The notes beneath the pieces were generated by a model. It did not search any database. It saw only the letters and a program-made list of their open reading frames with translations, and had not been told where the DNA came from. Position numbers and translations under genes: made by a program. A stretch of DNA of 64,000 nucleotides, taken from NCBI RefSeq assembly GCF_003385955.1, contig NZ_QRDW01000003.1:62001-126000 (forward strand). Reading direction: 5' to 3'. Source of the stretch: Aestuariispira insulae (lineage in GTDB: Bacteria; Pseudomonadota; Alphaproteobacteria; UBA8366; Aestuariispiraceae). Below, in pieces: positions 1 to 64,000 of this stretch; positions within the stretch are counted from its first letter, which is position 1, and each line of letters opens with the position of its first letter.

Positions 1-1414
1 GCATGCCCAGTGCCTTGTCGAGATTGATATTCTGATCAACCCAGCTATAGCCGAGATAATTCAACACATCCGGCTGATCGGGGCTGAGTTTGAGCGCATG
101 CAGGAAATCCTGTTCCGCATCATTCCAGCGATCCAGGCTGGAGAGGGCGATACCGCGCCGATGGTAATAGTTCCAATGGCCGGGCTGATCGGTCTTCAAC
201 CGGTCCACCAGGCGATCCAAAGCCGAAAGCATCAAATCATATTTCGCTTCGGAATGGTGGATCCGGCTCAGCGCATCCAGCGGCCCCAATTGTCCGGGGC
301 GTTCCAAAGCCATCTCTTCCAGATCATCAATCGCATCGATTTTTTCGCCCATATTAAAACGGCTGAGCGCGGTTTGGATCCGGGACTGCCATTGCCGGTA
401 ATCCGTTTCCGGAACCCGTTCATACATGGCGATGGCCTGGGCATAATGGCCGCTATTGTCGAGCAACTGGCCAACGGTGAGTATGCCATTGACCTGCGTC
501 GGATCCAAGCTTACCGCAAGCCGGGCCAGATCCATCTTCACGGCCCAGTCATTATGGCCCTGCGCGATCAACAAAGTGCCTTCGGCCACTGCCTGCAACG
601 GGGTTTCCGTCAGCGGCTCCAGGTTTTTGTCCCGCATCAGGCGGGCCATGTCATCTTCCAGTTCCACCGCATTCGGATTACGCGCCAGCATATCACTTAA
701 AAGGCTGCGTGCCTCGTCAAAGCGATCCTGGCGCAGATAGGTTCGGACCAAGGCACGCTGGGTACCGGAATAGAGGGTCATGGGGTCGGTGGCCCCGCCC
801 AAATAGGCTTTTTCCGCGGCAGCCCAATCGCCGTAATATTCGTGGAGCTTGCCTTCCATGATATCGGCAATCGGCTTTGCGACAGAACGAAGACGGCTCA
901 ACGCCTCAAAGGATTCTTCGCGTTTATCCTGCACCGCCATCAGCCAAGCATTGGCCATCGGCAGGATCACATGGCTCAACGGATCCCGCTGGGCTTTGGT
1001 CAAAAGCTGGTCGGCTAGCGCATATTCGCCTTCCTTCAGCGCTTCCAACCCCAAAAACAAGGGTGCAAGACCTGTCGTACGGCCAGTCTCCGCCACAAGA
1101 ATAGCCGCCAGTTCACGGGCCCTGTCCAGGTTGCCCGCCCGCCAGTTGCTTTGAAAGGCCAATAGCGAAATTTGCGCGTTATCGGGGCTCTCGCGCAGGG
1201 CAGCATCCAAGTAGACGCTTGCGGTTGCATAATCAGAAGAACGCAACGCATGAAGGCCGGAAAGATAATTGCCATAGGGATTATCAGCCAGCTCCGGCTC
1301 CGCGGAGAGCCCGTTGCCCGAAACGGCCAGGCATCCGCTGAGCAACCCCGCTGTCAGCAGGGATCGCATCAAGGTCCGAAATCGAGGCCTGTTGGAAAAG
1401 ACTGTCACGGGCAT
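1..1414 (-). CDS. TPR-repeat lipoprotein, C-terminus cut by window edge
   Basis: The protein is built of tetratricopeptide repeats and is probably a scaffold in the cell envelope; no enzyme domain is visible. The reading frame is open from about 1414 to the left edge, about 470 residues, and ends in a motif typical of Alphaproteobacterial TPR lipoproteins (LNYLGYSWVD). The N-terminus has a positive n-region, a hydrophobic stretch and a lipobox-like LLSGC, so export and lipidation are likely. The start at 1414 has AGGA about six bases upstream; an ATG at 1369 is closer to the signal sequence but has a poor ribosome site. It lies 65 bp downstream of rppH on the same strand and may be the last gene of that transcription unit. 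Its specific role is unknown. Confidence 0.8.
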   Translation of the reverse strand, partial: MPVTVFSNRPRFRTLMRSLLTAGLLSGCLAVSGNGLSAEPELADNPYGNYLSGLHALRSSDYATASVYLDAALRESPDNAQISLLAFQSNWRAGNLDRARELAAILVAETGRTTGLAPLFLGLEALKEGEYALADQLLTKAQRDPLSHVILPMANAWLMAVQDKREESFEALSRLRSVAKPIADIMEGKLHEYYGDWAAAEKAYLGGATDPMTLYSGTQRALVRTYLRQDRFDEARSLLSDMLARNPNAVELEDDMARLMRDKNLEPLTETPLQAVAEGTLLIAQGHNDWAVKMDLARLAVSLDPTQVNGILTVGQLLDNSGHYAQAIAMYERVPETDYRQWQSRIQTALSRFNMGEKIDAIDDLEEMALERPGQLGPLDALSRIHHSEAKYDLMLSALDRLVDRLKTDQPGHWNYYHRRGIALSSLDRWNDAEQDFLHALKLSPDQPDVLNYLGYSWVDQNINLDKALGM

Positions 1415-1479
1415 CACCATTCCTGATTTTTTTGATCTTGTTTCTACCGGGCGTATCCTGCCAGCCTATCCTCGGCTGT

Positions 1480-1983
1480 TCAACTGCCGCCTTGCCGATC
1501 GATAATTTCACGGATATGCGGGGCAAATTCCCGCACCACCTGGTCGTAGGTATCGCGCTTGAATGGCACAATCTGCCGGCTCAGTTCCATTAAGGGGGTC
1601 CATTGCCATTCGGAGAATTCCGGATGATGGGCATCCAGGCGCACATCGCCATCCTCACCTTCAAACAACAGCAGGAACCATTTTTGGGTCTGGCCCCGAT
1701 ACCGGCCCTTCCAGATCTTGCGGGACAGCTCTCGCGGCAAATCATAGGAAAGCCAGTTTTCGGATTCAGCAAGAATGCGGGCCTTGTCCGTGCCAATCTC
1801 TTCCGCCAGTTCCCGCAAAGCCGCCTCAGCCGGTGTCTCACCCTCATCAATACCGCCCTGCGGCATCTGCCAATGATCACCGGGAGTATCAATCCGGTTG
1901 CCGACGAAAACATCGCCAGCCCGGTTGATCAGCATCAGCCCGACACAGGGCCGATAAGGCCGGTTATCCGTATCCGCACTCAT
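1480..1983 (-). CDS. rppH: RNA pyrophosphohydrolase (Nudix)
   Basis: RppH removes pyrophosphate from the 5' triphosphate end of mRNA and so starts RNase E-dependent decay. The 167-residue protein has the complete Nudix box (GGIDEGE then REL-EEIG, about residues 43-65), the N-terminal YRPCVGLMLIN typical of the RppH/NudH branch, and a Trp-rich C-terminal half (KWFLLLFEG, EFSEWQW). The length is normal for Alphaproteobacterial RppH. It follows the YibQ-like gene by 55 bp on the same strand. Ap4A hydrolysis is the older alternative assignment for the same family. Confidence 0.95.
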   Translation of the reverse strand: MSADTDNRPYRPCVGLMLINRAGDVFVGNRIDTPGDHWQMPQGGIDEGETPAEAALRELAEEIGTDKARILAESENWLSYDLPRELSRKIWKGRYRGQTQKWFLLLFEGEDGDVRLDAHHPEFSEWQWTPLMELSRQIVPFKRDTYDQVVREFAPHIREIIDRQGGS

Positions 1984-2038
1984 CCGTCAGTCCTGCTCCC
2001 TCAAAACAATAATGTCCGCCGCCATGAATCTAATCGCC

Positions 2039-3448
2039 TCAGCTGCCGCCCGCGGTTTTTTCAAGGCCGGACGCCAACACCGCGGACAGGGGGATCAACG
2101 CAATCCCTTTTTCCGCCAGGTCCCGGCTCCAGCTTTCCAACCGATCAATACCATTTGGATGATTGTAGGCAAGTCCAATGGCATAGCCCTGTGTCTTTGC
2201 CCGGGATTCCAAGCGCGCAAGATTGGTCAAAAGCTGACCGGTCCCAGATGGTCCGTCCAGCACGATATCCACGCTCAGTGAAGGCACCTCCATTTCACCG
2301 GACAATTCCGGTACGATGCTGACCACTGCTTCAGATGTCTCGAGATACATCAGGCCGCGTCGCTGCAATTCCGCAAAGACCGGACGCAGGATGTCCTTGC
2401 TGGAATTGAATTTCGAACCGAGGAAATTCACCATCCCGATGTAGCCGGTGGCCCGGCTCATGATCCAATGTAGTTTTTCGACATTTTCCTCACCGTCAAG
2501 CGAAGTCATCAAGGCATAGGGACCTGGATCGCTCATCGGAAAATCATGGGGTTCCATCGGCAGGGTCAACAGCACCTCGTGGCCTGCTCCGCGCGCTTTA
2601 TCAATCCACTCACTGATTTTCCGGGAATAGGGCGCAAAGGCCAGCGTCATGGCCCCCGGTAATTCTATCGCTTTGTCGGTCACCTGATCGGAGAGGCCCA
2701 GATTGGTCACAACAATCGCTATACGTGGCCGTGTTTCCAACGGATTAAAGGGTCTGGAATAAACCCGCCAGGGCAGCCGGCCGTCCACCGCGATCATCGG
2801 CAATGGTCCCACATCGGACTCTTCCACAAGGTTGGGATCCGGATGAGGAATGAGCGCACCGCCATAGGGATCTTCCCCGCTCCCTGTTCCTGGCGGGACT
2901 TCCTGCGGTTGTTCAACAGCTGCGGTGTTTGTGCCATCCCCCGTTTCGGTCCCCGCCCTATTGTCAGTTTCCTCGGCAGGCTTATCCGCATCGGACAGTT
3001 GTTCACCCGATCCAGCCGTATCCTCTGCCATTTGCGGATCCGTCTCTTCCCCATCAGCCTCATTTCGCCCTGGCATCAGGGCAAGCAGGGGGTTTTCCGC
3101 TTCGGCGGGGGCCGATTGATCATCCCCATCGGACGCCTCAACCCGGCGGGTTTCCCGGATGGTTATCGGTTCCAGGGCAATCATCGGCCGCTTGGCCCGC
3201 ATTTCGGCCGCAATTTCATCTTCGTGGGAAGTGAGATAGATGGCCGTACCGGCAACACCGCCCACCAGGATCAGATAGGCAATGCCCACCGACATCCATG
3301 GAAAAATCTTCTGGAACCGGGTTTTTTCCAGGTAATCCAGATCATCTTCATCCGCCGCATCCGCGCCATCCTTCCCTTTAAGGAAGGACAGGTTGACCTT
3401 GGGTATCTTGGCTTTCAGATCCAGCGCAAACCGTTCCCCGTCGGACAT
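2039..3448 (-). CDS. Divergent polysaccharide deacetylase, YibQ/DUF610 family
   Basis: The family has a NodB-like deacetylase fold and sits in the periplasm; its substrate is not settled. The 469-residue protein has a cytoplasmic N-terminal segment of about 50 residues, one membrane helix (about 51-73, PWMSVGIAYLILVGG), a long acidic, Pro- and Thr-rich linker (about 80-195) and a C-terminal deacetylase-like domain (about 225-465) beginning RPRIAIVVTNLGLS. It has GYIGMVNFLGSKF and AYNHPNGIDRLE, typical of the family. It is downstream of ctpA and envC, as in many Alphaproteobacteria, which supports a cell-wall role. The 79 bp gap after ctpA allows co-transcription. Confidence 0.88.
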   Translation of the reverse strand: MSDGERFALDLKAKIPKVNLSFLKGKDGADAADEDDLDYLEKTRFQKIFPWMSVGIAYLILVGGVAGTAIYLTSHEDEIAAEMRAKRPMIALEPITIRETRRVEASDGDDQSAPAEAENPLLALMPGRNEADGEETDPQMAEDTAGSGEQLSDADKPAEETDNRAGTETGDGTNTAAVEQPQEVPPGTGSGEDPYGGALIPHPDPNLVEESDVGPLPMIAVDGRLPWRVYSRPFNPLETRPRIAIVVTNLGLSDQVTDKAIELPGAMTLAFAPYSRKISEWIDKARGAGHEVLLTLPMEPHDFPMSDPGPYALMTSLDGEENVEKLHWIMSRATGYIGMVNFLGSKFNSSKDILRPVFAELQRRGLMYLETSEAVVSIVPELSGEMEVPSLSVDIVLDGPSGTGQLLTNLARLESRAKTQGYAIGLAYNHPNGIDRLESWSRDLAEKGIALIPLSAVLASGLEKTAGGS

Positions 3449-3527
3449 CCGACGACGTTATTCGTTACCGATACGGGATGTGCATGGTTTTCCACGCACA
3501 TCCCCTTGAAGTTTACAGTTTATCTGT

Positions 3528-4817
3528 TCAACGGGTATCCGTCATCCCGCTATAAAGAGAAATGGCCTTGATCAGATCCACCGCCCGGGAAAGCTGATAG
3601 TCAGCCGGTGTGGTTTCACCGGTTTCAGCTTCAGCCTCTTCGGTATTTTCCGCAGGGGCATTTTCACTATCCAGTGCGCCGCGCAGATCTGCTTCGGAAC
3701 GGAAATTGTTATTCAGGACTTCCAGACGCGCCTGCTCAACAACAATATCCGGCTGAATGCCTTTCGCCTGAATGGAGCGACCATTGGGCGTATAATAACG
3801 CTGAGTGGTCAGCTTGATCGCATCGGTACGGTTCAGCGGCAAGATGGTCTGGACCGATCCTTTGCCGAATGTATCGGTGCCAACCAGAATTGCCCGGCGA
3901 TGATCCTGCAACGCACCTGCCACAATTTCAGAGGCACTGGCGGACCCGCCATTAATCAGGATCACCACAGGCAGACCTTTGGCGGAATCGCCTTTGCTGG
4001 CTCGGAAATCCTGGGCATTCTGACGGTCGCGGCCGCGGGTCGAGACAATCAACCCCTGTTCCAGGAACGTATCTGAGACCGAAATGGCCTGATCCAACAG
4101 GCCGCCCGGATTGTTTCGGAGATCCAGCACATAGCCCGCCAAGCCGTTCTCGGTTTCTTCGTTCAGGCGCTTGATCGCCTGGTCTAGGCCGGGCTGGGTC
4201 TGTTCGTTGAAGCGCGAAATCCGGATATAACCGACATTGCCGTCTTCAACCCGATAGCGCACAGAACGGATCTTGATCTTGTCACGGGTGATGGTGACGT
4301 CAAACGGATCAACCCCCTCGCGGGCGATCGTCAGTTTGATATCTTCGCCCACCAGGCCACGCATCCGCTCGACCGCCTGGTCCAGGCTCAACCCCTGCAC
4401 GGATTCACCATCAAGATGCGTGATATAATCGCCCGCCTTGATGCCCGCCCGATAGGCCGGCGTTTCATCAATCGGCGACACCACCTTGACCCAGCCGTTT
4501 TCCATGGTGACTTCGATGCCCAGGCCGCCAAATTCGCCCTTGGTATCGGTCCTGAGATCCTCATATTCCTTCGCGGAGAAATAGCTGGAATGTGGGTCAA
4601 GTGAACTGAGCATGCCCTGAATGGCAGCTTCAATCAGTTCTTTCTCACTGACATCTTCCACATAGTCTTCCCGGACCTTCTCAAAGGCTTTGGAGAAAAG
4701 CTCCAGGGATTTGTATGTTTCTTGATCATCTGCATTGGCAACGGTGAAACCGCTGGCCACACCAACGCCGAACATCACGCCAAAACCCAGGGCCATCGCC
4801 CGCCGATTTATGATCAT
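3528..4817 (-). CDS. ctpA: S41 carboxy-terminal processing protease
   Basis: This is an exported serine protease that trims C-termini of periplasmic proteins; in other bacteria such proteases degrade cell-wall hydrolases. From the ATG at 4817 it has 429 residues: a signal anchor (RRAMALGFGVMFGVGVASGF), a PDZ domain (about 80-170, GGLGIEV to LTIARE), and the S41 core with catalytic Ser in NGGSASASE and the general-base Lys in FGKGSVQ. An ATG further upstream at 4850 is in frame, but 4817 overlaps the envC stop as ATGA, which implies translational coupling. The C-terminal extension is acidic and low in complexity (about 385-410). Co-transcription with the EnvC-like activator fits a joint role in peptidoglycan remodelling. 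Confidence 0.95.
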   Translation of the reverse strand: MIINRRAMALGFGVMFGVGVASGFTVANADDQETYKSLELFSKAFEKVREDYVEDVSEKELIEAAIQGMLSSLDPHSSYFSAKEYEDLRTDTKGEFGGLGIEVTMENGWVKVVSPIDETPAYRAGIKAGDYITHLDGESVQGLSLDQAVERMRGLVGEDIKLTIAREGVDPFDVTITRDKIKIRSVRYRVEDGNVGYIRISRFNEQTQPGLDQAIKRLNEETENGLAGYVLDLRNNPGGLLDQAISVSDTFLEQGLIVSTRGRDRQNAQDFRASKGDSAKGLPVVILINGGSASASEIVAGALQDHRRAILVGTDTFGKGSVQTILPLNRTDAIKLTTQRYYTPNGRSIQAKGIQPDIVVEQARLEVLNNNFRSEADLRGALDSENAPAENTEEAEAETGETTPADYQLSRAVDLIKAISLYSGMTDTR

Positions 4818-6034
4818 CCGTGCACCTTGATATTTCCGGCCGTAAACCAATTGAGCGGATTCACGGGTCGGCCTTCACGCCGCAATTCCACATAAAGCTC
4901 TGGACTTCCGCCGGCGGATGGCGTGCCCATGGCTCCGACGGGCTCCCCCGCGATCAACCATTGGCCTGTCACCACATCAACATGCTCAAATCCAGCTAAT
5001 ACAGTATGATATCCACCAGGATGTTCAATAATCAAAATGAGTCCGTGATCACGAAAAGGCCCGGAAAAGACAATTTGACCATCATGGGGCGCTACAATCT
5101 GGGCCTTTGCCCGGGTTCGCACCGTGACTCCTTTTGCCGTTTGACCATAGCCCAGATCCTGCCCATAACGCTGAACCACCCGACCGACCACCGGTGATTT
5201 GACGGGTCCCTTGCTTGGGAAGGTGCGCACGACATCCGGCCTCACCAGCCGGATATCCTGTTCTGGCTCTGGGTCAGGACCTCCTGCCGCTTCCGGTTTA
5301 GGTTTCGGTCGCGCCTTGTTCAACTTTGAGATCAAATCCTTCAGGGATTTTGCCTTAGAGACCAGATCAGCAATCTTTTTCTGGCTTTTTTCCTGTTTCT
5401 TCTGGGCGCTGTCCGCCAGTTTGGTTTTTTGCGCCAGCAGGGAGGCCATCCGGGCCCGTTCCAAGGCCAGGGTATCTTCCGCCTGCTTCAGCTGGCCCAA
5501 CTTATCGGTAATATCATGTTCAACCGCAGTCAGCGCATCCAGCTCTTCGCGCAGGATATCCGCCCGGTTCCGCAGGGCCGGCACGGCAGCCTGCAACAGC
5601 ATGGCACTTCGGACCGCCTGCTCCGGATCGCCCGGATAGAGGAAAAACACCCGTTCCGGCGAAACCGGCATGCGGCTGAGCGCGCCCAATGTACTGCTCA
5701 GCTGGGCCCGCTGGGCCTTCAGGCCGGATCGTCTTTGCGCCCGTTCATCCCGCAATTCGATCAACTGTAATTCCAATGTCGAGACCAGGGATTCCCGTTC
5801 CTGCATCTGCCGGGCCACCGAAACAGTCTCTTCGCGCAGGCGGCGCACTTCCCGGGCCAATTCACGGGCCTTAGCCTCCAGGGCACGCTGGCGCTTTTTC
5901 TCACTGGCCAGGCGCTCCTGAACCGTGTCGAGTTTTTTAGAGGCATCTTGCGCCGCCAGGGGACCCGCCCACAGCAGCAGTCCGGCCATAAGACCGGCAG
6001 ATAAGACATGAACGACAATGCCTCGCTTATACAA
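4814..6034 (-). CDS. envC: EnvC-like murein hydrolase activator (degenerate LytM)
   Basis: EnvC proteins activate cell-separating amidases rather than cut peptidoglycan themselves. The 406-residue protein has a signal peptide (GLLLWAGPLAAQ), a long coiled coil (about 32-250, rich in Lys, Arg, Glu and Gln) and a C-terminal LytM/M23 domain (about 285-400). The active M23 zinc motifs are missing: the positions of H-x3-D and H-x-H read as GQTAKGVTV and a lone His in LAGFEH, as expected for an activator. A Pro/Lys-rich hinge (RPKPKPEAAGGPDPEPE) links coil and LytM domain. It follows gpmI by 14 bp and overlaps ctpA by four bases, so the three genes are probably one transcript. Confidence 0.9.
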   Translation of the reverse strand: MYKRGIVVHVLSAGLMAGLLLWAGPLAAQDASKKLDTVQERLASEKKRQRALEAKARELAREVRRLREETVSVARQMQERESLVSTLELQLIELRDERAQRRSGLKAQRAQLSSTLGALSRMPVSPERVFFLYPGDPEQAVRSAMLLQAAVPALRNRADILREELDALTAVEHDITDKLGQLKQAEDTLALERARMASLLAQKTKLADSAQKKQEKSQKKIADLVSKAKSLKDLISKLNKARPKPKPEAAGGPDPEPEQDIRLVRPDVVRTFPSKGPVKSPVVGRVVQRYGQDLGYGQTAKGVTVRTRAKAQIVAPHDGQIVFSGPFRDHGLILIIEHPGGYHTVLAGFEHVDVVTGQWLIAGEPVGAMGTPSAGGSPELYVELRREGRPVNPLNWFTAGNIKVHG

Positions 6035-6048
6035 GACCCTGTTGTCTC

Positions 6049-7608
6049 CTATTCCGCCGCCGATTGCTGGGCCTGTGCCACCAGGCTTTCCCCCGTCATC
6101 TCGGCAGGTTTTTCCAACCCCATCAGATCAAGCAAAGTGGGTGCCACATCGGCCAGACGCCCGGATCGAAGAGACATACCCTCCAGGCCGGTTCCCACCA
6201 ACAGCAGCGGCACCGGGTTAAGCGTGTGCGCCGTATGGGCCTGCCCGGTTTCCAGATTGATCATCTGTTCGGCATTGCCATGATCCGCCGTTACCAGCAT
6301 GGCCCCGCCGGCCTTTTCCAAGGCATCCGCCAGGCGGCCAAGACAACCGTCCACCGCTTCAACCGCCTTGATCGCCGCTTCCAGATTACCGGTATGGCCG
6401 ACCATATCCGTATTGGCGAAATTCACCACGATCAGGGCAAAAGCATCACTTTCAATTGCCGCAACCAACTTATCCGTCACTTCGGGCGCGGACATTTCGG
6501 GCTGCAGGTCATAGGTTGCAACCTTGGGCGAGGGCACCAAAATGCGTTCTTCACCGTCAAAGACCGCTTCCTCGCCGCCATTGAAGAAGAATGTCACATG
6601 AGCATATTTTTCCGTTTCGGCGATCCGAAGCTGTTTCAGCCCCTTGGCCGAAACGACCGCGCCAAGGGTGTTTTCCAACTGTTCCGCCGGGAACAGGGTT
6701 TCAAGGAAAGCGTTATGAGCACTGGAATATTCCACCATGCCAAGCGTGGCGGCAAATTCAATGTCAGCTTGCTCAAACCCATCAAACGCCGGATCCAGCA
6801 ACGCGCTTAAAATCTCCCGGGCCCGGTCGGCGCGGAAGTTTGCCATGATCACGCCATCACCCGCCTTCATGCCGTCATATCCGTCCAAAACCACCGGCAG
6901 GACAAATTCATCGTTCTTGCCGTCGGCATAGGATGCTTCCACCGCGGCAACAGGATCACCGGCCGCCAGCCCCTCGGCCTGAACCATTGCCCGGTAGGCC
7001 CCTTCGACCCGGTCCCAGTTCTTGTCCCGATCCATGGCATAATAGCGGCCGCTCAAGGTGGCAATCTCCGCGTTCGGCGCGGCTTCCATGAAGGTATTTA
7101 GATAAGGAATGGCACTTTTCGGTGCGGTGTCACGACCGTCAAGGATGGCATGCACCTTCACCGGAACACCCGCCTCGATCAGCAGATTGGCCAGTTTTGC
7201 CATATGATCCTGATGGGAATGCACCCCGCCCGGAGATAGCAGCCCCAGCAGATGGGCCGCCCCGCCGGTCGCTTTCAATTTGGTGACAAAAGCCGCCATA
7301 TTCGGATTATCCGCGACCACGCCACGCTCAAAGGCATCATCGATGCGGGGCAAATCCTGCAGAACAACGCGTCCGGCCCCCAAATTCATATGACCCACCT
7401 CGGAATTGCCCATCTGCCCCTTGGGCAGGCCGACAAAGGTTTCAGAGGCCTGCAACTGCGCCTTGGGACAATGAGCGGCCAGACGGTCCCAATTAGGGGT
7501 ATTGGCCAGCGCCACCGCATTATTGTGCCTATCCTGTCGGTCACCCCAACCATCCAGAATGCACAGCATAACAGGGCGGGGGGCGGCGGAGATGTTCTTT
7601 TCGGTCAT
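6049..7608 (-). CDS. gpmI: 2,3-bisphosphoglycerate-independent phosphoglycerate mutase
   Basis: GpmI interconverts 3- and 2-phosphoglycerate in glycolysis and gluconeogenesis, using two Mn ions and a phosphoserine intermediate. Key sites are present: the N-terminal metal-binding MLCILDGWG, the catalytic Ser in GQMGNSEVGH, HAILDGRDT, and the metal site VTADHGNAEQM near the C-terminus. From the ATG at 7608 it has 519 residues, close to the usual length of about 510. An in-frame start at 7731 would add 41 residues not found in the family and is less likely. It is the first gene of the gpmI-envC-ctpA run. Confidence 0.96.
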   Translation of the reverse strand: MTEKNISAAPRPVMLCILDGWGDRQDRHNNAVALANTPNWDRLAAHCPKAQLQASETFVGLPKGQMGNSEVGHMNLGAGRVVLQDLPRIDDAFERGVVADNPNMAAFVTKLKATGGAAHLLGLLSPGGVHSHQDHMAKLANLLIEAGVPVKVHAILDGRDTAPKSAIPYLNTFMEAAPNAEIATLSGRYYAMDRDKNWDRVEGAYRAMVQAEGLAAGDPVAAVEASYADGKNDEFVLPVVLDGYDGMKAGDGVIMANFRADRAREILSALLDPAFDGFEQADIEFAATLGMVEYSSAHNAFLETLFPAEQLENTLGAVVSAKGLKQLRIAETEKYAHVTFFFNGGEEAVFDGEERILVPSPKVATYDLQPEMSAPEVTDKLVAAIESDAFALIVVNFANTDMVGHTGNLEAAIKAVEAVDGCLGRLADALEKAGGAMLVTADHGNAEQMINLETGQAHTAHTLNPVPLLLVGTGLEGMSLRSGRLADVAPTLLDLMGLEKPAEMTGESLVAQAQQSAAE

Positions 7609-7899
7609 GACGGCGTCGAACTCTTCTGCAATGAAAGGAAGCAGGCGCTTGATATTATATAACTTTTCCCACCCTTTTCCATGCAGGATACCATCATGGG
7701 ATCGATCCGGCAGGCCAGGGGCGGAATTCACGCCTTATATAGGACAGTATCCCCGCAAAGACCAGAGGATGTCCCCACCCGGACGGGCAGTTTTCTTCAC
7801 TTTTCCGTAGAGCCTGCGCAAACCTCCCGCGGGTAGTCTTGCACCAGCCGAATGCCTGCCTAGAATATGGATCAGTATCTCAATGCCGTCAGGAAAGTC

Positions 7900-8520
7900 A
7901 TGCATCCCACAACCGACCCGCCCAACGCCTATCCGAAACTGGACGAAGCCGTGCGCGCGCACATGAAGCGTGAATTGCTTGCCACCCTGCCGACCGACCG
8001 GGATATCTGGGTTTTCGGCTATGGGTCCCTGATGTGGAACCCGGGTTTCGATCATACGGAAGCCTGCCCTGCCTTCCTGCCCGGTTGGAAAAGATCCTTT
8101 TGCGTTTATTCGCACCGCTATCGCGGCACACCGGAAATCCCCGGGCTGGTCCTCGGCCTGGACCGGGGCGGCGAATGCCACGGCATGGCCTTCCGGGTGA
8201 CACCGGACCAATCCCAAACCGCCATGGACTATCTGTGGGAGCGCGAGATGGTAACCGGCGTTTATGAGCCGATGGAAGTCACCGCCGAGATCAATGGCAA
8301 AAACCAGGTCTGTCACACATTCGTGGTCGATCGCGCCCATCCGCAATATGCCGGCGACCTGCCGCAGGACGAATGCCTGGACTTGATCGCCAAGGCCCAT
8401 GGCAGCGCCGGGCCCAACACAGAATATCTCATGAATACGGTGGCCCGCCTCGACGCCCTGGGGATCGAGGATGATGCCCTGCACAGCCTCGTGCGCCTTC
8501 TTGAGAAAAGCGGAGGGTAG
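7900..8520 (+). CDS. ChaC-like gamma-glutamylcyclotransferase
   Basis: The ChaC family cleaves glutathione to 5-oxoproline and Cys-Gly in the cytosol. The protein has the signature FGYGSLMWNPGF near the N-terminus, which binds the gamma-glutamyl group, and a conserved acidic residue in WEREM as candidate catalytic Glu. ATG 7900 is preceded by AGGA at five bases, so this start (206 residues) is preferred over ATG 7867, which has no ribosome site. The gene ends four bases before the HD-domain gene, and that gene's GGAGGG site lies inside this one, so the two are probably co-translated. Glutathione specificity is inferred from the family only. Confidence 0.88.
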   Translation: MHPTTDPPNAYPKLDEAVRAHMKRELLATLPTDRDIWVFGYGSLMWNPGFDHTEACPAFLPGWKRSFCVYSHRYRGTPEIPGLVLGLDRGGECHGMAFRVTPDQSQTAMDYLWEREMVTGVYEPMEVTAEINGKNQVCHTFVVDRAHPQYAGDLPQDECLDLIAKAHGSAGPNTEYLMNTVARLDALGIEDDALHSLVRLLEKSGG

Positions 8521-8524
8521 AGCC

Positions 8525-9136
8525 ATGATCTTGGGTCCGCGATTTGACCGGGCCCTGGCTCTGGCCCATGACCTGCACCGCGATCAGACCCGCAAAGGCG
8601 GGAACATCCCCTATATCAGCCATCTGCTGGCGGTTTGCGGCCTGGTTCTGGAAGATGGCGGCACCGAGGATGAAGCCATCGCCGCCCTTTTGCATGACGC
8701 GGTCGAGGATCAGGGCGGGCAGGAAACATTGGACCGGATCCGGGATCTTTTCGGGGATCACGTCGCCGGGATCGTTCTGGAATGCACCGACAAGATCGAG
8801 CGCCGCCCGGCAGATGACAGCCCAAAGGGATGGCGTCGGCGCAAAGAAGCCGATCTGGCAAAAATCGCCAGCCTTTCCCAAGGGGCGCTTCGTGTTAAAA
8901 CCGCGGACAGGCTACACAATCTCAGAAGCCTGATTACTGATTATCATATCGATGGCGAAATGTTATGGCGACGGTTTAACGGCGGCCGGGCAGGGACCTT
9001 GTGGTTTAACCGCGCTAGCGCGGAAGCCCTGATGACAACACGTCCTGACAACATCTTATGTCAGGAATTAATAAGGGCCTGTAATAGTCTGGAAAATTTA
9101 TTGAAATTTGATCTGGAAACAGACAGTTCTCAGTGA
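8525..9136 (+). CDS. HD-domain phosphohydrolase-like protein
   Basis: HD-domain enzymes hydrolyse phosphate esters with a His/Asp metal centre; this one resembles the hydrolase half of RelA/SpoT. The 203-residue protein has an N-terminal His (ALAHDLHRDQTRKGGN), the HD pair in ALLHDAVEDQGG (about residues 59-60) and a downstream Asp in VKTADRLHNL, which matches the RelA/SpoT hydrolase pattern. There is no synthetase, TGS or ACT domain, so it is a single-domain, MESH-like protein. GGAGGG seven bases upstream fixes the start. Hydrolysis of (p)ppGpp is possible but not shown. Its last seven bases overlap the convergent small gene. Confidence 0.82.
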   Translation: MILGPRFDRALALAHDLHRDQTRKGGNIPYISHLLAVCGLVLEDGGTEDEAIAALLHDAVEDQGGQETLDRIRDLFGDHVAGIVLECTDKIERRPADDSPKGWRRRKEADLAKIASLSQGALRVKTADRLHNLRSLITDYHIDGEMLWRRFNGGRAGTLWFNRASAEALMTTRPDNILCQELIRACNSLENLLKFDLETDSSQ

Positions 9137-9342
9137 ACCCCATCCATTTTCTGCTGACGGGTTTGTGCGAGTTCCAGCATATCAATGCCTTCGCGTTTTT
9201 CGTTCTGACGCCGCCCGTATTTTTCCCATTCAATCTCTATGGCGGACAAAAGCAACGAGGCAATATCTTCTTTTTTTTGGCTGCAGGCCATCAGATGCGC
9301 CTCAGCAAGAGCATCAATCATCCGGTAATACATGCTGCCCAT
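9130..9342 (-). CDS. Small helical protein of unknown function (about 70 aa)
   Basis: I do not recognise the family. The predicted protein is acidic and helical (MIDALAEAHLMACSQ, LLLSAIEIEWEKYGRR) with no signal or membrane segment. The start is decided by a GGAGG at five bases before the ATG at 9342; an in-frame GTG at 9366 has no such site. The coding-like composition and this ribosome site support a real gene, although it overlaps the end of the convergent HD-domain gene by seven bases. It could be a small regulatory or adaptor protein. Confidence 0.55.
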   Translation of the reverse strand: MGSMYYRMIDALAEAHLMACSQKKEDIASLLLSAIEIEWEKYGRRQNEKREGIDMLELAQTRQQKMDGVH

Positions 9343-9443
9343 TGCGGCCTCCAATACATGTGTCACAAACTCAGGGGCGTCTTCTGCCGCCTGTTATTAG
9401 ATCATCGCCTATTTATATTAAGAAAGGCTGAATAAGCCCTGCA

Positions 9444-10886
9444 TTAGCCGGATAGAGGCAAAGTCAGGATGGCGCGCAGACCGCCGACAACCCGGTTTTC
9501 CATTACGATGTCACCGCCATGTCCACGGGCGATCATGCGGGCAATCGCCAAGCCCATCCCGATCCCGCCGGTATCCCGACTGCGCGATTCCTCCAGGCGG
9601 ACAAAGGGCTGGAAAATATCTTCCAGTTTTTCCTCCGGAATGCCGGGGCCGTCATCTTCCACCAGCACCGCAATCTGGCCTTCCTGTGCTTCGATGGAGA
9701 CAGCTGCGCCATCGCCATATTTATCCGCATTCTCAATCAGGTTGCGCAGGGCCCGCTTTAGGGCAACAGGACGGCACTGCACCAGAGGACGGCCGGTGAT
9801 TTCCTTGAGCATCACTGTCTTTCCCTGGTCGGCAAGATCATCACAAACCGTTTCCAATAACGCCGCGAAATCCGTAAGCCGGGTATGTTCCGTGGCCGTA
9901 TCCTCCCGGACAAAGCTCAAGGTCACCTCGGTCATCTCCGCAATTTCATCGATGGTTTCCAGGACTTTCTCCCGGTTTTCCTCATCCTCAATGAATTCCG
10001 CCCGCAGGCGCAGGGTGGTGATCGGCGTGCGCAAATCATGGGAAAGCGCCGCCAGGATCGCCAGCCGATCCTTCATGAAGCGTTTCAAGCGCATATTCAT
10101 GTCATTAAAGGCCCGGGTCGCATGCCGTATTTCCGCGGCCCCGGTTTCCTGAATCACCGGCACATCAGCCCCCCGCCCCAAAGCATCAGATGCGTCGGCC
10201 AGGGTACGCACGGGCCTGGTGATCCGCCGGATCATCACAATCACCATCAGGATCAGGGCTGTCGCCGACCCAAATAGCGTCAGGAACTCCGCCAAAGCCC
10301 AGATATAAGGCCTTGGCGGTAGATGATGGGACACGTTCAGCCAGCGCCCATCTGCCAGTTGCAGGGAAAGCTCAAACAAACCGCCCCGCAGTTGATCCCT
10401 GTTGGGATGCCGCCAGCGATCCCGGTCATGCCCGTCCCTATCGCGATCCCACCGCTCGCCCCGCTTTGGCAGATCCAAACGATGCCAGGGCGGCAAGTCC
10501 AGCTCCACCATGCGCACCCGTATATCCAGAACCCCCATTTCCTCCAGACGCCCACGATACAGCATCTGGAATCGCGGAATTTCCAGGGCGTCAGACTCGG
10601 TGATCTGACTGATCCCGTCCAGGGAAAAACGGATCCGGCCATCAGACGCCGCTACTGTCACCTTGTCATGCAGCGACTGCGGTGTTTCCTGCAACAGGCG
10701 CAACACGGATTCAATCCGTTCCGCGGTCACGTCCCGGCCCATGGCCCGCAAAGCCGCCTTGCGCTCGTCCGCCAAAAACCAGAAACCGAAAACCTGTGCC
10801 AGGATCAACACCAGCAGCATCAGCAGGATCATCTGACCGGCCAGGCTGCGCGGCCAGGGACGGAACCGGGACATGAGCTTGACCAT
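9444..10886 (-). CDS. EnvZ/CpxA-type sensor histidine kinase
   Basis: This is an inner-membrane sensor kinase paired with the OmpR-type regulator just upstream. From ATG 10886 (GAGGTGATC site) it has 480 residues: TM1 (about 17-38), a periplasmic sensor region (about 40-193), TM2 (about 195-220), HAMP, the dimerisation box ALSHDLRTPITT with phospho-acceptor His283, and an ATPase domain with N, G1 (VEDDGPGIP) and G2 (GIGMGLAIA) boxes. The sensor region carries an Asp/Arg/His-rich stretch (DRDRDGHDRDRWRH, about 147-160), unusual for the family and possibly a metal or polyanion site. The start lies 8 bp after the regulator's stop. Confidence 0.93.
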   Translation of the reverse strand: MVKLMSRFRPWPRSLAGQMILLMLLVLILAQVFGFWFLADERKAALRAMGRDVTAERIESVLRLLQETPQSLHDKVTVAASDGRIRFSLDGISQITESDALEIPRFQMLYRGRLEEMGVLDIRVRMVELDLPPWHRLDLPKRGERWDRDRDGHDRDRWRHPNRDQLRGGLFELSLQLADGRWLNVSHHLPPRPYIWALAEFLTLFGSATALILMVIVMIRRITRPVRTLADASDALGRGADVPVIQETGAAEIRHATRAFNDMNMRLKRFMKDRLAILAALSHDLRTPITTLRLRAEFIEDEENREKVLETIDEIAEMTEVTLSFVREDTATEHTRLTDFAALLETVCDDLADQGKTVMLKEITGRPLVQCRPVALKRALRNLIENADKYGDGAAVSIEAQEGQIAVLVEDDGPGIPEEKLEDIFQPFVRLEESRSRDTGGIGMGLAIARMIARGHGGDIVMENRVVGGLRAILTLPLSG

Positions 10887-10893
10887 GATCACC

Positions 10894-11616
10894 TCATCCC
10901 TTCGAGATGCTGGCGGAGAACATATAGCCACCGCCCCAGACCGTTTTGATCAATTCCGGGTTCTTGGGATCCTTCTCGACCTTTTTGCGCAGGCGGCTCA
11001 CCTGGTTATCGATGGACCGGTCAAAAACATCGGCCGACCGGCCCTGGGTCAGGTCCAACAGCTGGTCTCGGCTGAGCACCATTTTCGGGTGATTGAGGAA
11101 TGCGGTGAGCAGCGCAAATTCCGCCGTGCTGAGCGGCACCGCCACGCCGTTTTCATCCTCCAGCTCGCGGCGGCTGACATTGAGCGTCCAATTGGCAAAG
11201 CGCTGTATTTCTGCGGCAGGCGCTGGATTTTTGTCATAGGGAAGGCTGGATGAGCGGCGCAATACCGCCTTGATCCGGGCCATCATCTCGCGCGGATTGA
11301 ACGGTTTGGTCATATAGTCATCCGCGCCCATTTCCAGCCCGATGATCCGGTCGGTTTCTTCGCCCATGGCGGTCAGAAATATCACGGGAATCGCACTATT
11401 TTCCCGGAGGTGGCGGCACAGGCTGAGACCATCCTCACCCGGCATCATGACATCCAGCACCACCAAATCCACCCCCGAGGCCTTCAAGAAACGTCTTGCG
11501 GCATCGGCGCTTTCCGCCAGGGAGGTCCGGAAACCGTGCTGGTCGAGATATTTTCCCAACAGTTGGCGGATTTCCCGGTTGTCATCAACGATCAGGATAT
11601 GGGGTTCATCAGACAT
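10894..11616 (-). CDS. OmpR-family response regulator
   Basis: A DNA-binding response regulator of 240 residues. The receiver domain (about 1-118) shows the acidic pocket (IVDDNRE), the phospho-acceptor Asp in VLDVMMPGEDG, the conserved Thr (FLTAMG) and Lys (YMTKPF). The C-terminal winged helix (about 140-235) ends in FDRSIDNQVSRLRKK and VWGGGYMF, typical of the OmpR/PhoB subfamily. The start at 11616 (MSDEPHIL) matches family length better than an in-frame ATG at 11643. It is transcribed away from the Met/His-rich secreted protein; the 262 bp between them is the likely control region. Confidence 0.95.
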   Translation of the reverse strand: MSDEPHILIVDDNREIRQLLGKYLDQHGFRTSLAESADAARRFLKASGVDLVVLDVMMPGEDGLSLCRHLRENSAIPVIFLTAMGEETDRIIGLEMGADDYMTKPFNPREMMARIKAVLRRSSSLPYDKNPAPAAEIQRFANWTLNVSRRELEDENGVAVPLSTAEFALLTAFLNHPKMVLSRDQLLDLTQGRSADVFDRSIDNQVSRLRKKVEKDPKNPELIKTVWGGGYMFSASISKG

Positions 11617-11878
11617 AGCTTGGTCCAAGATTACAAATAGCAAAGCTTCTTCATTGCACTATACCCGGCCAAACCGCAGCTTGGAGCGGAAAAATGTAAC
11701 AAAGTTTGCCAATCCCGCAGACTGACAAGAAGCCTTACAAAAGATGGGGGGCGGCGACACACTTTTCCGGGATTTTGGTGGTTTAACAGGGACATCGGAG
11801 GCCAATGCCCAGCGCATAGGCCGGCCGCCAAAACGAAACGACAATCAAGACCCTGTTTAACTTTCTGGAGGAAGATCC
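11617..11878. promoter_or_regulatory. Divergent control region between regulator and secreted protein
   Basis: The 262 bp separates the two-component genes from the exported protein and must carry promoters in both directions. Two similar AT-rich motifs lie inside, TGTAACAAAG near 11694 and CTTACAAAAG near 11734 (the latter contains TTACA, the complement of TGTAA). These could be OmpR-type binding sites, but this is inference. GGAGGAAG just before 11879 is the ribosome site for the exported protein. Confidence 0.35.
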
Positions 11879-12313
11879 ATGAAAAAAGGAATGAAAATCG
11901 CAATTGTTTCCGGCCTGATCCTGGCCGGTGTCAGCAGCTATGGCATGAATGCCTATGCGGATAAGGACGGTGATGACTGCGGCTGGAAACGCGGCGGCCA
12001 GCATAGTGCTATGATGCGCGGCGGCCATTTTGGCGGCCCCATGGGGTTCTTCGGCATGATGCGCGGCGAGGACCGGAACTATTCCACGGAAGAAATCCGC
12101 ATCTTGGCGCAGGCCTTCCTGCTGCGTCTGGGCAACGACAATCTGCAGGTTGGCGACATCACCGTCAAATCCGATGAAAGCTACATGGTCCGGGTTGAAA
12201 CCAAGGACGGTTCCCTGGTCAAGGAAGTAGAGGTTTCCAAGAAAAACGGCATGCCGAGCGAGATGATGAAACGCCAGGCCCGCTTCCATAAAGCAGACCA
12301 GACGGCAGATTAA
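11879..12313 (+). CDS. Small exported Met/His/Gly-rich protein
   Basis: I do not recognise the family. The 144-residue protein has a clear signal peptide (KKGMKIAIVSGLILAGVSS, probable cleavage after NAYA), then a Gly/Met/His-rich stretch (about 39-62, with HSAMMRGGHFGG and MGFFGMM), and a C-terminal region (about 70-125) predicted as helix plus beta strands (LQVGDITVKSD, YMVRVETKDG). Such His/Met patterns often bind copper or other metals. It is divergently transcribed from an EnvZ/OmpR-type pair, an arrangement like cpxP-cpxRA, so it may be a target or periplasmic feedback partner of that system. A GGAGGAAG site precedes the ATG. Confidence 0.8.
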   Translation: MKKGMKIAIVSGLILAGVSSYGMNAYADKDGDDCGWKRGGQHSAMMRGGHFGGPMGFFGMMRGEDRNYSTEEIRILAQAFLLRLGNDNLQVGDITVKSDESYMVRVETKDGSLVKEVEVSKKNGMPSEMMKRQARFHKADQTAD

Positions 12314-12360
12314 GACCTAAGTCTTAAAACACACTCTCCTCCGACATCGACTATATAGGA

Positions 12361-12395
12361 CCAATCGGCTTTGGATTTATACCAAAGCCGATTGG
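12361..12395. terminator. Perfect 14-bp hairpin between convergent genes
   Basis: CCAATCGGCTTTGG (12361-12374) and its exact complement (12382-12395) flank a seven-base loop. It sits between the convergent exported-protein gene and ATP-grasp gene, where a bidirectional terminator is expected. There is no clear T-tract on either side, so a transcript-end hairpin or a protein-binding palindrome is also possible. Confidence 0.5.
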
Positions 12396-12422
12396 CGACC
12401 ATCATTCACAATAACCCGGGAT

Positions 12423-13664
12423 CTATAAGAAAACTGGGGCTTGCAGTTCTTCTTCCGTCTGGATCCTGAGATTCCTCATTTGGGATAGCAGTGTCTTCGC
12501 CTGACCGACGGCCATGCCCACCCATGCCTGATTGGATTCCCCAACCGGTGGTACAAGGCTATCTGGCTGTACCATCTTCGTGTGATTATTGCAGAACGTT
12601 TCCGGGATATCCCATCCCAACACGCGTCCGCCCGACCTGAGACAATAATAAATACCAAGGGTTTCCGGGCAATCAGAAGGATCCCGATAGCATGGACGCG
12701 TCACCGCCTCTCCCAGAGGTAGCAACAGACCGTGTGCAGCAATTTCGCCCGCGGTAAGGCTATGGGCTTCAGCTGCCTGTTCCAAGAAGGTACCGACGCA
12801 CATGCGCCCCATATTGGCATCTATCAGATAGGCTCTGTCTTTGTTCAAAATGAACTCACAATGGAAATATCCATTCTCGAATCCTGCGCGCCAAGTCAGG
12901 CGTTGGATACAGTCACGGCATTGCTGATGTATGGAAGTCGAAAACTGTCGATCTACGGGATAACTGTTCCGGACCTCGGTAAATTTTAATCGTCCGCGCT
13001 TGGATACACCAAGGCAGGTGACTTTTCCTCCTTCGACAAATCCTTCAAAACTGAACAACCGCCCGGGGATGGCTTCCTGCAAAATCCACTCACGCCGGGT
13101 CGCCTCATGGATTTTCGAGCTATTCAGCGCTTTGGTCACCGTCTCGATCAACGACTGTCCCTGAACCGGATCTATAAATTGATTTCCCACCGCGCCGGAG
13201 GATATCGGTAATTTGAGGATATACGCCTTGCTGTCATCCAAATGGGACAATTTGTGTATCAATCCGGGGTCACTCAGATTGATCGCTGTCGTCTGCGGGC
13301 TGTATTCTGGCACCAACCGGGCCACAAAGTCCTTATCGGATAGTTTTGCAAACACCGTAGGCGGACCGGAAAGGTTAAACCGCTCTTTAACCTCCGCCAC
13401 TAGATTGAAGACATCATCATAGCAGCTGGTCACATAATCGGCGCGTTCCACGATGTCCGGATGCCGCTCCAAAAAATCTATCACGGACACAGGATCCCCA
13501 ATGTCAGCGATATGGCACTCGCTAAGCCCAATTTCATCGCCTGAACCACAGGTATCTCTATTGGAATCCAACAGGATAATTGAGTTATATCCCATTTTTT
13601 TCAATTGAACCGGCAAGTATTTTCCCGCCGCTATGTTCAGGCCTATAATTAGGATCGTCTTCAT
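12423..13664 (-). CDS. Orphan ATP-grasp ligase
   Basis: ATP-grasp enzymes join a carboxylate to an amine or thiol through an acyl-phosphate. The 413-residue protein has an N-terminal nucleotide-fold start (KTILIIGLNIAAGKYLPV), an ATP-binding Lys in YILKLPISSGAVGN (about 151), a second ATP segment (WILQEAIPGRLFSFEGFV, about 193-210) and the metal-binding pair in CEFILNKDRAYLIDANMGR (Glu270, Asp282, Asn284). The C-terminal 110 residues are not recognised. It does not look like a housekeeping ATP-grasp enzyme such as PurD, PurK, Ddl or CarB. No biosynthetic partner is adjacent. The bases look more AT-rich than neighbours, so horizontal acquisition is possible. Substrate unknown. Confidence 0.75.
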   Translation of the reverse strand: MKTILIIGLNIAAGKYLPVQLKKMGYNSIILLDSNRDTCGSGDEIGLSECHIADIGDPVSVIDFLERHPDIVERADYVTSCYDDVFNLVAEVKERFNLSGPPTVFAKLSDKDFVARLVPEYSPQTTAINLSDPGLIHKLSHLDDSKAYILKLPISSGAVGNQFIDPVQGQSLIETVTKALNSSKIHEATRREWILQEAIPGRLFSFEGFVEGGKVTCLGVSKRGRLKFTEVRNSYPVDRQFSTSIHQQCRDCIQRLTWRAGFENGYFHCEFILNKDRAYLIDANMGRMCVGTFLEQAAEAHSLTAGEIAAHGLLLPLGEAVTRPCYRDPSDCPETLGIYYCLRSGGRVLGWDIPETFCNNHTKMVQPDSLVPPVGESNQAWVGMAVGQAKTLLSQMRNLRIQTEEELQAPVFL

Positions 13665-14204
13665 ATAAATTACCCTTCACCTAAATCTTACCGCTGTTAC
13701 TATCGGCAACCGTTTCTTCGTGACGACCAAATCATATGGAAACACGATAGGAAGCGCGGCCCGCTGCCATGGGTTCTAGCCACGCCTGTCTCGCAGAATG
13801 TGACGAGAAGCGGTTGTGGCCTTTTTCTGAAAGCGGAGTGTAGCGTTACAGGAAATCAACCGTTTTCTAGGCTTTCCCGCTAATGGGATCGTTCGAATAA
13901 CCGGGCTCGGTAAAACGGATCGTTCTAAAAAACCCGATATTTTTGTTCCCGCACGAAGATCAATTCCTGCCGGGCAAGAGGGGCGGTCCTTGCAATTCAG
14001 ATATGGTGGCAGACGATGTGATGCCGGTTCCATATTGAGCTCCTCGCGCAAAACAATACAACCAATATGATAGCTGGTTAGAATACTGCCGTTTTAACGA
14101 AAGTTACCGGCAGTGTCTGTTGTCAGATTGGGCAAGAATAGTGTGGGGAGGAGTCTTAAATCTGGCTGAATATTTTGTAGTTTCAATATTTTAAAGAGAA
14201 TTTT
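13665..14204. other. Gene-poor gap of about 540 bp
   Basis: The stretch separates the ATP-grasp gene from the sucB terminator. I see no recognisable gene, RNA or repeat. One minus-strand frame (14033 to 13776) has a good ribosome site but unconvincing composition and is listed separately. Confidence 0.5.
13776..14033 (-). CDS. Doubtful 85-codon reading frame
   Basis: The frame starts with ATG preceded by AGGAG at six bases, which is the only strong support. The product is rich in Arg, Pro, Ser and Lys, has four Cys (CKDRPSC, ISCNAT, plus none paired elsewhere), and looks neither membrane-bound nor exported. No family is recognised. It may be noise or a gene remnant. Confidence 0.22.
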   Translation of the reverse strand: MEPASHRLPPYLNCKDRPSCPAGIDLRAGTKISGFLERSVLPSPVIRTIPLAGKPRKRLISCNATLRFQKKATTASRHILRDRRG

Positions 14205-14247
14205 CCAAAAAATAACGCCCCATCAAACAGAATTGATGGGGCGTTAT
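14205..14247 (-). terminator. Intrinsic terminator after sucB
   Basis: Read on the minus strand, a 15-bp stem (ATAACGCCCCATCAA and its complement, 14212-14247) with a six-base loop is followed by TTTTTT. It lies 17 bp past the sucB stop and ends the suc transcript; no lpd gene follows. Confidence 0.92.
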
Positions 14248-14264
14248 CACATTATCGGCGCGGC

Positions 14265-15557
14265 TTATACGTCGATCAGCAGGCGGGCCGGGTCTTCCAG
14301 GCAATCCTTCAGTCGCACCAGGAAGGTAACCGCCTCACGGCCGTCAATGATCCGGTGGTCATAGGAATGGGCCAGATACATCATGTTGCCCACCTTGATC
14401 TCACCCTTGTCATCGCAGATCGGGCGTTTCTGGATCTTATGCATGCCCAGAATGCCGGATTGCGGCGGGTTGATGATCGGGGTGGAGAGCAGGGAACCGA
14501 ACACACCGCCATTGGTGATGGTAAAGGTGCCGCCCATCATTTCCGCCATGGTCAGCTTGCCGGCGCGGGCCCGCATGCCAAAGTCAGCGATGGCCGCTTC
14601 GATCTCGGCGAAGGAAAGCTTGTCCGCATCACGCAGAACCGGCACTACCAGACCCTGCGGCGTGCCGACAGCAATGCCGATGTCGTAATAGTTTTTATAG
14701 ATGATCTCATCGCCGTAGATCTCCGCATTGACCGCAGGCAATTCCTTGAGCGCGATCACCGCCGCTTTGACGAAGAAGCTCATGAAGCCCAGCTTCACAT
14801 CATGCTTTTTCTGGAACTGTTCCTTATATTCGGACCGCAGCGCCATCAGGGCCGTCATATCCACCTCGTTGAAGGTGGTCAGCATGGCCGCCGTGTTCTG
14901 CGCATCCTTCAAACGGGTTGCGATCACCTTGCGCAGCTTGGACATCTTGGTCCGCTCTTCACCTCTAGGGTCCATCGGACGTTCGCCCAGCGTGTCATAG
15001 CTGGGGGCCGCCGGTTTTGCCGGACCGGCCGGGGCCGCGGCTTTGGCCGGTGCCTTGGCCGCATTGGCGATGAAATTCTGCACATCTTCGCGGGTCAGGT
15101 TGCCCTTCGGCCCCGTTGCCGGGATTTTCGACGCATCCAGGTTGAACTCTGCCACCAGCTTGGCAACGGACGGCGAGAGATCCAAGTTGGTCGCCGGTGC
15201 CGCAGGCGCAGCGGCCGGTGCCGATGCTGCCGGGGCAGGGGCGGCTTTTTCGGGTGCCGGGGCGGCTTCCTTCTCGGGCGTGGCCTCTTCCTTCGCCGGT
15301 GCCGCCGCTTCACCGGCAGCCCCTTCGGTCACGCGGCAGAGCAGGCTGCCCACTTCCACATCAACCCCTTCATCCGCAATAATCTCAGAGAGGGCACCCG
15401 CCACGGGCGAGGGCACCTCGATGGTGACTTTGTCGGTTTCCAGCTCTACCAGCGGCTCGTCCAGGGCGACGGACTCGCCAACTGATTTAAACCATTTGAT
15501 GATGCTTGCTTCTGAGACAGATTCCCCAAGCGCGGGGACGATTACATCCGTTGTCAT
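14265..15557 (-). CDS. sucB: 2-oxoglutarate dehydrogenase E2 (dihydrolipoyl succinyltransferase)
   Basis: E2 carries the succinyl group on lipoate and passes it to CoA in the TCA cycle. The 430-residue protein has one lipoyl domain (about 1-76) with the lipoylated Lys in ETDKVTIE, an Ala/Pro/Lys/Glu-rich linker (about 80-115), the E1/E3-binding domain ([22 protein letters not shown], about 127-165, given here in part), another Ala/Pro linker and the catalytic domain (about 200-430) ending in [13 protein letters not shown] with the active His and Asp. It follows sucA by 89 bp and is followed by a strong terminator. E3 (lpd) must be elsewhere. Confidence 0.97.
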
Positions 15558-15646
15558 ACCTTTAGGCTCCTACCTGAGCTTTCTCTTTCATGCCAAAACT
15601 GGCGAAACGGTGGTTGACGGCGGGCCAGACCAGCCCGCCGCCCTTG

Positions 15647-18600
15647 TTACTTCTTGCGGGCTGCGGTTTTCTTGGCCGCCGCTTTTTTAGCGGTCGCCTT
15701 CTTGGCCGCAGTTTTCTTCGCCGGGGATTTCTTGGCCGGTTTTTTGGCGCCATCCACACTCAACGCATCCCGGACCAACGCCTGCTGTTCCAGGATATGC
15801 TTCTTCGCACTGCCGGTTGCCGGCGAAGCCGAGGCGGGCCGGCCCGCATAAACCGGACGGCTGCAAACCTTATTGCCGGATTCCCCGATCACTTTTTCCA
15901 GACGGCGGTCGACAAAGAACCAGGCACCGTTGTTTTCCGGCTCTTCCTGGCACCAGACCACATCCGCATTCGGGAACCGCTTCAATTCCTGCTTCAACGG
16001 GTAATCCGGGAAGGGATAAAGCTGTTCCAGACGCAGGATATAGACATCGTCAATGCCCATGCGCTCGCGCTCTTCATACAGGTCGAAATAGACCTTGCCG
16101 GAGCAGAGCACCACGCGCTTGATGTCCTTGTCCGCCTTCAGGCCGCCTTCATGCTGTTTCAAGTCCCAGAGAACACGGTGGAAGGTGGAGCCTTCCACAA
16201 AATCCTCAATCGGGCTGACACAGCGCTTGTGACGCAGCAGGGATTTCGGCGACATCTGGATCAGGGGCTTACGGAAATTCCGTCGCACCTGACGGCGCAG
16301 GGCATGGAAATAGTTGGCCGGCGAGGTGATATTGCAAACCTGCCAGTTATCTTCCGCCGAGAGCTGCAGATAGCGTTCCAGACGTGCGGAGGAATGTTCC
16401 GGACCCTGGCCTTCATACCCATGCGGCAATAGCATCACCAGGCCGCACATGCGCAGCCATTTGCTCTCACCGGACGCAATAAACTGGTCAATGATCACCT
16501 GTGCGCCGTTGGCAAAATCGCCAAACTGGGCTTCCCACAGCACCAGGGCCTGCGGTTCGGCACTGGCATAGCCATATTCAAAACCCAGCAGACCAAATTC
16601 CGACAGCGGACTGTCAATCACCTCGTAAGGGGCCTGACCCAGCCGGATATTGTTCAACGGCACATAATTCTCTTCCGTCTTCTGGTCCACCAGGACCGAA
16701 TGGCGGTGCGAGAAGGTGCCGCGCTGGCTGTCCTCACCGGAAAGCCGGATCGATGTGGATTCACAAAGAAGCGTACCGAAGGCAAGTGCCTCCGCTGTGC
16801 CCCAGTCGATCCCTTCACCGGTTTCCAGCGCTTTTCTCTTGGCGTCCAGCTGTTTCAGGATTTTGGAGTTCACATTGAAGTTTTGCGGTGCGCGGGAAAT
16901 GGCATCACCAACCTCACGCAGCAGGTCAATATCAACACCGGTTTCGCCACGCCGGGCCGTACCGCTGGCCTGGCCGAGACCGGACCATTTGCCTTCCAGC
17001 CAGTCGGCCTTGTTGGGTTTGAACGACCGCCCGGCTTCAAACTCCTCATCCAGTTTGGCGGTGAAATCCTGGACCAGCTGATCGCCGGTGCCCGGCGGAA
17101 TGACGCCGTTTTCTTCCAACCGCTTTGCGTATACTTCCCGTGCGCGCGGATGTTCGCCGATGCGTTCATACATCAGCGGCTGAGTGAATTTCGGCTCATC
17201 CCCTTCGTTATGACCATGGCGACGATAGCACCACATATCGATCACAACATCCTTCTTGAATTTCTGACGATATTCCATGGCCATGCGCGCCACATGCACA
17301 CAAGCCTCCGGATCGTCGCCATTTACATGGAAGACCGGCGCATCAATGGTTTTCGCCATATCGGAACAATAGGGCGAGGACCGGGAGTCGCTGGGCGAGG
17401 TGGTAAAGCCGATCTGGTTATTGATCGCGATATGGATCGTGCCACCGGTTTTGTAGCCATCGAGCTGTGAAAGCAGGAAGGTTTCCGCAACGATACCCTG
17501 GCCGATGAAGGCGGCATCCCCATGCAACAACAGACCCATCACCTTTTCACGTTCCTGGTCACCACGCTGGCGCTGCTTAGCGCGCACCTTGCCAAGAACC
17601 ACCGTGTTCACCGCCTCCAGATGGGACGGGTTCGCGGTCAGGCTGAGATGGATATTCTTGCCGTCGAATTCACGGTCGGCGGAGGTGCCCAGATGGTATT
17701 TCACATCGCCCGAGCCCTGAATATCGTCAAAGGTATTGGTCAGGCCTTCGAATTCCGCAAAAATCTGGCGGTAGGGCTTGGTCATGGTATTGGCCAAAAC
17801 ATTCAACCGGCCCCTGTGGGCCATGCCCAGAACCACCTCTTCCAGGCCCAGCTGCACGCCACGCTTGAAGATCTGTTCCATCATCGGAACCAGGCTCTCG
17901 CCGCCATCCAGGCCAAATCGCTTGGTGCCCCGGTATTTCTTGTCGAGATAGGTCTCGAACACATCCGCCTGAGTCAGCCGTTCCAGGATGGTTTTCCGGC
18001 CAAGGTCGGTGAAATCCTTGCGGTTCAGCGTGCTTTCAATCCGCTCCTGGATCCAGGCTTTTTCGTCCGGGTCCTGGATATGGAGGAATTCCACGCCAAT
18101 ATTGCCGCAATAGGTCTGTTCACAGATGCGGACAATCTCACGCAGGGAAGCGCTTTCAAGCCCCAGCACATAATTGATGAAGATCGGGCGGTCCCAATCG
18201 GCATCACTGAAACCGTAAGTCGCCGGATCCAACTCCGGGTGGTCTTCACGCTGAACCAGGCCCAGCGGATCCAGCTTTGCATGCAGATGCCCGCGGATCC
18301 GGTAAGCCCGGATCACCATCAACGCCCGGATGGAATCCAGGGTCGCCTGGCGGATCTGGTCCGCGCTGGCACCGGGGCCCGCCGCCTGGCGCAGCTGCGC
18401 CATCAGGGCCTCATAAGGATTGTCATATTGTTTGGCATCCGCCAGCGCATCCGACATGGAGATGCTGCTGCCATCACCGCCCACCACCTTTGAATGGCCG
18501 GAGGCCCAGCTGGCGCCGGGATCTTTCACTGCGATGGTTTGGATGTCTTCGCCCAGGGCTTCGAAGAATGCCGCCCAGCTCTGGTCGACGGATTTCGGAT

Positions 18601-18682
18601 CGTCCCGGTAACGGGCATAAAGTTCTTCAACGTAAGTCTCGTTCGCTTGGAACAGCGGTGAAGTATCACCGATATACGTCAT
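15647..18682 (-). CDS. sucA: 2-oxoglutarate dehydrogenase E1, with Lys/Ala-rich tail
   Basis: E1 is the thiamine-diphosphate decarboxylase that commits 2-oxoglutarate to succinyl transfer. From ATG 18682 (AGGAGACGATCC upstream) it has 1011 residues. The N-terminal E2-binding segment (YVEELYARYRDDP), TPP-binding HGDAAFIGQG, NNQIGFTTSP and the C-terminal transketolase-type part (LPHGYEGQGPEHSSAR) are all present. The usual end of the enzyme (LEQQALVRDALS) is followed by about 34 residues made almost only of Lys, Ala, Pro, Thr and Ser (KKPAKKSPAKKTAAKK and similar), like a histone H1 tail. I know of no such tail as a standard part of this enzyme. Confidence 0.96.
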   Translation of the reverse strand: MTYIGDTSPLFQANETYVEELYARYRDDPKSVDQSWAAFFEALGEDIQTIAVKDPGASWASGHSKVVGGDGSSISMSDALADAKQYDNPYEALMAQLRQAAGPGASADQIRQATLDSIRALMVIRAYRIRGHLHAKLDPLGLVQREDHPELDPATYGFSDADWDRPIFINYVLGLESASLREIVRICEQTYCGNIGVEFLHIQDPDEKAWIQERIESTLNRKDFTDLGRKTILERLTQADVFETYLDKKYRGTKRFGLDGGESLVPMMEQIFKRGVQLGLEEVVLGMAHRGRLNVLANTMTKPYRQIFAEFEGLTNTFDDIQGSGDVKYHLGTSADREFDGKNIHLSLTANPSHLEAVNTVVLGKVRAKQRQRGDQEREKVMGLLLHGDAAFIGQGIVAETFLLSQLDGYKTGGTIHIAINNQIGFTTSPSDSRSSPYCSDMAKTIDAPVFHVNGDDPEACVHVARMAMEYRQKFKKDVVIDMWCYRRHGHNEGDEPKFTQPLMYERIGEHPRAREVYAKRLEENGVIPPGTGDQLVQDFTAKLDEEFEAGRSFKPNKADWLEGKWSGLGQASGTARRGETGVDIDLLREVGDAISRAPQNFNVNSKILKQLDAKRKALETGEGIDWGTAEALAFGTLLCESTSIRLSGEDSQRGTFSHRHSVLVDQKTEENYVPLNNIRLGQAPYEVIDSPLSEFGLLGFEYGYASAEPQALVLWEAQFGDFANGAQVIIDQFIASGESKWLRMCGLVMLLPHGYEGQGPEHSSARLERYLQLSAEDNWQVCNITSPANYFHALRRQVRRNFRKPLIQMSPKSLLRHKRCVSPIEDFVEGSTFHRVLWDLKQHEGGLKADKDIKRVVLCSGKVYFDLYEERERMGIDDVYILRLEQLYPFPDYPLKQELKRFPNADVVWCQEEPENNGAWFFVDRRLEKVIGESGNKVCSRPVYAGRPASASPATGSAKKHILEQQALVRDALSVDGAKKPAKKSPAKKTAAKKATAKKAAAKKTAARKK

Positions 18683-18760
18683 GGATCGTCTCCTTGACAG
18701 CGCGTCCGCTTCCCTCTTCACATGAGGGTATTTTCAAATAGTTACATGGAACAAAAAGGA

Positions 18761-18786
18761 AGGGGAGAGTTTTTTCACTCTCCCCT
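18761..18786 (-). terminator. Hairpin between sucD and sucA
   Basis: A 10-bp stem (AGGGGAGAGT and its complement) with a TTTTTC loop lies 13 bp past the sucD stop and 79 bp before sucA. On the minus strand it is followed by TTCCTTTTTG, a T-rich run. It suggests that part of the sucCD transcript stops here, with sucAB having read-through or its own promoter. Confidence 0.75.
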
Positions 18787-18798
18787 GGTCTTCACTTT

Positions 18799-19674
18799 TC
18801 AGCCCTTCATCACTTTCAGCATCGTAGAGCCAAGAGCCGATGGACTGTCAGCCACCTCGATACCGGCAGAGCGCATAGCATCCTGTTTGGATTCCGCCGT
18901 GCCCTGTCCGCCAGAGATGATCGCGCCTGCATGGCCCATCCGTTTGCCCGGAGGGGCGGTCACACCCGCGATGAAACCAACCATCGGTTTCTTAATCTTG
19001 GACTGTTTGATGAACTCGGCCGCTTCCTCTTCCGCGGTGCCGCCGATTTCGCCGATCATGATGATGCCTTCGGTCTCGTCATCGTCCAGGAACATTTCCA
19101 GGCAGTCGATGAAGTTGGTGCCGTTGACCGGATCACCGCCAATACCAATACAGGTGGTCTGGCCCAGGCCAACCGCCGTGGTCTGACCGACCGCCTCATA
19201 GGTCAGCGTGCCGGAGCGGGACACAACACCGATCTTGCCGGGTTTATGGATATGGCCCGGCATGATGCCGATCTTGCACTGTTCCGGCGTGATCACGCCG
19301 GGACAGTTCGGGCCGACCAGGCGGGTCTTGGAGCCCTCAAGGGCACGCTTGACCTTGACCATGTCCATGACCGGAATACCTTCGGTGATGCAGACCGCCA
19401 GTTCCATTTCAGCTTCAATCGCTTCCAGGATGGCATCAGCCGCGAACGGCGGCGGAACATAGATGACGCTGGCATTGGCACCGGTACGGTCCTTGGCTTC
19501 TGCAACGGTATCATAGACCGGCAGATCAAGATGAGTGCCGCCGCCCTTGCCGGGGGTCACACCACCAACCATTTTGGTGCCATAAGCAATGGCCTGCTCG
19601 GAATGGAAGGTGCCCTGCGCGCCGGTGAAGCCCTGGCAGATCACCTTGGTGTCGCGATTAATGAGAACAGCCAT
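18799..19674 (-). CDS. sucD: Succinyl-CoA synthetase alpha subunit
   Basis: SucD binds CoA and carries the phosphohistidine in the step succinyl-CoA to succinate with ATP or GTP formation. The 291-residue protein has the CoA-binding Rossmann start ([15 protein letters not shown]), [10 protein letters not shown], and the active-site His in [13 protein letters not shown]. The length is standard. Its ATG overlaps the sucC stop by one base (TGATG) with GGAGG just upstream, so the two subunits are translationally coupled in a 1:1 ratio. Confidence 0.98.
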
Positions 19675-20870
19675 CAGCTTGCCTCCTTCACAGCGGCAAC
19701 CACTTTTTCGGCTGCATCTTCCAGATTGTCGGCGGAAATGATCGGCAGGCCGCTTTCGGCCATAATTTCCTTGCCGCGCTCCACGTTGGTGCCTTCCAGG
19801 CGCACAACGAGGGGTACATGAAGTGATACTTCGCGCGCCGCCGCAACCACGCCCTCGGCAATCACATCACAACGCATGATACCGCCAAAGATATTGACCA
19901 GGATGCCTTCGACATTGGCGTCACTCAGGATGATCTTGAATGCTTTGGTCACACGTTCGGTGGTCGCACCACCGCCCACATCCAGGAAGTTGGCGGGTTC
20001 GCCCCCCTTTAGCTTGATGATATCCATGGTCGCCATGGCCAGACCTGCGCCATTGACCATGCAGCCGATGGAACCGTCGAGCTTGATATAGTTCAGCTCA
20101 TGTTTGGCAGCTTCCAACTCAGCCGGATCCTCTTCATCCTCGTCCCGCATGTCGGAAACGTCGGAATGACGGAACAGCGCGTTGTCGTCAAAATTCATCT
20201 TGGCATCCAGCGCGATCACTTCGCCGGCACCGGTCACGACCAGCGGGTTGACCTCAACCATGCTGGCATCCATCTCGACAAACGCCTTATACATTGCGGT
20301 CAGGAATTTGGTGGCGGATTTAACCTGGCCGCCTTCAAGACCCAAACCAAAGGCGATCTTGCGGCAGTGGAACGGCGCAATGCCGGTTGCCGGGTCAATT
20401 GCGACCTTGATGATTTTCTCAGGGGTCGCTTCGGCGACTTCCTCAATCTCCATCCCGCCTTCGGTGGAAGCCATGATGGTGACCTGACTGGTCGCACGGT
20501 CGATGAGTAGGCTCAGATAGAGTTCGCGCGCGATGTCACAGCCTTCTTCAATGTAGAGCCGCTTGACTTCCTTGCCATCGGGGCCGGTCTGCTTGGTGAC
20601 CAGAACCTGGCCCAGCATGGCCTTGGCATCGGTGCGGACATCATCGATGGATTTGGCCAGCCGAACGCCGCCCTTTTCCGGATCCCCGCCCTTGAAGCGA
20701 CCGGCGCCGCGGCCACCGGCATGAATTTGTGATTTGACGACCCAGATCGGACCGCCCAACTCGTTGGCCGCCTGTACCGCTTCATCAACGGTATAAGCCA
20801 CCTTGCCGTTCGGCACGGCGACACCGAACTTCCGCAGAAGTTCCTTCGCCTGATACTCGTGGATATTCAT
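19674..20870 (-). CDS. sucC: Succinyl-CoA synthetase beta subunit
   Basis: SucC provides the nucleotide-binding ATP-grasp half of succinyl-CoA synthetase. The 398-residue protein begins with the invariant [17 protein letters not shown], has ATP-grasp elements ([30 protein letters not shown]) and the C-terminal CoA-ligase domain ([15 protein letters not shown]). It is the first gene of the sucCDAB run. The 228 bp upstream is its probable promoter region; the gene is not contiguous with mdh because two unrelated genes lie between. Confidence 0.98.
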
Positions 20871-21098
20871 GTTTCCCTGGCTTCCCTTGGGTTACCCATG
20901 GTGCATTTGAGCAGTTTTGCTCTTCTCTGATGGTTGGGGCTTTGTTCACAACCTCCCCATGTCGCAAGCAACGCCTTGGCTGTCGCTTACACCTAAATGT
21001 ACCAGTGTTACAAGGCTTAGCAACAGCCGATCGTCAAAAAATTTTGCGCCGCATCAATTGTACATTCCTTCAACAGGAATAAACTAGCCATCTATTCA

Positions 21099-22874
21099 TT
21101 AGCTGAGCTCACCAGTTGCCTCCCAGCAGTGTTTTTGCCAGGCATCCCTATAGGCGGCCTCCATCGAGTGGGCGAATGCCGGCCCATCACAAAGGGGGGA
21201 AGCCAATAATCTGGGCCGCGTGCCCGCACGCATCTGGGCCAACCCGACCGGATCCGCGGCAAGCGCTGAGGCTTTTTCAACAAGCTCCTGTTTCGTATCC
21301 GAAATTAAATTGGAATATCCTAACCGCGTCAACAGGCTGGCACTGACCCTTGCGGCATGCCGGTCACCCGCCAAGGCCAAAACCGGCAGGCCCATATAAA
21401 GCGCTTCACAGGTTGTCGTGGTGCCGTTATAGGGAAAAGTATCAAGGGCGATATCCGCCTGGTTATAAAGGTTGAGATGATCCCAGGCTCCGGGCAAACG
21501 CCCTTTGAGATCCAGCCTCTCCGGCGCGATCCCCTCCGTCGCGAACCATTTCAAATAGCGCGCCCGGGTTCCGGGGTCATCCAGGGAACGGGCCTTGATA
21601 ATCAATTTCGATCCCGGAACTTTATGCAGGATCTCGGACCAGAGACCAACCACTTGCCGGGTCACCTTGGCCAGATTATTGAAAGACGCAAAGGTGCAAT
21701 AGCCATTCTCAAGCATCGGCAGCGGTGCCACATCAGGCGCGCCATCAGGCGGCGTGAAGCATAAAAACCCGTTTTCCAGCCGTATAAGGCGCTCCGAGTG
21801 AAAAGCCTCCGCGCCCGGCGGGTCGGTCACCGCATCGACGATCCGGTAGTCAATCTGCGGCAAACCGGTGCTGTTGGGATAGCCCAACCATGTCATTTGC
21901 AACGGCGCCGGCTTCCTGGCCATTACCGTTAATCGGTTGTTGCCCGTATGGCCGGCCAGATCCACCAGAATGTCGATCTTCTCCTTGCGGATCAGATCCA
22001 CCAATGCCTGGTCATCCAATTGATCAATCCTGTGCCAACCATCAGCCAGGCCTTTAACAAGGTCGGTTTTTTCATCTTCGCGGCCCAGGTTTGACAAACA
22101 GGTGACCCGGACCTTCTGCCGGTCATGAAACCGGATCAGCGCATGAAAGAACCAGATCACCGGGTGATTACGGAAATCCGGTGACAGATAGGCAACATGC
22201 AGACGCCGGTCCGGGTCGGCGTCAAAATCCGGCGCAGCAGGGGTTGGAAAGGCACGGCCCCAGGCTTTATGCGCGTCGGCGATTTCCTGAACCGTGCAAT
22301 CAGCCCGGTAATTCATATTCATCAAACGATTGCTCTGGGCCATCTGCAGATCCGGTGCCTTGGCAATCACGTCATCATAAAGCCTGGCTGCCTCTTCATG
22401 GCGACCCTGGGCAGTCAGCACAGACGCCAGGTTGGATTGAACACCGGTTAAATCAGGTGAAGCCCGCAAAACGGCTTTATACTGATCGGCCGCTTCCTCC
22501 AGCAGGCCTTGATCCTTCAATCTGTTTCCAAGGGTAATCCGCGCAGCTTCGTGATCCGGATCGAGAAGCAGAGTGCGCCGGATCGCATTTTCACCGGCCT
22601 CATGATCGCCCATTCCCAGCAACAAAGCCCCCAATTGGAAACAGTAACCGGCATGATCCGGATAAGCGGCAACCAGACGGTTCATATATTGTAAGGACAG
22701 GTCATGACGGCCCACCGCATAGGCCAGTTCCGCAAGTTTATGCAGGGCCGCCTCATGGGAAGGGTCCTTGGCCAGCACGGCATTCAACCGATTGAGTGCA
22801 ACCGCGCCGTCATTGCGCGCGATTGCTGCCTCTGCTGCCGCCATCAAGGCCGATATTTCCGTTTCGTCCGACAT
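21099..22874 (-). CDS. TPR / GT41 (SPINDLY-like) glycosyltransferase
   Basis: GT41 enzymes transfer GlcNAc or another sugar to Ser/Thr or, in some bacteria, Asn. The 591-residue protein has about five TPRs (residues 1-190) and a C-terminal GT41 catalytic region (about 205-580) with HPVIWFFHALIRFHDR, LVDLAGHTGNNRL, TWLGYPNSTGLPQIDYRI, FASFNNLAKVT and DTFPYNGTTTTCEALYMGLPV. No signal or membrane segment is seen, so it acts in the cytoplasm. The acceptor is unknown; flagellin, adhesins or S-layer proteins are the usual guesses, but none is nearby. It lies alone between the suc genes and a PAS protein. Confidence 0.88.
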   Translation of the reverse strand: MSDETEISALMAAAEAAIARNDGAVALNRLNAVLAKDPSHEAALHKLAELAYAVGRHDLSLQYMNRLVAAYPDHAGYCFQLGALLLGMGDHEAGENAIRRTLLLDPDHEAARITLGNRLKDQGLLEEAADQYKAVLRASPDLTGVQSNLASVLTAQGRHEEAARLYDDVIAKAPDLQMAQSNRLMNMNYRADCTVQEIADAHKAWGRAFPTPAAPDFDADPDRRLHVAYLSPDFRNHPVIWFFHALIRFHDRQKVRVTCLSNLGREDEKTDLVKGLADGWHRIDQLDDQALVDLIRKEKIDILVDLAGHTGNNRLTVMARKPAPLQMTWLGYPNSTGLPQIDYRIVDAVTDPPGAEAFHSERLIRLENGFLCFTPPDGAPDVAPLPMLENGYCTFASFNNLAKVTRQVVGLWSEILHKVPGSKLIIKARSLDDPGTRARYLKWFATEGIAPERLDLKGRLPGAWDHLNLYNQADIALDTFPYNGTTTTCEALYMGLPVLALAGDRHAARVSASLLTRLGYSNLISDTKQELVEKASALAADPVGLAQMRAGTRPRLLASPLCDGPAFAHSMEAAYRDAWQKHCWEATGELS

Positions 22875-22934
22875 GGCATGAGATTAGTGAAAAAGGTCCA
22901 AGCCCGTCAAAGACTTGTTGCATGAAGACCACCC

Positions 22935-23531
22935 TCAATACCAGCCGCTGATCGCATAACCCGAGAGATTTACCTTGAGATAGGTTTGAAGTTCCTGGGT
23001 CAGCAGAAACTGTGCACCCGCGGTCGGCGCATGGAAAACCGTCCCGCCGATAACACGGTCCACCTTGCCCTCGGATGCGGAAACCGGCAGGCACAACCGT
23101 TCAAATTCCGCCGCTTCTGTTGAAGCCAGTTCAAAGCTTCCCGCCGCATAAAGCATCGCGGGCATGGTCAGGCTTTCATGCAGGAAATCCCGGATGAAAC
23201 TATAGTCATCACCGGAATAGACATCGCTCAGCAATTGACCACGCGGATACTGACCCATGGCCTCCGCAATCCGGTTGCCCACCAGACGAAACCGGTATTC
23301 CCCGACCTGATCATCAAATTCCAGATACCATACACAATTGAGCGCCTTGGGAAAAACCACAGGATCCAAGGCATGGCTTGAGGGAATGCCGCCGCCAATC
23401 AGGAACCGATCCACCCAGGACAAAGCCAGCTGGCGCAACCCCTCATCTTTGATCGCATCCGGAAAATCCCGGATCCTGGCTGTTTCCTCACCAATCAGAT
23501 CGGAAAGCGGATTGGGCAGGCCATCCGACAT
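22935..23531 (-). CDS. PAS_5-family protein
   Basis: This is a member of an Alphaproteobacterial PAS family of short single-domain proteins (PF07310 type), possibly a ligand sensor or partner. The 198-residue product has the characteristic LNCVWYLEFDDQVGEYRFRL followed by GNRIAEAMG, then YRF-like and LCLPVSASEGKVDRVIGG motifs. There is no output domain. It lies between mdh and the GT41 gene, 60 bp upstream of the latter on the same strand, so the pair may be one transcript. Ligand unknown. Confidence 0.75.
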   Translation of the reverse strand: MSDGLPNPLSDLIGEETARIRDFPDAIKDEGLRQLALSWVDRFLIGGGIPSSHALDPVVFPKALNCVWYLEFDDQVGEYRFRLVGNRIAEAMGQYPRGQLLSDVYSGDDYSFIRDFLHESLTMPAMLYAAGSFELASTEAAEFERLCLPVSASEGKVDRVIGGTVFHAPTAGAQFLLTQELQTYLKVNLSGYAISGWY

Positions 23532-23681
23532 TTTTCACCCGTCAATTCAGCCGGATCATCAGGCAATCTCCCCGAATTGCCTGCCGACTTGCCCCAAGTT
23601 GTGACTTATCTCCCGTGAGAGTAGGCGCAATAGATTCAGCTTTCAAGGATGATAAAGCGTTATGGGACCTGTCAGAGAGAA

Positions 23682-23720
23682 AGAGAAAAGGGTGCGATCC
23701 GCAACCGCACCCTTTTTCTC
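23682..23720 (-). terminator. Intrinsic terminator after mdh
   Basis: Minus-strand reading gives GAAAAAGGGTGCG, a nine-base loop, CGCACCCTTTTC with a T-rich tail (TTTTCTCTTTC). It lies 58 bp past the mdh stop, so mdh is probably a separate transcript from the PAS and GT41 genes. Confidence 0.85.
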
Positions 23721-23778
23721 TATATAAAACAATGCCATCCGGCCATGATCGGAGAAAGGCCGATGGTTCAGCGAAGGA

Positions 23779-24849
<1,071 letters not shown>

Positions 24850-25023
24850 TCATTGCCGACACTCTTGTGCGACCGTTAACCATTCTTCTGGCCATTCTGG
24901 CAATCCGCGCCGCCGTTTTTTACGTAACGAAACTGTGAAGCTCCTCTTGTAACTATGGGGAAGGGCCCCATATCCAGGGTCAGTCAGGATTACACCATAG
25001 GTAAACAAAAAGGCACAAACATC

Positions 25024-25239
25024 ATGTTTGGGTTGAAAAAACTGAAATCCGCCCAAAGAACGGCTTGCGGCATAGCCGCAGGATTACTGCTTTGGGTTGC
25101 GACCATGGGTTTTATGCTGACCGATCCGGCCATGGAATCCCGCAATCCCGGTGTCTTTGAAACAAGCCCGCTTTTTGTGCCCGATATTGATCCGGAAACC
25201 GGTGAACGGGTCAACAAGCCTCGTTTTCTGCCGCTCTGA
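25024..25239 (+). CDS. Small single-pass membrane protein (71 aa)
   Basis: I do not recognise the family. The product has a short positive N-terminus (FGLKKLKSAQRTACG), one hydrophobic segment (IAAGLLLWVATMGFML) and a periplasmic-looking tail with a Pro-rich end (PDIDPETGERVNKPRFLPL). The ATG at 25024 has a weak AAGG upstream; an in-frame ATG at 24955 is less likely. The signature of a basic end, one TM and an Asp/Pro tail favours a real gene. Orphan between mdh and a hydrolase. Confidence 0.5.
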   Translation: MFGLKKLKSAQRTACGIAAGLLLWVATMGFMLTDPAMESRNPGVFETSPLFVPDIDPETGERVNKPRFLPL

Positions 25240-25394
25240 CAGACAATCCCGCTGCTGAACCGGTTTTTGGAATGGCGCTTTGCCTCTGATGTAAGACCGT
25301 TCTATAGTGCCCGGGCTATCATTTGATGCGTTCCAGTACCTTTTTAAGGTCCAGGCATTCCCGCCCAGGACCCAAACCCGATGAGGTATGTGCG

Positions 25395-26264
25395 ATGTCC
25401 AGGCTGCTTTTAGTCGCGGTATGCTGTTTTGGTGCCCTTTTTCCCATCAGCGGTTTTTCAGAAAACCCGGAAACCAGCTTGAAAGAAGTCCGGTTTCAGG
25501 CGGCACCGATCCCGCCAACCCCGTTCCAAATCAGGCGCGCCAAGGCCAAAGGGCTGGTTGCCAAACCCAAGGAGGGGCTCACCCTGACCGGTTTCCTTGG
25601 CAAACCGGATGACCCAGACAACCGGAAACGGCCCGCGATCATCATCATGCCGAGCGGGGATGGCGTCCAGAATAACCACAGGCAATGGGCGCTAAAACTG
25701 GTATCCCAGGGATATGTCACCTTGTTGGTGGATCCGTTCGGATCCCGCGGCCTAAAGGGTTTTAAGGACGGTCACATAGAAATTCTCGGGGATGCGGTGA
25801 CGGCCTTTGACTATATGGTCACCAGGCCCGATGTGGATCAAGACCGCATCGGCATTCTGGGTTTTTCCGTCGGCGGCTCCAGTGTTTTCAGAGCCTTGGC
25901 CCGCAATGCCGAAAGCCGGCCCGATAATGTTCACTTCAGAGCTGGCGTCTCCGTTTATCCGCAATGCGAACCCTATGAGGAATTTCTGGCCCCCCTGCTG
26001 GTCCTGGCCGGGGATGGCGACAAGCTGATCAATGTGCCAGCCTGTGAAAAGATGTTAAAAGCCGGCAAGGAAAATGTCTCGGTGGTGATGTATCCCGGGA
26101 TTACCCATTTCTTTGACAATGTCGCCTATGCGAAAGACGCCGCTTTGCGCCCGGACAACTGGGTCAAACCGGATTGGTTCGAAGGCAACGAGTATAATCA
26201 GGCGGCCTATATCGATGCGGAAAAACGGGTGTTGGGTTTTTTTAACAGCCATCTGCAGCAATAG
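25395..26264 (+). CDS. Exported dienelactone-hydrolase-family protein
   Basis: The protein is an alpha/beta hydrolase of the dienelactone hydrolase group. From ATG 25395 (GAGGTATGTGCG upstream) it has 289 residues with a signal peptide (LLLVAVCCFGALFPISGFS). The likely triad is Ser in LGFSVGGSS, Asp in LAGDGDKL and His in GITHFFD. In classical dienelactone hydrolases the nucleophile is Cys; here it is Ser, so the substrate cannot be inferred. A start at 25323 in frame would add 24 residues before the signal peptide. Confidence 0.85.
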   Translation: MSRLLLVAVCCFGALFPISGFSENPETSLKEVRFQAAPIPPTPFQIRRAKAKGLVAKPKEGLTLTGFLGKPDDPDNRKRPAIIIMPSGDGVQNNHRQWALKLVSQGYVTLLVDPFGSRGLKGFKDGHIEILGDAVTAFDYMVTRPDVDQDRIGILGFSVGGSSVFRALARNAESRPDNVHFRAGVSVYPQCEPYEEFLAPLLVLAGDGDKLINVPACEKMLKAGKENVSVVMYPGITHFFDNVAYAKDAALRPDNWVKPDWFEGNEYNQAAYIDAEKRVLGFFNSHLQQ

Positions 26265-26396
26265 GCATTAACCATATGCGGACATGCCGGCTAGACCACC
26301 ATGCCATAGAAGAAACTTGGCATAATTGGCGAAAGGGCCTAAGTAAATTCGGTTCGTTTCAACCCTGTTTCCAACCCTTTCCCGATTGGCCCCCGC

Positions 26397-26993
26397 ATGA
26401 ATCCTTTTACCCCGCTGCGCCGTCTCTATGACTGGACCCTGGAACTGGCCGCCCATCCCCATGCCATATGGTGGCTGGCGCTGATTGCCTTTGCGGAAAG
26501 CTCCTTCTTTCCGATCCCGCAGGATATCATGATGATCCCAATGATTCTGGCCGCGCGGGAAAAAGCTTTCCAGATCGCGTTTGTCGCAACTGTTGCCTCG
26601 GTCGCCGGCGGCGTTGCGGGCTATCTGATCGGGGCCGGCCTTTTTGAAACCGTCGGGCAACAGATCATCGCTTTTTATGGCGCTGCGGAAAAATATGAGA
26701 CCTTCCAGCAATGGTATCTGGACTATGGCGGCTGGATTGTGGCGGGTGGAGCCTTTACCCCAATCCCCTATAAGGTGATCACCATTGCCAGTGGTGCCAT
26801 GGGCATGGATCTGGCCTCCTTCACCGGCATATCCATTGTCGGGCGCGGCGGGCGCTTTTTCCTTCTGGCGCTGGCGCTCTATTATTTTGGTGCGCCGATC
26901 CGCCGGTTGATCGAGGAACGGTTTGGCCTGATGACCACGGCTGTTTTCACCCTGCTGGTTGGTGGTTTCCTGGCCATAAAATTTGTCGGATAA
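26397..26993 (+). CDS. YqaA/DedA-family membrane protein
   Basis: DedA-family proteins are inner-membrane proteins implicated in lipid flipping and envelope stress. The 198-residue product has the FAESSFFPIPQDIMMIP motif near the N-terminus, GVAGYLIGAG, and the conserved FTPIPYKVITIASGAMGM segment, which mark the YqaA branch. About four or five membrane segments are expected. It is followed seven bases after its stop by dsbB and then coq7, an order seen in other Alphaproteobacteria. Confidence 0.9.
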   Translation: MNPFTPLRRLYDWTLELAAHPHAIWWLALIAFAESSFFPIPQDIMMIPMILAAREKAFQIAFVATVASVAGGVAGYLIGAGLFETVGQQIIAFYGAAEKYETFQQWYLDYGGWIVAGGAFTPIPYKVITIASGAMGMDLASFTGISIVGRGGRFFLLALALYYFGAPIRRLIEERFGLMTTAVFTLLVGGFLAIKFVG

Positions 26994-27000
26994 CGGACAT

Positions 27001-27495
27001 ATGATGCGCTCTTTCTTCATACCTGCCAATGCCATTCTGGTCACCCTTGCTGTGGCAATCGCGGTCTTAGGGGGGGCCTATATTTTCCAATATGGTTTCG
27101 GCTACCACCCCTGCGAACTATGTCTTTATCAACGCCTGCCCTGGTGGATTGTCATTGCCATCGGCTGCGCTGCCTTCTGGTCGGGCAAACGCCTGCCGGG
27201 CCTGTCAAACATGTTGCTGATCCTGATGGGCATTACCCTGCTGGTCAGCACGGGCCTTGCCGGCCTTCATGCCGGGGTGGAATTTAAGTGGTGGCAAGGC
27301 CCAACGGACTGCAGTTCGGGCCCCCTGGATTTTGACAATCTGGATGATCTGGCGGCAGCCATCAACGCCATGCCCGACATACGCTGCGACGAAGTGCCAT
27401 GGTCCCTGTTCGGCATTTCCATGGCAGGGTACAATTTCCTGATCTCCGCGGCGCTCGGCCTCTATGCCCTGATCGTGCCGATCCGCAACCGTTGA
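27001..27495 (+). CDS. dsbB: DsbB-like disulfide bond formation protein
   Basis: DsbB-like proteins reoxidise DsbA in the inner membrane and pass electrons to ubiquinone. From ATG 27001 the protein has 164 residues, four membrane helices, the first periplasmic Cys pair as CELC after the first helix (HPCELCLYQRLPWW), and the second pair as Cys in PTDCSSG and RCDEVPW. ATG 27004 directly follows and is an equal alternative start. The neighbour coq7 makes ubiquinone, its electron acceptor, so the two functions are linked. Confidence 0.9.
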   Translation: MMRSFFIPANAILVTLAVAIAVLGGAYIFQYGFGYHPCELCLYQRLPWWIVIAIGCAAFWSGKRLPGLSNMLLILMGITLLVSTGLAGLHAGVEFKWWQGPTDCSSGPLDFDNLDDLAAAINAMPDIRCDEVPWSLFGISMAGYNFLISAALGLYALIVPIRNR

Positions 27496-27514
27496 TAAAG
27501 TCCGAGGTTCCGCT

Positions 27515-28081
27515 ATGAGCAGCCACCCCCGAAAAGGCCCCAGCCATCTGCCAGGCGATCCGCGCCCCAACCGCCAGTTGGAACGCGCCATCCGGGTCAA
27601 TCATGCCGGTGAATATGGTGCCAAACGCATATATGCCGGCCAGATTGCGGTTCTTGGAAATGAGGAATGCGGGGATACCCTGCGCCATATGGCGGAACAG
27701 GAACAGGTGCATCTGGATGCCTTTTCCAAGGAATTGAACGAACGGCGCATCCGCCCCTCCGCCCTGTCACCGCTGTGGCATGTGATGGGCTATGCATTGG
27801 GGGCCGGCACCGCCATGATCAGCGAAAAGGCCGCCATGGCCTGCACCGTGGCGGTCGAGGAAGTGATTGACGAACATTACGCGCAACAGCGCGACTGGCT
27901 GGCGGGCGAGGGGAAAGAGCCGGAACTGGTCGAGATGATTGAGCGTTTCCGCCAGGAAGAAGTGGAGCATCGCGACATCGGCTATGAAAACGGGGCCGAA
28001 GACGCACCCGCCTATCCGCTGCTGACCGGAGCCATCAAAAAAGGCTCAAAACTGGCCATATGGCTGGCGGAGCGGGTTTAG
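27515..28081 (+). CDS. coq7: COQ7-type demethoxyubiquinone hydroxylase
   Basis: COQ7 hydroxylates the ring of demethoxyubiquinone in ubiquinone synthesis, using a di-iron centre. The 188-residue protein has the iron-binding Glu/His set NHAGEYGA, MAEQEQVHLD, AVEEVIDEHY and QEEVEHRD in the two four-helix repeats. It starts with ATG preceded by GAGG at seven bases, 19 bp after dsbB. Together with the UbiH-type hydroxylase at 51.8 kb it supports aerobic ubiquinone synthesis. In other bacteria a different enzyme, UbiF, does this step. Confidence 0.95.
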   Translation: MSSHPRKGPSHLPGDPRPNRQLERAIRVNHAGEYGAKRIYAGQIAVLGNEECGDTLRHMAEQEQVHLDAFSKELNERRIRPSALSPLWHVMGYALGAGTAMISEKAAMACTVAVEEVIDEHYAQQRDWLAGEGKEPELVEMIERFRQEEVEHRDIGYENGAEDAPAYPLLTGAIKKGSKLAIWLAERV

Positions 28082-28118
28082 GCCACTCTCTTATCGCTGC
28101 ACTGCGTATCGTGGAAAG

Positions 28119-28149
28119 ATGGATGCCCGGATCAAGTCCGGGCATGACG
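28119..28149. repeat. Alphaproteobacterial palindromic intergenic repeat, copy 1
   Basis: GATGGATGCCCGGATCAAGT then CCGGGCATGACG forms a 9-bp hairpin (ATGCCCGGA / TCCGGGCAT). This is the repeat whose minus-strand translation gives the well-known spurious peptide VMPGLDPGIH. It lies between coq7 and the NIPSNAP gene. A second copy is at 32841. Confidence 0.85.
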
Positions 28150-28216
28150 CTCAAGAATTGATAAATCCTGGCCACTATATGGTCATTTCCGGGCGTGCCC
28201 CGGCAATCCACCAAGA

Positions 28217-28534
28217 TCATCCCACATGCGGCGCTGAGGCCAATTTCAAAAACACCCGGTCCTCTTTCAGGATGAACCGTTCCTTCTTGGCAAACTCATA
28301 ATTCTCCCGGCCCAGCGGATCGGCCGCCAACCTGGCCCGGTAGGCCTCATACTCCGCGAGGTTTTCGATATTATAGACCCCGTAGGCGGTGGTCAGCGAT
28401 CCTTCATGGGGCGCAAAATAGCCAATCAAATCGGCCCCGGCGCGCGGGATCGCCTGGCCCCAGTTTCTGGCATATTGCTCGAACTGGTCGCGCTTGAAGG
28501 GATCGATCTCATATTTGATGAAACAGGTAAGCAT
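28217..28534 (-). CDS. NIPSNAP-family protein
   Basis: NIPSNAP proteins have a small ferredoxin-like fold, and their bacterial role is unclear. The 105-residue product begins MLTCFIKYEIDPFKRDQFEQ and contains LIGYFAPHEGSLTTAYGVY and EYEAYRARLAADP, which match the family. GAGAGCGGCC before ATG 28534 fixes the start; four extra residues from 28546 are possible. Confidence 0.88.
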   Translation of the reverse strand: MLTCFIKYEIDPFKRDQFEQYARNWGQAIPRAGADLIGYFAPHEGSLTTAYGVYNIENLAEYEAYRARLAADPLGRENYEFAKKERFILKEDRVFLKLASAPHVG

Positions 28535-28654
28535 GGCCGCTCTCATTCGTTGATAACGGCGGCAGATTACCGCGATCAGTCGTCAGATGTTTCGGCGCGG
28601 ATCGAACTGTTGCCTTTTTGAAAGGACGGCGTTAGGGTCGCGCCACTTCAAACT

Positions 28655-28756
28655 GGAGATTTTATGTCCCGCTAAGACAGGGTGCCGATCCAGGCCCCCA
28701 ACCAGGCCCAACCTTCCGGCTCTCCGGACTCGGCCTGTTTAACACCTAAGACATGA
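28655..28756 (+). other. SD-preceded 3-codon frame, possible remnant or leader
   Basis: GGAG at 28655-28658 stands five bases before ATG TCC CGC TAA (28664-28675). If the TAA is ignored, the frame runs 26 more codons to TGA at 28754. It is upstream of the GNAT gene. This could be a gene remnant, a minimal leader or chance. Confidence 0.25.
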
Positions 28757-28804
28757 ATAACCGGCCCTGATAGCCCAGGGTCCGGACCTTTTGGAGTGAT
28801 CACA

Positions 28805-29233
28805 TTGATCCGCAAATATAGAACAACCGATACGGACGCGATCGTCCGTGCCTATTACAATGCCAGCAAACTGGCCCATCCCTTTCTCACGGAAGAGTTC
28901 CTGCAAAAAGTGATGTGCGATATCCCGGAACTGTATCTTCCCAATACGGAAACCTGGATTGCGGAAGAAGAGGGCGCTGTCGCCGGCTTTCTTTCGCTCA
29001 TGGGCAATGAAGTGGCGGCGCTCTTCCTGGAGCCTGACTATCACGGCAAAGGCATCGGCCGCGCCCTGATGGACAAGGCCGTCCTTGAAAAAGGCGATCT
29101 GGAAGTGGTGGTCTTTAAGGAAAACGCCATCGGGCGCGCCTTCTATGACCGCTATGGCTTTAAGAAGATTGACGAATTTCCATTCGAGGAAACCGGCGAT
29201 CTTTGTTTCAGAATGGCCTTCAAGGCCGCCTGA
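28805..29233 (+). CDS. GNAT-family N-acetyltransferase (YjaB-like)
   Basis: The enzyme transfers an acetyl group from acetyl-CoA to an unknown amine. The 142-residue product has the GNAT core: LFLEPDYHGKGIGRALMDKA with the acetyl-CoA P-loop (Q/R-x-x-G-x-G/A form as HGKGIGRA), then ENAIGRAFYDRYGF. The start is uncertain: GGAG at 28793-28796 is eight bases before TTG 28805, whereas the in-frame GTG 28796 overlaps that site, so TTG is preferred. A bidirectional terminator lies just beyond. Confidence 0.85.
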   Translation: MIRKYRTTDTDAIVRAYYNASKLAHPFLTEEFLQKVMCDIPELYLPNTETWIAEEEGAVAGFLSLMGNEVAALFLEPDYHGKGIGRALMDKAVLEKGDLEVVVFKENAIGRAFYDRYGFKKIDEFPFEETGDLCFRMAFKAA

Positions 29234-29244
29234 TCCAAAAACAG

Positions 29245-29279
29245 CATGGGCCGGAGAAATCCGGCCCATGTTTTCTTAT
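29245..29279. terminator. Bidirectional intrinsic terminator
   Basis: An 11-bp stem (CATGGGCCGGA) with a GAAA loop is followed on the plus strand by TTTTCTTATTTT and, read in reverse, by TGTTTTTGG. It lies between the convergent GNAT gene and the periplasmic protein gene and can serve both. Confidence 0.93.
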
Positions 29280-30487
29280 TTTGTCTGATTTTCTGCTTTC
29301 AAATACCGGGCATTCATACCAAACAGATGCCTTTTCAGCGTCAAATCACTGCCCGGCAGCAGGGAAAGTACTTCCAGATGTTTTTCTGGCGCATCACAAC
29401 GGCTTTCAGCCCCCGCCGTTACCAGGCATTCATAATCCCGGCTGAGATCTTTCCCGGTCATCCGGTCGCGAAACCGCTGATCCAGCAATTGGATCCCATC
29501 TTCATCACCCAGGATTTTTAAGGCTGCCATCCACCCCAGCACCAAATCCCGCTGAATTGCATCGAGGTCACCCTCTTCCAAAACCGGCTCCAGCATGACG
29601 CCAAGCTGACGGGCAAGCCCGGTAAGATCTTTCTGCTTCAGGGCGATCTCGAGCCGGAGTGAGTCAAAGGCCTTTCCTTCAATACCGGCGATAGTCAGAC
29701 TGGCTTTCCCATAATCACCCTTATCAAAATGAGCTTTAGCTTTGACCCAAAGGCGATCCTGGAGAAGATCTGGTGCGAGTTCCGGAAAACTGGTCTGCCC
29801 GAGTGCCTGCAAGGCCTGCTCTGGACGGCGATCTAGCAACAGCATCAAGGCCAGATCCCGCCCGGCACGGGCTTTTTCTACTCCGACCACACGAAAATTA
29901 TTTCGATCATTAGATAGCTGTTCAGCAAGCCGTATCTCATCTACTGCCAACAGGCGGCCGATGACCATTTCCAGAATTGCGTCGCCTTCGGGACCTGAGG
30001 GAGTCAATTCTCGAAAACTATAGTACATGTACAATAGTTTGGCATTCTCAGTCCAGGTTAGCGGTCTATCATGCATCTCCTGCTGAAAAACCGCGACCAT
30101 TTTCAAAATGATCTCAGGAACTATCTGATCGTCTCTCAAATGCCTCACAGCAACCCGCCAGGTCCATAACGCCCAATAAGGGTCATCGCGGCTGAGATAA
30201 AAATCACCCAACCGGTCCAGGTAGGTCGCTTCATATTCATGAAGCCGCCATTGGCGTCTTTCATCCTTGGGGAAGGCCGCCGCGCATTCCGCCGCCGCAT
30301 AGCCCGTTTCCATGCAATATTGCGGATAGACCCGGCGGATCACCATATCGCAATCACCCTGGCCATCGCGGCCCAAGCATTGTCGCAATTCTTTCCGATA
30401 GGGATCGGTGCGGTAGTCCCAATCCACCGCCTTTGCCGCCGGCATCCCTGCCAACAGAATGATCACCCCGAACAAAAACTGACGCAT
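29276..30487 (-). CDS. Exported helical-repeat protein of unknown function
   Basis: I do not recognise a family. The 403-residue product has a signal peptide (MRQFLFGVIILLAGMPAAKA) and a helical, TPR-like body. The region after cleavage has four or five Cys, with CLGRDGQGDCDM and QYCMETGYAAAECAAAF in spacing reminiscent of a Sel1-like or Cys-stabilised cap. Further Cys appear at YECLV and SRCDA near the end. No enzyme motif is visible. It may be a periplasmic scaffold. Confidence 0.7.
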   Translation of the reverse strand: MRQFLFGVIILLAGMPAAKAVDWDYRTDPYRKELRQCLGRDGQGDCDMVIRRVYPQYCMETGYAAAECAAAFPKDERRQWRLHEYEATYLDRLGDFYLSRDDPYWALWTWRVAVRHLRDDQIVPEIILKMVAVFQQEMHDRPLTWTENAKLLYMYYSFRELTPSGPEGDAILEMVIGRLLAVDEIRLAEQLSNDRNNFRVVGVEKARAGRDLALMLLLDRRPEQALQALGQTSFPELAPDLLQDRLWVKAKAHFDKGDYGKASLTIAGIEGKAFDSLRLEIALKQKDLTGLARQLGVMLEPVLEEGDLDAIQRDLVLGWMAALKILGDEDGIQLLDQRFRDRMTGKDLSRDYECLVTAGAESRCDAPEKHLEVLSLLPGSDLTLKRHLFGMNARYLKAENQTK

Positions 30488-30595
30488 AAACTTTCCCCGC
30501 CTGAGCCGCTGACCGTCATAATCCGACGCTTCTCATAGGCGATCCAGCCGGGCCTGTCACCGGAAATGGATAGGATAGGACTGATCTTGGATGAG

Positions 30596-31156
30596 TCAGT
30601 TTTCCAGCTCGGTATCCCAATAGAGGAAATCGCCCCAGCTTTCATGCAGGAAGTTGGGCGGAAAACCGCGGCCGTTTTCCTGCAATTCCCAGGGGGTCGG
30701 CTGGCGCGGATGCTTCAAGAGCGGCATATCCGCTTCCTTGGGCGTGCGCCCGCCTTTTTTCAGGTTGCACGGGCTGCAGCTGGCGACCACATTCTCCCAG
30801 CTGGTGCCGCCGCCATAGGTGCGCGGCACCACATGGTCGAAAGTGAGGCTCTGCGCGGTGAAAGGCTCACCGCAATATTGGCAGGTCAATTTATCACGCA
30901 GGAAAACATTGAACCGGGTAAAGGCCGGCCGGTCGGTCGGTTTCACATATTCCTTCAGCGAAATCACACTGGGCAGGGCCATGGTGAAGCTGGGGCTGTG
31001 CACTTTTTCCGGATATTCGGCGACGATATTGACCCGGTCGGACAATACCGCCTTGACCGCATCCTGCCAGGACCACAGGGATAGCGGGAAATAACTGAGC
31101 GGTCTGAAATCCGCGTTTAGTACTAAAGACGGGCATGCACTGAGCATGGCGGACAT
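30596..31156 (-). CDS. HNH endonuclease-domain protein
   Basis: HNH domains cut DNA with a metal ion; this small chromosomal family is widespread in Alphaproteobacteria and its role is unknown. The 186-residue product has a conserved N-terminal module (NADFRPLSYFPLSLWSWQDA), the zinc-binding CQYCGEPF, then LTFDHVVPRTYGGGTSWENVVASCSPCN with the HNH residues and the second Cys pair. GGGAG at eight bases before ATG 31156 supports this start over GTG 31165. Confidence 0.92.
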   Translation of the reverse strand: MSAMLSACPSLVLNADFRPLSYFPLSLWSWQDAVKAVLSDRVNIVAEYPEKVHSPSFTMALPSVISLKEYVKPTDRPAFTRFNVFLRDKLTCQYCGEPFTAQSLTFDHVVPRTYGGGTSWENVVASCSPCNLKKGGRTPKEADMPLLKHPRQPTPWELQENGRGFPPNFLHESWGDFLYWDTELEN

Positions 31157-31255
31157 GGGTTTCACTCCCGGTCTTTGGTTACATTTAAATACTACTCCAC
31201 TTCCAAATCGACCACAAGATTTAGTATAGAATTGATCGCCAATATCATTTTGTTG

Positions 31256-31951
31256 TTACTGATCTGACTTTGAACTGAAACAATCCTTCAAAAATAAAAG
31301 ACCTGAAATCAGTCCCGTCTGGTCTATGCTATGGCCCAGCCCTTCACATTTGATTAACTGGGTACTGACGTTTAGTTCCGCTAGTCTTGCCGCCGCCTGT
31401 TCCGAACAGTCATAGGGCACCACATCATCTTGCGTGCCATGGACCAGCATCACCGGCGGGGCCTCGGCCTGGATCGTGCCCTCCCCCAGCAGACGCCCGG
31501 AATAGCCCAGAATACCCGCCAGTGGTTTTGAGCGCGCCAAACCAACCGCCAGCGACAGCATCGTGCCCTGGCTGAAACCGACCAGGGCGATGTCCCGGTC
31601 CTGCAAGCCGAACCGGTCACGCTGTTCATCGATGAACCGGTCCACCAAAGGACCTGCCGCCGCAACACCCGCCTGCATCTGGGCAGGTGAGCGGTCCAGC
31701 AACGAGAACCACTGATAGCCAAAGGGCGAGATCTCGCACCTATCCGGCGCATCCGGCGCTATGAAATGCGTATCCGGCAGGCTCTGGGAAAAGGGATGGG
31801 CCAGGTCAATCAGATCCCGCCCGTTGGAGCCATAGCCATGCAAAAGGATCACCAGTTTCTTGGGGGGCACGCCATTATGGGGCGCGATCTCGGGGCCTGA
31901 AAGGGGGGACAAGGGATCATTCCTTTGCTGCCGGTTTGACAAGGGCTTCAT
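31256..31951 (-). CDS. Phospholipase/carboxylesterase-type alpha/beta hydrolase
   Basis: The protein belongs to the small carboxylesterase group (YpfH/EstB-like). The 231-residue sequence has the oxyanion region LHGYGSNGRDL, the nucleophile Ser in LVGFSQGTMLSL, catalytic Asp in HGTQDDVVPY and His in GLGHSID. No signal peptide. It is divergently transcribed from gluQRS with only 19 bases between start codons, so their promoters must overlap each other's coding sequence. Confidence 0.9.
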   Translation of the reverse strand: MKPLSNRQQRNDPLSPLSGPEIAPHNGVPPKKLVILLHGYGSNGRDLIDLAHPFSQSLPDTHFIAPDAPDRCEISPFGYQWFSLLDRSPAQMQAGVAAAGPLVDRFIDEQRDRFGLQDRDIALVGFSQGTMLSLAVGLARSKPLAGILGYSGRLLGEGTIQAEAPPVMLVHGTQDDVVPYDCSEQAAARLAELNVSTQLIKCEGLGHSIDQTGLISGLLFLKDCFSSKSDQ

Positions 31952-31970
31952 TCTTCGCTACCCGCAAAGC

Positions 31971-32828
31971 ATGACAGATTTCGCGCAAATGACCACTACC
32001 CGTTTTGCCCCGAGCCCGTCGGGCCTGTTGCATCTGGGCCATGCCTTTTCCGCGCTGTTTGCGCAGGCCCAGGCGAAAGCTTTGGGCGGCCGGTTCCTGC
32101 TCAGGATAGAGGATATCGACATCACCCGGTGCCGCCCGGAATTTGAAGATGGGATTTTTGAGGATCTGGCCTGGCTGGGGCTGGAATGGGATCCAAAACT
32201 GGTCTTCCGCCAGTCCGATTGCCTGGCACGCTATGACCAGTTCCTGCATCTGCTCGAAGAAAGCGATCTCATATATCCCTGTTTCTGCACCCGCAAAGAG
32301 ATCCAGGAAGAGGTCGCCAATGCGCCACGCGCCCCGCACGGGCCGGACGGAGTGCTGTATCCAGGCATCTGCAAACAATTAAGCCCGGAAGAACGGCAAG
32401 AAAAGATCGAGGCCGGCCGGCCCCATGCGCTGCGCATCCATATGGACCGTGCCGCGAAACTGACCGGGCCGCTTTCCTTCCATGATCAGGAGCTGGGCCG
32501 GATCGCGGTATTGCCGCAAAGCTGCGGCGATATCGTGCTGGCACGCAAAGATATCCGCACCAGCTATCATCTGTCCGTCACCATTGATGATGCGCTCAGC
32601 CAGGTGAATCTAATCACCCGGGGCGAGGATCTTTTGCATGCCACCCATGTTCACCGGGTGTTACAGGCACTGTTCGGCTTTCCCGAACCGCGCTATTTCC
32701 ATCACCCGCTGTTGACCGATGAAAACGGCAAACGTTTTGCCAAACGGGACAAAGCCCTAACGTTAAAGGCGTTGCGGGAGGCAGGCACCGATCCCAGTGC
32801 GTTACGGGCGCGATTGGGCTTTTCCTGA
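31971..32828 (+). CDS. gluQ: Glutamyl-Q tRNA(Asp) synthetase
   Basis: GluQRS attaches Glu to queuosine at the wobble position of tRNA(Asp); it is a truncated GluRS without an anticodon-binding domain. From ATG 31971 the product has 285 residues with the class I signature in TRFAPSPSGLLHLGHAF, the KMSKS-like segment as KRFAKRDKAL, and a zinc-binding cluster with CFCTRKEIQE. The length (about 290 is usual) confirms the short form. It starts 19 bp from the divergent hydrolase gene. Confidence 0.94.
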   Translation: MTDFAQMTTTRFAPSPSGLLHLGHAFSALFAQAQAKALGGRFLLRIEDIDITRCRPEFEDGIFEDLAWLGLEWDPKLVFRQSDCLARYDQFLHLLEESDLIYPCFCTRKEIQEEVANAPRAPHGPDGVLYPGICKQLSPEERQEKIEAGRPHALRIHMDRAAKLTGPLSFHDQELGRIAVLPQSCGDIVLARKDIRTSYHLSVTIDDALSQVNLITRGEDLLHATHVHRVLQALFGFPEPRYFHHPLLTDENGKRFAKRDKALTLKALREAGTDPSALRARLGFS

Positions 32829-32840
32829 TCAGCGGTGTTT

Positions 32841-32874
32841 CATGGATGCCCGGATCAGATCCGGTATGACGGCG
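32841..32874. repeat. Alphaproteobacterial palindromic intergenic repeat, copy 2
   Basis: CATGGATGCCCGGATCAGAT then CCGGTATGACGGCGG is a diverged copy of the 28119 repeat (GGATGCCCGGATC shared; GTATGACG instead of GGCATGACG). It lies between gluQRS and the coiled-coil gene. Confidence 0.75.
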
Positions 32875-32889
32875 GCAAAGACATCCCCC

Positions 32890-35800
32890 TTATTCATCTT
32901 TCCCCATCGCCTGGCGCAGCAGGTAATAGAGCTTACCCACGTCCGAGGTCAGGACCGTTGATTGCATCAGGCCTTCCGGGTCGGACTTGCCGCATTCGGT
33001 TATCAAAGCATCCATTTGACTGACATAGCGCGCAATGTAATTCCGGGCTTCGCTGTCATCACGCATGCGTGCCTGCAGTTTTTCCACCAGATCCGCCGGT
33101 TTCTGACGCAAAAGATTTCTGGCAAACACCCCGCGGTCGCCCTTCAAATAGCGTTTCCAATCGGTTTCCGGCACGTCTGCATTAATGATCCGGGTCAGAT
33201 CAATGGCCGTGCTGTTCAGGTCTTCCAGGATGAAACGGGTGGCGCGGATGAAACTGTCGCGGGTGCGCGCCTGTTCACGCACCTTGGTTTCGTCGGCCTG
33301 CTTGGCCGCACTTCCGGCGGCCTCCACCAGTTTGGTGGTGGCATCTTCAAATGTGGCGGATACATTGCCGGCTTCCTGCGCCGCCTTTTTCACCACCCCG
33401 ATCAGATTTTGCGCGGTGCCATGGGCACGGGTGGAGGCCTGATGCAGCGCATTGGATGCCATGTCAGATGCCTGCAGAAGAGTGCCGGTCTTTTCTTCCA
33501 GCGCGCTGGTCATGCTGGAAATCTTGTTGGTTGCCAGATCACCTGCCGCGCGCATTTCTCCGGATTGGGATTTGAACAGTTCGGCGATAGAGGTCAGCTT
33601 TTCCCGGATTGTATCGGCTTCGCCCGACATCTGACCGGTTTCCCGGCCAATGGCCTGGCTCAGCTGTTCCAATACCTGGGCCGCATCCGCCGAGGCCTGC
33701 GCCAGCCCCTTGGTGAGATTTTCCAAGGCTTGCTTATTATCGGACATCTGCATGCCCGCCTGGACCGACGCCGTGGTTAGTTTTTCCTGCTGCTGGGCAA
33801 AGCGCGTACCGACATCCTCCATAAGCTTGAGCGTTTCCGCCACCGTTTCCTTGAAGGCACCGGCCTCGCCCCGGAACACACCGCCTGCCTGGGTCAGCCG
33901 GTTATCCACCTGGTCGGCGGTATCGCGCATGGACTGGATCTGGCTTTCCAGGGCCGCCTGGACCTCATGGGCCTTATCGGCGGTATCCGTAGAGGCCTTG
34001 ATCAATGTCTCCGCCTGCTTGCCAACGGATTTCCCGATCGCCTCTTCCTGTTCGGCAAGATGCACCGACAGGCCACGCAGGGTTTCCGTTCCCTCCTGCA
34101 GGTGATTGCGGATATCGCCCGCTTTGCCGGAGGCATGATCGGCCGCTTCCTGCAATTCCTCCGTATGGACGCGCATAATATCGCGCAATTCCTTGATTTT
34201 TTCTCCGGCTGTACCCGCCGCATCCTTAAGGTCGCGATTTTGTTTTTGCAGGATTTCGCCGATGGTCATGGCCTGATCCGCGGACCAATCCGCCGCCTCA
34301 CGCAGCCCATGGCTCTGCTGGCGTAAATCATCCACGAGGCTGCGCGCCTGTTCCAATGCAGGATCAACCGCATCCCCCACTGTTTTCAGCCCGGTATCAA
34401 GGGTCTCACTGAAGGCCACAATCCGTTTCTCCAGGCTGCCCTCGATTTCCAGGGCACGGGCATTGGCCTGGGCAGAGGCTTCGTTCAAAGCATCGGACTG
34501 CTGGCGCATGGCATCACGCAGACCTTCCGCCCGCGCTGCGGAAACATCGGTGGCCCGTCCAACCGCTTCGCTCTGCATGCGCAGAGCCGCGGAAAGCTTT
34601 TGTATCTGTCCCAGGGTTTCATCGGAAAAACGGGCCAGAGCGGCTTTTTGACCATCAACAGAGCTGTCCAACTGCGCGCTGTGGCTGCTCAACTGGCTGA
34701 CCAGATCAGTCAGATCCGCCATCTGGTCTTCCATATTGGTCCGAATGCTGGCCGACCGGACGGAGGACTGATCCACCGCATGGGACAGATCACGCACCTG
34801 TTGGCGCATGGAAAGGGTGATTTCCTGGACCATATCATGGCTCTGTGCGATCACGTCGCGCATTTTGCCCGACTGTTGGCCCAGCACCTCTTCCAGGCGT
34901 TCATTCATCTGATCGCCCTGATCCATCAGGCTGTTGCCCAGTTGGCCGACACGCCCCCCCGCCTGATCAAACAGACGGTTCAACTCGCCTTCCATCTGGC
35001 TGAAACTGTCACGGATCCGGGTGTTGGTCAGTTCGGTCTGCTCCCGCAGCGCCCTGGTCAACCCGTCTAAGCGTTCGCCTGCGGAATCAGCAAAATTATT
35101 CAATGCCTGTTTCTGCTGGTCATAGGCCGCGTTCAAGCGGGTCTCCATCTGATCAACCTGTTGGCGCAGCAGTTGTGAGGCATCCGCTGTCTTGCCACTG
35201 ATCCTTTCCGAAAGGTCATCCAGGCGATCGGCGCTGTTGCTGAAGGATTCCTCAATCTTACCGGCTTTTCCCACGGCCTGGTCGGCCCCTTCACCGAGAC
35301 GTTCCATGTAACTGTCAAACAGCTGTCCCATATCCTGTGCCATGCAAACCGACTGTTCGGTGGCCGCCGTCAGATCGGCTGCCTGCAGTTTCAGGCCCGC
35401 CCCGACTTGTTCGCTAGTCTCCAGCGCCCGGTCACTGGCACTTTGCAGAACCTGGGTCTGGCGGGTGATGGTTTCTTCCAGTTGCCGCCGCTGGCCGCTC
35501 ATGCGTTCGGTCAGATCTTCCATACGGTCTGCCTGCTCGGAGAGCATGCGGCGGGCCTCGCCGGTATCTTCGCGCATCTTGCCGGACGCTTCCATGATCG
35601 CACCGGTTTTCACCGACAGGGTTTCCGTCACCTGACTGGATGCTTCCATCGCTTCATCCGCCGCCCGGCGCAGCTCGCCCGCTTGGTCGCGCAACGCATC
35701 AGCAACGATCCGCACCCGGTCCTGCGCCTGTTCGGCCGGATAAGTCAGTAATTCCAGATGGTTTTTCAGCATCTCCGTATGATCCCGGATCGCCTGACCC

Positions 35801-36087
35801 CGGCGCCAGAAAAGCGCCAGCAACCACAGGAAGGCAACAGGGGAGAAAACCCCGCTCAGGATAGCCGCCTGTTCATGGGGCAACATCTGACCCAATAGCG
35901 GCCACCCGACCTGGCGGTCCACATACCAGCCACACAGCCCCAGCCATCCGCCCGTAAAAACGATTGCCAAGAAGGTCAGCAAAAACCGCTGTCGTGCGGC
36001 CGTGGCTGATGCCTTCCTGATCTGATCGGGCATCGGCTCCGACAAGGGACGGTTGGCGGCTGGCAGTTTGGTGATTTCTGCGGTCAT
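32890..36087 (-). CDS. Giant membrane-anchored coiled-coil protein
   Basis: The 1065-residue product has two N-terminal membrane helices (about 35-57 and 73-93), then some 830 residues of nearly uninterrupted, Gln/Glu/Ala/Asp-rich coiled coil with weak internal repetition (QQVDQMETRL, EVQAALESQIQSM, similar heptads), and a C-terminal globular domain of about 130 residues (RDSFIRATRFILEDLNSTAIDLTRI to YYLLRQAMG, given in part). The C-terminal domain looks conserved in Alphaproteobacterial relatives. The layout resembles polarity proteins such as Caulobacter TipN, but I see no sequence basis for orthology. ATG 36087 has AGGGA upstream; a longer frame to 36291 adds unlike residues. Confidence 0.85.
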   Translation of the reverse strand: MTAEITKLPAANRPLSEPMPDQIRKASATAARQRFLLTFLAIVFTGGWLGLCGWYVDRQVGWPLLGQMLPHEQAAILSGVFSPVAFLWLLALFWRRGQAIRDHTEMLKNHLELLTYPAEQAQDRVRIVADALRDQAGELRRAADEAMEASSQVTETLSVKTGAIMEASGKMREDTGEARRMLSEQADRMEDLTERMSGQRRQLEETITRQTQVLQSASDRALETSEQVGAGLKLQAADLTAATEQSVCMAQDMGQLFDSYMERLGEGADQAVGKAGKIEESFSNSADRLDDLSERISGKTADASQLLRQQVDQMETRLNAAYDQQKQALNNFADSAGERLDGLTRALREQTELTNTRIRDSFSQMEGELNRLFDQAGGRVGQLGNSLMDQGDQMNERLEEVLGQQSGKMRDVIAQSHDMVQEITLSMRQQVRDLSHAVDQSSVRSASIRTNMEDQMADLTDLVSQLSSHSAQLDSSVDGQKAALARFSDETLGQIQKLSAALRMQSEAVGRATDVSAARAEGLRDAMRQQSDALNEASAQANARALEIEGSLEKRIVAFSETLDTGLKTVGDAVDPALEQARSLVDDLRQQSHGLREAADWSADQAMTIGEILQKQNRDLKDAAGTAGEKIKELRDIMRVHTEELQEAADHASGKAGDIRNHLQEGTETLRGLSVHLAEQEEAIGKSVGKQAETLIKASTDTADKAHEVQAALESQIQSMRDTADQVDNRLTQAGGVFRGEAGAFKETVAETLKLMEDVGTRFAQQQEKLTTASVQAGMQMSDNKQALENLTKGLAQASADAAQVLEQLSQAIGRETGQMSGEADTIREKLTSIAELFKSQSGEMRAAGDLATNKISSMTSALEEKTGTLLQASDMASNALHQASTRAHGTAQNLIGVVKKAAQEAGNVSATFEDATTKLVEAAGSAAKQADETKVREQARTRDSFIRATRFILEDLNSTAIDLTRIINADVPETDWKRYLKGDRGVFARNLLRQKPADLVEKLQARMRDDSEARNYIARYVSQMDALITECGKSDPEGLMQSTVLTSDVGKLYYLLRQAMGKDE

Positions 36088-36328
36088 GATGTGATAATTC
36101 CCTGTTCCAGAGGGAAAATGTATCAGACCGTCAGGTCTTTGCAGCAAAAAACAGGCATTAATTCGTGCAAAATGCCGCTCTCGCCTTCGGCCAATCTTGG
36201 CGGATGGCGCCTTTATCGTTATGGTAGGGCAGCAAAGGGGCGGACATGCCCCTGCCGGGGCGAGGGGATCAACCAGTATATTTCCCGGCATTCACAGATA
36301 ACAACAAAACGACTAAGCGGTTTAAGCC

Positions 36329-36979
36329 ATGCAAAGCCATCCCGACTTTCCGAGTCTGCATATTGTCGACCACCCGTTGGTCCAGCATAAATTGACCATC
36401 ATGCGGGAGAAGGACACACCGACCTCCCATTTCCGGCAGCTCCTGCGCGAAATCGCGCTGCTGATGGGGTATGAAATCACCCGTCATATCCCGCTGACCA
36501 CCAAGAAAATCGAAACCCCGTTGATGGAAATGGAAGCCCCGACCCTGGCCGGCCGCAAACCGGCCATCATCTCGATCCTGCGCGCAGGGCAGGGCATGGT
36601 GGAAGGCCTGCGCGAATTGATGCCGGGCGCACGTGAGGGCCATGTCGGCCTATATCGCGACCCGGAAACAAAACGACCGCACGAATATTATGTGAAACTG
36701 CCGGAAGCCGGCGGGCGCCTGTTCATCCTCTGTGACCCGATGATGGCCACAGGCCATTCCGCGGTCCATGCCATGGATGTGTTATTACGCCATGGTGTTG
36801 AAGAGCATAACATCCGCTTCCTCGCCCTGGTGGCTGCGCCGGAAGGCATACGGGTATTCCAGGAACATCACCCGAATGTGCATATCTATACCGCCTCGCT
36901 CGACGAGAAGCTGAATGAAAAAGCTTATATCGTACCGGGCCTGGGTGATGCGGGCGATCGCTTGTTCGGCACCAAATAA
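36329..36979 (+). CDS. upp: Uracil phosphoribosyltransferase
   Basis: Upp makes UMP from uracil and PRPP in pyrimidine salvage. The 216-residue protein has the N-terminal [17 protein letters not shown], the R-A-G motif in [12 protein letters not shown] and the PRPP loop as [12 protein letters not shown], where the usual form is DPMLATGGS; here the third loop Gly is His, a small deviation. The C-terminal [16 protein letters not shown] is typical. It starts without an obvious ribosome site. It is probably a single-gene unit. Confidence 0.95.
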
Positions 36980-37386
36980 CCGACATTTTCCGGGAGCATG
37001 ATATATTTGATACCGGAAAACAGTCAGAAATCACCCCCTTGGATTCCCCCTATCGGCCATGCGCCGCAGGGACCAGTTCCAAGGGGGTTTTCTTGTTCCA
37101 GCCCCAATGATGCCACAGTTGTCCTTTAGCCAGGAATGGTTGGGAGATGGACCAGCCTCCGGGCATCGCCCCACAATCCGGTAACTTTTTGTTTCGGTAT
37201 CGAAATATAAATACTGACATCCGTCGGATTGAAACCTGCCAAACCCATGATGGTAATCATGACTTTGCCATTCCAGCAGTGCAGGTTACGATATTGCAGA
37301 GGCCTGAATATATTTGTGATGTAACATTCAAAATTCCCTATATATAATTGAAATAATTATATTTTGATTTATGGAGCTTTAACGAA
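36980..37386. other. Intergenic stretch of 407 bp
   Basis: It holds two inverted repeats after upp: TTTTCCGG/CCGGAAAA (36984-37020), and an 11-bp stem ACCCCCTTGGA with a 34-base gap and complement at 37078-37088 followed by TTTCTTGTT, which may be the upp terminator. No further gene is visible. Confidence 0.5.
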
Positions 37387-37902
37387 GTGGGTATAAAAAA
37401 AGCGATCTTCCTGACAGTGGCGGGGCTGTTTGCAATTGCGCTTTCCCAATTCCCGGAATTCCAGCAACAATATAAACAGCGTCTCGGCGGCACACTTGAT
37501 GAATTGAACCGCCAGGTAGCCGCATTGGACATCCGGGCCAGTGATGCGGGAATGGAACGGTATGATTATATCCGGCATTTTCTGGATAATTCCGATATGG
37601 TGATACAAAGCGAAGGCCAAAATCTTTCCAACATGCTTGGCCGCCGGGTCAGTGTGCAAAAGGCGATTGATGAAATGGACAATGCCAGGGCCCATGAGTT
37701 GCTTTTCACCATGCTGTTGAGACTGGATACCGCCACCGCCCAGGCCACCCTTGAAAACTACCGGCCCGCCATTCCCGTAACGGTGAGTGGTTTTGTCCAT
37801 GCGCTATTCGGATTTGTCGTTGGATATCTGCTGATCGGCTATGTCAGCCTGCTTGTCCCACGCCGACGGGTCCAGTCCAGTTGGTCCGGTCAGGACAATT
37901 AG
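37387..37902 (+). CDS. DUF2937-family membrane protein
   Basis: DUF2937 proteins are small inner-membrane proteins of unknown role found in Proteobacteria. The 171-residue product begins at GTG 37387 (GGAG upstream at ten bases) with a hydrophobic N-terminus, then the family signature LSQFPEFQQQYKQRLGGTLDEL, and a C-terminal membrane segment (VHALFGFVVGYLLIGYVSLLV). It runs convergently towards the chemoreceptor gene. Confidence 0.85.
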   Translation: MGIKKAIFLTVAGLFAIALSQFPEFQQQYKQRLGGTLDELNRQVAALDIRASDAGMERYDYIRHFLDNSDMVIQSEGQNLSNMLGRRVSVQKAIDEMDNARAHELLFTMLLRLDTATAQATLENYRPAIPVTVSGFVHALFGFVVGYLLIGYVSLLVPRRRVQSSWSGQDN

Positions 37903-37929
37903 GCCACGACAAACCGCTGTCGATACCGA

Positions 37930-39618
37930 TCAATCTGATTTCTTGACCGCTTCGAGAAATGAGCGCACCTCGCGATTGAGCGACCCCGCCTGTTCGGTCA
38001 GATCATCCACAGCGGATCGTACTTTTTGCGCCGCGCCTCCGGTCGCGTCACAGGCCTGGGAAATATCATTCATGGCTTCGGTTACCTGTCCTGTACCAAC
38101 CGATGCCTGATTGACATTTTCAGCAATTTCCCGCGTTGCGGCGGATTGTTCTTCCACAGCAGCGGCAATACCGCTCGCGATTTCGGTAATTTCCGAGATG
38201 ATGTCCGCCACCCGTTCAATTGCCTTCACCGAATGGCCTGTTGTGGATTGGATACCCGTCACCTGTGATGAGATTTCATCCGTCGCCTTAGCAGTTTGGG
38301 TCGCAAGATTCTTCACTTCGTTGGCAACCACGGCAAATCCCTTGCCGGCATCGCCCGCGCGCGCCGCCTCAATGGTCGCATTCAGGGCCAAGAGGTTGGT
38401 CTGTTCGGCAATATCAGTGATCAATGCCACCACTTCACCAATGCGGTTCGCGCTCACCTCAAGCGCGCGCACCGTATTGCGGGTCTCCTTGGCCACATCG
38501 GATGCTTCATGGGCAACATTGGAAGACTTGCTGGCCTGGGCGGATATCTCCTGAATTGAGGCCAGTAATTCCTCGGTGGCCGCCGCGACGGTCTCGACAT
38601 TGCTGGAGGCCTCATTTGCCGAAGAGACAACAATCACGGATTTTTCCTGGGTATCCGAGGCAATCGCCTGCATCTCGCTGGCACTGCCGCTCATGATGTC
38701 GTTGGCCGCCTCCACGCGGGACAGCACTTCGCCAACCCGCCCATCAAAATCATTCGTAAGGTTTTCCAGCCGCCTGCCAGCCTCCAACTGTGCGGCTTGC
38801 GCGCGCTGCTGTTCAGCGGCCAGTTCATCGGCCCGGACCATATTATCCCGGAAAACCTGCACCGCCCGGCCCATATCACCAATCTCATCGCGCCGCTTGG
38901 TATGCGGGATTTCTACATCCATGGTGCGATCGGCAAGTGCGCGCATTGTCCCGGTGATGGTCATGATCGGCCGGCCGATAGAGCGACTTAGCAGGATCGC
39001 CGTTACAATAGACAGCGCCACCGCTGCAATGGTCGAAATCAGCGCCACAAGATCATTCTGGCGATAAGCCGCCTGGGTCGCGGATCGTTTCTGCGCCAGC
39101 AGCTCTGCCTGGCGCTCCGTCGCCTTGCCGACATTATTCAGGACTTTTTCAATGAAGGGCCAGCTTTCGCCTTTGATCTCCATTTCCCGTGCCTGCGCCT
39201 GTCGTGCCGGATCCAGCATCATCTCCAGCTGTTTGCTGTAAACATTATTGCGCAGATCCGTTACGGTTTTCTTGAGGTCCCTGGCAATCGCCTGGCCCTC
39301 CGGATCCCCCTCATAAAGCTGAATCAGGATCTCAATATCACGGTCAAATGCCATGGAAACATTATCATATATTCCAATCAGATAGTCATTGCCGGTTACC
39401 AATACCCCACGCACCAACGAGGACATATCCAGCAATTCCACCTGGACTTCGCGCAGCTTTACCGTGGTTTCATAAGCCTTCGCGCTTTCTTTGGCGACCG
39501 CTTCCACATGCCGGTTCTGCAAAAAGGTAAACAGGGAAAAAAGCAGCAATACCAGCAACAGGATGCCCAAACCGACCGCGAGCTTGCGGGTGATTTTGAG
39601 ATTTCTAAACCACGGCAT
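37930..39618 (-). CDS. Methyl-accepting chemotaxis protein
   Basis: This is a chemoreceptor. From ATG 39618 it has 562 residues: TM1 (about 16-37), a periplasmic sensing domain (about 38-190), TM2, a HAMP domain ([18 protein letters not shown]) and a signalling domain with the invariant hairpin tip as [22 protein letters not shown] (in part) and [11 protein letters not shown]. The C-terminus lacks a CheR-tethering pentapeptide. No other chemotaxis gene is in the window. Upstream, at 39706-39739, is a hairpin that may act in its leader. Confidence 0.95.
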
Positions 39619-39705
39619 GGACCTAACCCCCGAAATTATCCTGATAATCCAATTCATTAAAACCATTTTACGGGAAGATGGTCAGTCTAATGCCACTAAA
39701 TTAAC

Positions 39706-39739
39706 GAAACATAAAGAAACCCGGTCGCGGCCCCGGGTT
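39706..39739 (-). terminator. Terminator-like hairpin in the chemoreceptor leader
   Basis: On the minus strand, AACCCGG, eight bases and CCGGGTT are followed by TCTTTATGTTT; a second hairpin (CCAAC/GTTGG, 39741-39757) precedes it. No minus-strand gene lies between this point and ppa, so it would end a short leader or sRNA starting near the ppa promoter. Confidence 0.45.
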
Positions 39740-39836
39740 CCAACCCACTCTTGTTGGCCGGGCAATGAGACGGTATAAGGCGGCAACCGAGTTTTTCACC
39801 GTTTTGGTCTTATAGAGTTAGGGAAGGGTAGCCTTC

Positions 39837-40355
39837 ATGGATATTTCCAAGATTCCTGCCGGCAAAAATCCGCCGGAAGATATCAATGTTGTGATCGAAG
39901 TCCCCATGGGCGTGCCGATCAAATATGAGCTGGACAAAGAGTCCGGTGCGGTTTTTGTGGACCGTTTCATCGCCACCCCGATGTATTATCCGGCCAATTA
40001 CGGTTTCATTCCGGGCACCCTTTCCGACGATGGCGATCCGGCGGACGTTCTGGTCGTAGGCCAGTTGCCGCTGCAGCCGGGCTGTGTGATCCGCTGCCGC
40101 CCGATCGGGGTTTTGATCATGGAAGATGAAGCTGGCATGGATGAAAAGATCCTGGCCGTGCCCCATGAGAAAATGACCCCCTATTACAATGACATCCAGG
40201 AAGCCACCGACCTGCCGCAGCGCCTGCTGGACCAGATCAAGCATTTCTTCGAGCATTATAAAGATCTGGAGCCGGGTAAATGGGTCAAGCTGAAAGACTG
40301 GGCCCCTGCTGCCGATGCCAAACGCATCATCCAGGAATCCGTTGACCGCGCCTAA
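39837..40355 (+). CDS. ppa: Inorganic pyrophosphatase
   Basis: Ppa hydrolyses pyrophosphate and so drives biosynthesis. The 172-residue product has the family's signature in [23 protein letters not shown] (in part), the metal-binding Asp cluster in [11 protein letters not shown], and the standard length. GGGAAGGG upstream provides the ribosome site. A terminator follows at 40369. Confidence 0.97.
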
Positions 40356-40368
40356 GCCGGTTACACCG

Positions 40369-40410
40369 ACGCCCGGAAAACGCCTGGCCAATGCGCCGGG
40401 CGTTTTCTTT
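40369..40410 (+). terminator. Intrinsic terminator after ppa
   Basis: ACGCCCGG (40369-40376) pairs with CCGGGCGT (40396-40403) across a 19-base loop, followed by TTTCTTT. It lies 14 bp past the ppa stop. Confidence 0.75.
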
Positions 40411-40421
40411 ATGGACTCACA

Positions 40422-41504
40422 TCAATCAGCCGCTGCCGGCAAGTTGACATGGAATGTGCTGCCTTGCCCCGGTTCACTGACAAAGGTGATCTGTCCGGAC
40501 ATCTGTTCCATCAGTTCCTGACACAGATGCAGCCCCAACCCCGTACCTGCTTCACCATGTGTTCCTTTGGTGCTGAGACCCGGCTGAAACTGAAATAACC
40601 GGGCCTGTTGCTCTGGCGCGATTCCCTGCCCCTGATCTCTGATCGAAAGTTTTATCCTAGAATCCATCTGCGTTGCTGACAGGGTAATCACAGTATGATC
40701 CGGACTGAATTTAATGGCATTGCTGATCAAATTGCGCAGCACGGTATCCAGCATATTGATATCTGCCAGCACTTCGAGCCCATCTTCCAATTGGCTGTCG
40801 ATCCGAATGTTTTTTAGCCGCGCCAAAGGGTCATATCGAGCCAGGTTCGTGAGGATTAAATCATCCAAGTCTAGAGGACTGATGTCCGCTTGATATCCGC
40901 CCAGCTGCAATCGGGACCATTCCAACATATCTTCCAAGAGCTTATATGCCTCCAAAGAGGCTTGGCGGATAATGGAAATATAGTCGCGGATATGCGTTTT
41001 GGAAAACTGGCCCCAGTTTTTATCCAGCACATCCGTGCATCCCAGCAAGGCGTTGAAGGGGGTTTTCAAATCATGCGCAACCACCGTCATAAAACGGTCT
41101 TTCTGTTGATTCAGTTCCGCCAAATCTGCCAGCGCGCGTTCCCGCTCGGTCATATCCGTATAGGTGACAACCAACCCGCCCGTTTCCGTGCGCTTGCACA
41201 AGACCTCATAGGCGCGGTCACCGGCAATAGTAATATTGGTACGGACTTCACCCGGAGTCCAGATCAGCTCGACCCGCTCCCTGGCTAACAGGTCCGGATC
41301 CCCGGGACCGAATGTGCCCTTTTTGGCAAGATAAAGGGCCATTTCATAATTCGAGAGCCCAGGTTTCAGAAAACCGTCCGGAAACTGCAGAATTTGCTGG
41401 TATTGACGGTTCCAAACTTCCAGGTTTTGTGCTGCGTCAAACATGACCACACCCTGGATAATATTTTCAAGCACCAGATCCAATGTGGAAATTTGTCCGG
41501 TCAT
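40422..41504 (-). CDS. PAS-domain sensor histidine kinase
   Basis: A soluble sensor kinase of 360 residues. The N-terminal PAS domain (about 8-125) of the PAS_7 type starts with LVLENIIQGVVMFDAAQNLEVWN and ends in YTDMTERERA. The dimerisation/phospho-acceptor box is VVAHDLKTPFNALLG, and the ATPase domain has N (NLISNAIKFSPD), G1 (RDQGQGIAP) and G2 (GTGLGLHLC) boxes. No membrane segment and no adjacent regulator, so its partner is elsewhere. Upstream to 41841 is about 340 bp without a gene. Confidence 0.92.
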   Translation of the reverse strand: MTGQISTLDLVLENIIQGVVMFDAAQNLEVWNRQYQQILQFPDGFLKPGLSNYEMALYLAKKGTFGPGDPDLLARERVELIWTPGEVRTNITIAGDRAYEVLCKRTETGGLVVTYTDMTERERALADLAELNQQKDRFMTVVAHDLKTPFNALLGCTDVLDKNWGQFSKTHIRDYISIIRQASLEAYKLLEDMLEWSRLQLGGYQADISPLDLDDLILTNLARYDPLARLKNIRIDSQLEDGLEVLADINMLDTVLRNLISNAIKFSPDHTVITLSATQMDSRIKLSIRDQGQGIAPEQQARLFQFQPGLSTKGTHGEAGTGLGLHLCQELMEQMSGQITFVSEPGQGSTFHVNLPAAAD

Positions 41505-41841
41505 AAATACCCCTTATAATCCGTACAGCGACCGCGTTCCTGGCCCCTTCCATTATCAACCAACCCTTACCACAGTAGTATATATAGTACTATCATTATA
41601 TCCGGTGAAAAATCGGATTTGGCCACAGCGCAAGCCATTGCAGCAAACCAACGTGCAATTGTGTGAATAATCGCAAAAAATTCACGAAAAGCTCAGCCTG
41701 TTAGGTTGTCCCGCAATTGCACTGACTGGGTCGTTGGTCTATACCCTGATGCGGGAGATATCACCGGATCCGGCCCTGGCTTGCCCAGGGATCGCGGTCC
41801 CGGTTCTAAAAACTTGTCATTTTTCGAACAGAGGCAAAACC
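41505..41841. other. Divergent intergenic region of 337 bp
   Basis: The stretch holds the promoters of the PAS kinase and fba. It contains a dyad TAGTATATATAGTACTA near 41577. I see no gene. Confidence 0.4.
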
Positions 41842-42912
41842 ATGAGTTTGAAACTGAAACCGGGTGTCGTTTACGGGGATGATTATCTCGCCCTGATCAA
41901 TCACTGTAAGGAAGGCAAATTTGCCCTTCCCGCCGTCAATATCGTCGGCACCAACTCCATCAACGCCGTTATGGAAGCCGCCGCAGAGCATGGCTCTGAT
42001 GTGATCATCCAGCTGTCCAACGGCGGTGCACAATTCTATGCCGGTGCCGGCCTGAAAGACGGCCTGAAAGCCAAGGTTCTGGGCGCAGTGTCGGCGGCCC
42101 ATCACGTGCATCTTCTGGCCGAGCATTACGGCATCTGCGCAGTCCTGCATACCGACCATGCCAACCGCAAGCTGCTGCCCTGGATCGACGGGCTGCTGGA
42201 TGCGGGCGAAGCCTATTATGAAAAACATGGCCGTCCGCTTTTCTCCTCCCATATGATCGATCTTTCGGAAGATCCGATTGAGGATAACCTGGGCACCTGT
42301 GCCGATGCCCTGGGCCGGATGGCGAAACTGGATATGAGCTTGGAAATTGAACTGGGCGTCACCGGCGGCGAAGAAGACGGCGTCGGCCATGAGCTGGATG
42401 AAGTGGATAATGACAAGCTATATACCCAGCCGGAAGACGTGCTGGCCGCTTATGAGCGCCTGAGCCCGATCGGCCATTTCACCCTGGCCGCCAGCTTCGG
42501 CAACGTGCATGGCGTCTACAAGCCCGGCAATGTGAAGCTGCGTCCCGAAATCCTGAAAAACTCCCAGGCTTTGGTCCAGGAAAAGCACAATCTTGCTGCC
42601 AACCCGCTGGACCTGGTGTTCCATGGCGGCTCCGGCTCTGAAAAAGACAAGATCCGCGAAGCAATCGACTATGGTGTCTTCAAGATGAATATCGACACCG
42701 ACACCCAGTTCGCTTTCGCCAACGAGATCGGCAAATATGTGGATGCGCATCACAATGCCTTCCATCATCAGATCGACCCCGAGACCGAAGAGCCGCTGAA
42801 AAAGCACTATGACCCGCGCAAATGGCTGCGCGAGGCGGAAAAAGGCATGGTTGAGCGCCTGAAGGAAGCCTGCGAGGATCTGGGCTCCGTTGGGAAATCG
42901 GTTGCCAGCTAA
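41842..42912 (+). CDS. fba: Class II fructose-bisphosphate aldolase
   Basis: The enzyme cleaves fructose 1,6-bisphosphate and works in gluconeogenesis. From ATG 41842 (GAGGC upstream) it has 356 residues of the class IIA, E. coli-like type: FALPAVNIVGTNSINAVMEAA (in part), the zinc ligand and base in LHTDHANRKLL, FSSHMIDLSEDP, VFHGGSGSEKDKI and KMNIDTDTQFAF. In-frame codons upstream to 41734 have no family match. A strong terminator follows. Confidence 0.97.
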   Translation: MSLKLKPGVVYGDDYLALINHCKEGKFALPAVNIVGTNSINAVMEAAAEHGSDVIIQLSNGGAQFYAGAGLKDGLKAKVLGAVSAAHHVHLLAEHYGICAVLHTDHANRKLLPWIDGLLDAGEAYYEKHGRPLFSSHMIDLSEDPIEDNLGTCADALGRMAKLDMSLEIELGVTGGEEDGVGHELDEVDNDKLYTQPEDVLAAYERLSPIGHFTLAASFGNVHGVYKPGNVKLRPEILKNSQALVQEKHNLAANPLDLVFHGGSGSEKDKIREAIDYGVFKMNIDTDTQFAFANEIGKYVDAHHNAFHHQIDPETEEPLKKHYDPRKWLREAEKGMVERLKEACEDLGSVGKSVAS

Positions 42913-42930
42913 ACGAAAACAGACGGAAGA

Positions 42931-42966
42931 AAAGGCCGTTTCAATTTTGAAACGGCCTTTTTATTT
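42931..42966 (+). terminator. Intrinsic terminator after fba
   Basis: AAAGGCCGTTTCA, a four-base loop and TGAAACGGCCTTT, then TTATTTA. It may also serve the convergent Hint-domain gene. Confidence 0.93.
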
Positions 42967-42975
42967 AGACTTCCC

Positions 42976-44550
42976 TCAATGAAGCGGGAATTGCGCCCGT
43001 TCAGGTTCTAAATCAGCAAGGGTCAATCCGCTCTTGCGCAGAATGTAATCTTCGGGATCAGGGACTGGACCAGCCCAATAAAGAGGCTCAGGAGACCCTG
43101 GCTGTTCCCGGGAAACCAGGTAGCCGTCCCGCCGCAGTTCCATTCCCTGTGCACGAATACAATCCAGAACACGCACCGTTGTGCCGTCTTCTCTTAACAG
43201 CAATGTTCCTGCACGGATTTCTGATTCAACGAGTTCCCTATTCTGCCGATCAACAAGCATAAGAACCTTTACCATTACATCTTCCAAACTACCGACCGGG
43301 CAGTTTGTCGCTGCTCGCAGTGATGTTCCATCTTCAGAAATCACAATTCCATCATTTTTTATAATATCGATCAGCGGCAGAAAAACAGGATCGCTTCCAG
43401 CACTCTCACACAAGGTCAAATGATCCGGCGTGACCAATGTGCCATGAAAATCAATAACCAGTTTATTGTGATTGATATGCCTATGGGTCACCGTTCGGGG
43501 AACCAATTGACCTTTTCCGGCGGAATCTTGTGCGTCAAACGACAGCACCTTGTCGCCAACTTCAATTTTTTCAATCGGTTTGACAGTGCCGTCAGCCATA
43601 GAAACCGGTGTGCCAGCCGCAAAACAGTGCTTGCCTAAAATGAGACTTTTACCCTTTATCTCCGAACGCACGAACTCGGCCACGCCTTCAACCGACGCCT
43701 GTTCCGGTGGTGCTGCACCGGTGTCAGAATTGACCCGCGTTCCATCCGGCAGAATTTTTGAACCATTTTGAAAAACCTGAGTACCGTCGGGTCTGAAAAG
43801 CAAGACCTCGGTATGGAAAGCTTCCTGCGGTGTTTGCGGCTGATAATCCTCTTCACCGAGGATTGGCCGCATTATGCCGTTTACACTTTCGAACCTGCCG
43901 CTATCCGCATTAAACTGCCGATAATCCAGATGGTTGAGATTTCTTGTCACCACAATCAGATCCGGATACTGGACGTGTAACGGTGTCCGGTCATGCACCC
44001 AGGTGTAACCAAACTCGGTGCCAAAACCCGCATTCAACTCAGCGGTAAAATAGACGGAAGTCCCTTCTGGCGCTTTATTGGCCAGCGTATCAACAAACTC
44101 GCCTTCTCCGCTATTCACCGCCTCCCAGAATGCGCTCAACGCTTGCGTTCCGTTGGTCGTGGGAATTGTCACGCCGATCCCGGGACCCCATCCGGCTTCA
44201 ACCTGCGTCGCAAATCCTTCAAATGATTCTGGAGGTCCTTTAATCAAGTGAAATTCCATGCCAACAGTAGCAGGCAGCCCGGACAGTCCATAAGTCCCGG
44301 CAACGGAAGTATAGTGCCGATCCATCCCATCAGGCGTGATCATCACGCCATGCGCACCTTCAAATCCGACAAGGATCGGACCCCATTCCCCAACAAAATT
44401 GATCCCAAGCGTATAACCCGTAGGTATCATAGGCCTCAGTCGCGCAAGCACATCATTCGGAACCACATGAGCCCCGTCTTTAAGTAAGCTGATATTTTTT
44501 TGAATTTCGTATTTAAGTTTTAAGAGCTGGTCTTCTAAAGCCATCCTCAT
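42976..44550 (-). CDS. Hint-domain (hedgehog/intein-type) protein
   Basis: Hint domains are self-processing modules that cleave at an N-terminal Cys through a thioester. The 524-residue product has a Gly/aromatic beta-rich region (about 40-200) that I do not recognise, a linker (about 230-300) and a Hint domain from Cys309: CFAAGTPVSMADG with IEKIEVGDKVLSFD (block A), then GTLVTPDHLTLCE (block B, T-x-x-H at 374-377). The C-terminal splicing block (HN followed by Cys/Ser/Thr) is not seen, so N-terminal cleavage or ligation to a nucleophile is more likely than splicing. There is no signal peptide. A GTG-started small membrane protein gene lies 40 bp upstream on the same strand. Confidence 0.82.
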   Translation of the reverse strand: MRMALEDQLLKLKYEIQKNISLLKDGAHVVPNDVLARLRPMIPTGYTLGINFVGEWGPILVGFEGAHGVMITPDGMDRHYTSVAGTYGLSGLPATVGMEFHLIKGPPESFEGFATQVEAGWGPGIGVTIPTTNGTQALSAFWEAVNSGEGEFVDTLANKAPEGTSVYFTAELNAGFGTEFGYTWVHDRTPLHVQYPDLIVVTRNLNHLDYRQFNADSGRFESVNGIMRPILGEEDYQPQTPQEAFHTEVLLFRPDGTQVFQNGSKILPDGTRVNSDTGAAPPEQASVEGVAEFVRSEIKGKSLILGKHCFAAGTPVSMADGTVKPIEKIEVGDKVLSFDAQDSAGKGQLVPRTVTHRHINHNKLVIDFHGTLVTPDHLTLCESAGSDPVFLPLIDIIKNDGIVISEDGTSLRAATNCPVGSLEDVMVKVLMLVDRQNRELVESEIRAGTLLLREDGTTVRVLDCIRAQGMELRRDGYLVSREQPGSPEPLYWAGPVPDPEDYILRKSGLTLADLEPERAQFPLH

Positions 44551-44590
44551 ATCCCCCCCATGAAGTTTCTCATACTGAGTTTACATACAA

Positions 44591-44899
44591 TCAACCAATG
44601 ACAAGCCCCAAGACAAATATCGCCAAAATCACCCCAGCGGAGATTTTGCAGCAGCGCCTAAACCTTTTATGAAGTTCTCTTACCCCTTCATTCTCCGCTG
44701 ATATTTCTTTTCTGATGAACGGCCAATGTCTGAATGACTCAGCGAACTCCAGATTTCTCTGTGGTTCATCCGGAAAACAATGCCGGGCCTTTTTCTTAAA
44801 TTTGTATGAGAGATAGTAGATCCCCATAAGCCTGAATAAGGCGGAAAAGATCGCGGTCAAAAGCAGATAGTCGCCGAAGCTGAAATTTTGAGGTTCCAC
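44591..44899 (-). CDS. Small two-helix membrane protein
   Basis: I do not recognise the family. The 102-residue product has a membrane segment near each end (YLLLTAIFSALFRLMGIYYL and ISAGVILAIFVLGLVIG) and a basic, Cys-bearing middle (YKFKKKARHCFPDEPQ). The GTG at 44899 has AGAG about nine bases upstream. It lies 40 bp ahead of the Hint-domain gene on the same strand and may be its partner. Alternatives are that the pair is a toxin-like or surface-display module, or that the order is accidental. Confidence 0.6.
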   Translation of the reverse strand: MEPQNFSFGDYLLLTAIFSALFRLMGIYYLSYKFKKKARHCFPDEPQRNLEFAESFRHWPFIRKEISAENEGVRELHKRFRRCCKISAGVILAIFVLGLVIG

Positions 44900-45030
44900 C
44901 GGATCTCTACCTTCACATATTCATTGGTCCCCATGGACCATTGCAATCATAGCTTTCAGATAAGAGGAATTAATCGGTCTATTCCAGATTTTTCTTGCGC
45001 GGAAAATCAAATGGCTTTATCACCCGCGCT

Positions 45031-45069
45031 CACATCCGGCGGGCCGGCCTGCCGGATGTTTTATTATTT
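45031..45069 (+). terminator. Intrinsic terminator in the speHE leader
   Basis: ACATCCGGC (45031-45039), a ten-base loop and GCCGGATGT (45050-45058) are followed by TTTATTATTT. It points along the plus strand but no plus-strand gene ends here; the fba terminator is 2 kb upstream. It lies 75 bp before the speH ATG, so it may be an attenuator or end a small RNA. Confidence 0.75.
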
Positions 45070-45143
45070 GGACTTCAGGGTTGCCGGGCGGGTTTACCCT
45101 GGGAAAACCGACAGTTCGCTGTCATCTACTGGTGGAGGGGACG

Positions 45144-45689
45144 ATGCCGCAAGACATGTCTCTCGTCCAACTGGGGAAGACGCAAACGGGGCAGATGCAA
45201 CCGGGCACAAACCAGACGGAAGAGAATACTCTAATCGAAAACCATGGGGTGGCCCCCATGAAACATGCCGCACATGACACGCTGACCATTCCGGTCGCCA
45301 ATGATGCGGATAACCGACTGGATCATTTCATCGAACAGGACGGCGTCCATTTCGCCGGCACCCATCTGATCGTGGATCTGTGGGAGGCTGATCGCCTGGA
45401 CGAAATCGACCATATCGAAGAAACCTTCAAACAATGTATCGAAGAGGCGGGTGCAACGCTCCTTCATATGCATTTCCATCATTTCACCCCCAATGGCGGC
45501 GTGAGCGGCGTTGCCGTCCTGGCCGAGAGCCATATCTCCATCCATACCTGGCCGGAATGCGGTTATGCGGCGCTGGATATTTTCATGTGTGGCGATGCCA
45601 AACCGCATAAGGCAGTGCCGATTTTGAAACGGGCCTTTAACAGTGGCCGGGTACAGTTAGGCGACCATAAACGGGGTATGATCGGATGA
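45144..45689 (+). CDS. speH: S-adenosylmethionine decarboxylase proenzyme
   Basis: SpeH makes decarboxylated SAM, the aminopropyl donor for spermidine. It is a pyruvoyl enzyme that cleaves itself at the Glu-Ser bond in [14 protein letters not shown]. The product (181 residues from ATG 45144, GGAGGGG site) carries a 38-residue N-terminal extension before [12 protein letters not shown] 45258 is an alternative start with GGGGTGG nearby. Catalytic Cys/His positions are HMHFHHF and IFMCGDA. It overlaps speE by four bases (ATGA), so the pair is translationally coupled. Confidence 0.93.
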
Positions 45690-46540
45690 GTGAGCAAATG
45701 GAATATTTCACCGAAATGCTGCATGACGAGATCGGCCAGCGCCTGAAGGTTGATAACGTCCTCTATCATGACAAGACCGAGCATCAGGATCTGATCATCT
45801 TTGAAAATGGCCGGTTTGGCCGGGTCATGGCGCTTGATGGTGTCGTTCAGACCACCGAGGGTGACGAATATATCTATCATGAGATGCTGACCCATGTGCC
45901 GATCCTGGCCCATGGGGCGGCCAAGCGCGTGCTGATCATCGGCGGCGGTGACGGCGGTATGGCGCGGGAAGCCCTCAAACATCAGGATATTGAGGTCACC
46001 ATGGTCGAGATCGACCGCGGTGTTGTGGATTTTTGCGCCAAATACCTGCCGAACCATAATGCCGGTGCCTTTGAGAATCCGCGCTTCAATCTGGTGATCA
46101 CCGATGGCTGCAAATTCGTGAAGGAAACGGATGAGCGCTGGGATGTGATTATTGTCGATTCCACCGATCCAATCGGACCGGGCGAGGTGTTGTTCACCCA
46201 GGAGTTTTACGGTGACTGCAAACGCTGTCTGACCGATGGCGGGATCATCGTGACCCAGAATGGCGTCCCGGCCGTGCAGCCGCAGGAAGTGACCCACAGC
46301 TTCAACCGCTTGGGTGCGCATTTTGCCGACGTGAGTTTTTATCTGGCAACCGTGCCCACCTATCAGGGCGGGCCGATGGCCTTTGGCTGGGCCAGTGACA
46401 ATGCGGATCTGCGCCAGCAGGCAGCCGCGACCATTCAGGCACGGCTGGAAAAAGCCGGTCTGACCCTGCGTTATTACACGCCGGATGTCCATGTAGCAGC
46501 CTTCGCCCTGCCGGGTGATGTCCGCAAGCTACTGGTCTGA
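45686..46540 (+). CDS. speE: Spermidine synthase (aminopropyltransferase)
   Basis: SpeE moves the aminopropyl group to putrescine. The 284-residue product has the full set: [21 protein letters not shown] (in part), the SAM-site [17 protein letters not shown], and the catalytic Asp in [16 protein letters not shown]. It is coupled to speH through an ATGA overlap. Specificity for putrescine is inferred from the pairing with speH. Confidence 0.97.
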
Positions 46541-46570
46541 CGAAGCGGACTATTTTTTCGTAGTTAAGAG

Positions 46571-46600
46571 ATGGCGGCGGTCTTATGCCGCCGCCATTTC
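46571..46600. terminator. Hairpin at the convergent speE/glycosyltransferase junction
   Basis: ATGGCGGCGG and CCGCCGCCAT (46571-46597) form a 10-bp stem that overlaps the stop codon region of the convergent gene. T-rich runs are short, so efficiency is uncertain. Confidence 0.55.
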
Positions 46601-47953
46601 TGTGAACGCCTGGCAGATTTCCATCACGACCGGCTTCCAATCCCCCGGCTTTTTCTGCCGGAACAACCGGACAGATGAGTACCATTCGGTTTCAGCCCCT
46701 TCCGTCCCCCAGCGGAAATCAGGCACATAGGGAAGCATCAACCAACAGGGCTTGTTCAGAGAGCCCGCAAGATGCGCCAGTGCACTATCCACCGTAATAA
46801 TCACATCCATTTTTTGCATGGTTGCCGCGACGGCGTCCAAATCGAGCTTACGCTGGCCAAGTGGAACCACGTGCGGCTGCTCATTGAGTATGGCCTGACC
46901 CCCCGGTTTCAGATCCTTCTGAAAGCTGTAAAGACCGACTGTCGGATCCTCTGCGGCCCGAAGCAATAACGGCATCAAATTCTGCAAACCGATTGAGCGA
47001 TTTAGATCATTCCGGTGACTAGGATTGCCAGCCCAGCTCAAGCCGACTTTCTACCTATGTTCCCCCAGATCCGCGGCCCGCGTCGGCTCCGGAGACAACG
47101 GCCGATATTCCGCCAGGGGATTGTCGGGAAATACCCGGCCGGGAAGCGCCATCAAGGGGCAATGGCAATCAAATTCAGGCAATCGCCCGCCCAGACTACC
47201 AATCTCTGCAACATCCGAATAGATATCCAGCAGTTTCACCAGTTCCGGCTGCACCCGAACAATAAGCCTGGCCCCTGATGACACGGCAAGAGGGATATAG
47301 CGGGCGAACTGCAGGCTGTCGCCAAGGCCTTGCTCGGCATGCAACAGCAACGTCTTGCCCTGTAACGGACTGCCATCCCAAAGCGGCTTGTCCATACCCG
47401 CAATTTCGGAAGGCCGGGTTCCGAGCCTCCAGCGGCTTTCCAACTGTCGCCAACCTTCCCGGTAGCGACCGAGCAAGAGCAGGAGATGAGCGATGTTACG
47501 GTTAACTTCATAGTCATCCGGCTGCATTGACAAGGCAGATTGATACAGAATCTCAGCCTCGCGGTAATGCCCCTGCTTTTTCATAGTGCTCGCCAAGCCC
47601 GATACATGCCCCGCATCACCGGGGTCTAACCGCATCGCTGTGCGATAGGATTTTTCCGCTTCTTTCCAAAGAGACTGACCGGCCAGGACATTCCCGAGAT
47701 TTGCATGGAAATGAGCCTGGTTCGGCTCAAGTTTGACCGCCTTACGAAACAGGAGTTTTGCTTGTTTCAGGTCATGTCTAAGAAAAAACACCCCGCCCAG
47801 GCGATTACAAACCTCGGCGTTGCGCGGGTTTTGCGCCAAAAGATCCGAAAGGATCTTCTCTGCTTGGTCCAGCTTGCCACGCCGCGTTAAATCGCTTGCC
47901 TGCGCAAGCAACAACGCCCCCGCCCGGCCAGGAGCACGAAATGAAGAAAGCAT
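46583..47953 (-). pseudogene. TPR glycosyltransferase split by an in-frame amber codon
   Basis: The intact gene would have 457 codons: an N-terminal TPR region (about 15-170, e.g. AHFHANLGNVLAGQ) and a C-terminal GT9/heptosyltransferase-like part. Halves meet at a TAG (47051-47053) that lies in the same frame: the codons before read ADLGEHR and after read KVGLSWAGNPSHRND, a core motif of the family, with no frame change. So a single base change (for example CAG to TAG) has interrupted it. The short downstream part cannot start well; a TTG at 47041 is inside the motif. Either an inactive gene or a stop that is read through. The GT41 gene at 21.1 kb is a distant relative. Confidence 0.85.
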
Positions 47954-48135
47954 CGATTTATTCTTAAAGGTTTAGATACAGCCAATCTTTCTCTTTATAG
48001 ATCCCTTCCTGTCGTGTGACAATCTTTCCAAAACTTACAACTTGATTATTTGGGAAGGCTTGGCCCTGCGGTATTGGCGTTGAAAGGTCTATTCAATTTG
48101 ATAACCTTGCCCCATCATAACCAGAGTAAAATTCC

Positions 48136-48564
48136 ATGATCTTCCAGCTGTTACTCGGATCCGTGATAGTCGTTCTCACCATCCTGGTCGAGGCGGTCTT
48201 CATCATTGCCGGGGTGCAGGCATTGCGCAAACTGTCCCACTGGCTGGAACGGTCTTATCGGCTGCAAAAGGCTGTCGCCTGCCTGGCGGCAGTGACAACC
48301 TGGCTGATGGCGGCGCACACAATCGCGGTATGGATCTGGGCAGCGGTCTTTATGGAACTAGGGGCTTTCGACGCCCTTGAACCAGCGGTCTATTTTTCCG
48401 TGGTTACTTTCACGACCCTTGGATTTGGCGATGTGATTTTAGGGCCAGAATGGCGTCTCTTGGGCGGTATCGCGGCGGCGAACGGTTTGTTGATCTTTGC
48501 CATGAGCGCGGCATTCCTGGTGGAATTTATCAGCCGGATGCTCAAGATGGAACGCCTCGAATAG
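48136..48564 (+). CDS. Small K+-channel-like protein
   Basis: The 142-residue inner-membrane protein has four hydrophobic segments. The third-fourth pair holds the selectivity-filter motif TFTTLGFGDV (about 91-100), a T-x-G-F-G-D variant of the K+ filter TVGYGD, preceded by a pore helix (LEPAVYFSVV). This is the ion_trans_2 fold. It lacks a cytoplasmic regulatory domain. It is a single-gene unit between unrelated genes. Confidence 0.85.
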   Translation: MIFQLLLGSVIVVLTILVEAVFIIAGVQALRKLSHWLERSYRLQKAVACLAAVTTWLMAAHTIAVWIWAAVFMELGAFDALEPAVYFSVVTFTTLGFGDVILGPEWRLLGGIAAANGLLIFAMSAAFLVEFISRMLKMERLE

Positions 48565-48659
48565 GCAGCTTAAGCCTTAAAAAAGGAAAGCGCGACCAAA
48601 GTAAGCTGGCCGCACTCTCCCCTCTCTGCAGGTAACTTCAACGCTGTTGGCAACCATCG

Positions 48660-48881
48660 CTAATGCAGATGGCGGATCAACACACCTTTGTTATTTTTAA
48701 CGGAGTAAAATCCTTTGGGTTTCAAGACCGTATTGACCTTGTCCATGAATTCAGGTGTCACATAGCCCTGATCAAGGCCAATGACCGTGTAAAACCTCTC
48801 CCATGGCAGAATCACATCTTCACCGTTTGCCGCCTCCACAGCAGCCAGCAGTTCCTGGCCGACAGATGTTGGACCATTCAT
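48660..48881 (-). CDS. Small protein of unknown function (73 aa)
   Basis: I do not recognise a family. The product is soluble with LPWERFYTVIGLDQGYVTPEF and KPKGFYSVKNNKGVLIRHLH, which look like real folded sequence. An AGGGGG site at about five bases before ATG 48881 supports translation. No neighbours suggest a role. Confidence 0.55.
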   Translation of the reverse strand: MNGPTSVGQELLAAVEAANGEDVILPWERFYTVIGLDQGYVTPEFMDKVNTVLKPKGFYSVKNNKGVLIRHLH

Positions 48882-48949
48882 AGCCGCCCCCTATCCGTTT
48901 GCCAGACCTTACCATGATTAGATTACTAATTTAATAACGGACAATCCGC

Positions 48950-49537
48950 TTAGTCCCGTTCCAAGCTGTCCACCAGCGCGCGGGCACTTCTCACCGCCGC
49001 CTTTCCATAATGCGCGGGCAGGGCAAGAGGCGTCATTGCCTCATGGCTGAAATAGATGCTGGCCAACCCATAAGCCACCGCCCAGCATCGGGCCTGGTCA
49101 CGTTCAGGATAGCAATCATGCAGCACCTGGCCCATGGTGCCGACAAACTGATCCAGCCACCCGCTAAAGAGTTGGCGAATAGTGTCATTTCCGATCGACG
49201 CATTGGTCAGTGCCTCAGCGACCGCCAGGGACTGAATATTGGTTTTTTCCACATCATGGAACAGAAAATCAACCAGCGCCCGGCCGCGGCCGCATCTGGG
49301 CAGATGCCGGATCAGTTCTTCTGTCTCGTCACGGTATCGCTCGATTACCCGCCGGGCGAGGGCTTCGAGAATTTCATCCCGGTTGCCGATATAGTGACGC
49401 AGGATGGAACGTTTCATGCCGGCTTCTTCGGCTATGGCCTCCAGCGAACTACCCGCCAAGCCGACCCGCAGAATGCATCGCTCGAACGCATTGAGAATTT
49501 CGTCGGTTCGCTGATCTTTTAGACTGGGGCGAGGCAT
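48950..49537 (-). CDS. TetR-family repressor
   Basis: The 195-residue protein has an N-terminal helix-turn-helix (about 8-52) with the recognition part SLEAIAEEAGMKRSILRHYIGNRDEIL (in part) and an all-helical ligand domain. It is divergent from the membrane hydroxylase gene, and the 125 bp between holds TTGTCA/TGACAA dyads, so it probably represses the neighbouring pair and itself. The ligand is unknown; a sterol-like or fatty compound would fit the hydroxylase. Confidence 0.93.
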   Translation of the reverse strand: MPRPSLKDQRTDEILNAFERCILRVGLAGSSLEAIAEEAGMKRSILRHYIGNRDEILEALARRVIERYRDETEELIRHLPRCGRGRALVDFLFHDVEKTNIQSLAVAEALTNASIGNDTIRQLFSGWLDQFVGTMGQVLHDCYPERDQARCWAVAYGLASIYFSHEAMTPLALPAHYGKAAVRSARALVDSLERD

Positions 49538-49599
49538 TTTTACCGGTTTCTCACGAAAATGGAACTGTCGGTATCTTTGGTATTGTTAATTTTCTTTAT

Positions 49600-49649
49600 T
49601 GACAATCTATATTTTTAGCCACATGTAAATTGTCATCTTTGACAATTTA
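49600..49649. promoter_or_regulatory. Candidate TetR operator dyads
   Basis: A 10-bp inverted repeat TAAATTGTCA-TCTT-TGACAATTTA (49626-49649) sits 14 bp before the hydroxylase ATG at 49663, with a related half-site TTGACAAT near 49600. The position over a likely promoter fits control by the divergent TetR protein. TTGACA is also a -35-like hexamer. Confidence 0.6.
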
Positions 49650-49662
49650 TGGATACTCCCGC

Positions 49663-50544
49663 ATGCAACCCTCTTTTGAGTCCTGGATGTATCAATTGGA
49701 GACTGTTGATTTGACGATCGCAGCCGCGATCTTAAGCATCGAACTGGTCCGGGATCTGCTGACCCGTCGCATCAGTTGGAATGGATTGGGGGATATCCTG
49801 GCCAGCCTCAGCACCCAAATCCCTTTTTTCCTGGTTTCCAGCCTGACCGTCGGTGGCGCCATCCTCCTCTATTACACACTTTGGTACGTGACACCGGTGC
49901 ATCTACCCAACAACATCTGGACCATCGCTGCAGCGATCCTGGTTGCTGATTTTGCCTATTACTGGGAGCATCGGGCGGCCCATCGGGTGCGGATCTTCTG
50001 GTTTTCACATGCGGTGCATCACAGCGCGCCCAAAATGAATGTGGCTGTCGCCTATCGGTTTGGACCGTTTGAACCCTTGATGTCGGTCCCTTTTCATGCC
50101 CCCATGGTCTTGCTGGGCTTTGATCCGCTGCTGGTGATATTTGCAGAACTTATGGTACTGTCCTACCAAACTTGGTTACATACGGAGCTGATCGGAAAGC
50201 TCGGTTTTCTCGATCGAATTTTCAATACCCCCTCCAATCACAGGGTCCATCACGGCAGCAACGATGCCTATCTGGACAAAAATTATGGCGGCATCCTGAT
50301 CCTCTGGGACAGATTGTTTGGCACTTATGCCGCCGAAGAAGAAAAAGTCGTTTACGGCCTCACCACACAGATAGAGACAGTCAACCCGATCAAGGTTTGG
50401 TTTTCAGAACTGCCGGGCCTATGGCGGGATTTGATCCGTGCACGCACCGCAGGCGACGTGGCAGGCTATCTTTTTCGACCACCGGGCTGGGAGCCTTCCG
50501 GAGAAAAAGGGCAGGGAAAAAATGTAACGATTCCAAATGGGTAA
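49663..50544 (+). CDS. Fatty acid hydroxylase / sterol desaturase-family protein
   Basis: These membrane di-iron enzymes hydroxylate or desaturate lipids. The 293-residue product has several membrane helices and the three His motifs: YYWEHRAAHR, SHAVHHSAP and NHRVHHGSND. ATG 49663 lies just after the operator dyad. It overlaps the ABC-type gene by eight bases and is probably in one transcript with it. The substrate is unknown; fatty acid or carotenoid hydroxylation are both possible. Confidence 0.88.
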   Translation: MQPSFESWMYQLETVDLTIAAAILSIELVRDLLTRRISWNGLGDILASLSTQIPFFLVSSLTVGGAILLYYTLWYVTPVHLPNNIWTIAAAILVADFAYYWEHRAAHRVRIFWFSHAVHHSAPKMNVAVAYRFGPFEPLMSVPFHAPMVLLGFDPLLVIFAELMVLSYQTWLHTELIGKLGFLDRIFNTPSNHRVHHGSNDAYLDKNYGGILILWDRLFGTYAAEEEKVVYGLTTQIETVNPIKVWFSELPGLWRDLIRARTAGDVAGYLFRPPGWEPSGEKGQGKNVTIPNG

Positions 50545-51409
50545 AAGCGACATCAGCATCGCCTGGATCATCCGGCATTATCCGGGCACGATGATGGTAA
50601 CCTGGGGACTAATCCTGTTGGAAGCCGGTCTGATCGTCAGCTTTCCCTTACTGATCGGTGCTGCGATTGACGATCTTGGGCAAATGAAGCTGACTGGCCT
50701 GGCGGCGCTGACCGGGTTATGCGTGACGGTTCTGGCGGCCGGGGCGGGCCGGCGTTTTTTTGATACCAGAGCCTATGCCCGACTGTATCAGGATCTGGCA
50801 AAATCCATTCATATCAAAAATATGAAGGCAGCAACCACCCTCAGCCGGACCAGCGCCAGGATCGGCATGCTGGATGAGGTTATTGCCTATTTTGAGCAGG
50901 ATCTTCCCGCTTTCATCGACAGTCTGGTCAGCTTCACCGGCATTCTCGTTATCCTATGGGTCGTGAATCTCCCGCTTGCCATTACCGCCTGCCTATCCAC
51001 AACAGCGATCCTGCTGATATACGTTCTGGCCGAACGGCCGATCCGGCGGCTGAACCGTGGCCAGAATATTGAACTGGAACGACAGCTTGGCGCCCTGGCT
51101 TCTAACCGCGAAACCAGCGCCGCAGATCATTTCCGCAGGCTGTCAAAATGGCGCATCAGGCTCTCGGATCTGGAAACGGTGAATTATTCTTCCGTTTGGC
51201 TCATTCTCACCCTGTTGATCATCGCCGGACTGTGGGTTATTGGGCGGGATAGGGACATGACAGACGGAGAGAAACTGGCCGCCATAATGTATATTTTTCA
51301 GTATATTGAAGGGGTTATGGCATTTCCCTTGCTATATCAGCAATTTCTCCGGATCAGCGAGATCACCCAGAGATTATCCCCAACCAAGATAATTTCGACA
51401 CCGAAATAA
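50537..51409 (+). CDS. ABC transporter six-TM domain protein without NBD
   Basis: The 290-residue protein matches the standalone ABC 6-TM family (ABC_membrane_3 type), having the TM region of an exporter but no Walker A, ABC signature or Walker B. Visible elements: two TMs near the start (MVTWGLILLEAGLIVSFPLLIG), the coupling region (KSIHIKNMKAATTLSRTSA), and TMs ending at about 275. It overlaps the hydroxylase gene and shares its likely regulation. It may pair with an NBD elsewhere or act as a lipid-sensing membrane protein. Confidence 0.8.
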   Translation: MGKSDISIAWIIRHYPGTMMVTWGLILLEAGLIVSFPLLIGAAIDDLGQMKLTGLAALTGLCVTVLAAGAGRRFFDTRAYARLYQDLAKSIHIKNMKAATTLSRTSARIGMLDEVIAYFEQDLPAFIDSLVSFTGILVILWVVNLPLAITACLSTTAILLIYVLAERPIRRLNRGQNIELERQLGALASNRETSAADHFRRLSKWRIRLSDLETVNYSSVWLILTLLIIAGLWVIGRDRDMTDGEKLAAIMYIFQYIEGVMAFPLLYQQFLRISEITQRLSPTKIISTPK

Positions 51410-51742
51410 TTATTGATCCGGGCCTGCCGCAGCCGTCAGGATCGACCCGTACAGGGTCTCGGCCCGCTCGCGATTCAAGGCACCAAGGTCAGTCGGCGGG
51501 GTCAGCCGGTCCAGCATGGTCTGGATTTCATCATTGCTGACCGGGTTTTTGGCCGCAATGGCCGCCACCACCGCCGCAAGGCCCAGGGTCGCAGCGGTGC
51601 TTTCGCTCAACAGGGTTTCCAGCGAGCGGATCGAGGTCCGGATCTTTTCCAGGTCATTCTTGACCGCCAGATTGTCCCCCAATGCAGCTTCAACCCGTTC
51701 CAGGGCGGCTGCGACGGCGGTTACACTCACGCCTTCAGTCAT
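51410..51742 (-). CDS. Small helical protein of unknown function (110 aa)
   Basis: I do not recognise a family. The product is Ala-, Leu- and Glu-rich with predicted helices (VAAALERVEAALGDNL, DEIQTMLDRL). ATG 51742 has GGAGAGTTAAC upstream, a good site. It ends one base from the convergent ABC-type gene. Composition resembles small DUF proteins or a phasin-like coil, but I would not assign it. Confidence 0.55.
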   Translation of the reverse strand: MTEGVSVTAVAAALERVEAALGDNLAVKNDLEKIRTSIRSLETLLSESTAATLGLAAVVAAIAAKNPVSNDEIQTMLDRLTPPTDLGALNRERAETLYGSILTAAAGPDQ

Positions 51743-51808
51743 GTTAACTCTCCAAATATATCAAATGCCTGATTGGCAATACTTAAAGTAATTTATTGAT
51801 TTTTTGCC

Positions 51809-53059
51809 TTAGAGCGCTTCGCCCCGGACCAACCGGGGCAGGTCACCAACCACCCCCATGGCATGGCGCATGAAGAGCTTTTTCAAGGGCGGCAGCTTGT
51901 TGACCGCCGCCAGCCCCATGTCACGGGCCAGGCGCAGCGGTTGATTATCATTGGAGAAGAGCCGCAGCAAGCCATCGCAGACGGTCGCCAGCATCACATT
52001 GTCGAACCGGCGCCATTGTTCGTATTTTTCCAGCACCATCGGCCCCCCTAGATCCAGCCCCAACCGTTTGGCATCCACCAAGACTTCGGCCAGCGCCGCC
52101 ACATCGCGGATCCCCATGTTAAAGCCCTGTCCGGCGATGGGATGAATGCCATGGCCGGAATCTCCGGCTAATACCAGGCGTTCCGACAGATAAGTACTGG
52201 CCAGGGAAAAGCTCAACGGATAGGAAAAGCGCGGCCCCGTCAGGCGGATCTTACCCAGCCAGTCCCCGAATTTTTCTGACAATTCCGCCAGAAAGGCCAC
52301 ATCATCAAGCGCCATCAACTGCTTAACCACTCTGGGGTCTTCCGACCAGACGATATTAGAACGGTTATCGGTCATGGGCAGCATGGCAAAGGGGCCAGTT
52401 GGCTGAAACAGCTCAACCGCGACCCCCTCATGGTCACGCTCATGCTCGACCGTGCAAACAATCGCGGTCTGGTCATATTTCCAGGTCGTCTGGCTGATAC
52501 CGGCCGCTTCACGGATCGGGGAAAACTTGCCATCGGCCGCCACCGCCAGATCTGCCCGGATCACCCGGCCGTCGGACAAATGCGCCTCGGCATAACCCCG
52601 CTGCCGGTCCAGGCTCTCAACTGCCACAGGAGAGATCAGAATCAGATTCTCCAGCGTTTGCGCCAGTTTGAACAGGCCGACCCGGGTCACCCGGTTCTCA
52701 ATGATATAGCCCAGAGGCTCATCGCCCAGATCACGATGGTCATAATGCAGAAACAGCGGTGAAATCCCTTCAATCTGGTTACCATCCACCACACGCACAT
52801 CACGGATCGGGGAAACATCCGCCTCAATCAGATCCCAGAGGCCGATCCCCTTGAAAACCTGGGCGGACCCATAGGAAATGGCAGAGGCTCGGCCATCATA
52901 GGCTCCTTCCTGCTGTTCGGCCGGCGCATCGCGGTCAATCACCACGACATCAAGGCCGGCTTTTGCCAGGGCACAGCCCAGGGTCATGCCGACAAGGCCT
53001 CCCCCCGCGATCAGGACATCATGGCGGGCAGGGATTTGTTTTGGTTCAGCAGGGGACAT
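51809..53059 (-). CDS. UbiH/Coq6-family FAD hydroxylase
   Basis: This is a flavin monooxygenase of ubiquinone ring hydroxylation. The 416-residue product has the FAD dinucleotide motif (DVLIAGGGLVGMTLGCALAKAG, given in part), the ADGKFSPIR segment of the DG motif, and the GD motif LVLAGDSGHGIHPIAGQGFNMG (in part). Which ring carbon it hydroxylates (UbiH, UbiF, UbiL or UbiI type) cannot be told from sequence alone; coq7 at 27.5 kb would cover C6. The ATG at 53059 is preferred over the TTG at 53068. Confidence 0.88.
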   Translation of the reverse strand: MSPAEPKQIPARHDVLIAGGGLVGMTLGCALAKAGLDVVVIDRDAPAEQQEGAYDGRASAISYGSAQVFKGIGLWDLIEADVSPIRDVRVVDGNQIEGISPLFLHYDHRDLGDEPLGYIIENRVTRVGLFKLAQTLENLILISPVAVESLDRQRGYAEAHLSDGRVIRADLAVAADGKFSPIREAAGISQTTWKYDQTAIVCTVEHERDHEGVAVELFQPTGPFAMLPMTDNRSNIVWSEDPRVVKQLMALDDVAFLAELSEKFGDWLGKIRLTGPRFSYPLSFSLASTYLSERLVLAGDSGHGIHPIAGQGFNMGIRDVAALAEVLVDAKRLGLDLGGPMVLEKYEQWRRFDNVMLATVCDGLLRLFSNDNQPLRLARDMGLAAVNKLPPLKKLFMRHAMGVVGDLPRLVRGEAL

Positions 53060-53279
53060 GTAAGGCAACCGCTTAGCTGGATTGACGATGCCCTAGGAAT
53101 AGCCAATTGCCCCCATAAGTCCAGATGCAAAAGCGCCGCACCATTGTGATTATAATTTAATCACTTTTTATATAGTGACTAATATTTAATCATCATGAAG
53201 CACATTAATCCTAATTGATTAGTTTAGATATCTTTCATTAATAACTGTTTTATTTATGTTTTATGCCAAGTTCATAAAA

Positions 53280-53296
53280 CTGGCACAGCCCTTGAA
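53280..53296 (+). promoter_or_regulatory. Sigma-54-like -24/-12 promoter for glnK
   Basis: TGGCACAGCCCTTGA has the -24 GG (TGGCAC) and -12 element (TTGA in place of TTGC) at the canonical ten-base spacing. It lies about 80 bp before glnK and suits NtrC-controlled nitrogen genes. Confidence 0.7.
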
Positions 53297-53314
53297 ATAG
53301 AGTGGGAAATGTGA

Positions 53315-53713
<399 letters not shown>

Positions 53714-53729
53714 CGGTAAAAGGAATGGA

Positions 53730-55103
53730 ATGATGACAATGATCAAAAAACTTTCGAAAAATGCGGGAAAGATCACCGGCCTGGGCGCTGTGCTTGCGTT
53801 GGCTTTCTCAGCACCCGCCCATGCCGAAGTTTCCGCTGAAACCGGCTATATCCTCAACACCTTCTCTTTCCTGGTGAATGGCGCGCTGGTCATGTGGATG
53901 GCCGCAGGTTTTGCCATGCTTGAATCCGGCCTTGTCCGATCCAAGAACACCGCCACCATCTGTTTGAAAAACATCGCGCTCTATTCCATCGCAGGCTTGA
54001 TGTTCTATCTCGTCGGCTATGGCCTGATGTATACCGATGTTTCCGGATATATAGGTTCACTGGCCGGTGCCTTCTACAACCCGAGCGACGCCGAATTAGC
54101 GCTGCTGGGTGCGGAAGAAGCCACCGCAGAACAGGTCGCAGCCGTGGTCGGGAACGGTTATTCCGTTGCCTCCGACTGGTTCTTCCAGATGGTTTTTGTC
54201 GCCACTGCGGCCTCCATCGTGTCCGGTACCCTGGCAGAGCGCATCAAGCTTTGGCCCTTCCTGATCTTCACCATCGTTCTGACCGGCATCATCTATCCGA
54301 TCCAGGGATCCTGGACCTGGGGTGGCGGCTGGCTCTCCGAAATGGGTTTCTCCGACTTTGCCGGTTCTTCCATCGTCCATAGTGTTGGCGGCTGGGCGGC
54401 CCTGGTCGGGGCCATCATCCTGGGTTCCCGCCGGGGCAAATATGGCAAAGACGGCTCCATCCATCCGATGCCGGGTGCCAATCTGCCCCTTGCCACGCTT
54501 GGCACCTTCATCCTGTGGCTCGGTTGGTTCGGTTTCAACGGCGGTTCCGTGCTGGCCCTGGACAGTGCCGCCAATGCCACCTGGATGGCGATTGTCTTCA
54601 CCAATACCAACCTGGCGGCGGCGGCCGGCGTTGTGGTCGCCATGATCCTGACCCAACTGATTTATAAAAAGATCGATCTGACCATGTCACTCAACGGCGC
54701 CATCGGCGGTCTGGTTGCCATCACCGCCGGCCCGGATCTGACAAATCACTTTCTGTCGATCATTGTCGGCGGCATTGGCGGCGTTCTGGTTGTGGTCAGT
54801 GTGCCGGTGCTGGACAAACTCAAAATCGACGATGTTGTCGGCGCGATCCCGGCGCATTTGGTATGCGGCATCTGGGGCACGCTGGCGGTCGGCATCTTCG
54901 GGGCAGGCGACATTGGCACCCAGATCATCGGTATCCTGGCGATCGGCGCCTTTGCCGCCGGCACCAGCACCATCTTGTGGCTGGCCCTCAAATTCACTGT
55001 GGGCATCCGTGTCCATGAAGAAGACGAGATGCTGGGCCTGGATAAGGTCGAGCTGGGCATGGAGGCCTATCCCGAATTCGGCAGCGGCTCCCAGACCATC
55101 TAA
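53730..55103 (+). CDS. amtB: Ammonium transporter
   Basis: AmtB is a trimeric inner-membrane channel for ammonium. The 457-residue product has a signal peptide-like start (GLGAVLALAFSAPAHAEV), then the Amt core with VHSVGGWAALVGAI, the conserved His pair region (twin His in VHS and in AHLVCG), NGAIGGLVAITAG and GIRVHEEDEMLGLD at the C-terminus. AGGA six bases before ATG 53730 marks the start. A terminator follows. Confidence 0.97.
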   Translation: MMTMIKKLSKNAGKITGLGAVLALAFSAPAHAEVSAETGYILNTFSFLVNGALVMWMAAGFAMLESGLVRSKNTATICLKNIALYSIAGLMFYLVGYGLMYTDVSGYIGSLAGAFYNPSDAELALLGAEEATAEQVAAVVGNGYSVASDWFFQMVFVATAASIVSGTLAERIKLWPFLIFTIVLTGIIYPIQGSWTWGGGWLSEMGFSDFAGSSIVHSVGGWAALVGAIILGSRRGKYGKDGSIHPMPGANLPLATLGTFILWLGWFGFNGGSVLALDSAANATWMAIVFTNTNLAAAAGVVVAMILTQLIYKKIDLTMSLNGAIGGLVAITAGPDLTNHFLSIIVGGIGGVLVVVSVPVLDKLKIDDVVGAIPAHLVCGIWGTLAVGIFGAGDIGTQIIGILAIGAFAAGTSTILWLALKFTVGIRVHEEDEMLGLDKVELGMEAYPEFGSGSQTI

Positions 55104-55165
55104 GGAAACCAATTTCCAGAATTTTCAACCTCCTCCAACTAGGGACTTCCGAGACCCGCAACTTG

Positions 55166-55196
55166 CCCCGGTGCATTGCACCGGGGTCTTTTTTTA
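55166..55196 (+). terminator. Intrinsic terminator after amtB
   Basis: CCCCGGTG, loop CATTG, CACCGGGG, then TCTTTTTTT; 62 bp past the amtB stop. Confidence 0.95.
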
Positions 55197-55232
55197 GGGG
55201 ACCTAAGCCTTTGTAAATCCAATGAGAGAGTA

Positions 55233-55255
55233 GGGGAGGGGAGGGGAGGGGCGGG
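55233..55255 (+). repeat. G-quadruplex-type (GGGGA)4 tract
   Basis: Four GGGG runs each separated by a single A (55233-55251), then CGGG (to 55255). It lies just past the amtB terminator and 13 bp from the end of the solute-binding pseudogene. It fits the rules of a G-quadruplex; a replication or transcription effect is inferred. Confidence 0.85.
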
Positions 55256-55267
55256 CAGGCCCCCCTG

Positions 55268-56085
55268 TCATTCCGCCTCTTTTGGCAGCGGGGGTGCCTG
55301 TGCCGCAATACGCCGCCTGGCTTCCTCATATTCCTCTTGGACGATCCTTGAAACCGTGCCGTTACGCCGCAACGCCCCCAGGGTTTCATTGAAACCGTCC
55401 ACGAGGGCGGCACAGGGATTTTCGGCAGCAAACCCCATGTGGAGCAGCATGATATTCACGTGGTTATGCAACATGGAAAACCGCTGCCGGTAGGTCGGGA
55501 TTCCATCAAGGGCAACACAGAATAATAGCGGTGCAGCCCGAAATCCGCCCGCCCGACCAGGACCATGCGCATCACATTATCCAGCCCCGGCACTTGATAG
55601 ACCGTGGCTTCCTTTTCCAGGAACGCGTCCAAAAACTCACCCCAGCTGTTCCCACGGGTGGTGGCAATGGTCAAATTGCGCATATCGTCCCAATTTACAT
55701 AGCTCAAAGCCGCGTCCCACCTTTTGACCAGAACCACCTCATCCACGGCATAAAACTCTGTGAAACGGATGAAGGTTTCGCGTTTTGACGTTTTGGGCAG
55801 CGCCACCAGAAGATCCAGCTCGCCCCCGCGCAAAAGGGCGATATTGCGCTTCAAAGGCCCGGTGAAACGAACATTTAGCTTCACTCCGTTGGCCTCGGCG
55901 ACCTGCTCTGCGATCCGGATGGAGGCGCCACGCAACTCCCCGCCATCCTGCCAGGACCAGGGCGCGAATTCAGGATTGCCGGAAATGCGCAGGGTCTTGC
56001 AACCCGCCATTGGATCGGCATGTGTGACGTCCGGAACTTGCATTCCCAGCAATGCAGCCAACATCATCCCGAAGCGGTAAATCAT
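55268..56085 (-). pseudogene. Solute-binding protein gene with a one-base frameshift
   Basis: The gene encodes a periplasmic amino-acid-type binding protein (SBP_bac_3). The first part has a signal peptide (GMMLAALLGMQVP), the start ISGNPEFAPWSWQ and the ligand core to GRADFGLHRYYSVLPL. After this the frame is lost: a CCC run (GGG at 55510-55512 on the plus strand) seems to have lost one C; with four C's the protein would continue VLPLDGIPTYRQRFSML to KEAE. The ATG at 56085 fits better than that at 56118. The gene follows amtB convergently. A sequencing or assembly error is the alternative. Confidence 0.8.
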
Positions 56086-56255
56086 CTCTCTCCCGCAGTT
56101 TGCCGATCTCTGTCCCACCCCCTGACTGCCCGATTATCCAATCCAAGCGTTAAATAATCATCAAGATTAGCCGCTTGCTGAGTGCCATCCCAGCCGCTAA
56201 CTTAGGCGCCCCGGATTCACCTCTTGTTCCCCTTTCAGACCAGTTATGAAAACCC

Positions 56256-57470
56256 ATGCCACAGTCCGAACTCACGCAGCTTCATGATTATCCCTACCGC
56301 CGCCTGGCGGCATTGCTGGGCGATGCCCCGGCGGGAATGGATGTCATCAACACCCATATCGGAGAGCCGCAAAACCCGGCCCCTGCGATGGTTGCTGACA
56401 CGGTCGCCCAACATGCCGACCTCTGGTCGAAATACCCACCGCTGAAGGGCACAGCCGACTATCGGCAGGCCGTTGCCGATTTTTTGACCCGGCGCTATCG
56501 CCTTGATGCGGGATTCATCGATCCCGACAAAAACATCCTGCCGGTGGCCGGGACACGCGAAGCCCTGTTCCAGACGGCCCTGCTGGCCGCCAGTCGCAAG
56601 CGCGACCGGCTTGATGCCGGGCAGACACCGATTATCTGCCTGCCCAATCCGCTCTATCATGTTTATTTCGGCGGCGCCCTCATGGCCCATGCGGAGATCA
56701 TTGCAGTCGATGCCGTTGCCGAGAATAATTTTGTACCGGATTATGAAGCCCTTTCGCCGGAGATTCTGGACCGGATCGCGCTTGTCTATCTGTGCAGCCC
56801 CGGCAATCCGACCGGCACGGTTGCCAGCCTGGACCGGCTCAAGGCGATGATCACCGCCGCCAGACGCCATGATTTCATTCTCGCGGTCGACGAATGCTAT
56901 TCGGAGATCTGGTTCGATACACCGCCCGCCGGCGGCGTGGAGGCCTGTGCGGCGCTCGGCGGCGGACTGGAAAACGTGATTGTGCTCAATTCCCTGTCCA
57001 AGCGTTCCTCCGCGCCAGGCCTCCGCTGTGGCTTTGTGGCCGGCGAGGCTGGCCTGATGGAAGATTTCGCCATGCTGCGCGGCTATGGCGGGGTGCAGGT
57101 GCCTGGTCCACTGATGGCAGCGGGCACAGCGCTCTGGCAGGATGAACGCCACGCCCAGGAGAACCGCGACCTCTATGCCAATCTTGTCGCGACCGCCGAA
57201 CGGATCCTTGGCGAATATCCGGGGTTCCAGCGGCCCGAAGCGGCCTTTTTCCTGTGGCTGGATGTTTCCCACGCCGGATTGACCGGCGAAGAAGCCGCCA
57301 AGCGATTGTGGGAGGAGCAGGCGCTCAAATGCCTGCCCGGGCGCTATATGTCGCGCCGCAGAGCGGACAATACCAGCCCCGGTGACGCCTTTATCCGGGT
57401 GGCGCTGGTGCATGACAATGCTATTGTGGAAGAGGCCTGCCGCCGCATTGCCGCCATATTGGAATTGTAA
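56256..57470 (+). CDS. PLP-dependent aminotransferase (DapC/DapL-like)
   Basis: The 404-residue product is a fold-I aminotransferase of class I/II. It has the PLP Lys in LNSLSKRSSAPGLRCGF (about 249), LCSPGNPTGT, and the Asp/Tyr in LAVDECYSEIWFD. In Alphaproteobacteria such a gene often sits next to ftsK and is annotated as an aminotransferase of the succinyldiaminopimelate type, but the substrate is not proven here. No strong ribosome site is seen. A weak hairpin follows before ftsK. Confidence 0.88.
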   Translation: MPQSELTQLHDYPYRRLAALLGDAPAGMDVINTHIGEPQNPAPAMVADTVAQHADLWSKYPPLKGTADYRQAVADFLTRRYRLDAGFIDPDKNILPVAGTREALFQTALLAASRKRDRLDAGQTPIICLPNPLYHVYFGGALMAHAEIIAVDAVAENNFVPDYEALSPEILDRIALVYLCSPGNPTGTVASLDRLKAMITAARRHDFILAVDECYSEIWFDTPPAGGVEACAALGGGLENVIVLNSLSKRSSAPGLRCGFVAGEAGLMEDFAMLRGYGGVQVPGPLMAAGTALWQDERHAQENRDLYANLVATAERILGEYPGFQRPEAAFFLWLDVSHAGLTGEEAAKRLWEEQALKCLPGRYMSRRRADNTSPGDAFIRVALVHDNAIVEEACRRIAAILEL

Positions 57471-57479
57471 ACGGGCCAA

Positions 57480-57502
57480 GCCGGAACATTCCGGTCTTTT
57501 AC
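57480..57502 (+). terminator. Weak terminator before ftsK
   Basis: CCGGA-ACAT-TCCGG followed by TCTTTT, just past the aminotransferase stop. The short stem makes it weak. Confidence 0.45.
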
Positions 57503-57582
57503 GTGAAGCTGGAACGACTATTTTAAGACAGGTTTGGGAATTGGGGCCGAACATTCATTCGGGGTTAGTGTAAAAAAGAGCC

Positions 57583-59970
57583 ATGGCAAAACTGAAGGGT
57601 AAAGAAAAAACAAGATTCCTGCCGCAAGGGGTCGCGGAAAACCTGAGAAACCGGGGCCTGGAAGGCATTGGGGTTTTGTTGATTGCCGCAGCCCTGGTCT
57701 ATGCGGCCAGCCTGATCACCTATCATCCGACCGATCCGTCCTTGAACCGGGCCACCGGTGGCGAGATTGGCAATATTCTGGGCATGAGCGGTGCCATCAC
57801 CGCCGATCTGATGCTGCAGACGCTGGGCCTGGGCTCGGCGGCCCTGGTGCCGCTGTTGGCGGCATGGGGCTGGCGGTTTGTGGCAGATCATCAGCTCTCT
57901 TTGCCCTGGATGCGCCTGGCGCTGGCTCCCCTGGTGCTGCTGGTTTGCAGCATCGCCTTTTCCGGTTTTTCCGTATTCGATTCCTGGCCGCTGGATCCCG
58001 GGCTCGGCGGCATTACCGGTGACTTCATCATCGCTTCCCTGGTCCAGAATATTCCCCAGGCATTGCCCTATCACTACGGTCTGGGTTTCGGTTTTTCCGG
58101 ATTGATCCTGCTGCTTTATGTCATGGGCATTCCGGCACGGGAATGGATCGCTGGCCTGCGCGGTTTGCTGGGGCTGGGCATGCATGCCAAATCCGCCGTC
58201 GAGCAGGCCGGCCAGATGCGCCACAAGGTCTCTGACGCGGCCCAGGCAGCTGTGGCGCGGGTCAAGGGCGAGAGGATGGAACCGACCCTGTCTGCGCCTA
58301 GCAAACCGCGCGACAAGGTGGTTCAGGAACCGCCAGAGCCGAGACCGGTTAAAAAAGACCGTATCGCCGCGCCGGAAGAAAAACCGAAACCTGGCAAACG
58401 GGTGGTCGCGGAAAAACAGATCACGCTCGATCTGCCCGATGATGGCGAATATCACCTGCCGCCGATTGATCTGCTGGACGATTATTCAGACCATCCGTCG
58501 AAAGCCAACCATGATACGGAAAGCCTGGAACAAAATGCCCGCCTGCTGGAAGGGGTCCTGGAGGATTTCGGGGTCAAGGGTGAGATCGTCAAGGTGCGGC
58601 CAGGGCCTGTTGTCACACTCTATGAACTGGAGCCGGCCCCCGGCACGAAAACCAGCCGTGTGATCGGCTTGTCCGACGATATCGCACGCTCCATGAGTGC
58701 CATTTCAGTGCGTATTGCGACAGTACCCGGCCGTTCGGTCATCGGGATTGAAATGCCCAATGCCGACCGCGAGATGGTCCATCTGCGCGAGCTTCTGGCG
58801 TCCAGCAAATATGAAAATACCAAGGATAAGCTGCCCATGGTGCTGGGCAAGGATATCGGCGGCGGGCCGGTGATTGCAGACCTGGCGACCATGCCGCATC
58901 TGCTGATCGCAGGGACCACCGGTTCGGGCAAATCGGTCGGTTTGAACGCAATGATCCTGTCCCTGCTCTATAAGCTACCGCCGGAGCGTTGTAAATTCAT
59001 CATGATCGATCCCAAGATGCTGGAACTATCAGTCTATGACGATATCCCGCATTTGCTGGCCCCCGTTGTGACCGACCCGAAAAAGGCGGTTGTCGCCCTG
59101 AAATGGACCGTGCGGGAGATGGAAAATCGATATCGCTCCATGTCCAAACTTTCTGTCCGCAACATCGAGGGCTACAACAAGCGGGTGACCGAAGCCGCGA
59201 AGAAGGGCGAGACCATCAACCGCCAGGTCCAGACCGGCTTTGACCCGGAAACCGGGGAAGCAATCATCGAGGAGGAACCGCTGGACCTGACCCCACTGCC
59301 CTATATCGTAGTGGTGGTCGATGAGATGGCGGACCTGATGCTGGTTGCCGGCAAGGATATCGAAGCCTCGATCCAGCGCCTGGCCCAGATGGCCCGTGCG
59401 GCGGGCATCCATATCATTATGGCGACCCAGCGCCCATCGGTCGATGTGATCACCGGTACCATCAAGGCAAACTTCCCGACCCGTATTTCCTTCATGGTGA
59501 CCTCCAAGGTCGACAGCCGTACCATTCTCGGCGAACAGGGCGCAGAACAGCTGCTGGGCCGTGGTGATATGCTGCATATGGCCGGTGGCGGTCGGGTTGC
59601 CCGTGTCCATGGTCCCTTTGTTGATGACGCCGAGGTGGAAGAAGTCTGCAACTTCTTGAAAGCCCAGTCCGCGCCCCAATATCTGGATTCTGTCACGGAT
59701 GAAGACGACATGTCCGGCGGATTCGAAACCGATATCTCCGGGGCTTCGGCGCCAATTGGCGGCGGTGACAGCGGGGATGCACTCTATGATCAAGCTGTTG
59801 CCCTGGTGGCGCGGGAGAAAAAAGCCTCCACCAGTTTCATACAACGACATCTGCAAATCGGTTATAACCGCGCTGCGAGGATCATTGAGCAGATGGAGAA
59901 AGAAGGTGTGGTCAGCCCTGCAAACCATGTCGGCAAACGCGAAGTGCTTGTGGCAGACCATAGCAGCTAA
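57583..59970 (+). CDS. ftsK: DNA translocase FtsK
   Basis: FtsK coordinates chromosome dimer resolution with division at the septum. The 795-residue product has an N-terminal membrane domain with four helices (about 22-175), a short, charged linker (about 190-290), the motor domain with Walker A GTTGSGKSVGLN (about 443-454) and Walker B region PYIVVVVDEMADLM, ending with RTILGEQGAEQLLGRGDMLHM (in part), and a C-terminal winged-helix gamma domain (YDQAVALVAREKKASTSFIQ to the end). The linker is much shorter than in E. coli, as usual for Alphaproteobacteria. lolA follows closely. Confidence 0.98.
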   Translation: MAKLKGKEKTRFLPQGVAENLRNRGLEGIGVLLIAAALVYAASLITYHPTDPSLNRATGGEIGNILGMSGAITADLMLQTLGLGSAALVPLLAAWGWRFVADHQLSLPWMRLALAPLVLLVCSIAFSGFSVFDSWPLDPGLGGITGDFIIASLVQNIPQALPYHYGLGFGFSGLILLLYVMGIPAREWIAGLRGLLGLGMHAKSAVEQAGQMRHKVSDAAQAAVARVKGERMEPTLSAPSKPRDKVVQEPPEPRPVKKDRIAAPEEKPKPGKRVVAEKQITLDLPDDGEYHLPPIDLLDDYSDHPSKANHDTESLEQNARLLEGVLEDFGVKGEIVKVRPGPVVTLYELEPAPGTKTSRVIGLSDDIARSMSAISVRIATVPGRSVIGIEMPNADREMVHLRELLASSKYENTKDKLPMVLGKDIGGGPVIADLATMPHLLIAGTTGSGKSVGLNAMILSLLYKLPPERCKFIMIDPKMLELSVYDDIPHLLAPVVTDPKKAVVALKWTVREMENRYRSMSKLSVRNIEGYNKRVTEAAKKGETINRQVQTGFDPETGEAIIEEEPLDLTPLPYIVVVVDEMADLMLVAGKDIEASIQRLAQMARAAGIHIIMATQRPSVDVITGTIKANFPTRISFMVTSKVDSRTILGEQGAEQLLGRGDMLHMAGGGRVARVHGPFVDDAEVEEVCNFLKAQSAPQYLDSVTDEDDMSGGFETDISGASAPIGGGDSGDALYDQAVALVAREKKASTSFIQRHLQIGYNRAARIIEQMEKEGVVSPANHVGKREVLVADHSS

Positions 59971-59983
59971 AGTGAAGGTTTTT

Positions 59984-60637
59984 ATGAAAAAAACAATTTC
60001 GGCGTTGATCGCCACTCTCATGATCGGCGCTGCGTGGACCGGCCCTGCAACGGCAGAAACCGCCAAATCCGCCGTCGATTTGAAAAATCCGGAAGTCGTG
60101 GGCACCCTCAATCAGCTGGAAGATTATCTGTCTTCAATCACGACAATCAAATCCCGCTTCATTCAGGCCAATCCCGACGGCTCCTATGTGGAAGGCACCA
60201 TGTATATGAACCGGCCGGGCAAGGCGCGGTTTGAATATGATGCCCCCGTGCCAATCCTGCTGGTGGCGACCGGCAATTTCTTCATCCATGTGGATAAGGA
60301 ATTGAAACAGGTTACTCATATTCCGCTTTCCTCCACCCCGGCCTATCTGTTGCTGCGCGAGGATATCAATTTTCAGGACAACCTGGAAATCACCGGGTTT
60401 GAGCGGCGTAACGGTTTGATAAGACTCAGCCTGGTGGAACGGGAGAACGAGGATTATGGCGAGGCCAGCCTGATCTTTTCCGAAAGCCCATTGGAGCTCA
60501 AACAGTGGACCATTACGGATGCGCAACAGCTCCGAACCACGGTGACATTGATGAATTCCGAAGAAGGGCTGGAACTGGATGAGGATCTGTTCCATTTCCA
60601 TAATCCCTGGGACGGCATTGGCGTGAATGACAACTGA
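59984..60637 (+). CDS. lolA: Outer-membrane lipoprotein carrier LolA-like
   Basis: LolA ferries lipoproteins across the periplasm. The 217-residue product has a signal peptide (KKTISALIATLMIGAAWTGPATA), then LEDYLSSITTIKSRFIQANPDGS, MYMNRPGKARFEYDAP and LTDAQ-like WTITDAQQLRTTVTL, matching the family. GAAGG before ATG 59984, 13 bp after ftsK, indicates a shared transcript. Alphaproteobacteria often have LolA without LolB. Confidence 0.93.
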   Translation: MKKTISALIATLMIGAAWTGPATAETAKSAVDLKNPEVVGTLNQLEDYLSSITTIKSRFIQANPDGSYVEGTMYMNRPGKARFEYDAPVPILLVATGNFFIHVDKELKQVTHIPLSSTPAYLLLREDINFQDNLEITGFERRNGLIRLSLVERENEDYGEASLIFSESPLELKQWTITDAQQLRTTVTLMNSEEGLELDEDLFHFHNPWDGIGVNDN

Positions 60638-60652
60638 CGGCTGGATGACCCG

Positions 60653-61417
60653 ATGGATGGAGACAGACAACCGCTGATCGGTGTGACCGGCAACAGCCAG
60701 GCAACCGACAATGCCATGGCCTATTCTGTCGGGGATAAATACATCCTCTCTGTGATTGAGGCCGCGAATGCGCTGGCGGTGATGATCCCGCCCGTTAGCG
60801 ACCGTCAGGACGCTGATGCCTTGGTTTCCCGGTTGGATGGGATTGTCTTCACCGGTGCCCCGGCCAATCTGGACCCGGCGCTTTATGGCCAACCAGCCGA
60901 AATTGACCAGGATGAATGGGATCCCGCCCGGGACGCCACCAATTTGCCGCTGATCCACGCCGCAATCCGGGCCACGTTACCTATATTCTGCATCTGCCGA
61001 GGACATCAGGAACTGAACGTGGCGCTGGGCGGCAGCCTGCATCAAAAGGTTCAGGATCTGCCCGGCAAGCTGGATCACCGGTCCGACAAAACACTGCCCC
61101 CGCCAGATCGCTATCGACCCCGCCATCGGATCAAAATTGCCCAGGAGGGCAGGTTGGAGGCGATCACCGGCTATTCCGGCGAGCATCAGGTCAACAGTCT
61201 TCATCAACAGGCCATCGACCAACTCGCGGACCGTCTGGCCGTTGAAGCGGTCTCGGAAGACGGCTTGATCGAAGCGGTTTCCCTCCGGGAAGCCGGGTTT
61301 TTCAACATTTCCGTCCAATGGCATCCCGAACATCCCGACGCCTTAAGCGACCCGTTCAATAAACGCCTGTTTGAATCCTTTGGCAAAGCCGCCTATAGAC
61401 ATAGTCAAAGCAAATAG
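60653..61417 (+). CDS. Gamma-glutamyl-gamma-aminobutyrate hydrolase (PuuD-like)
   Basis: The protein is a class I glutamine-amidotransferase-like hydrolase of the puuD/peptidase C26 type, which in E. coli splits gamma-glutamyl-GABA in putrescine breakdown. The 254-residue product has the nucleophile Cys in FCICRGHQELN (about 114) and the His/Glu pair in SVQWHPEHPD. It starts 15 bp after lolA. Polyamine relevance (speHE lies at 45 kb) is plausible but unproven. Confidence 0.88.
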   Translation: MDGDRQPLIGVTGNSQATDNAMAYSVGDKYILSVIEAANALAVMIPPVSDRQDADALVSRLDGIVFTGAPANLDPALYGQPAEIDQDEWDPARDATNLPLIHAAIRATLPIFCICRGHQELNVALGGSLHQKVQDLPGKLDHRSDKTLPPPDRYRPRHRIKIAQEGRLEAITGYSGEHQVNSLHQQAIDQLADRLAVEAVSEDGLIEAVSLREAGFFNISVQWHPEHPDALSDPFNKRLFESFGKAAYRHSQSK

Positions 61418-61467
61418 GGCTAACCCGCCCCACAAATTTTCTTCTCCGACCCAACAGGGAGTTCTTC

Positions 61468-62259
61468 ATGCGCCTGGTTACCTGGAATATCAATTCCGTG
61501 CGTCAACGTTTGCATCTCATCCAGGAATTCACCGACCTCTATAATCCGGATGTCATCTGCCTGCAGGAGACCAAGGCGCAAAACACCGATTTCCCGATCA
61601 AGGAAATCCGGGCCATGGGCTATGATCATACCGAAATCCACGGCATGAAAAGCTATAACGGGGTGGCCATCCTGTCCCGGCACAAACTCGACAATCTCCA
61701 CAGCCACGAATGGGTCGGCAAAAAGGACTGCCGCCATTTATCCGCCACCCTGCCCAACGGGATCGAGGTGCATAATTTTTATGTGCCGGCCGGGGGTGAC
61801 ATCCCGGACCGCACAGTCAATGACAAATTCGACCACAAGCTTGATTTTGTTGATGAAATGGCTAGCTGGTTCCCGGCCAACAAAAAGAACAGCGACCCGA
61901 TGATCCTAGTGGGCGATTTGAATATCGCGCCCCTGGAAAATGATGTCTGGTCCCATAAGCAACTGTTGAAGATTGTCAGCCATACCCCGATTGAGGTGGA
62001 AAAACTGAATAACGCGCAACAGGCATTCGGTTGGGTAGATGCCATGCGACACTTTGTTCCGGATGAGGAACGTTTATATAGCTGGTGGAGCTATCGGGCC
62101 CGCGATTGGCGTAAGGCGAATAAGGGACGCCGGCTTGATCATATCTGGGTCACCCCGCCGTTAAAGGAAAAACTGGTTTCCATGGACGTGGTCAAAGACG
62201 CCAGAGGCTGGGAAAAGCCTTCCGACCATGCACCTGCAATGATCGAAATAAAAGACTAA
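61468..62259 (+). CDS. xth: Exodeoxyribonuclease III
   Basis: Xth is an AP endonuclease and 3'-5' exonuclease of base-excision repair. The 263-residue product has WNINSVRQRL, the metal Glu in CLQETKAQN, the catalytic LVGDLNIAP and the final RLDHIWVTP with SDHAP. AGGGAG upstream marks ATG 61468. It ends 23 bp from the convergent methyltransferase. Confidence 0.97.
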   Translation: MRLVTWNINSVRQRLHLIQEFTDLYNPDVICLQETKAQNTDFPIKEIRAMGYDHTEIHGMKSYNGVAILSRHKLDNLHSHEWVGKKDCRHLSATLPNGIEVHNFYVPAGGDIPDRTVNDKFDHKLDFVDEMASWFPANKKNSDPMILVGDLNIAPLENDVWSHKQLLKIVSHTPIEVEKLNNAQQAFGWVDAMRHFVPDEERLYSWWSYRARDWRKANKGRRLDHIWVTPPLKEKLVSMDVVKDARGWEKPSDHAPAMIEIKD

Positions 62260-62282
62260 GCTTTCCAGTACTATAATATAAG

Positions 62283-62771
62283 TTATTTAATGTTATACAT
62301 GAAATATCTGCCGGGTGAGATTCCGTCCGGCAGATCCATTTGGAACGCCTGGTAGCAACGCATTTCCTGGTCACAGACAATCACGGCATCCGGTGCCAGA
62401 AACGGCCGCAGCGCTGGTCCCAGCCAATCCGCGAAGGCCCGGTTGCGCTCTTCATCCCCGGTCCCGATATCCGCATGGATCAAAACGGCGCTGCCTTTCA
62501 AGCGATCCTCCGCCTGCAGCAGGGTTTCACGCATATCCCCCAGAAACAGATGATCCTGGTCGGGCACACAGTCCGGATGAGCGCGCACCTCACGTTCAAA
62601 AACATGAATTTCATGATCCGGCAACCGGTCGCGCAGATGATCAAAGGTGCGCCCGTTGCCAAGCCCCATTTCCAGTATCACGCCCTGTTTGCCTGCCACA
62701 TTCTCTGCCGCGCAATCCAAACAGGCGCGCTGCGCTTGTAATCGACGGATGACACTGTCCAGTCTGGACAT
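62283..62771 (-). CDS. SAM-dependent methyltransferase (Methyltransf_17-type)
   Basis: A class I SAM methyltransferase of 162 residues with motif I as VILEMGLGNGRTFDHL and an acidic second motif (IHVFERE). The strand VIVCDQEM and an ending YFMYNIK follow. It starts at ATG 62771 with GGGGGAAG, 39 bp after the cNMP-binding gene. An in-frame start at 62810 overlaps that gene and adds 13 residues. Substrate unknown. Confidence 0.85.
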   Translation of the reverse strand: MSRLDSVIRRLQAQRACLDCAAENVAGKQGVILEMGLGNGRTFDHLRDRLPDHEIHVFEREVRAHPDCVPDQDHLFLGDMRETLLQAEDRLKGSAVLIHADIGTGDEERNRAFADWLGPALRPFLAPDAVIVCDQEMRCYQAFQMDLPDGISPGRYFMYNIK

Positions 62772-62809
62772 GATACTTCCCCCTTTTGCCCGAATGGGAT
62801 CCGGCGCCA

Positions 62810-63271
62810 TTACAGCTCTGCGGTTGTTTCACCCATGCAATCCCGCAGCCGCGCGGTTGTATTTTCCAATTTATGAGCCAACTCTCGCAATAGCTCCAGC
62901 CCGATCGCCGGAAACTCTTCAATCAAACGGTAGAACAGATCCTTCGAAATGATCAATGCAGACAATTCTTCGCGGGCGGTAACCGTCGCCGTTCTTGGAA
63001 TATCGCACAACAGGGCAATTTCCCCGACGATTTCATTGGCTCCCAGCAAGTTGACTTCCTGCGGTCCATCCGGGCTTTCCACCGAAACACAGGCGGACCC
63101 CTTGATGATGATATAGGCCGCATCCCCCGGATCCCCTTCCCGGAAGAGCACCTGGCCGGGCTCGTAGGTCATGCGTTCGCTGGTGAATGCGATCAGCTTG
63201 AGTTTTGAGGGCTCCACTTTGGAGAAAAGTGGAATATTCCTCAACAAATCCACTTCTTTTTGAAGGGTCAT
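62810..63271 (-). CDS. Cyclic-nucleotide-binding domain protein
   Basis: A single CNB domain of 153 residues without a DNA-binding or kinase domain. The phosphate-binding cassette reads GANEIVGEIALLCDIPRTATVTA, with conserved Gly, Glu and Arg (EIALLCDIPRTA). A C-terminal helix is amphipathic (ELLRELAHKLENTTARL). It may sense cAMP or cGMP and act through partners. It is transcribed towards the methyltransferase. Confidence 0.9.
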   Translation of the reverse strand: MTLQKEVDLLRNIPLFSKVEPSKLKLIAFTSERMTYEPGQVLFREGDPGDAAYIIIKGSACVSVESPDGPQEVNLLGANEIVGEIALLCDIPRTATVTAREELSALIISKDLFYRLIEEFPAIGLELLRELAHKLENTTARLRDCMGETTAEL

Positions 63272-63563
63272 GTATCTGGGACTACCTTATACCGTCATGT
63301 TCGCGCATTAGCCTGCCAACAGCGCAGGTTCCCTGCAATATGACAGTTTCAGGTAAAGACGCAAGCCACTGTCCATTCTCTCCCGATATATCGGTGGAAG
63401 ACTGATCAACAGTAATTGATCCGGAAATTTTTTAGTTTCTCCAACAGCCAAAAAGACTTAAAATGCCGCTGCTGTTTTGGATTGGCTGCTTCTTGAAGAG
63501 TGATCGCGTTTTCCTGCGATCTGCAATCCCAGCATTGAAGGCAAAGAAATAAGGAAATTCACG
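63272..63563. other. Divergent intergenic region of 292 bp
   Basis: The region separates the cNMP-binding gene and the last glycosyltransferase. It has no visible gene or repeat and should hold both promoters. AAGGA at 63551-63555 is the ribosome site of the glycosyltransferase. Confidence 0.45.
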
Positions 63564-64000
63564 GTGGTCACACAGAGAAGGCATATCCGTGTCTTGATGT
63601 ATAGTCATGACACGTTCGGCCTGGGCCATCTGCGCCGAACCCGTGCCATTGCCCATTCCCTGGTTGAGCAGAATGAGGATCTGTCCGTGCTGATCCTCAC
63701 CGGTTCACCGATCATCGGCAGTTTTGATTTCCGGTCCCGGGTAGATTTTGTCCGCATTCCCGGCGTGATTAAGCTGAAAGACGGCAATTACACCACGTTG
63801 AAATTGAAAATGGCGATCGAGGATACGCTCGCCATGCGGGCCTCCATCATCAAACATACGGCAGAAGCGTTCAATCCGGACCTGTTCATTGTCGATAAAG
63901 AACCGCTGGGCTTGCGCGGCGAAGTGCATGACACCCTAATTTCCCTGAAGGAGCGGGGAACACCGCTGGTCCTGGGCCTGCGTGATGTGATGGATGATCC
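63564..64000 (+). CDS. MurG-like glycosyltransferase, cut by window edge
   Basis: The visible 145 residues start at GTG 63564 (AAGGA eight bases upstream) and show the family start HIRVLMYSHDTFGLGHLRRTRAIAHSL (in part), then DLFIVDKEPLGLRGE and LVLGLRDVMDDP. This is the family of predicted glycosyltransferases related to MurG/DUF354. The C-terminal half is outside the window, so the donor-binding part cannot be judged. Confidence 0.8.
   Translation, partial: MVTQRRHIRVLMYSHDTFGLGHLRRTRAIAHSLVEQNEDLSVLILTGSPIIGSFDFRSRVDFVRIPGVIKLKDGNYTTLKLKMAIEDTLAMRASIIKHTAEAFNPDLFIVDKEPLGLRGEVHDTLISLKERGTPLVLGLRDVMDD

Follow-up and report, generated by a model that had tools for sequence, protein, structure and literature searches.

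A lysine- and alanine-rich C-terminal tail on 2-oxoglutarate dehydrogenase E1 (SucA) of Aestuariispira insulae, a possible electrostatic tether

The E1 component of 2-oxoglutarate dehydrogenase (OGDH), SucA, of Aestuariispira insulae carried a lysine/alanine-rich C-terminal tail. The tail extends an E1 that is complete in all other respects, and it is inherited within its group. It was one case of a tail kind found on several unrelated proteins, and it was not specific to SucA. We propose that it may serve as a polycation that tethers the complex electrostatically to a polyanion, with nucleic acid as the most likely one, a reading to which we give about an even chance. The window was the whole stretch of DNA that was analysed, 64,000 nucleotides of contig NZ_QRDW01000003.1. 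The following features of the sucA gene were identified.

15647..18682, minus strand: sucA, 2-oxoglutarate dehydrogenase E1, 1011 aa (NF006914 profile match and reading frame)
15650..15760, minus strand: C-terminal tail of 37 aa rich in Lys and Ala, patterned in KKxAA pentads, net charge +14
15761..16216, minus strand: OxoGdeHyase_C (PF16870; Pfam), residues 825-976 of the 1013-aa translation
18548..18664, minus strand: 2-oxogl_dehyd_N (PF16078; Pfam), retained N-terminal segment, residues 9-47
15699..15739, no strand: residual 15-bp tandem repeat in the tail, 2.7 copies, 80% match (DNA repeat search)

The identity of SucA was clear from the profiles NF006914 (1351.6 bits, cut-off 764) and TIGR00239 (1136.6 bits, cut-off 770). 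The protein contained the Pfam domains E1_dh, Transket_pyr, OxoGdeHyase_C and 2-oxogl_dehyd_N, the last of which we take to be E2-binding. The gene order was that of an OGDH E1, with sucB directly downstream and sucCD upstream. The likely start was the ATG at 18682, and the listed open reading frame opened upstream at a GTG (18721). Counted from the ATG, the 1011 residues consisted of a 974-residue core and the 37-residue tail. The minus-strand frame ended with ...EQQALVRDAL, then the tail SVDGAKKPAKKSPAKKTAAKKATAKKAAAKKTAARKK, then TAA. The stop codon occupied 15647-15649, and the 37 tail codons occupied 15650-15760. OxoGdeHyase_C, the last Pfam domain, stopped at residue 976 of the 1013-aa translation, and the tail opened at residue 977. 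The preliminary description had reported a tail of about 34 residues here; the tail is real, its coordinates were exact, and its length was 37 residues.

The tail was composed of K14, A12, T3, P2, S2, R1, V1, G1 and D1, and the aspartate was its single acidic residue. At the lysine frequency of the SucA core (49/974), the probability of at least 14 lysines in 37 residues was about 1e-9. The lysine codons were mixed (7 AAA and 7 AAG), and the weak 15-bp repeat was the sole repeat left in the tail DNA. No second domain reached its cut-off in the tail when Pfam and NCBIfam were scanned, and all above-cut-off matches of SucA in these collections were metabolic-enzyme families, with no nucleic-acid-binding family among them. 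The quality of the AlphaFold model (mean pLDDT 49.3, pTM 0.31, from 19 sequences) was too low to bear on the disorder or position of the tail. OGDH E1 enzymes of solved structure (e.g. 2jgd) matched the protein as far as residue 977 or so of its 1011. None of the 15 matched chain sequences aligned over the tail, and their best stretches ended at residues 967-978.

The distribution of the tail was examined among relatives. In the family, the sample comprised 13 readable SucA ends (our own and G001-G012) from 14 genomes. A basic tail was present in 12 of the 13, with lengths of 24-131 aa and net charges of +7 to +46. The named members of the family were Hwanghaeella grinnelliae (NCBI family Aestuariispiraceae) and Curvivirga aplysinae (G005), and the SucA of the latter lacked the tail and ended in TLS. 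Across the order, a basic tail was present on 28 of 37 readable ends, and beyond the family it was usually shorter. From the remaining families, 24 ends were readable in 29 genomes; 16 had a charge of at least +4, two were at +2 or +3, and six had no tail. Their tails were mostly short and Arg/Pro-rich. Six of the 43 order genomes gave no readable end (G013, G034 and G040 partial; G038, G039 and G041 without a match). Since Curvivirga and six of the 24 ends from the other families had no tail, it is not essential.

Outside the order, none of the 12 SucA ends read from 16 genomes of the class reached +4 (G043, G044 and G050 gave no match, and G048 was left out). Among the further loci L038-L111, 4 of 73 ends (74 minus L047) reached this charge. 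These 73 loci were not drawn at random but were the nearest ones, taken from the best 80 of 585 relatives, and some of them may fall inside the order. Two of the four, L057 and L061, had ends of the PFxRxTK type, and the other two, from Denitrobaculum tricleocarpae (L082) and Pelagibius (L091), formed a separate branch of the SucA tree. A second SucA group (L057, L061, L064, L083) shared this other recurring ending, PFxRxTK, with ends of 22-28 residues. In a FastTree phylogeny of 104 SucA cores, a minimum of six tail changes was needed, where a tail was scored as a charge of at least +4, a label that also took in L057 and L061. The tree was built with FastTree only; L032-L035 and L037 were omitted as duplicates of whole-genome entries, as was L047, which had no stop in view. 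The tails of the order all fell within one 32-row group, which also held untailed members and the untailed long branch L053.

These results bore on several points of the preliminary description. A different reading frame, which it had considered as a possible error, was ruled out together with an assembly error because the same frame ran into a basic tail in the separate assemblies of relatives. Its view that the tail is not standard for OGDH E1 was true outside the order of the window as far as sampled, and the comparison of SucA C-termini that it had outlined found the tail in 28/37 ends of the order and rarely elsewhere. It had also held that a tail carried by most relatives and annotated as a domain would not be new. 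The tailed majority existed within the order, and a domain annotation was absent from Pfam and NCBIfam.

The lysine-rich segments of 11 family tails comprised 477 residues, with K185, A177, R8, D2 and E1. In a simulated unselected decay of a 477-residue KKAAA array, the mean number of acidic residues was 15-43 and never fell below 7, whereas 3 were observed. The simulation used 0.1-0.8 substitutions per site, 200 runs per setting and a ts/tv of 2, and it assumed that duplication did not homogenise the array. Because each segment was defined to begin at its first Lys-rich motif, 20 acidic residues upstream were left out; all 12 family ends together held 23 acidic residues among 667, and 12 of the 20 upstream ones were in L009 and L011. 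These two species of one genus had a longer stretch with six acidic residues before the basic segment. The lysine codons in the tails of ten relatives were mixed (61 AAA, 124 AAG). Because acidic residues numbered 3/477 against the 15-43 expected under decay, despite the mixed lysine codons, the sequences suggest selection for charge with length left free. Tandem duplication alone could also keep an array lysine-rich without selection. In the 131-aa tail of Hwanghaeella grinnelliae, a unit of 75 bp was duplicated in tandem (2.7 copies with a match of 91%). This duplication and the span of 24-131 aa supported, for the clade, the repeat expansion that had been suspected at the outset.

A fusion origin had also been suspected. 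It was not supported, since a second domain was absent and, in five proteins of the genome, the tails were not DNA copies of one another. Exact arrays in our own genome were found in trigger factor, NAD(P) transhydrogenase alpha (PntA), topoisomerase I (TopA), ribosomal protein L21 and SucA. Recent copying of one tail from another gene was rejected because five tails of the genome shared no more codons than codon-shuffled controls did (10/10 pairs, P 0.32-0.87).

Arrays were searched as exact codon matches to KKxAAKK, with the reversed pattern as a control. The pattern AARAARNNNGCNGCNAARAAR missed weaker tails, such as the SucA tails of G001 and G006, and the counts are lower bounds. Our own genome had at least 15 matches against 2 in the control. 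The 14 family genomes had at least 206 against 5, and the 29 other order genomes at least 78 against 4 (Mann-Whitney P 2e-7, shared ancestry ignored). At least one match was found in 196 of 289 genomes of the class sample, and some other lineages reached 20-41, so that this family is not alone in its array habit. The control was as high as the count in a few class genomes (G103, 2 matches and 6 control). The class lineages G051, G154, G184, G235, G282 and G327 had 21-41 exact matches per genome, and the SucA of G051 had no tail.

The carriers were surveyed wherever one of eight family genomes (G000-G007) had an exact match. Their identities were given by sequence motif, except that Mdh of G006 and, in G003, TopA and trigger factor were assigned by eye. 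L21 carried an array in 8/8, TopA in 7, trigger factor in 7, PntA in 6, TatB in 4, a UbiK/BMFP-type protein in 3 and Mdh in 3. SucA matched the strict pattern in 4/8 (G000, G002, G003, G004). Another 17 pattern-bearing open reading frames lay outside the main classes, some with N-terminal arrays, and among them a CPA2-like transporter occurred in two genomes. In our own genome, RNase E (L171, C1:457500-462000) had a KKxAA array with mismatches. This Lys/Ala/Arg array was internal to the C-terminal part rather than at the terminus; after it came a stretch of Ala, Pro and Glu and then a short end that was basic. Two HC2/H1-like proteins were also observed. L205 (G006 C6:25900-28700) had a long Lys/Ala N-terminal arm joined to a helix-turn-helix domain (PF07382 and HTH_3), and L197 (G003 C2:1003400-1006400) consisted almost entirely of Lys/Ala repeats (PF07382).

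The neighbours of sucA in the operon served as controls.

14265..15557, minus strand: sucB (E2), no tail, with a mildly acidic linker between its domains, net -4 (NF004309, 591.8 bits against 449)
18799..19674, minus strand: sucD, no tail, operon control (NF004230, 480.8 against 336)
19674..20870, minus strand: sucC, no tail, operon control (NF001913, 595.1 against 370)

SucB, SucC and SucD had a tail in 0/20 each, 0/60 together, in 20 order genomes each with shared ancestry ignored (G012 replaced G033 in the SucB set). With the same caveat, SucA reached +4 in 15/20 genomes of the SucC/SucD set. Because SucB, SucC and SucD were never tailed, basic extensions are not typical of the gene ends of this operon as a whole. 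Upstream of sucC, a gene at 21099-22874 (minus strand) encoded a TPR protein whose family 41 glycosyl transferase domain (PF13844, 156.6 bits, cut-off 25) is of the O-GlcNAc-transferase kind; several relatives have mdh near sucC instead.

Other enzymes of central metabolism carried such extensions. Mdh had a lysine-rich end in 10/15 read in the order and 3/6 in the family (by eye, shared ancestry ignored). It was found in 15 of 20 stretches, and that of G004, G008, G009, G010, G011 and our own genome lay outside the count. Upstream in the same cluster, Lys/Ala-rich Mdh tails of about 40-80 residues occurred in L248 (Hwanghaeella, G003), L247 (G002) and L241 (G006). Pyruvate dehydrogenase E1-alpha (PdhA) had a Lys/Arg-rich N-terminal extension in 32/32 loci read by eye, namely L287 of our own genome (C1:46562-47506) and 31 further order loci, from 42 genomes with a match, all within the order. 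PdhA is a sister enzyme, and its extension mirrors that of SucA at the opposite end of the protein.

Lysine-rich tails of bacterial proteins are known, and the SucA tail was of the same C-terminal, low-complexity, Lys/Ala-rich repeat kind as those of TopA, HupB and AlgP. Like the tails of actinobacterial TopA, HupB and Ku, it consists of degenerate H1-like repeats of variable length, and TopA of our own genome bears a tail of the actinobacterial lysine-repeat kind. However, the actinobacterial tails are on DNA-binding proteins and raise DNA retention, whereas the tail here is on SucA, an enzyme of the TCA cycle for which we know of no DNA role. The long Lys/Ala-rich repeat tails of AlgP and PhaF of Pseudomonas are similar, but they are built of KPAA tetrads rather than KKxAA pentads and make up a large share of the protein, whereas the SucA tail is an add-on to a large enzyme. 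Histone H1-like comparison, as in the preliminary description, was justified for the composition, since the weak local matches were all to Lys-rich models: HC2 (PF07382), H1-like NF038053, the Rv3852 family and a valyl-tRNA-ligase model. Membership was not supported by any of the scores, which were far below the cut-offs (PF07382, 19.9 against 40 bits; NF038052, 14.9 against 135; NF038053, 15.1 for the whole SucA and 19.6 for the last 70 aa against 80). As a whole, the interpretation in that description was partly supported.

The functions described for such tails concern binding to polyanions. Streptomyces TopA without its lysine repeats left DNA more readily and lost processivity, and lysine repeats were also reported for Caulobacter TopA (PMC7398561). 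The PAKK/KAAK tail of HupB stabilised its hold on DNA, and binding without it was unstable (PMC5676037). Peptides of the AlgP KPAA repeat bound DNA; the AlgP tail set the spacing of polyphosphate granules, its removal disturbed their positioning, and the repeat number of AlgP/PhaF differed between Pseudomonas isolates (PMC9239181). In a survey of prokaryotic low-complexity regions, Lys-rich regions were linked to nucleic-acid binding, and 34/45 bacterial L21 regions were Lys-rich (PMC6821194). For E1 itself, SucA of Caulobacter crescentus (CCNA_00342) co-purified with tagged RNase E, and the contact was RNase-insensitive and ascribed to protein-protein contact (PMC5472812). In a review it was assigned in silico to the client proteins (PMC9312465). 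This is E1 of the same enzyme in an alphaproteobacterium, met in an RNA-decay assembly, and the likeness concerns the enzyme itself, tailed or not (PMC5472812, PMC9312465). Since Caulobacter SucA co-purified with RNase E, an alphaproteobacterial E1 can come together with RNA-decay bodies, and these bodies are a concrete candidate target of the tail.

The proposed tether was built on the charge, which was kept while length and codons drifted. The tail would be an inherited, probably unstructured polycation that gives the OGDH complex a weak affinity, irrespective of sequence, for some polyanion of the cell. Since this complex contains E1 in many copies, many tails might act together. The likeliest target would be RNA of the ribosome, mRNA or the degradosome, or nucleoid DNA, and possibly polyphosphate or an anionic membrane. 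The tail would be dispensable for E1 catalysis. What we infer is its disorder, its binding, the target and a benefit, if any. The tether was supported by the presence of such arrays, in our own genome, on TopA, L21, RNase E and trigger factor, whose work is on DNA, RNA or the ribosome. Against it, no profile marked SucA as DNA-binding, the Caulobacter contact with RNase E was RNase-insensitive, and the tail was absent in Curvivirga and in parts of the order and mostly short and Arg/Pro-rich outside the family. In an extended version, the extensions of SucA, Mdh, PntA (C-terminus) and PdhA (N-terminus) would be client tags on one polyanionic scaffold. Pyruvate, 2-oxoglutarate and malate dehydrogenases and the transhydrogenase would then be gathered in an electrostatic metabolon on RNase E/RNA bodies, the nucleoid edge or polyphosphate. 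We consider this improbable, and a generic habit of binding polyanions is the simpler view because the same tail kind was on L21, TopA and trigger factor.

The tail may also be functionless. Lineages rich in arrays would extend their C-termini by tandem duplication, and a basic tail would be tolerated on an abundant soluble enzyme. The unconstrained length of the SucA tail, the 75-bp duplication in Hwanghaeella, the lack of visible harm in untailed Curvivirga and the arrays on many unrelated family proteins (at least 206 matches in 14 genomes against 5) were consistent with such non-adaptive growth. However, the acidic residues were far fewer than under decay, and the mixed lysine codons meant that the arrays were not freshly copied. 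In addition, SucB, SucC and SucD never gained a tail, and the basic tails of the order were in one group of the SucA tree. We regard growth of this kind as rather unlikely.

The basic E1 tail might instead dock within the complex, on the acidic flexible linker or the lipoyl domains of E2 (SucB), and help to hold the complex together. All 21 SucB linkers compared in the order were net negative (-1 to -8), and the most negative ones (G007, -8; G002 and G015, -6) belonged to tailed species. However, untailed species also had acidic linkers (G014, -5; G005 and G024, -3), and no co-evolution of linker and tail was found, in that linker net charge and the charge of the SucA tail were uncorrelated (Spearman rho -0.08, P 0.72, n=21). 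The linker acidic fraction gave a similar result (rho 0.20, P 0.38, n=21), as did 84 sets with a noisier linker definition (rho 0.12, P 0.29). Moreover, the presumed E2-binding N-terminal segment of E1 was retained, and PntA, Tig and L21 bore the same tail kind with no E2 partner. Contact with E2 appeared highly improbable. Slightly less doubtful, though still quite improbable, was that the tail targets the inner membrane or polyphosphate granules rather than nucleic acid and keeps NADH-producing enzymes near them. TatB, the UbiK/BMFP type, the CPA2-like transporter and PntA are membrane-linked, and the enzymes with extensions included SucA, Mdh, PntA and, N-terminally, PdhA. However, the most constant carriers (L21 8/8, TopA 7/8, trigger factor 7/8) were nucleic-acid or ribosome proteins.

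The Lys-rich H1-like tail kind is known, and its presence on TCA-cycle dehydrogenases may be the new part, on weak evidence. Such tails on these dehydrogenases were not found in the open-access literature searched by text, where the papers cited discussed bacterial Lys-rich H1-like tails for DNA-binding, ribosomal and granule proteins (PMC7398561, PMC5676037, PMC9239181, PMC6821194). The natural absences, in Curvivirga and in part of the other families, provide controls. Tails whose charge is kept on TCA-cycle dehydrogenases, and not on the other enzymes of the operon, raise the question of a tethered central metabolism: whether, in some bacteria, central metabolic enzymes may be held at the nucleoid, ribosomes, RNA-decay bodies or polyphosphate.
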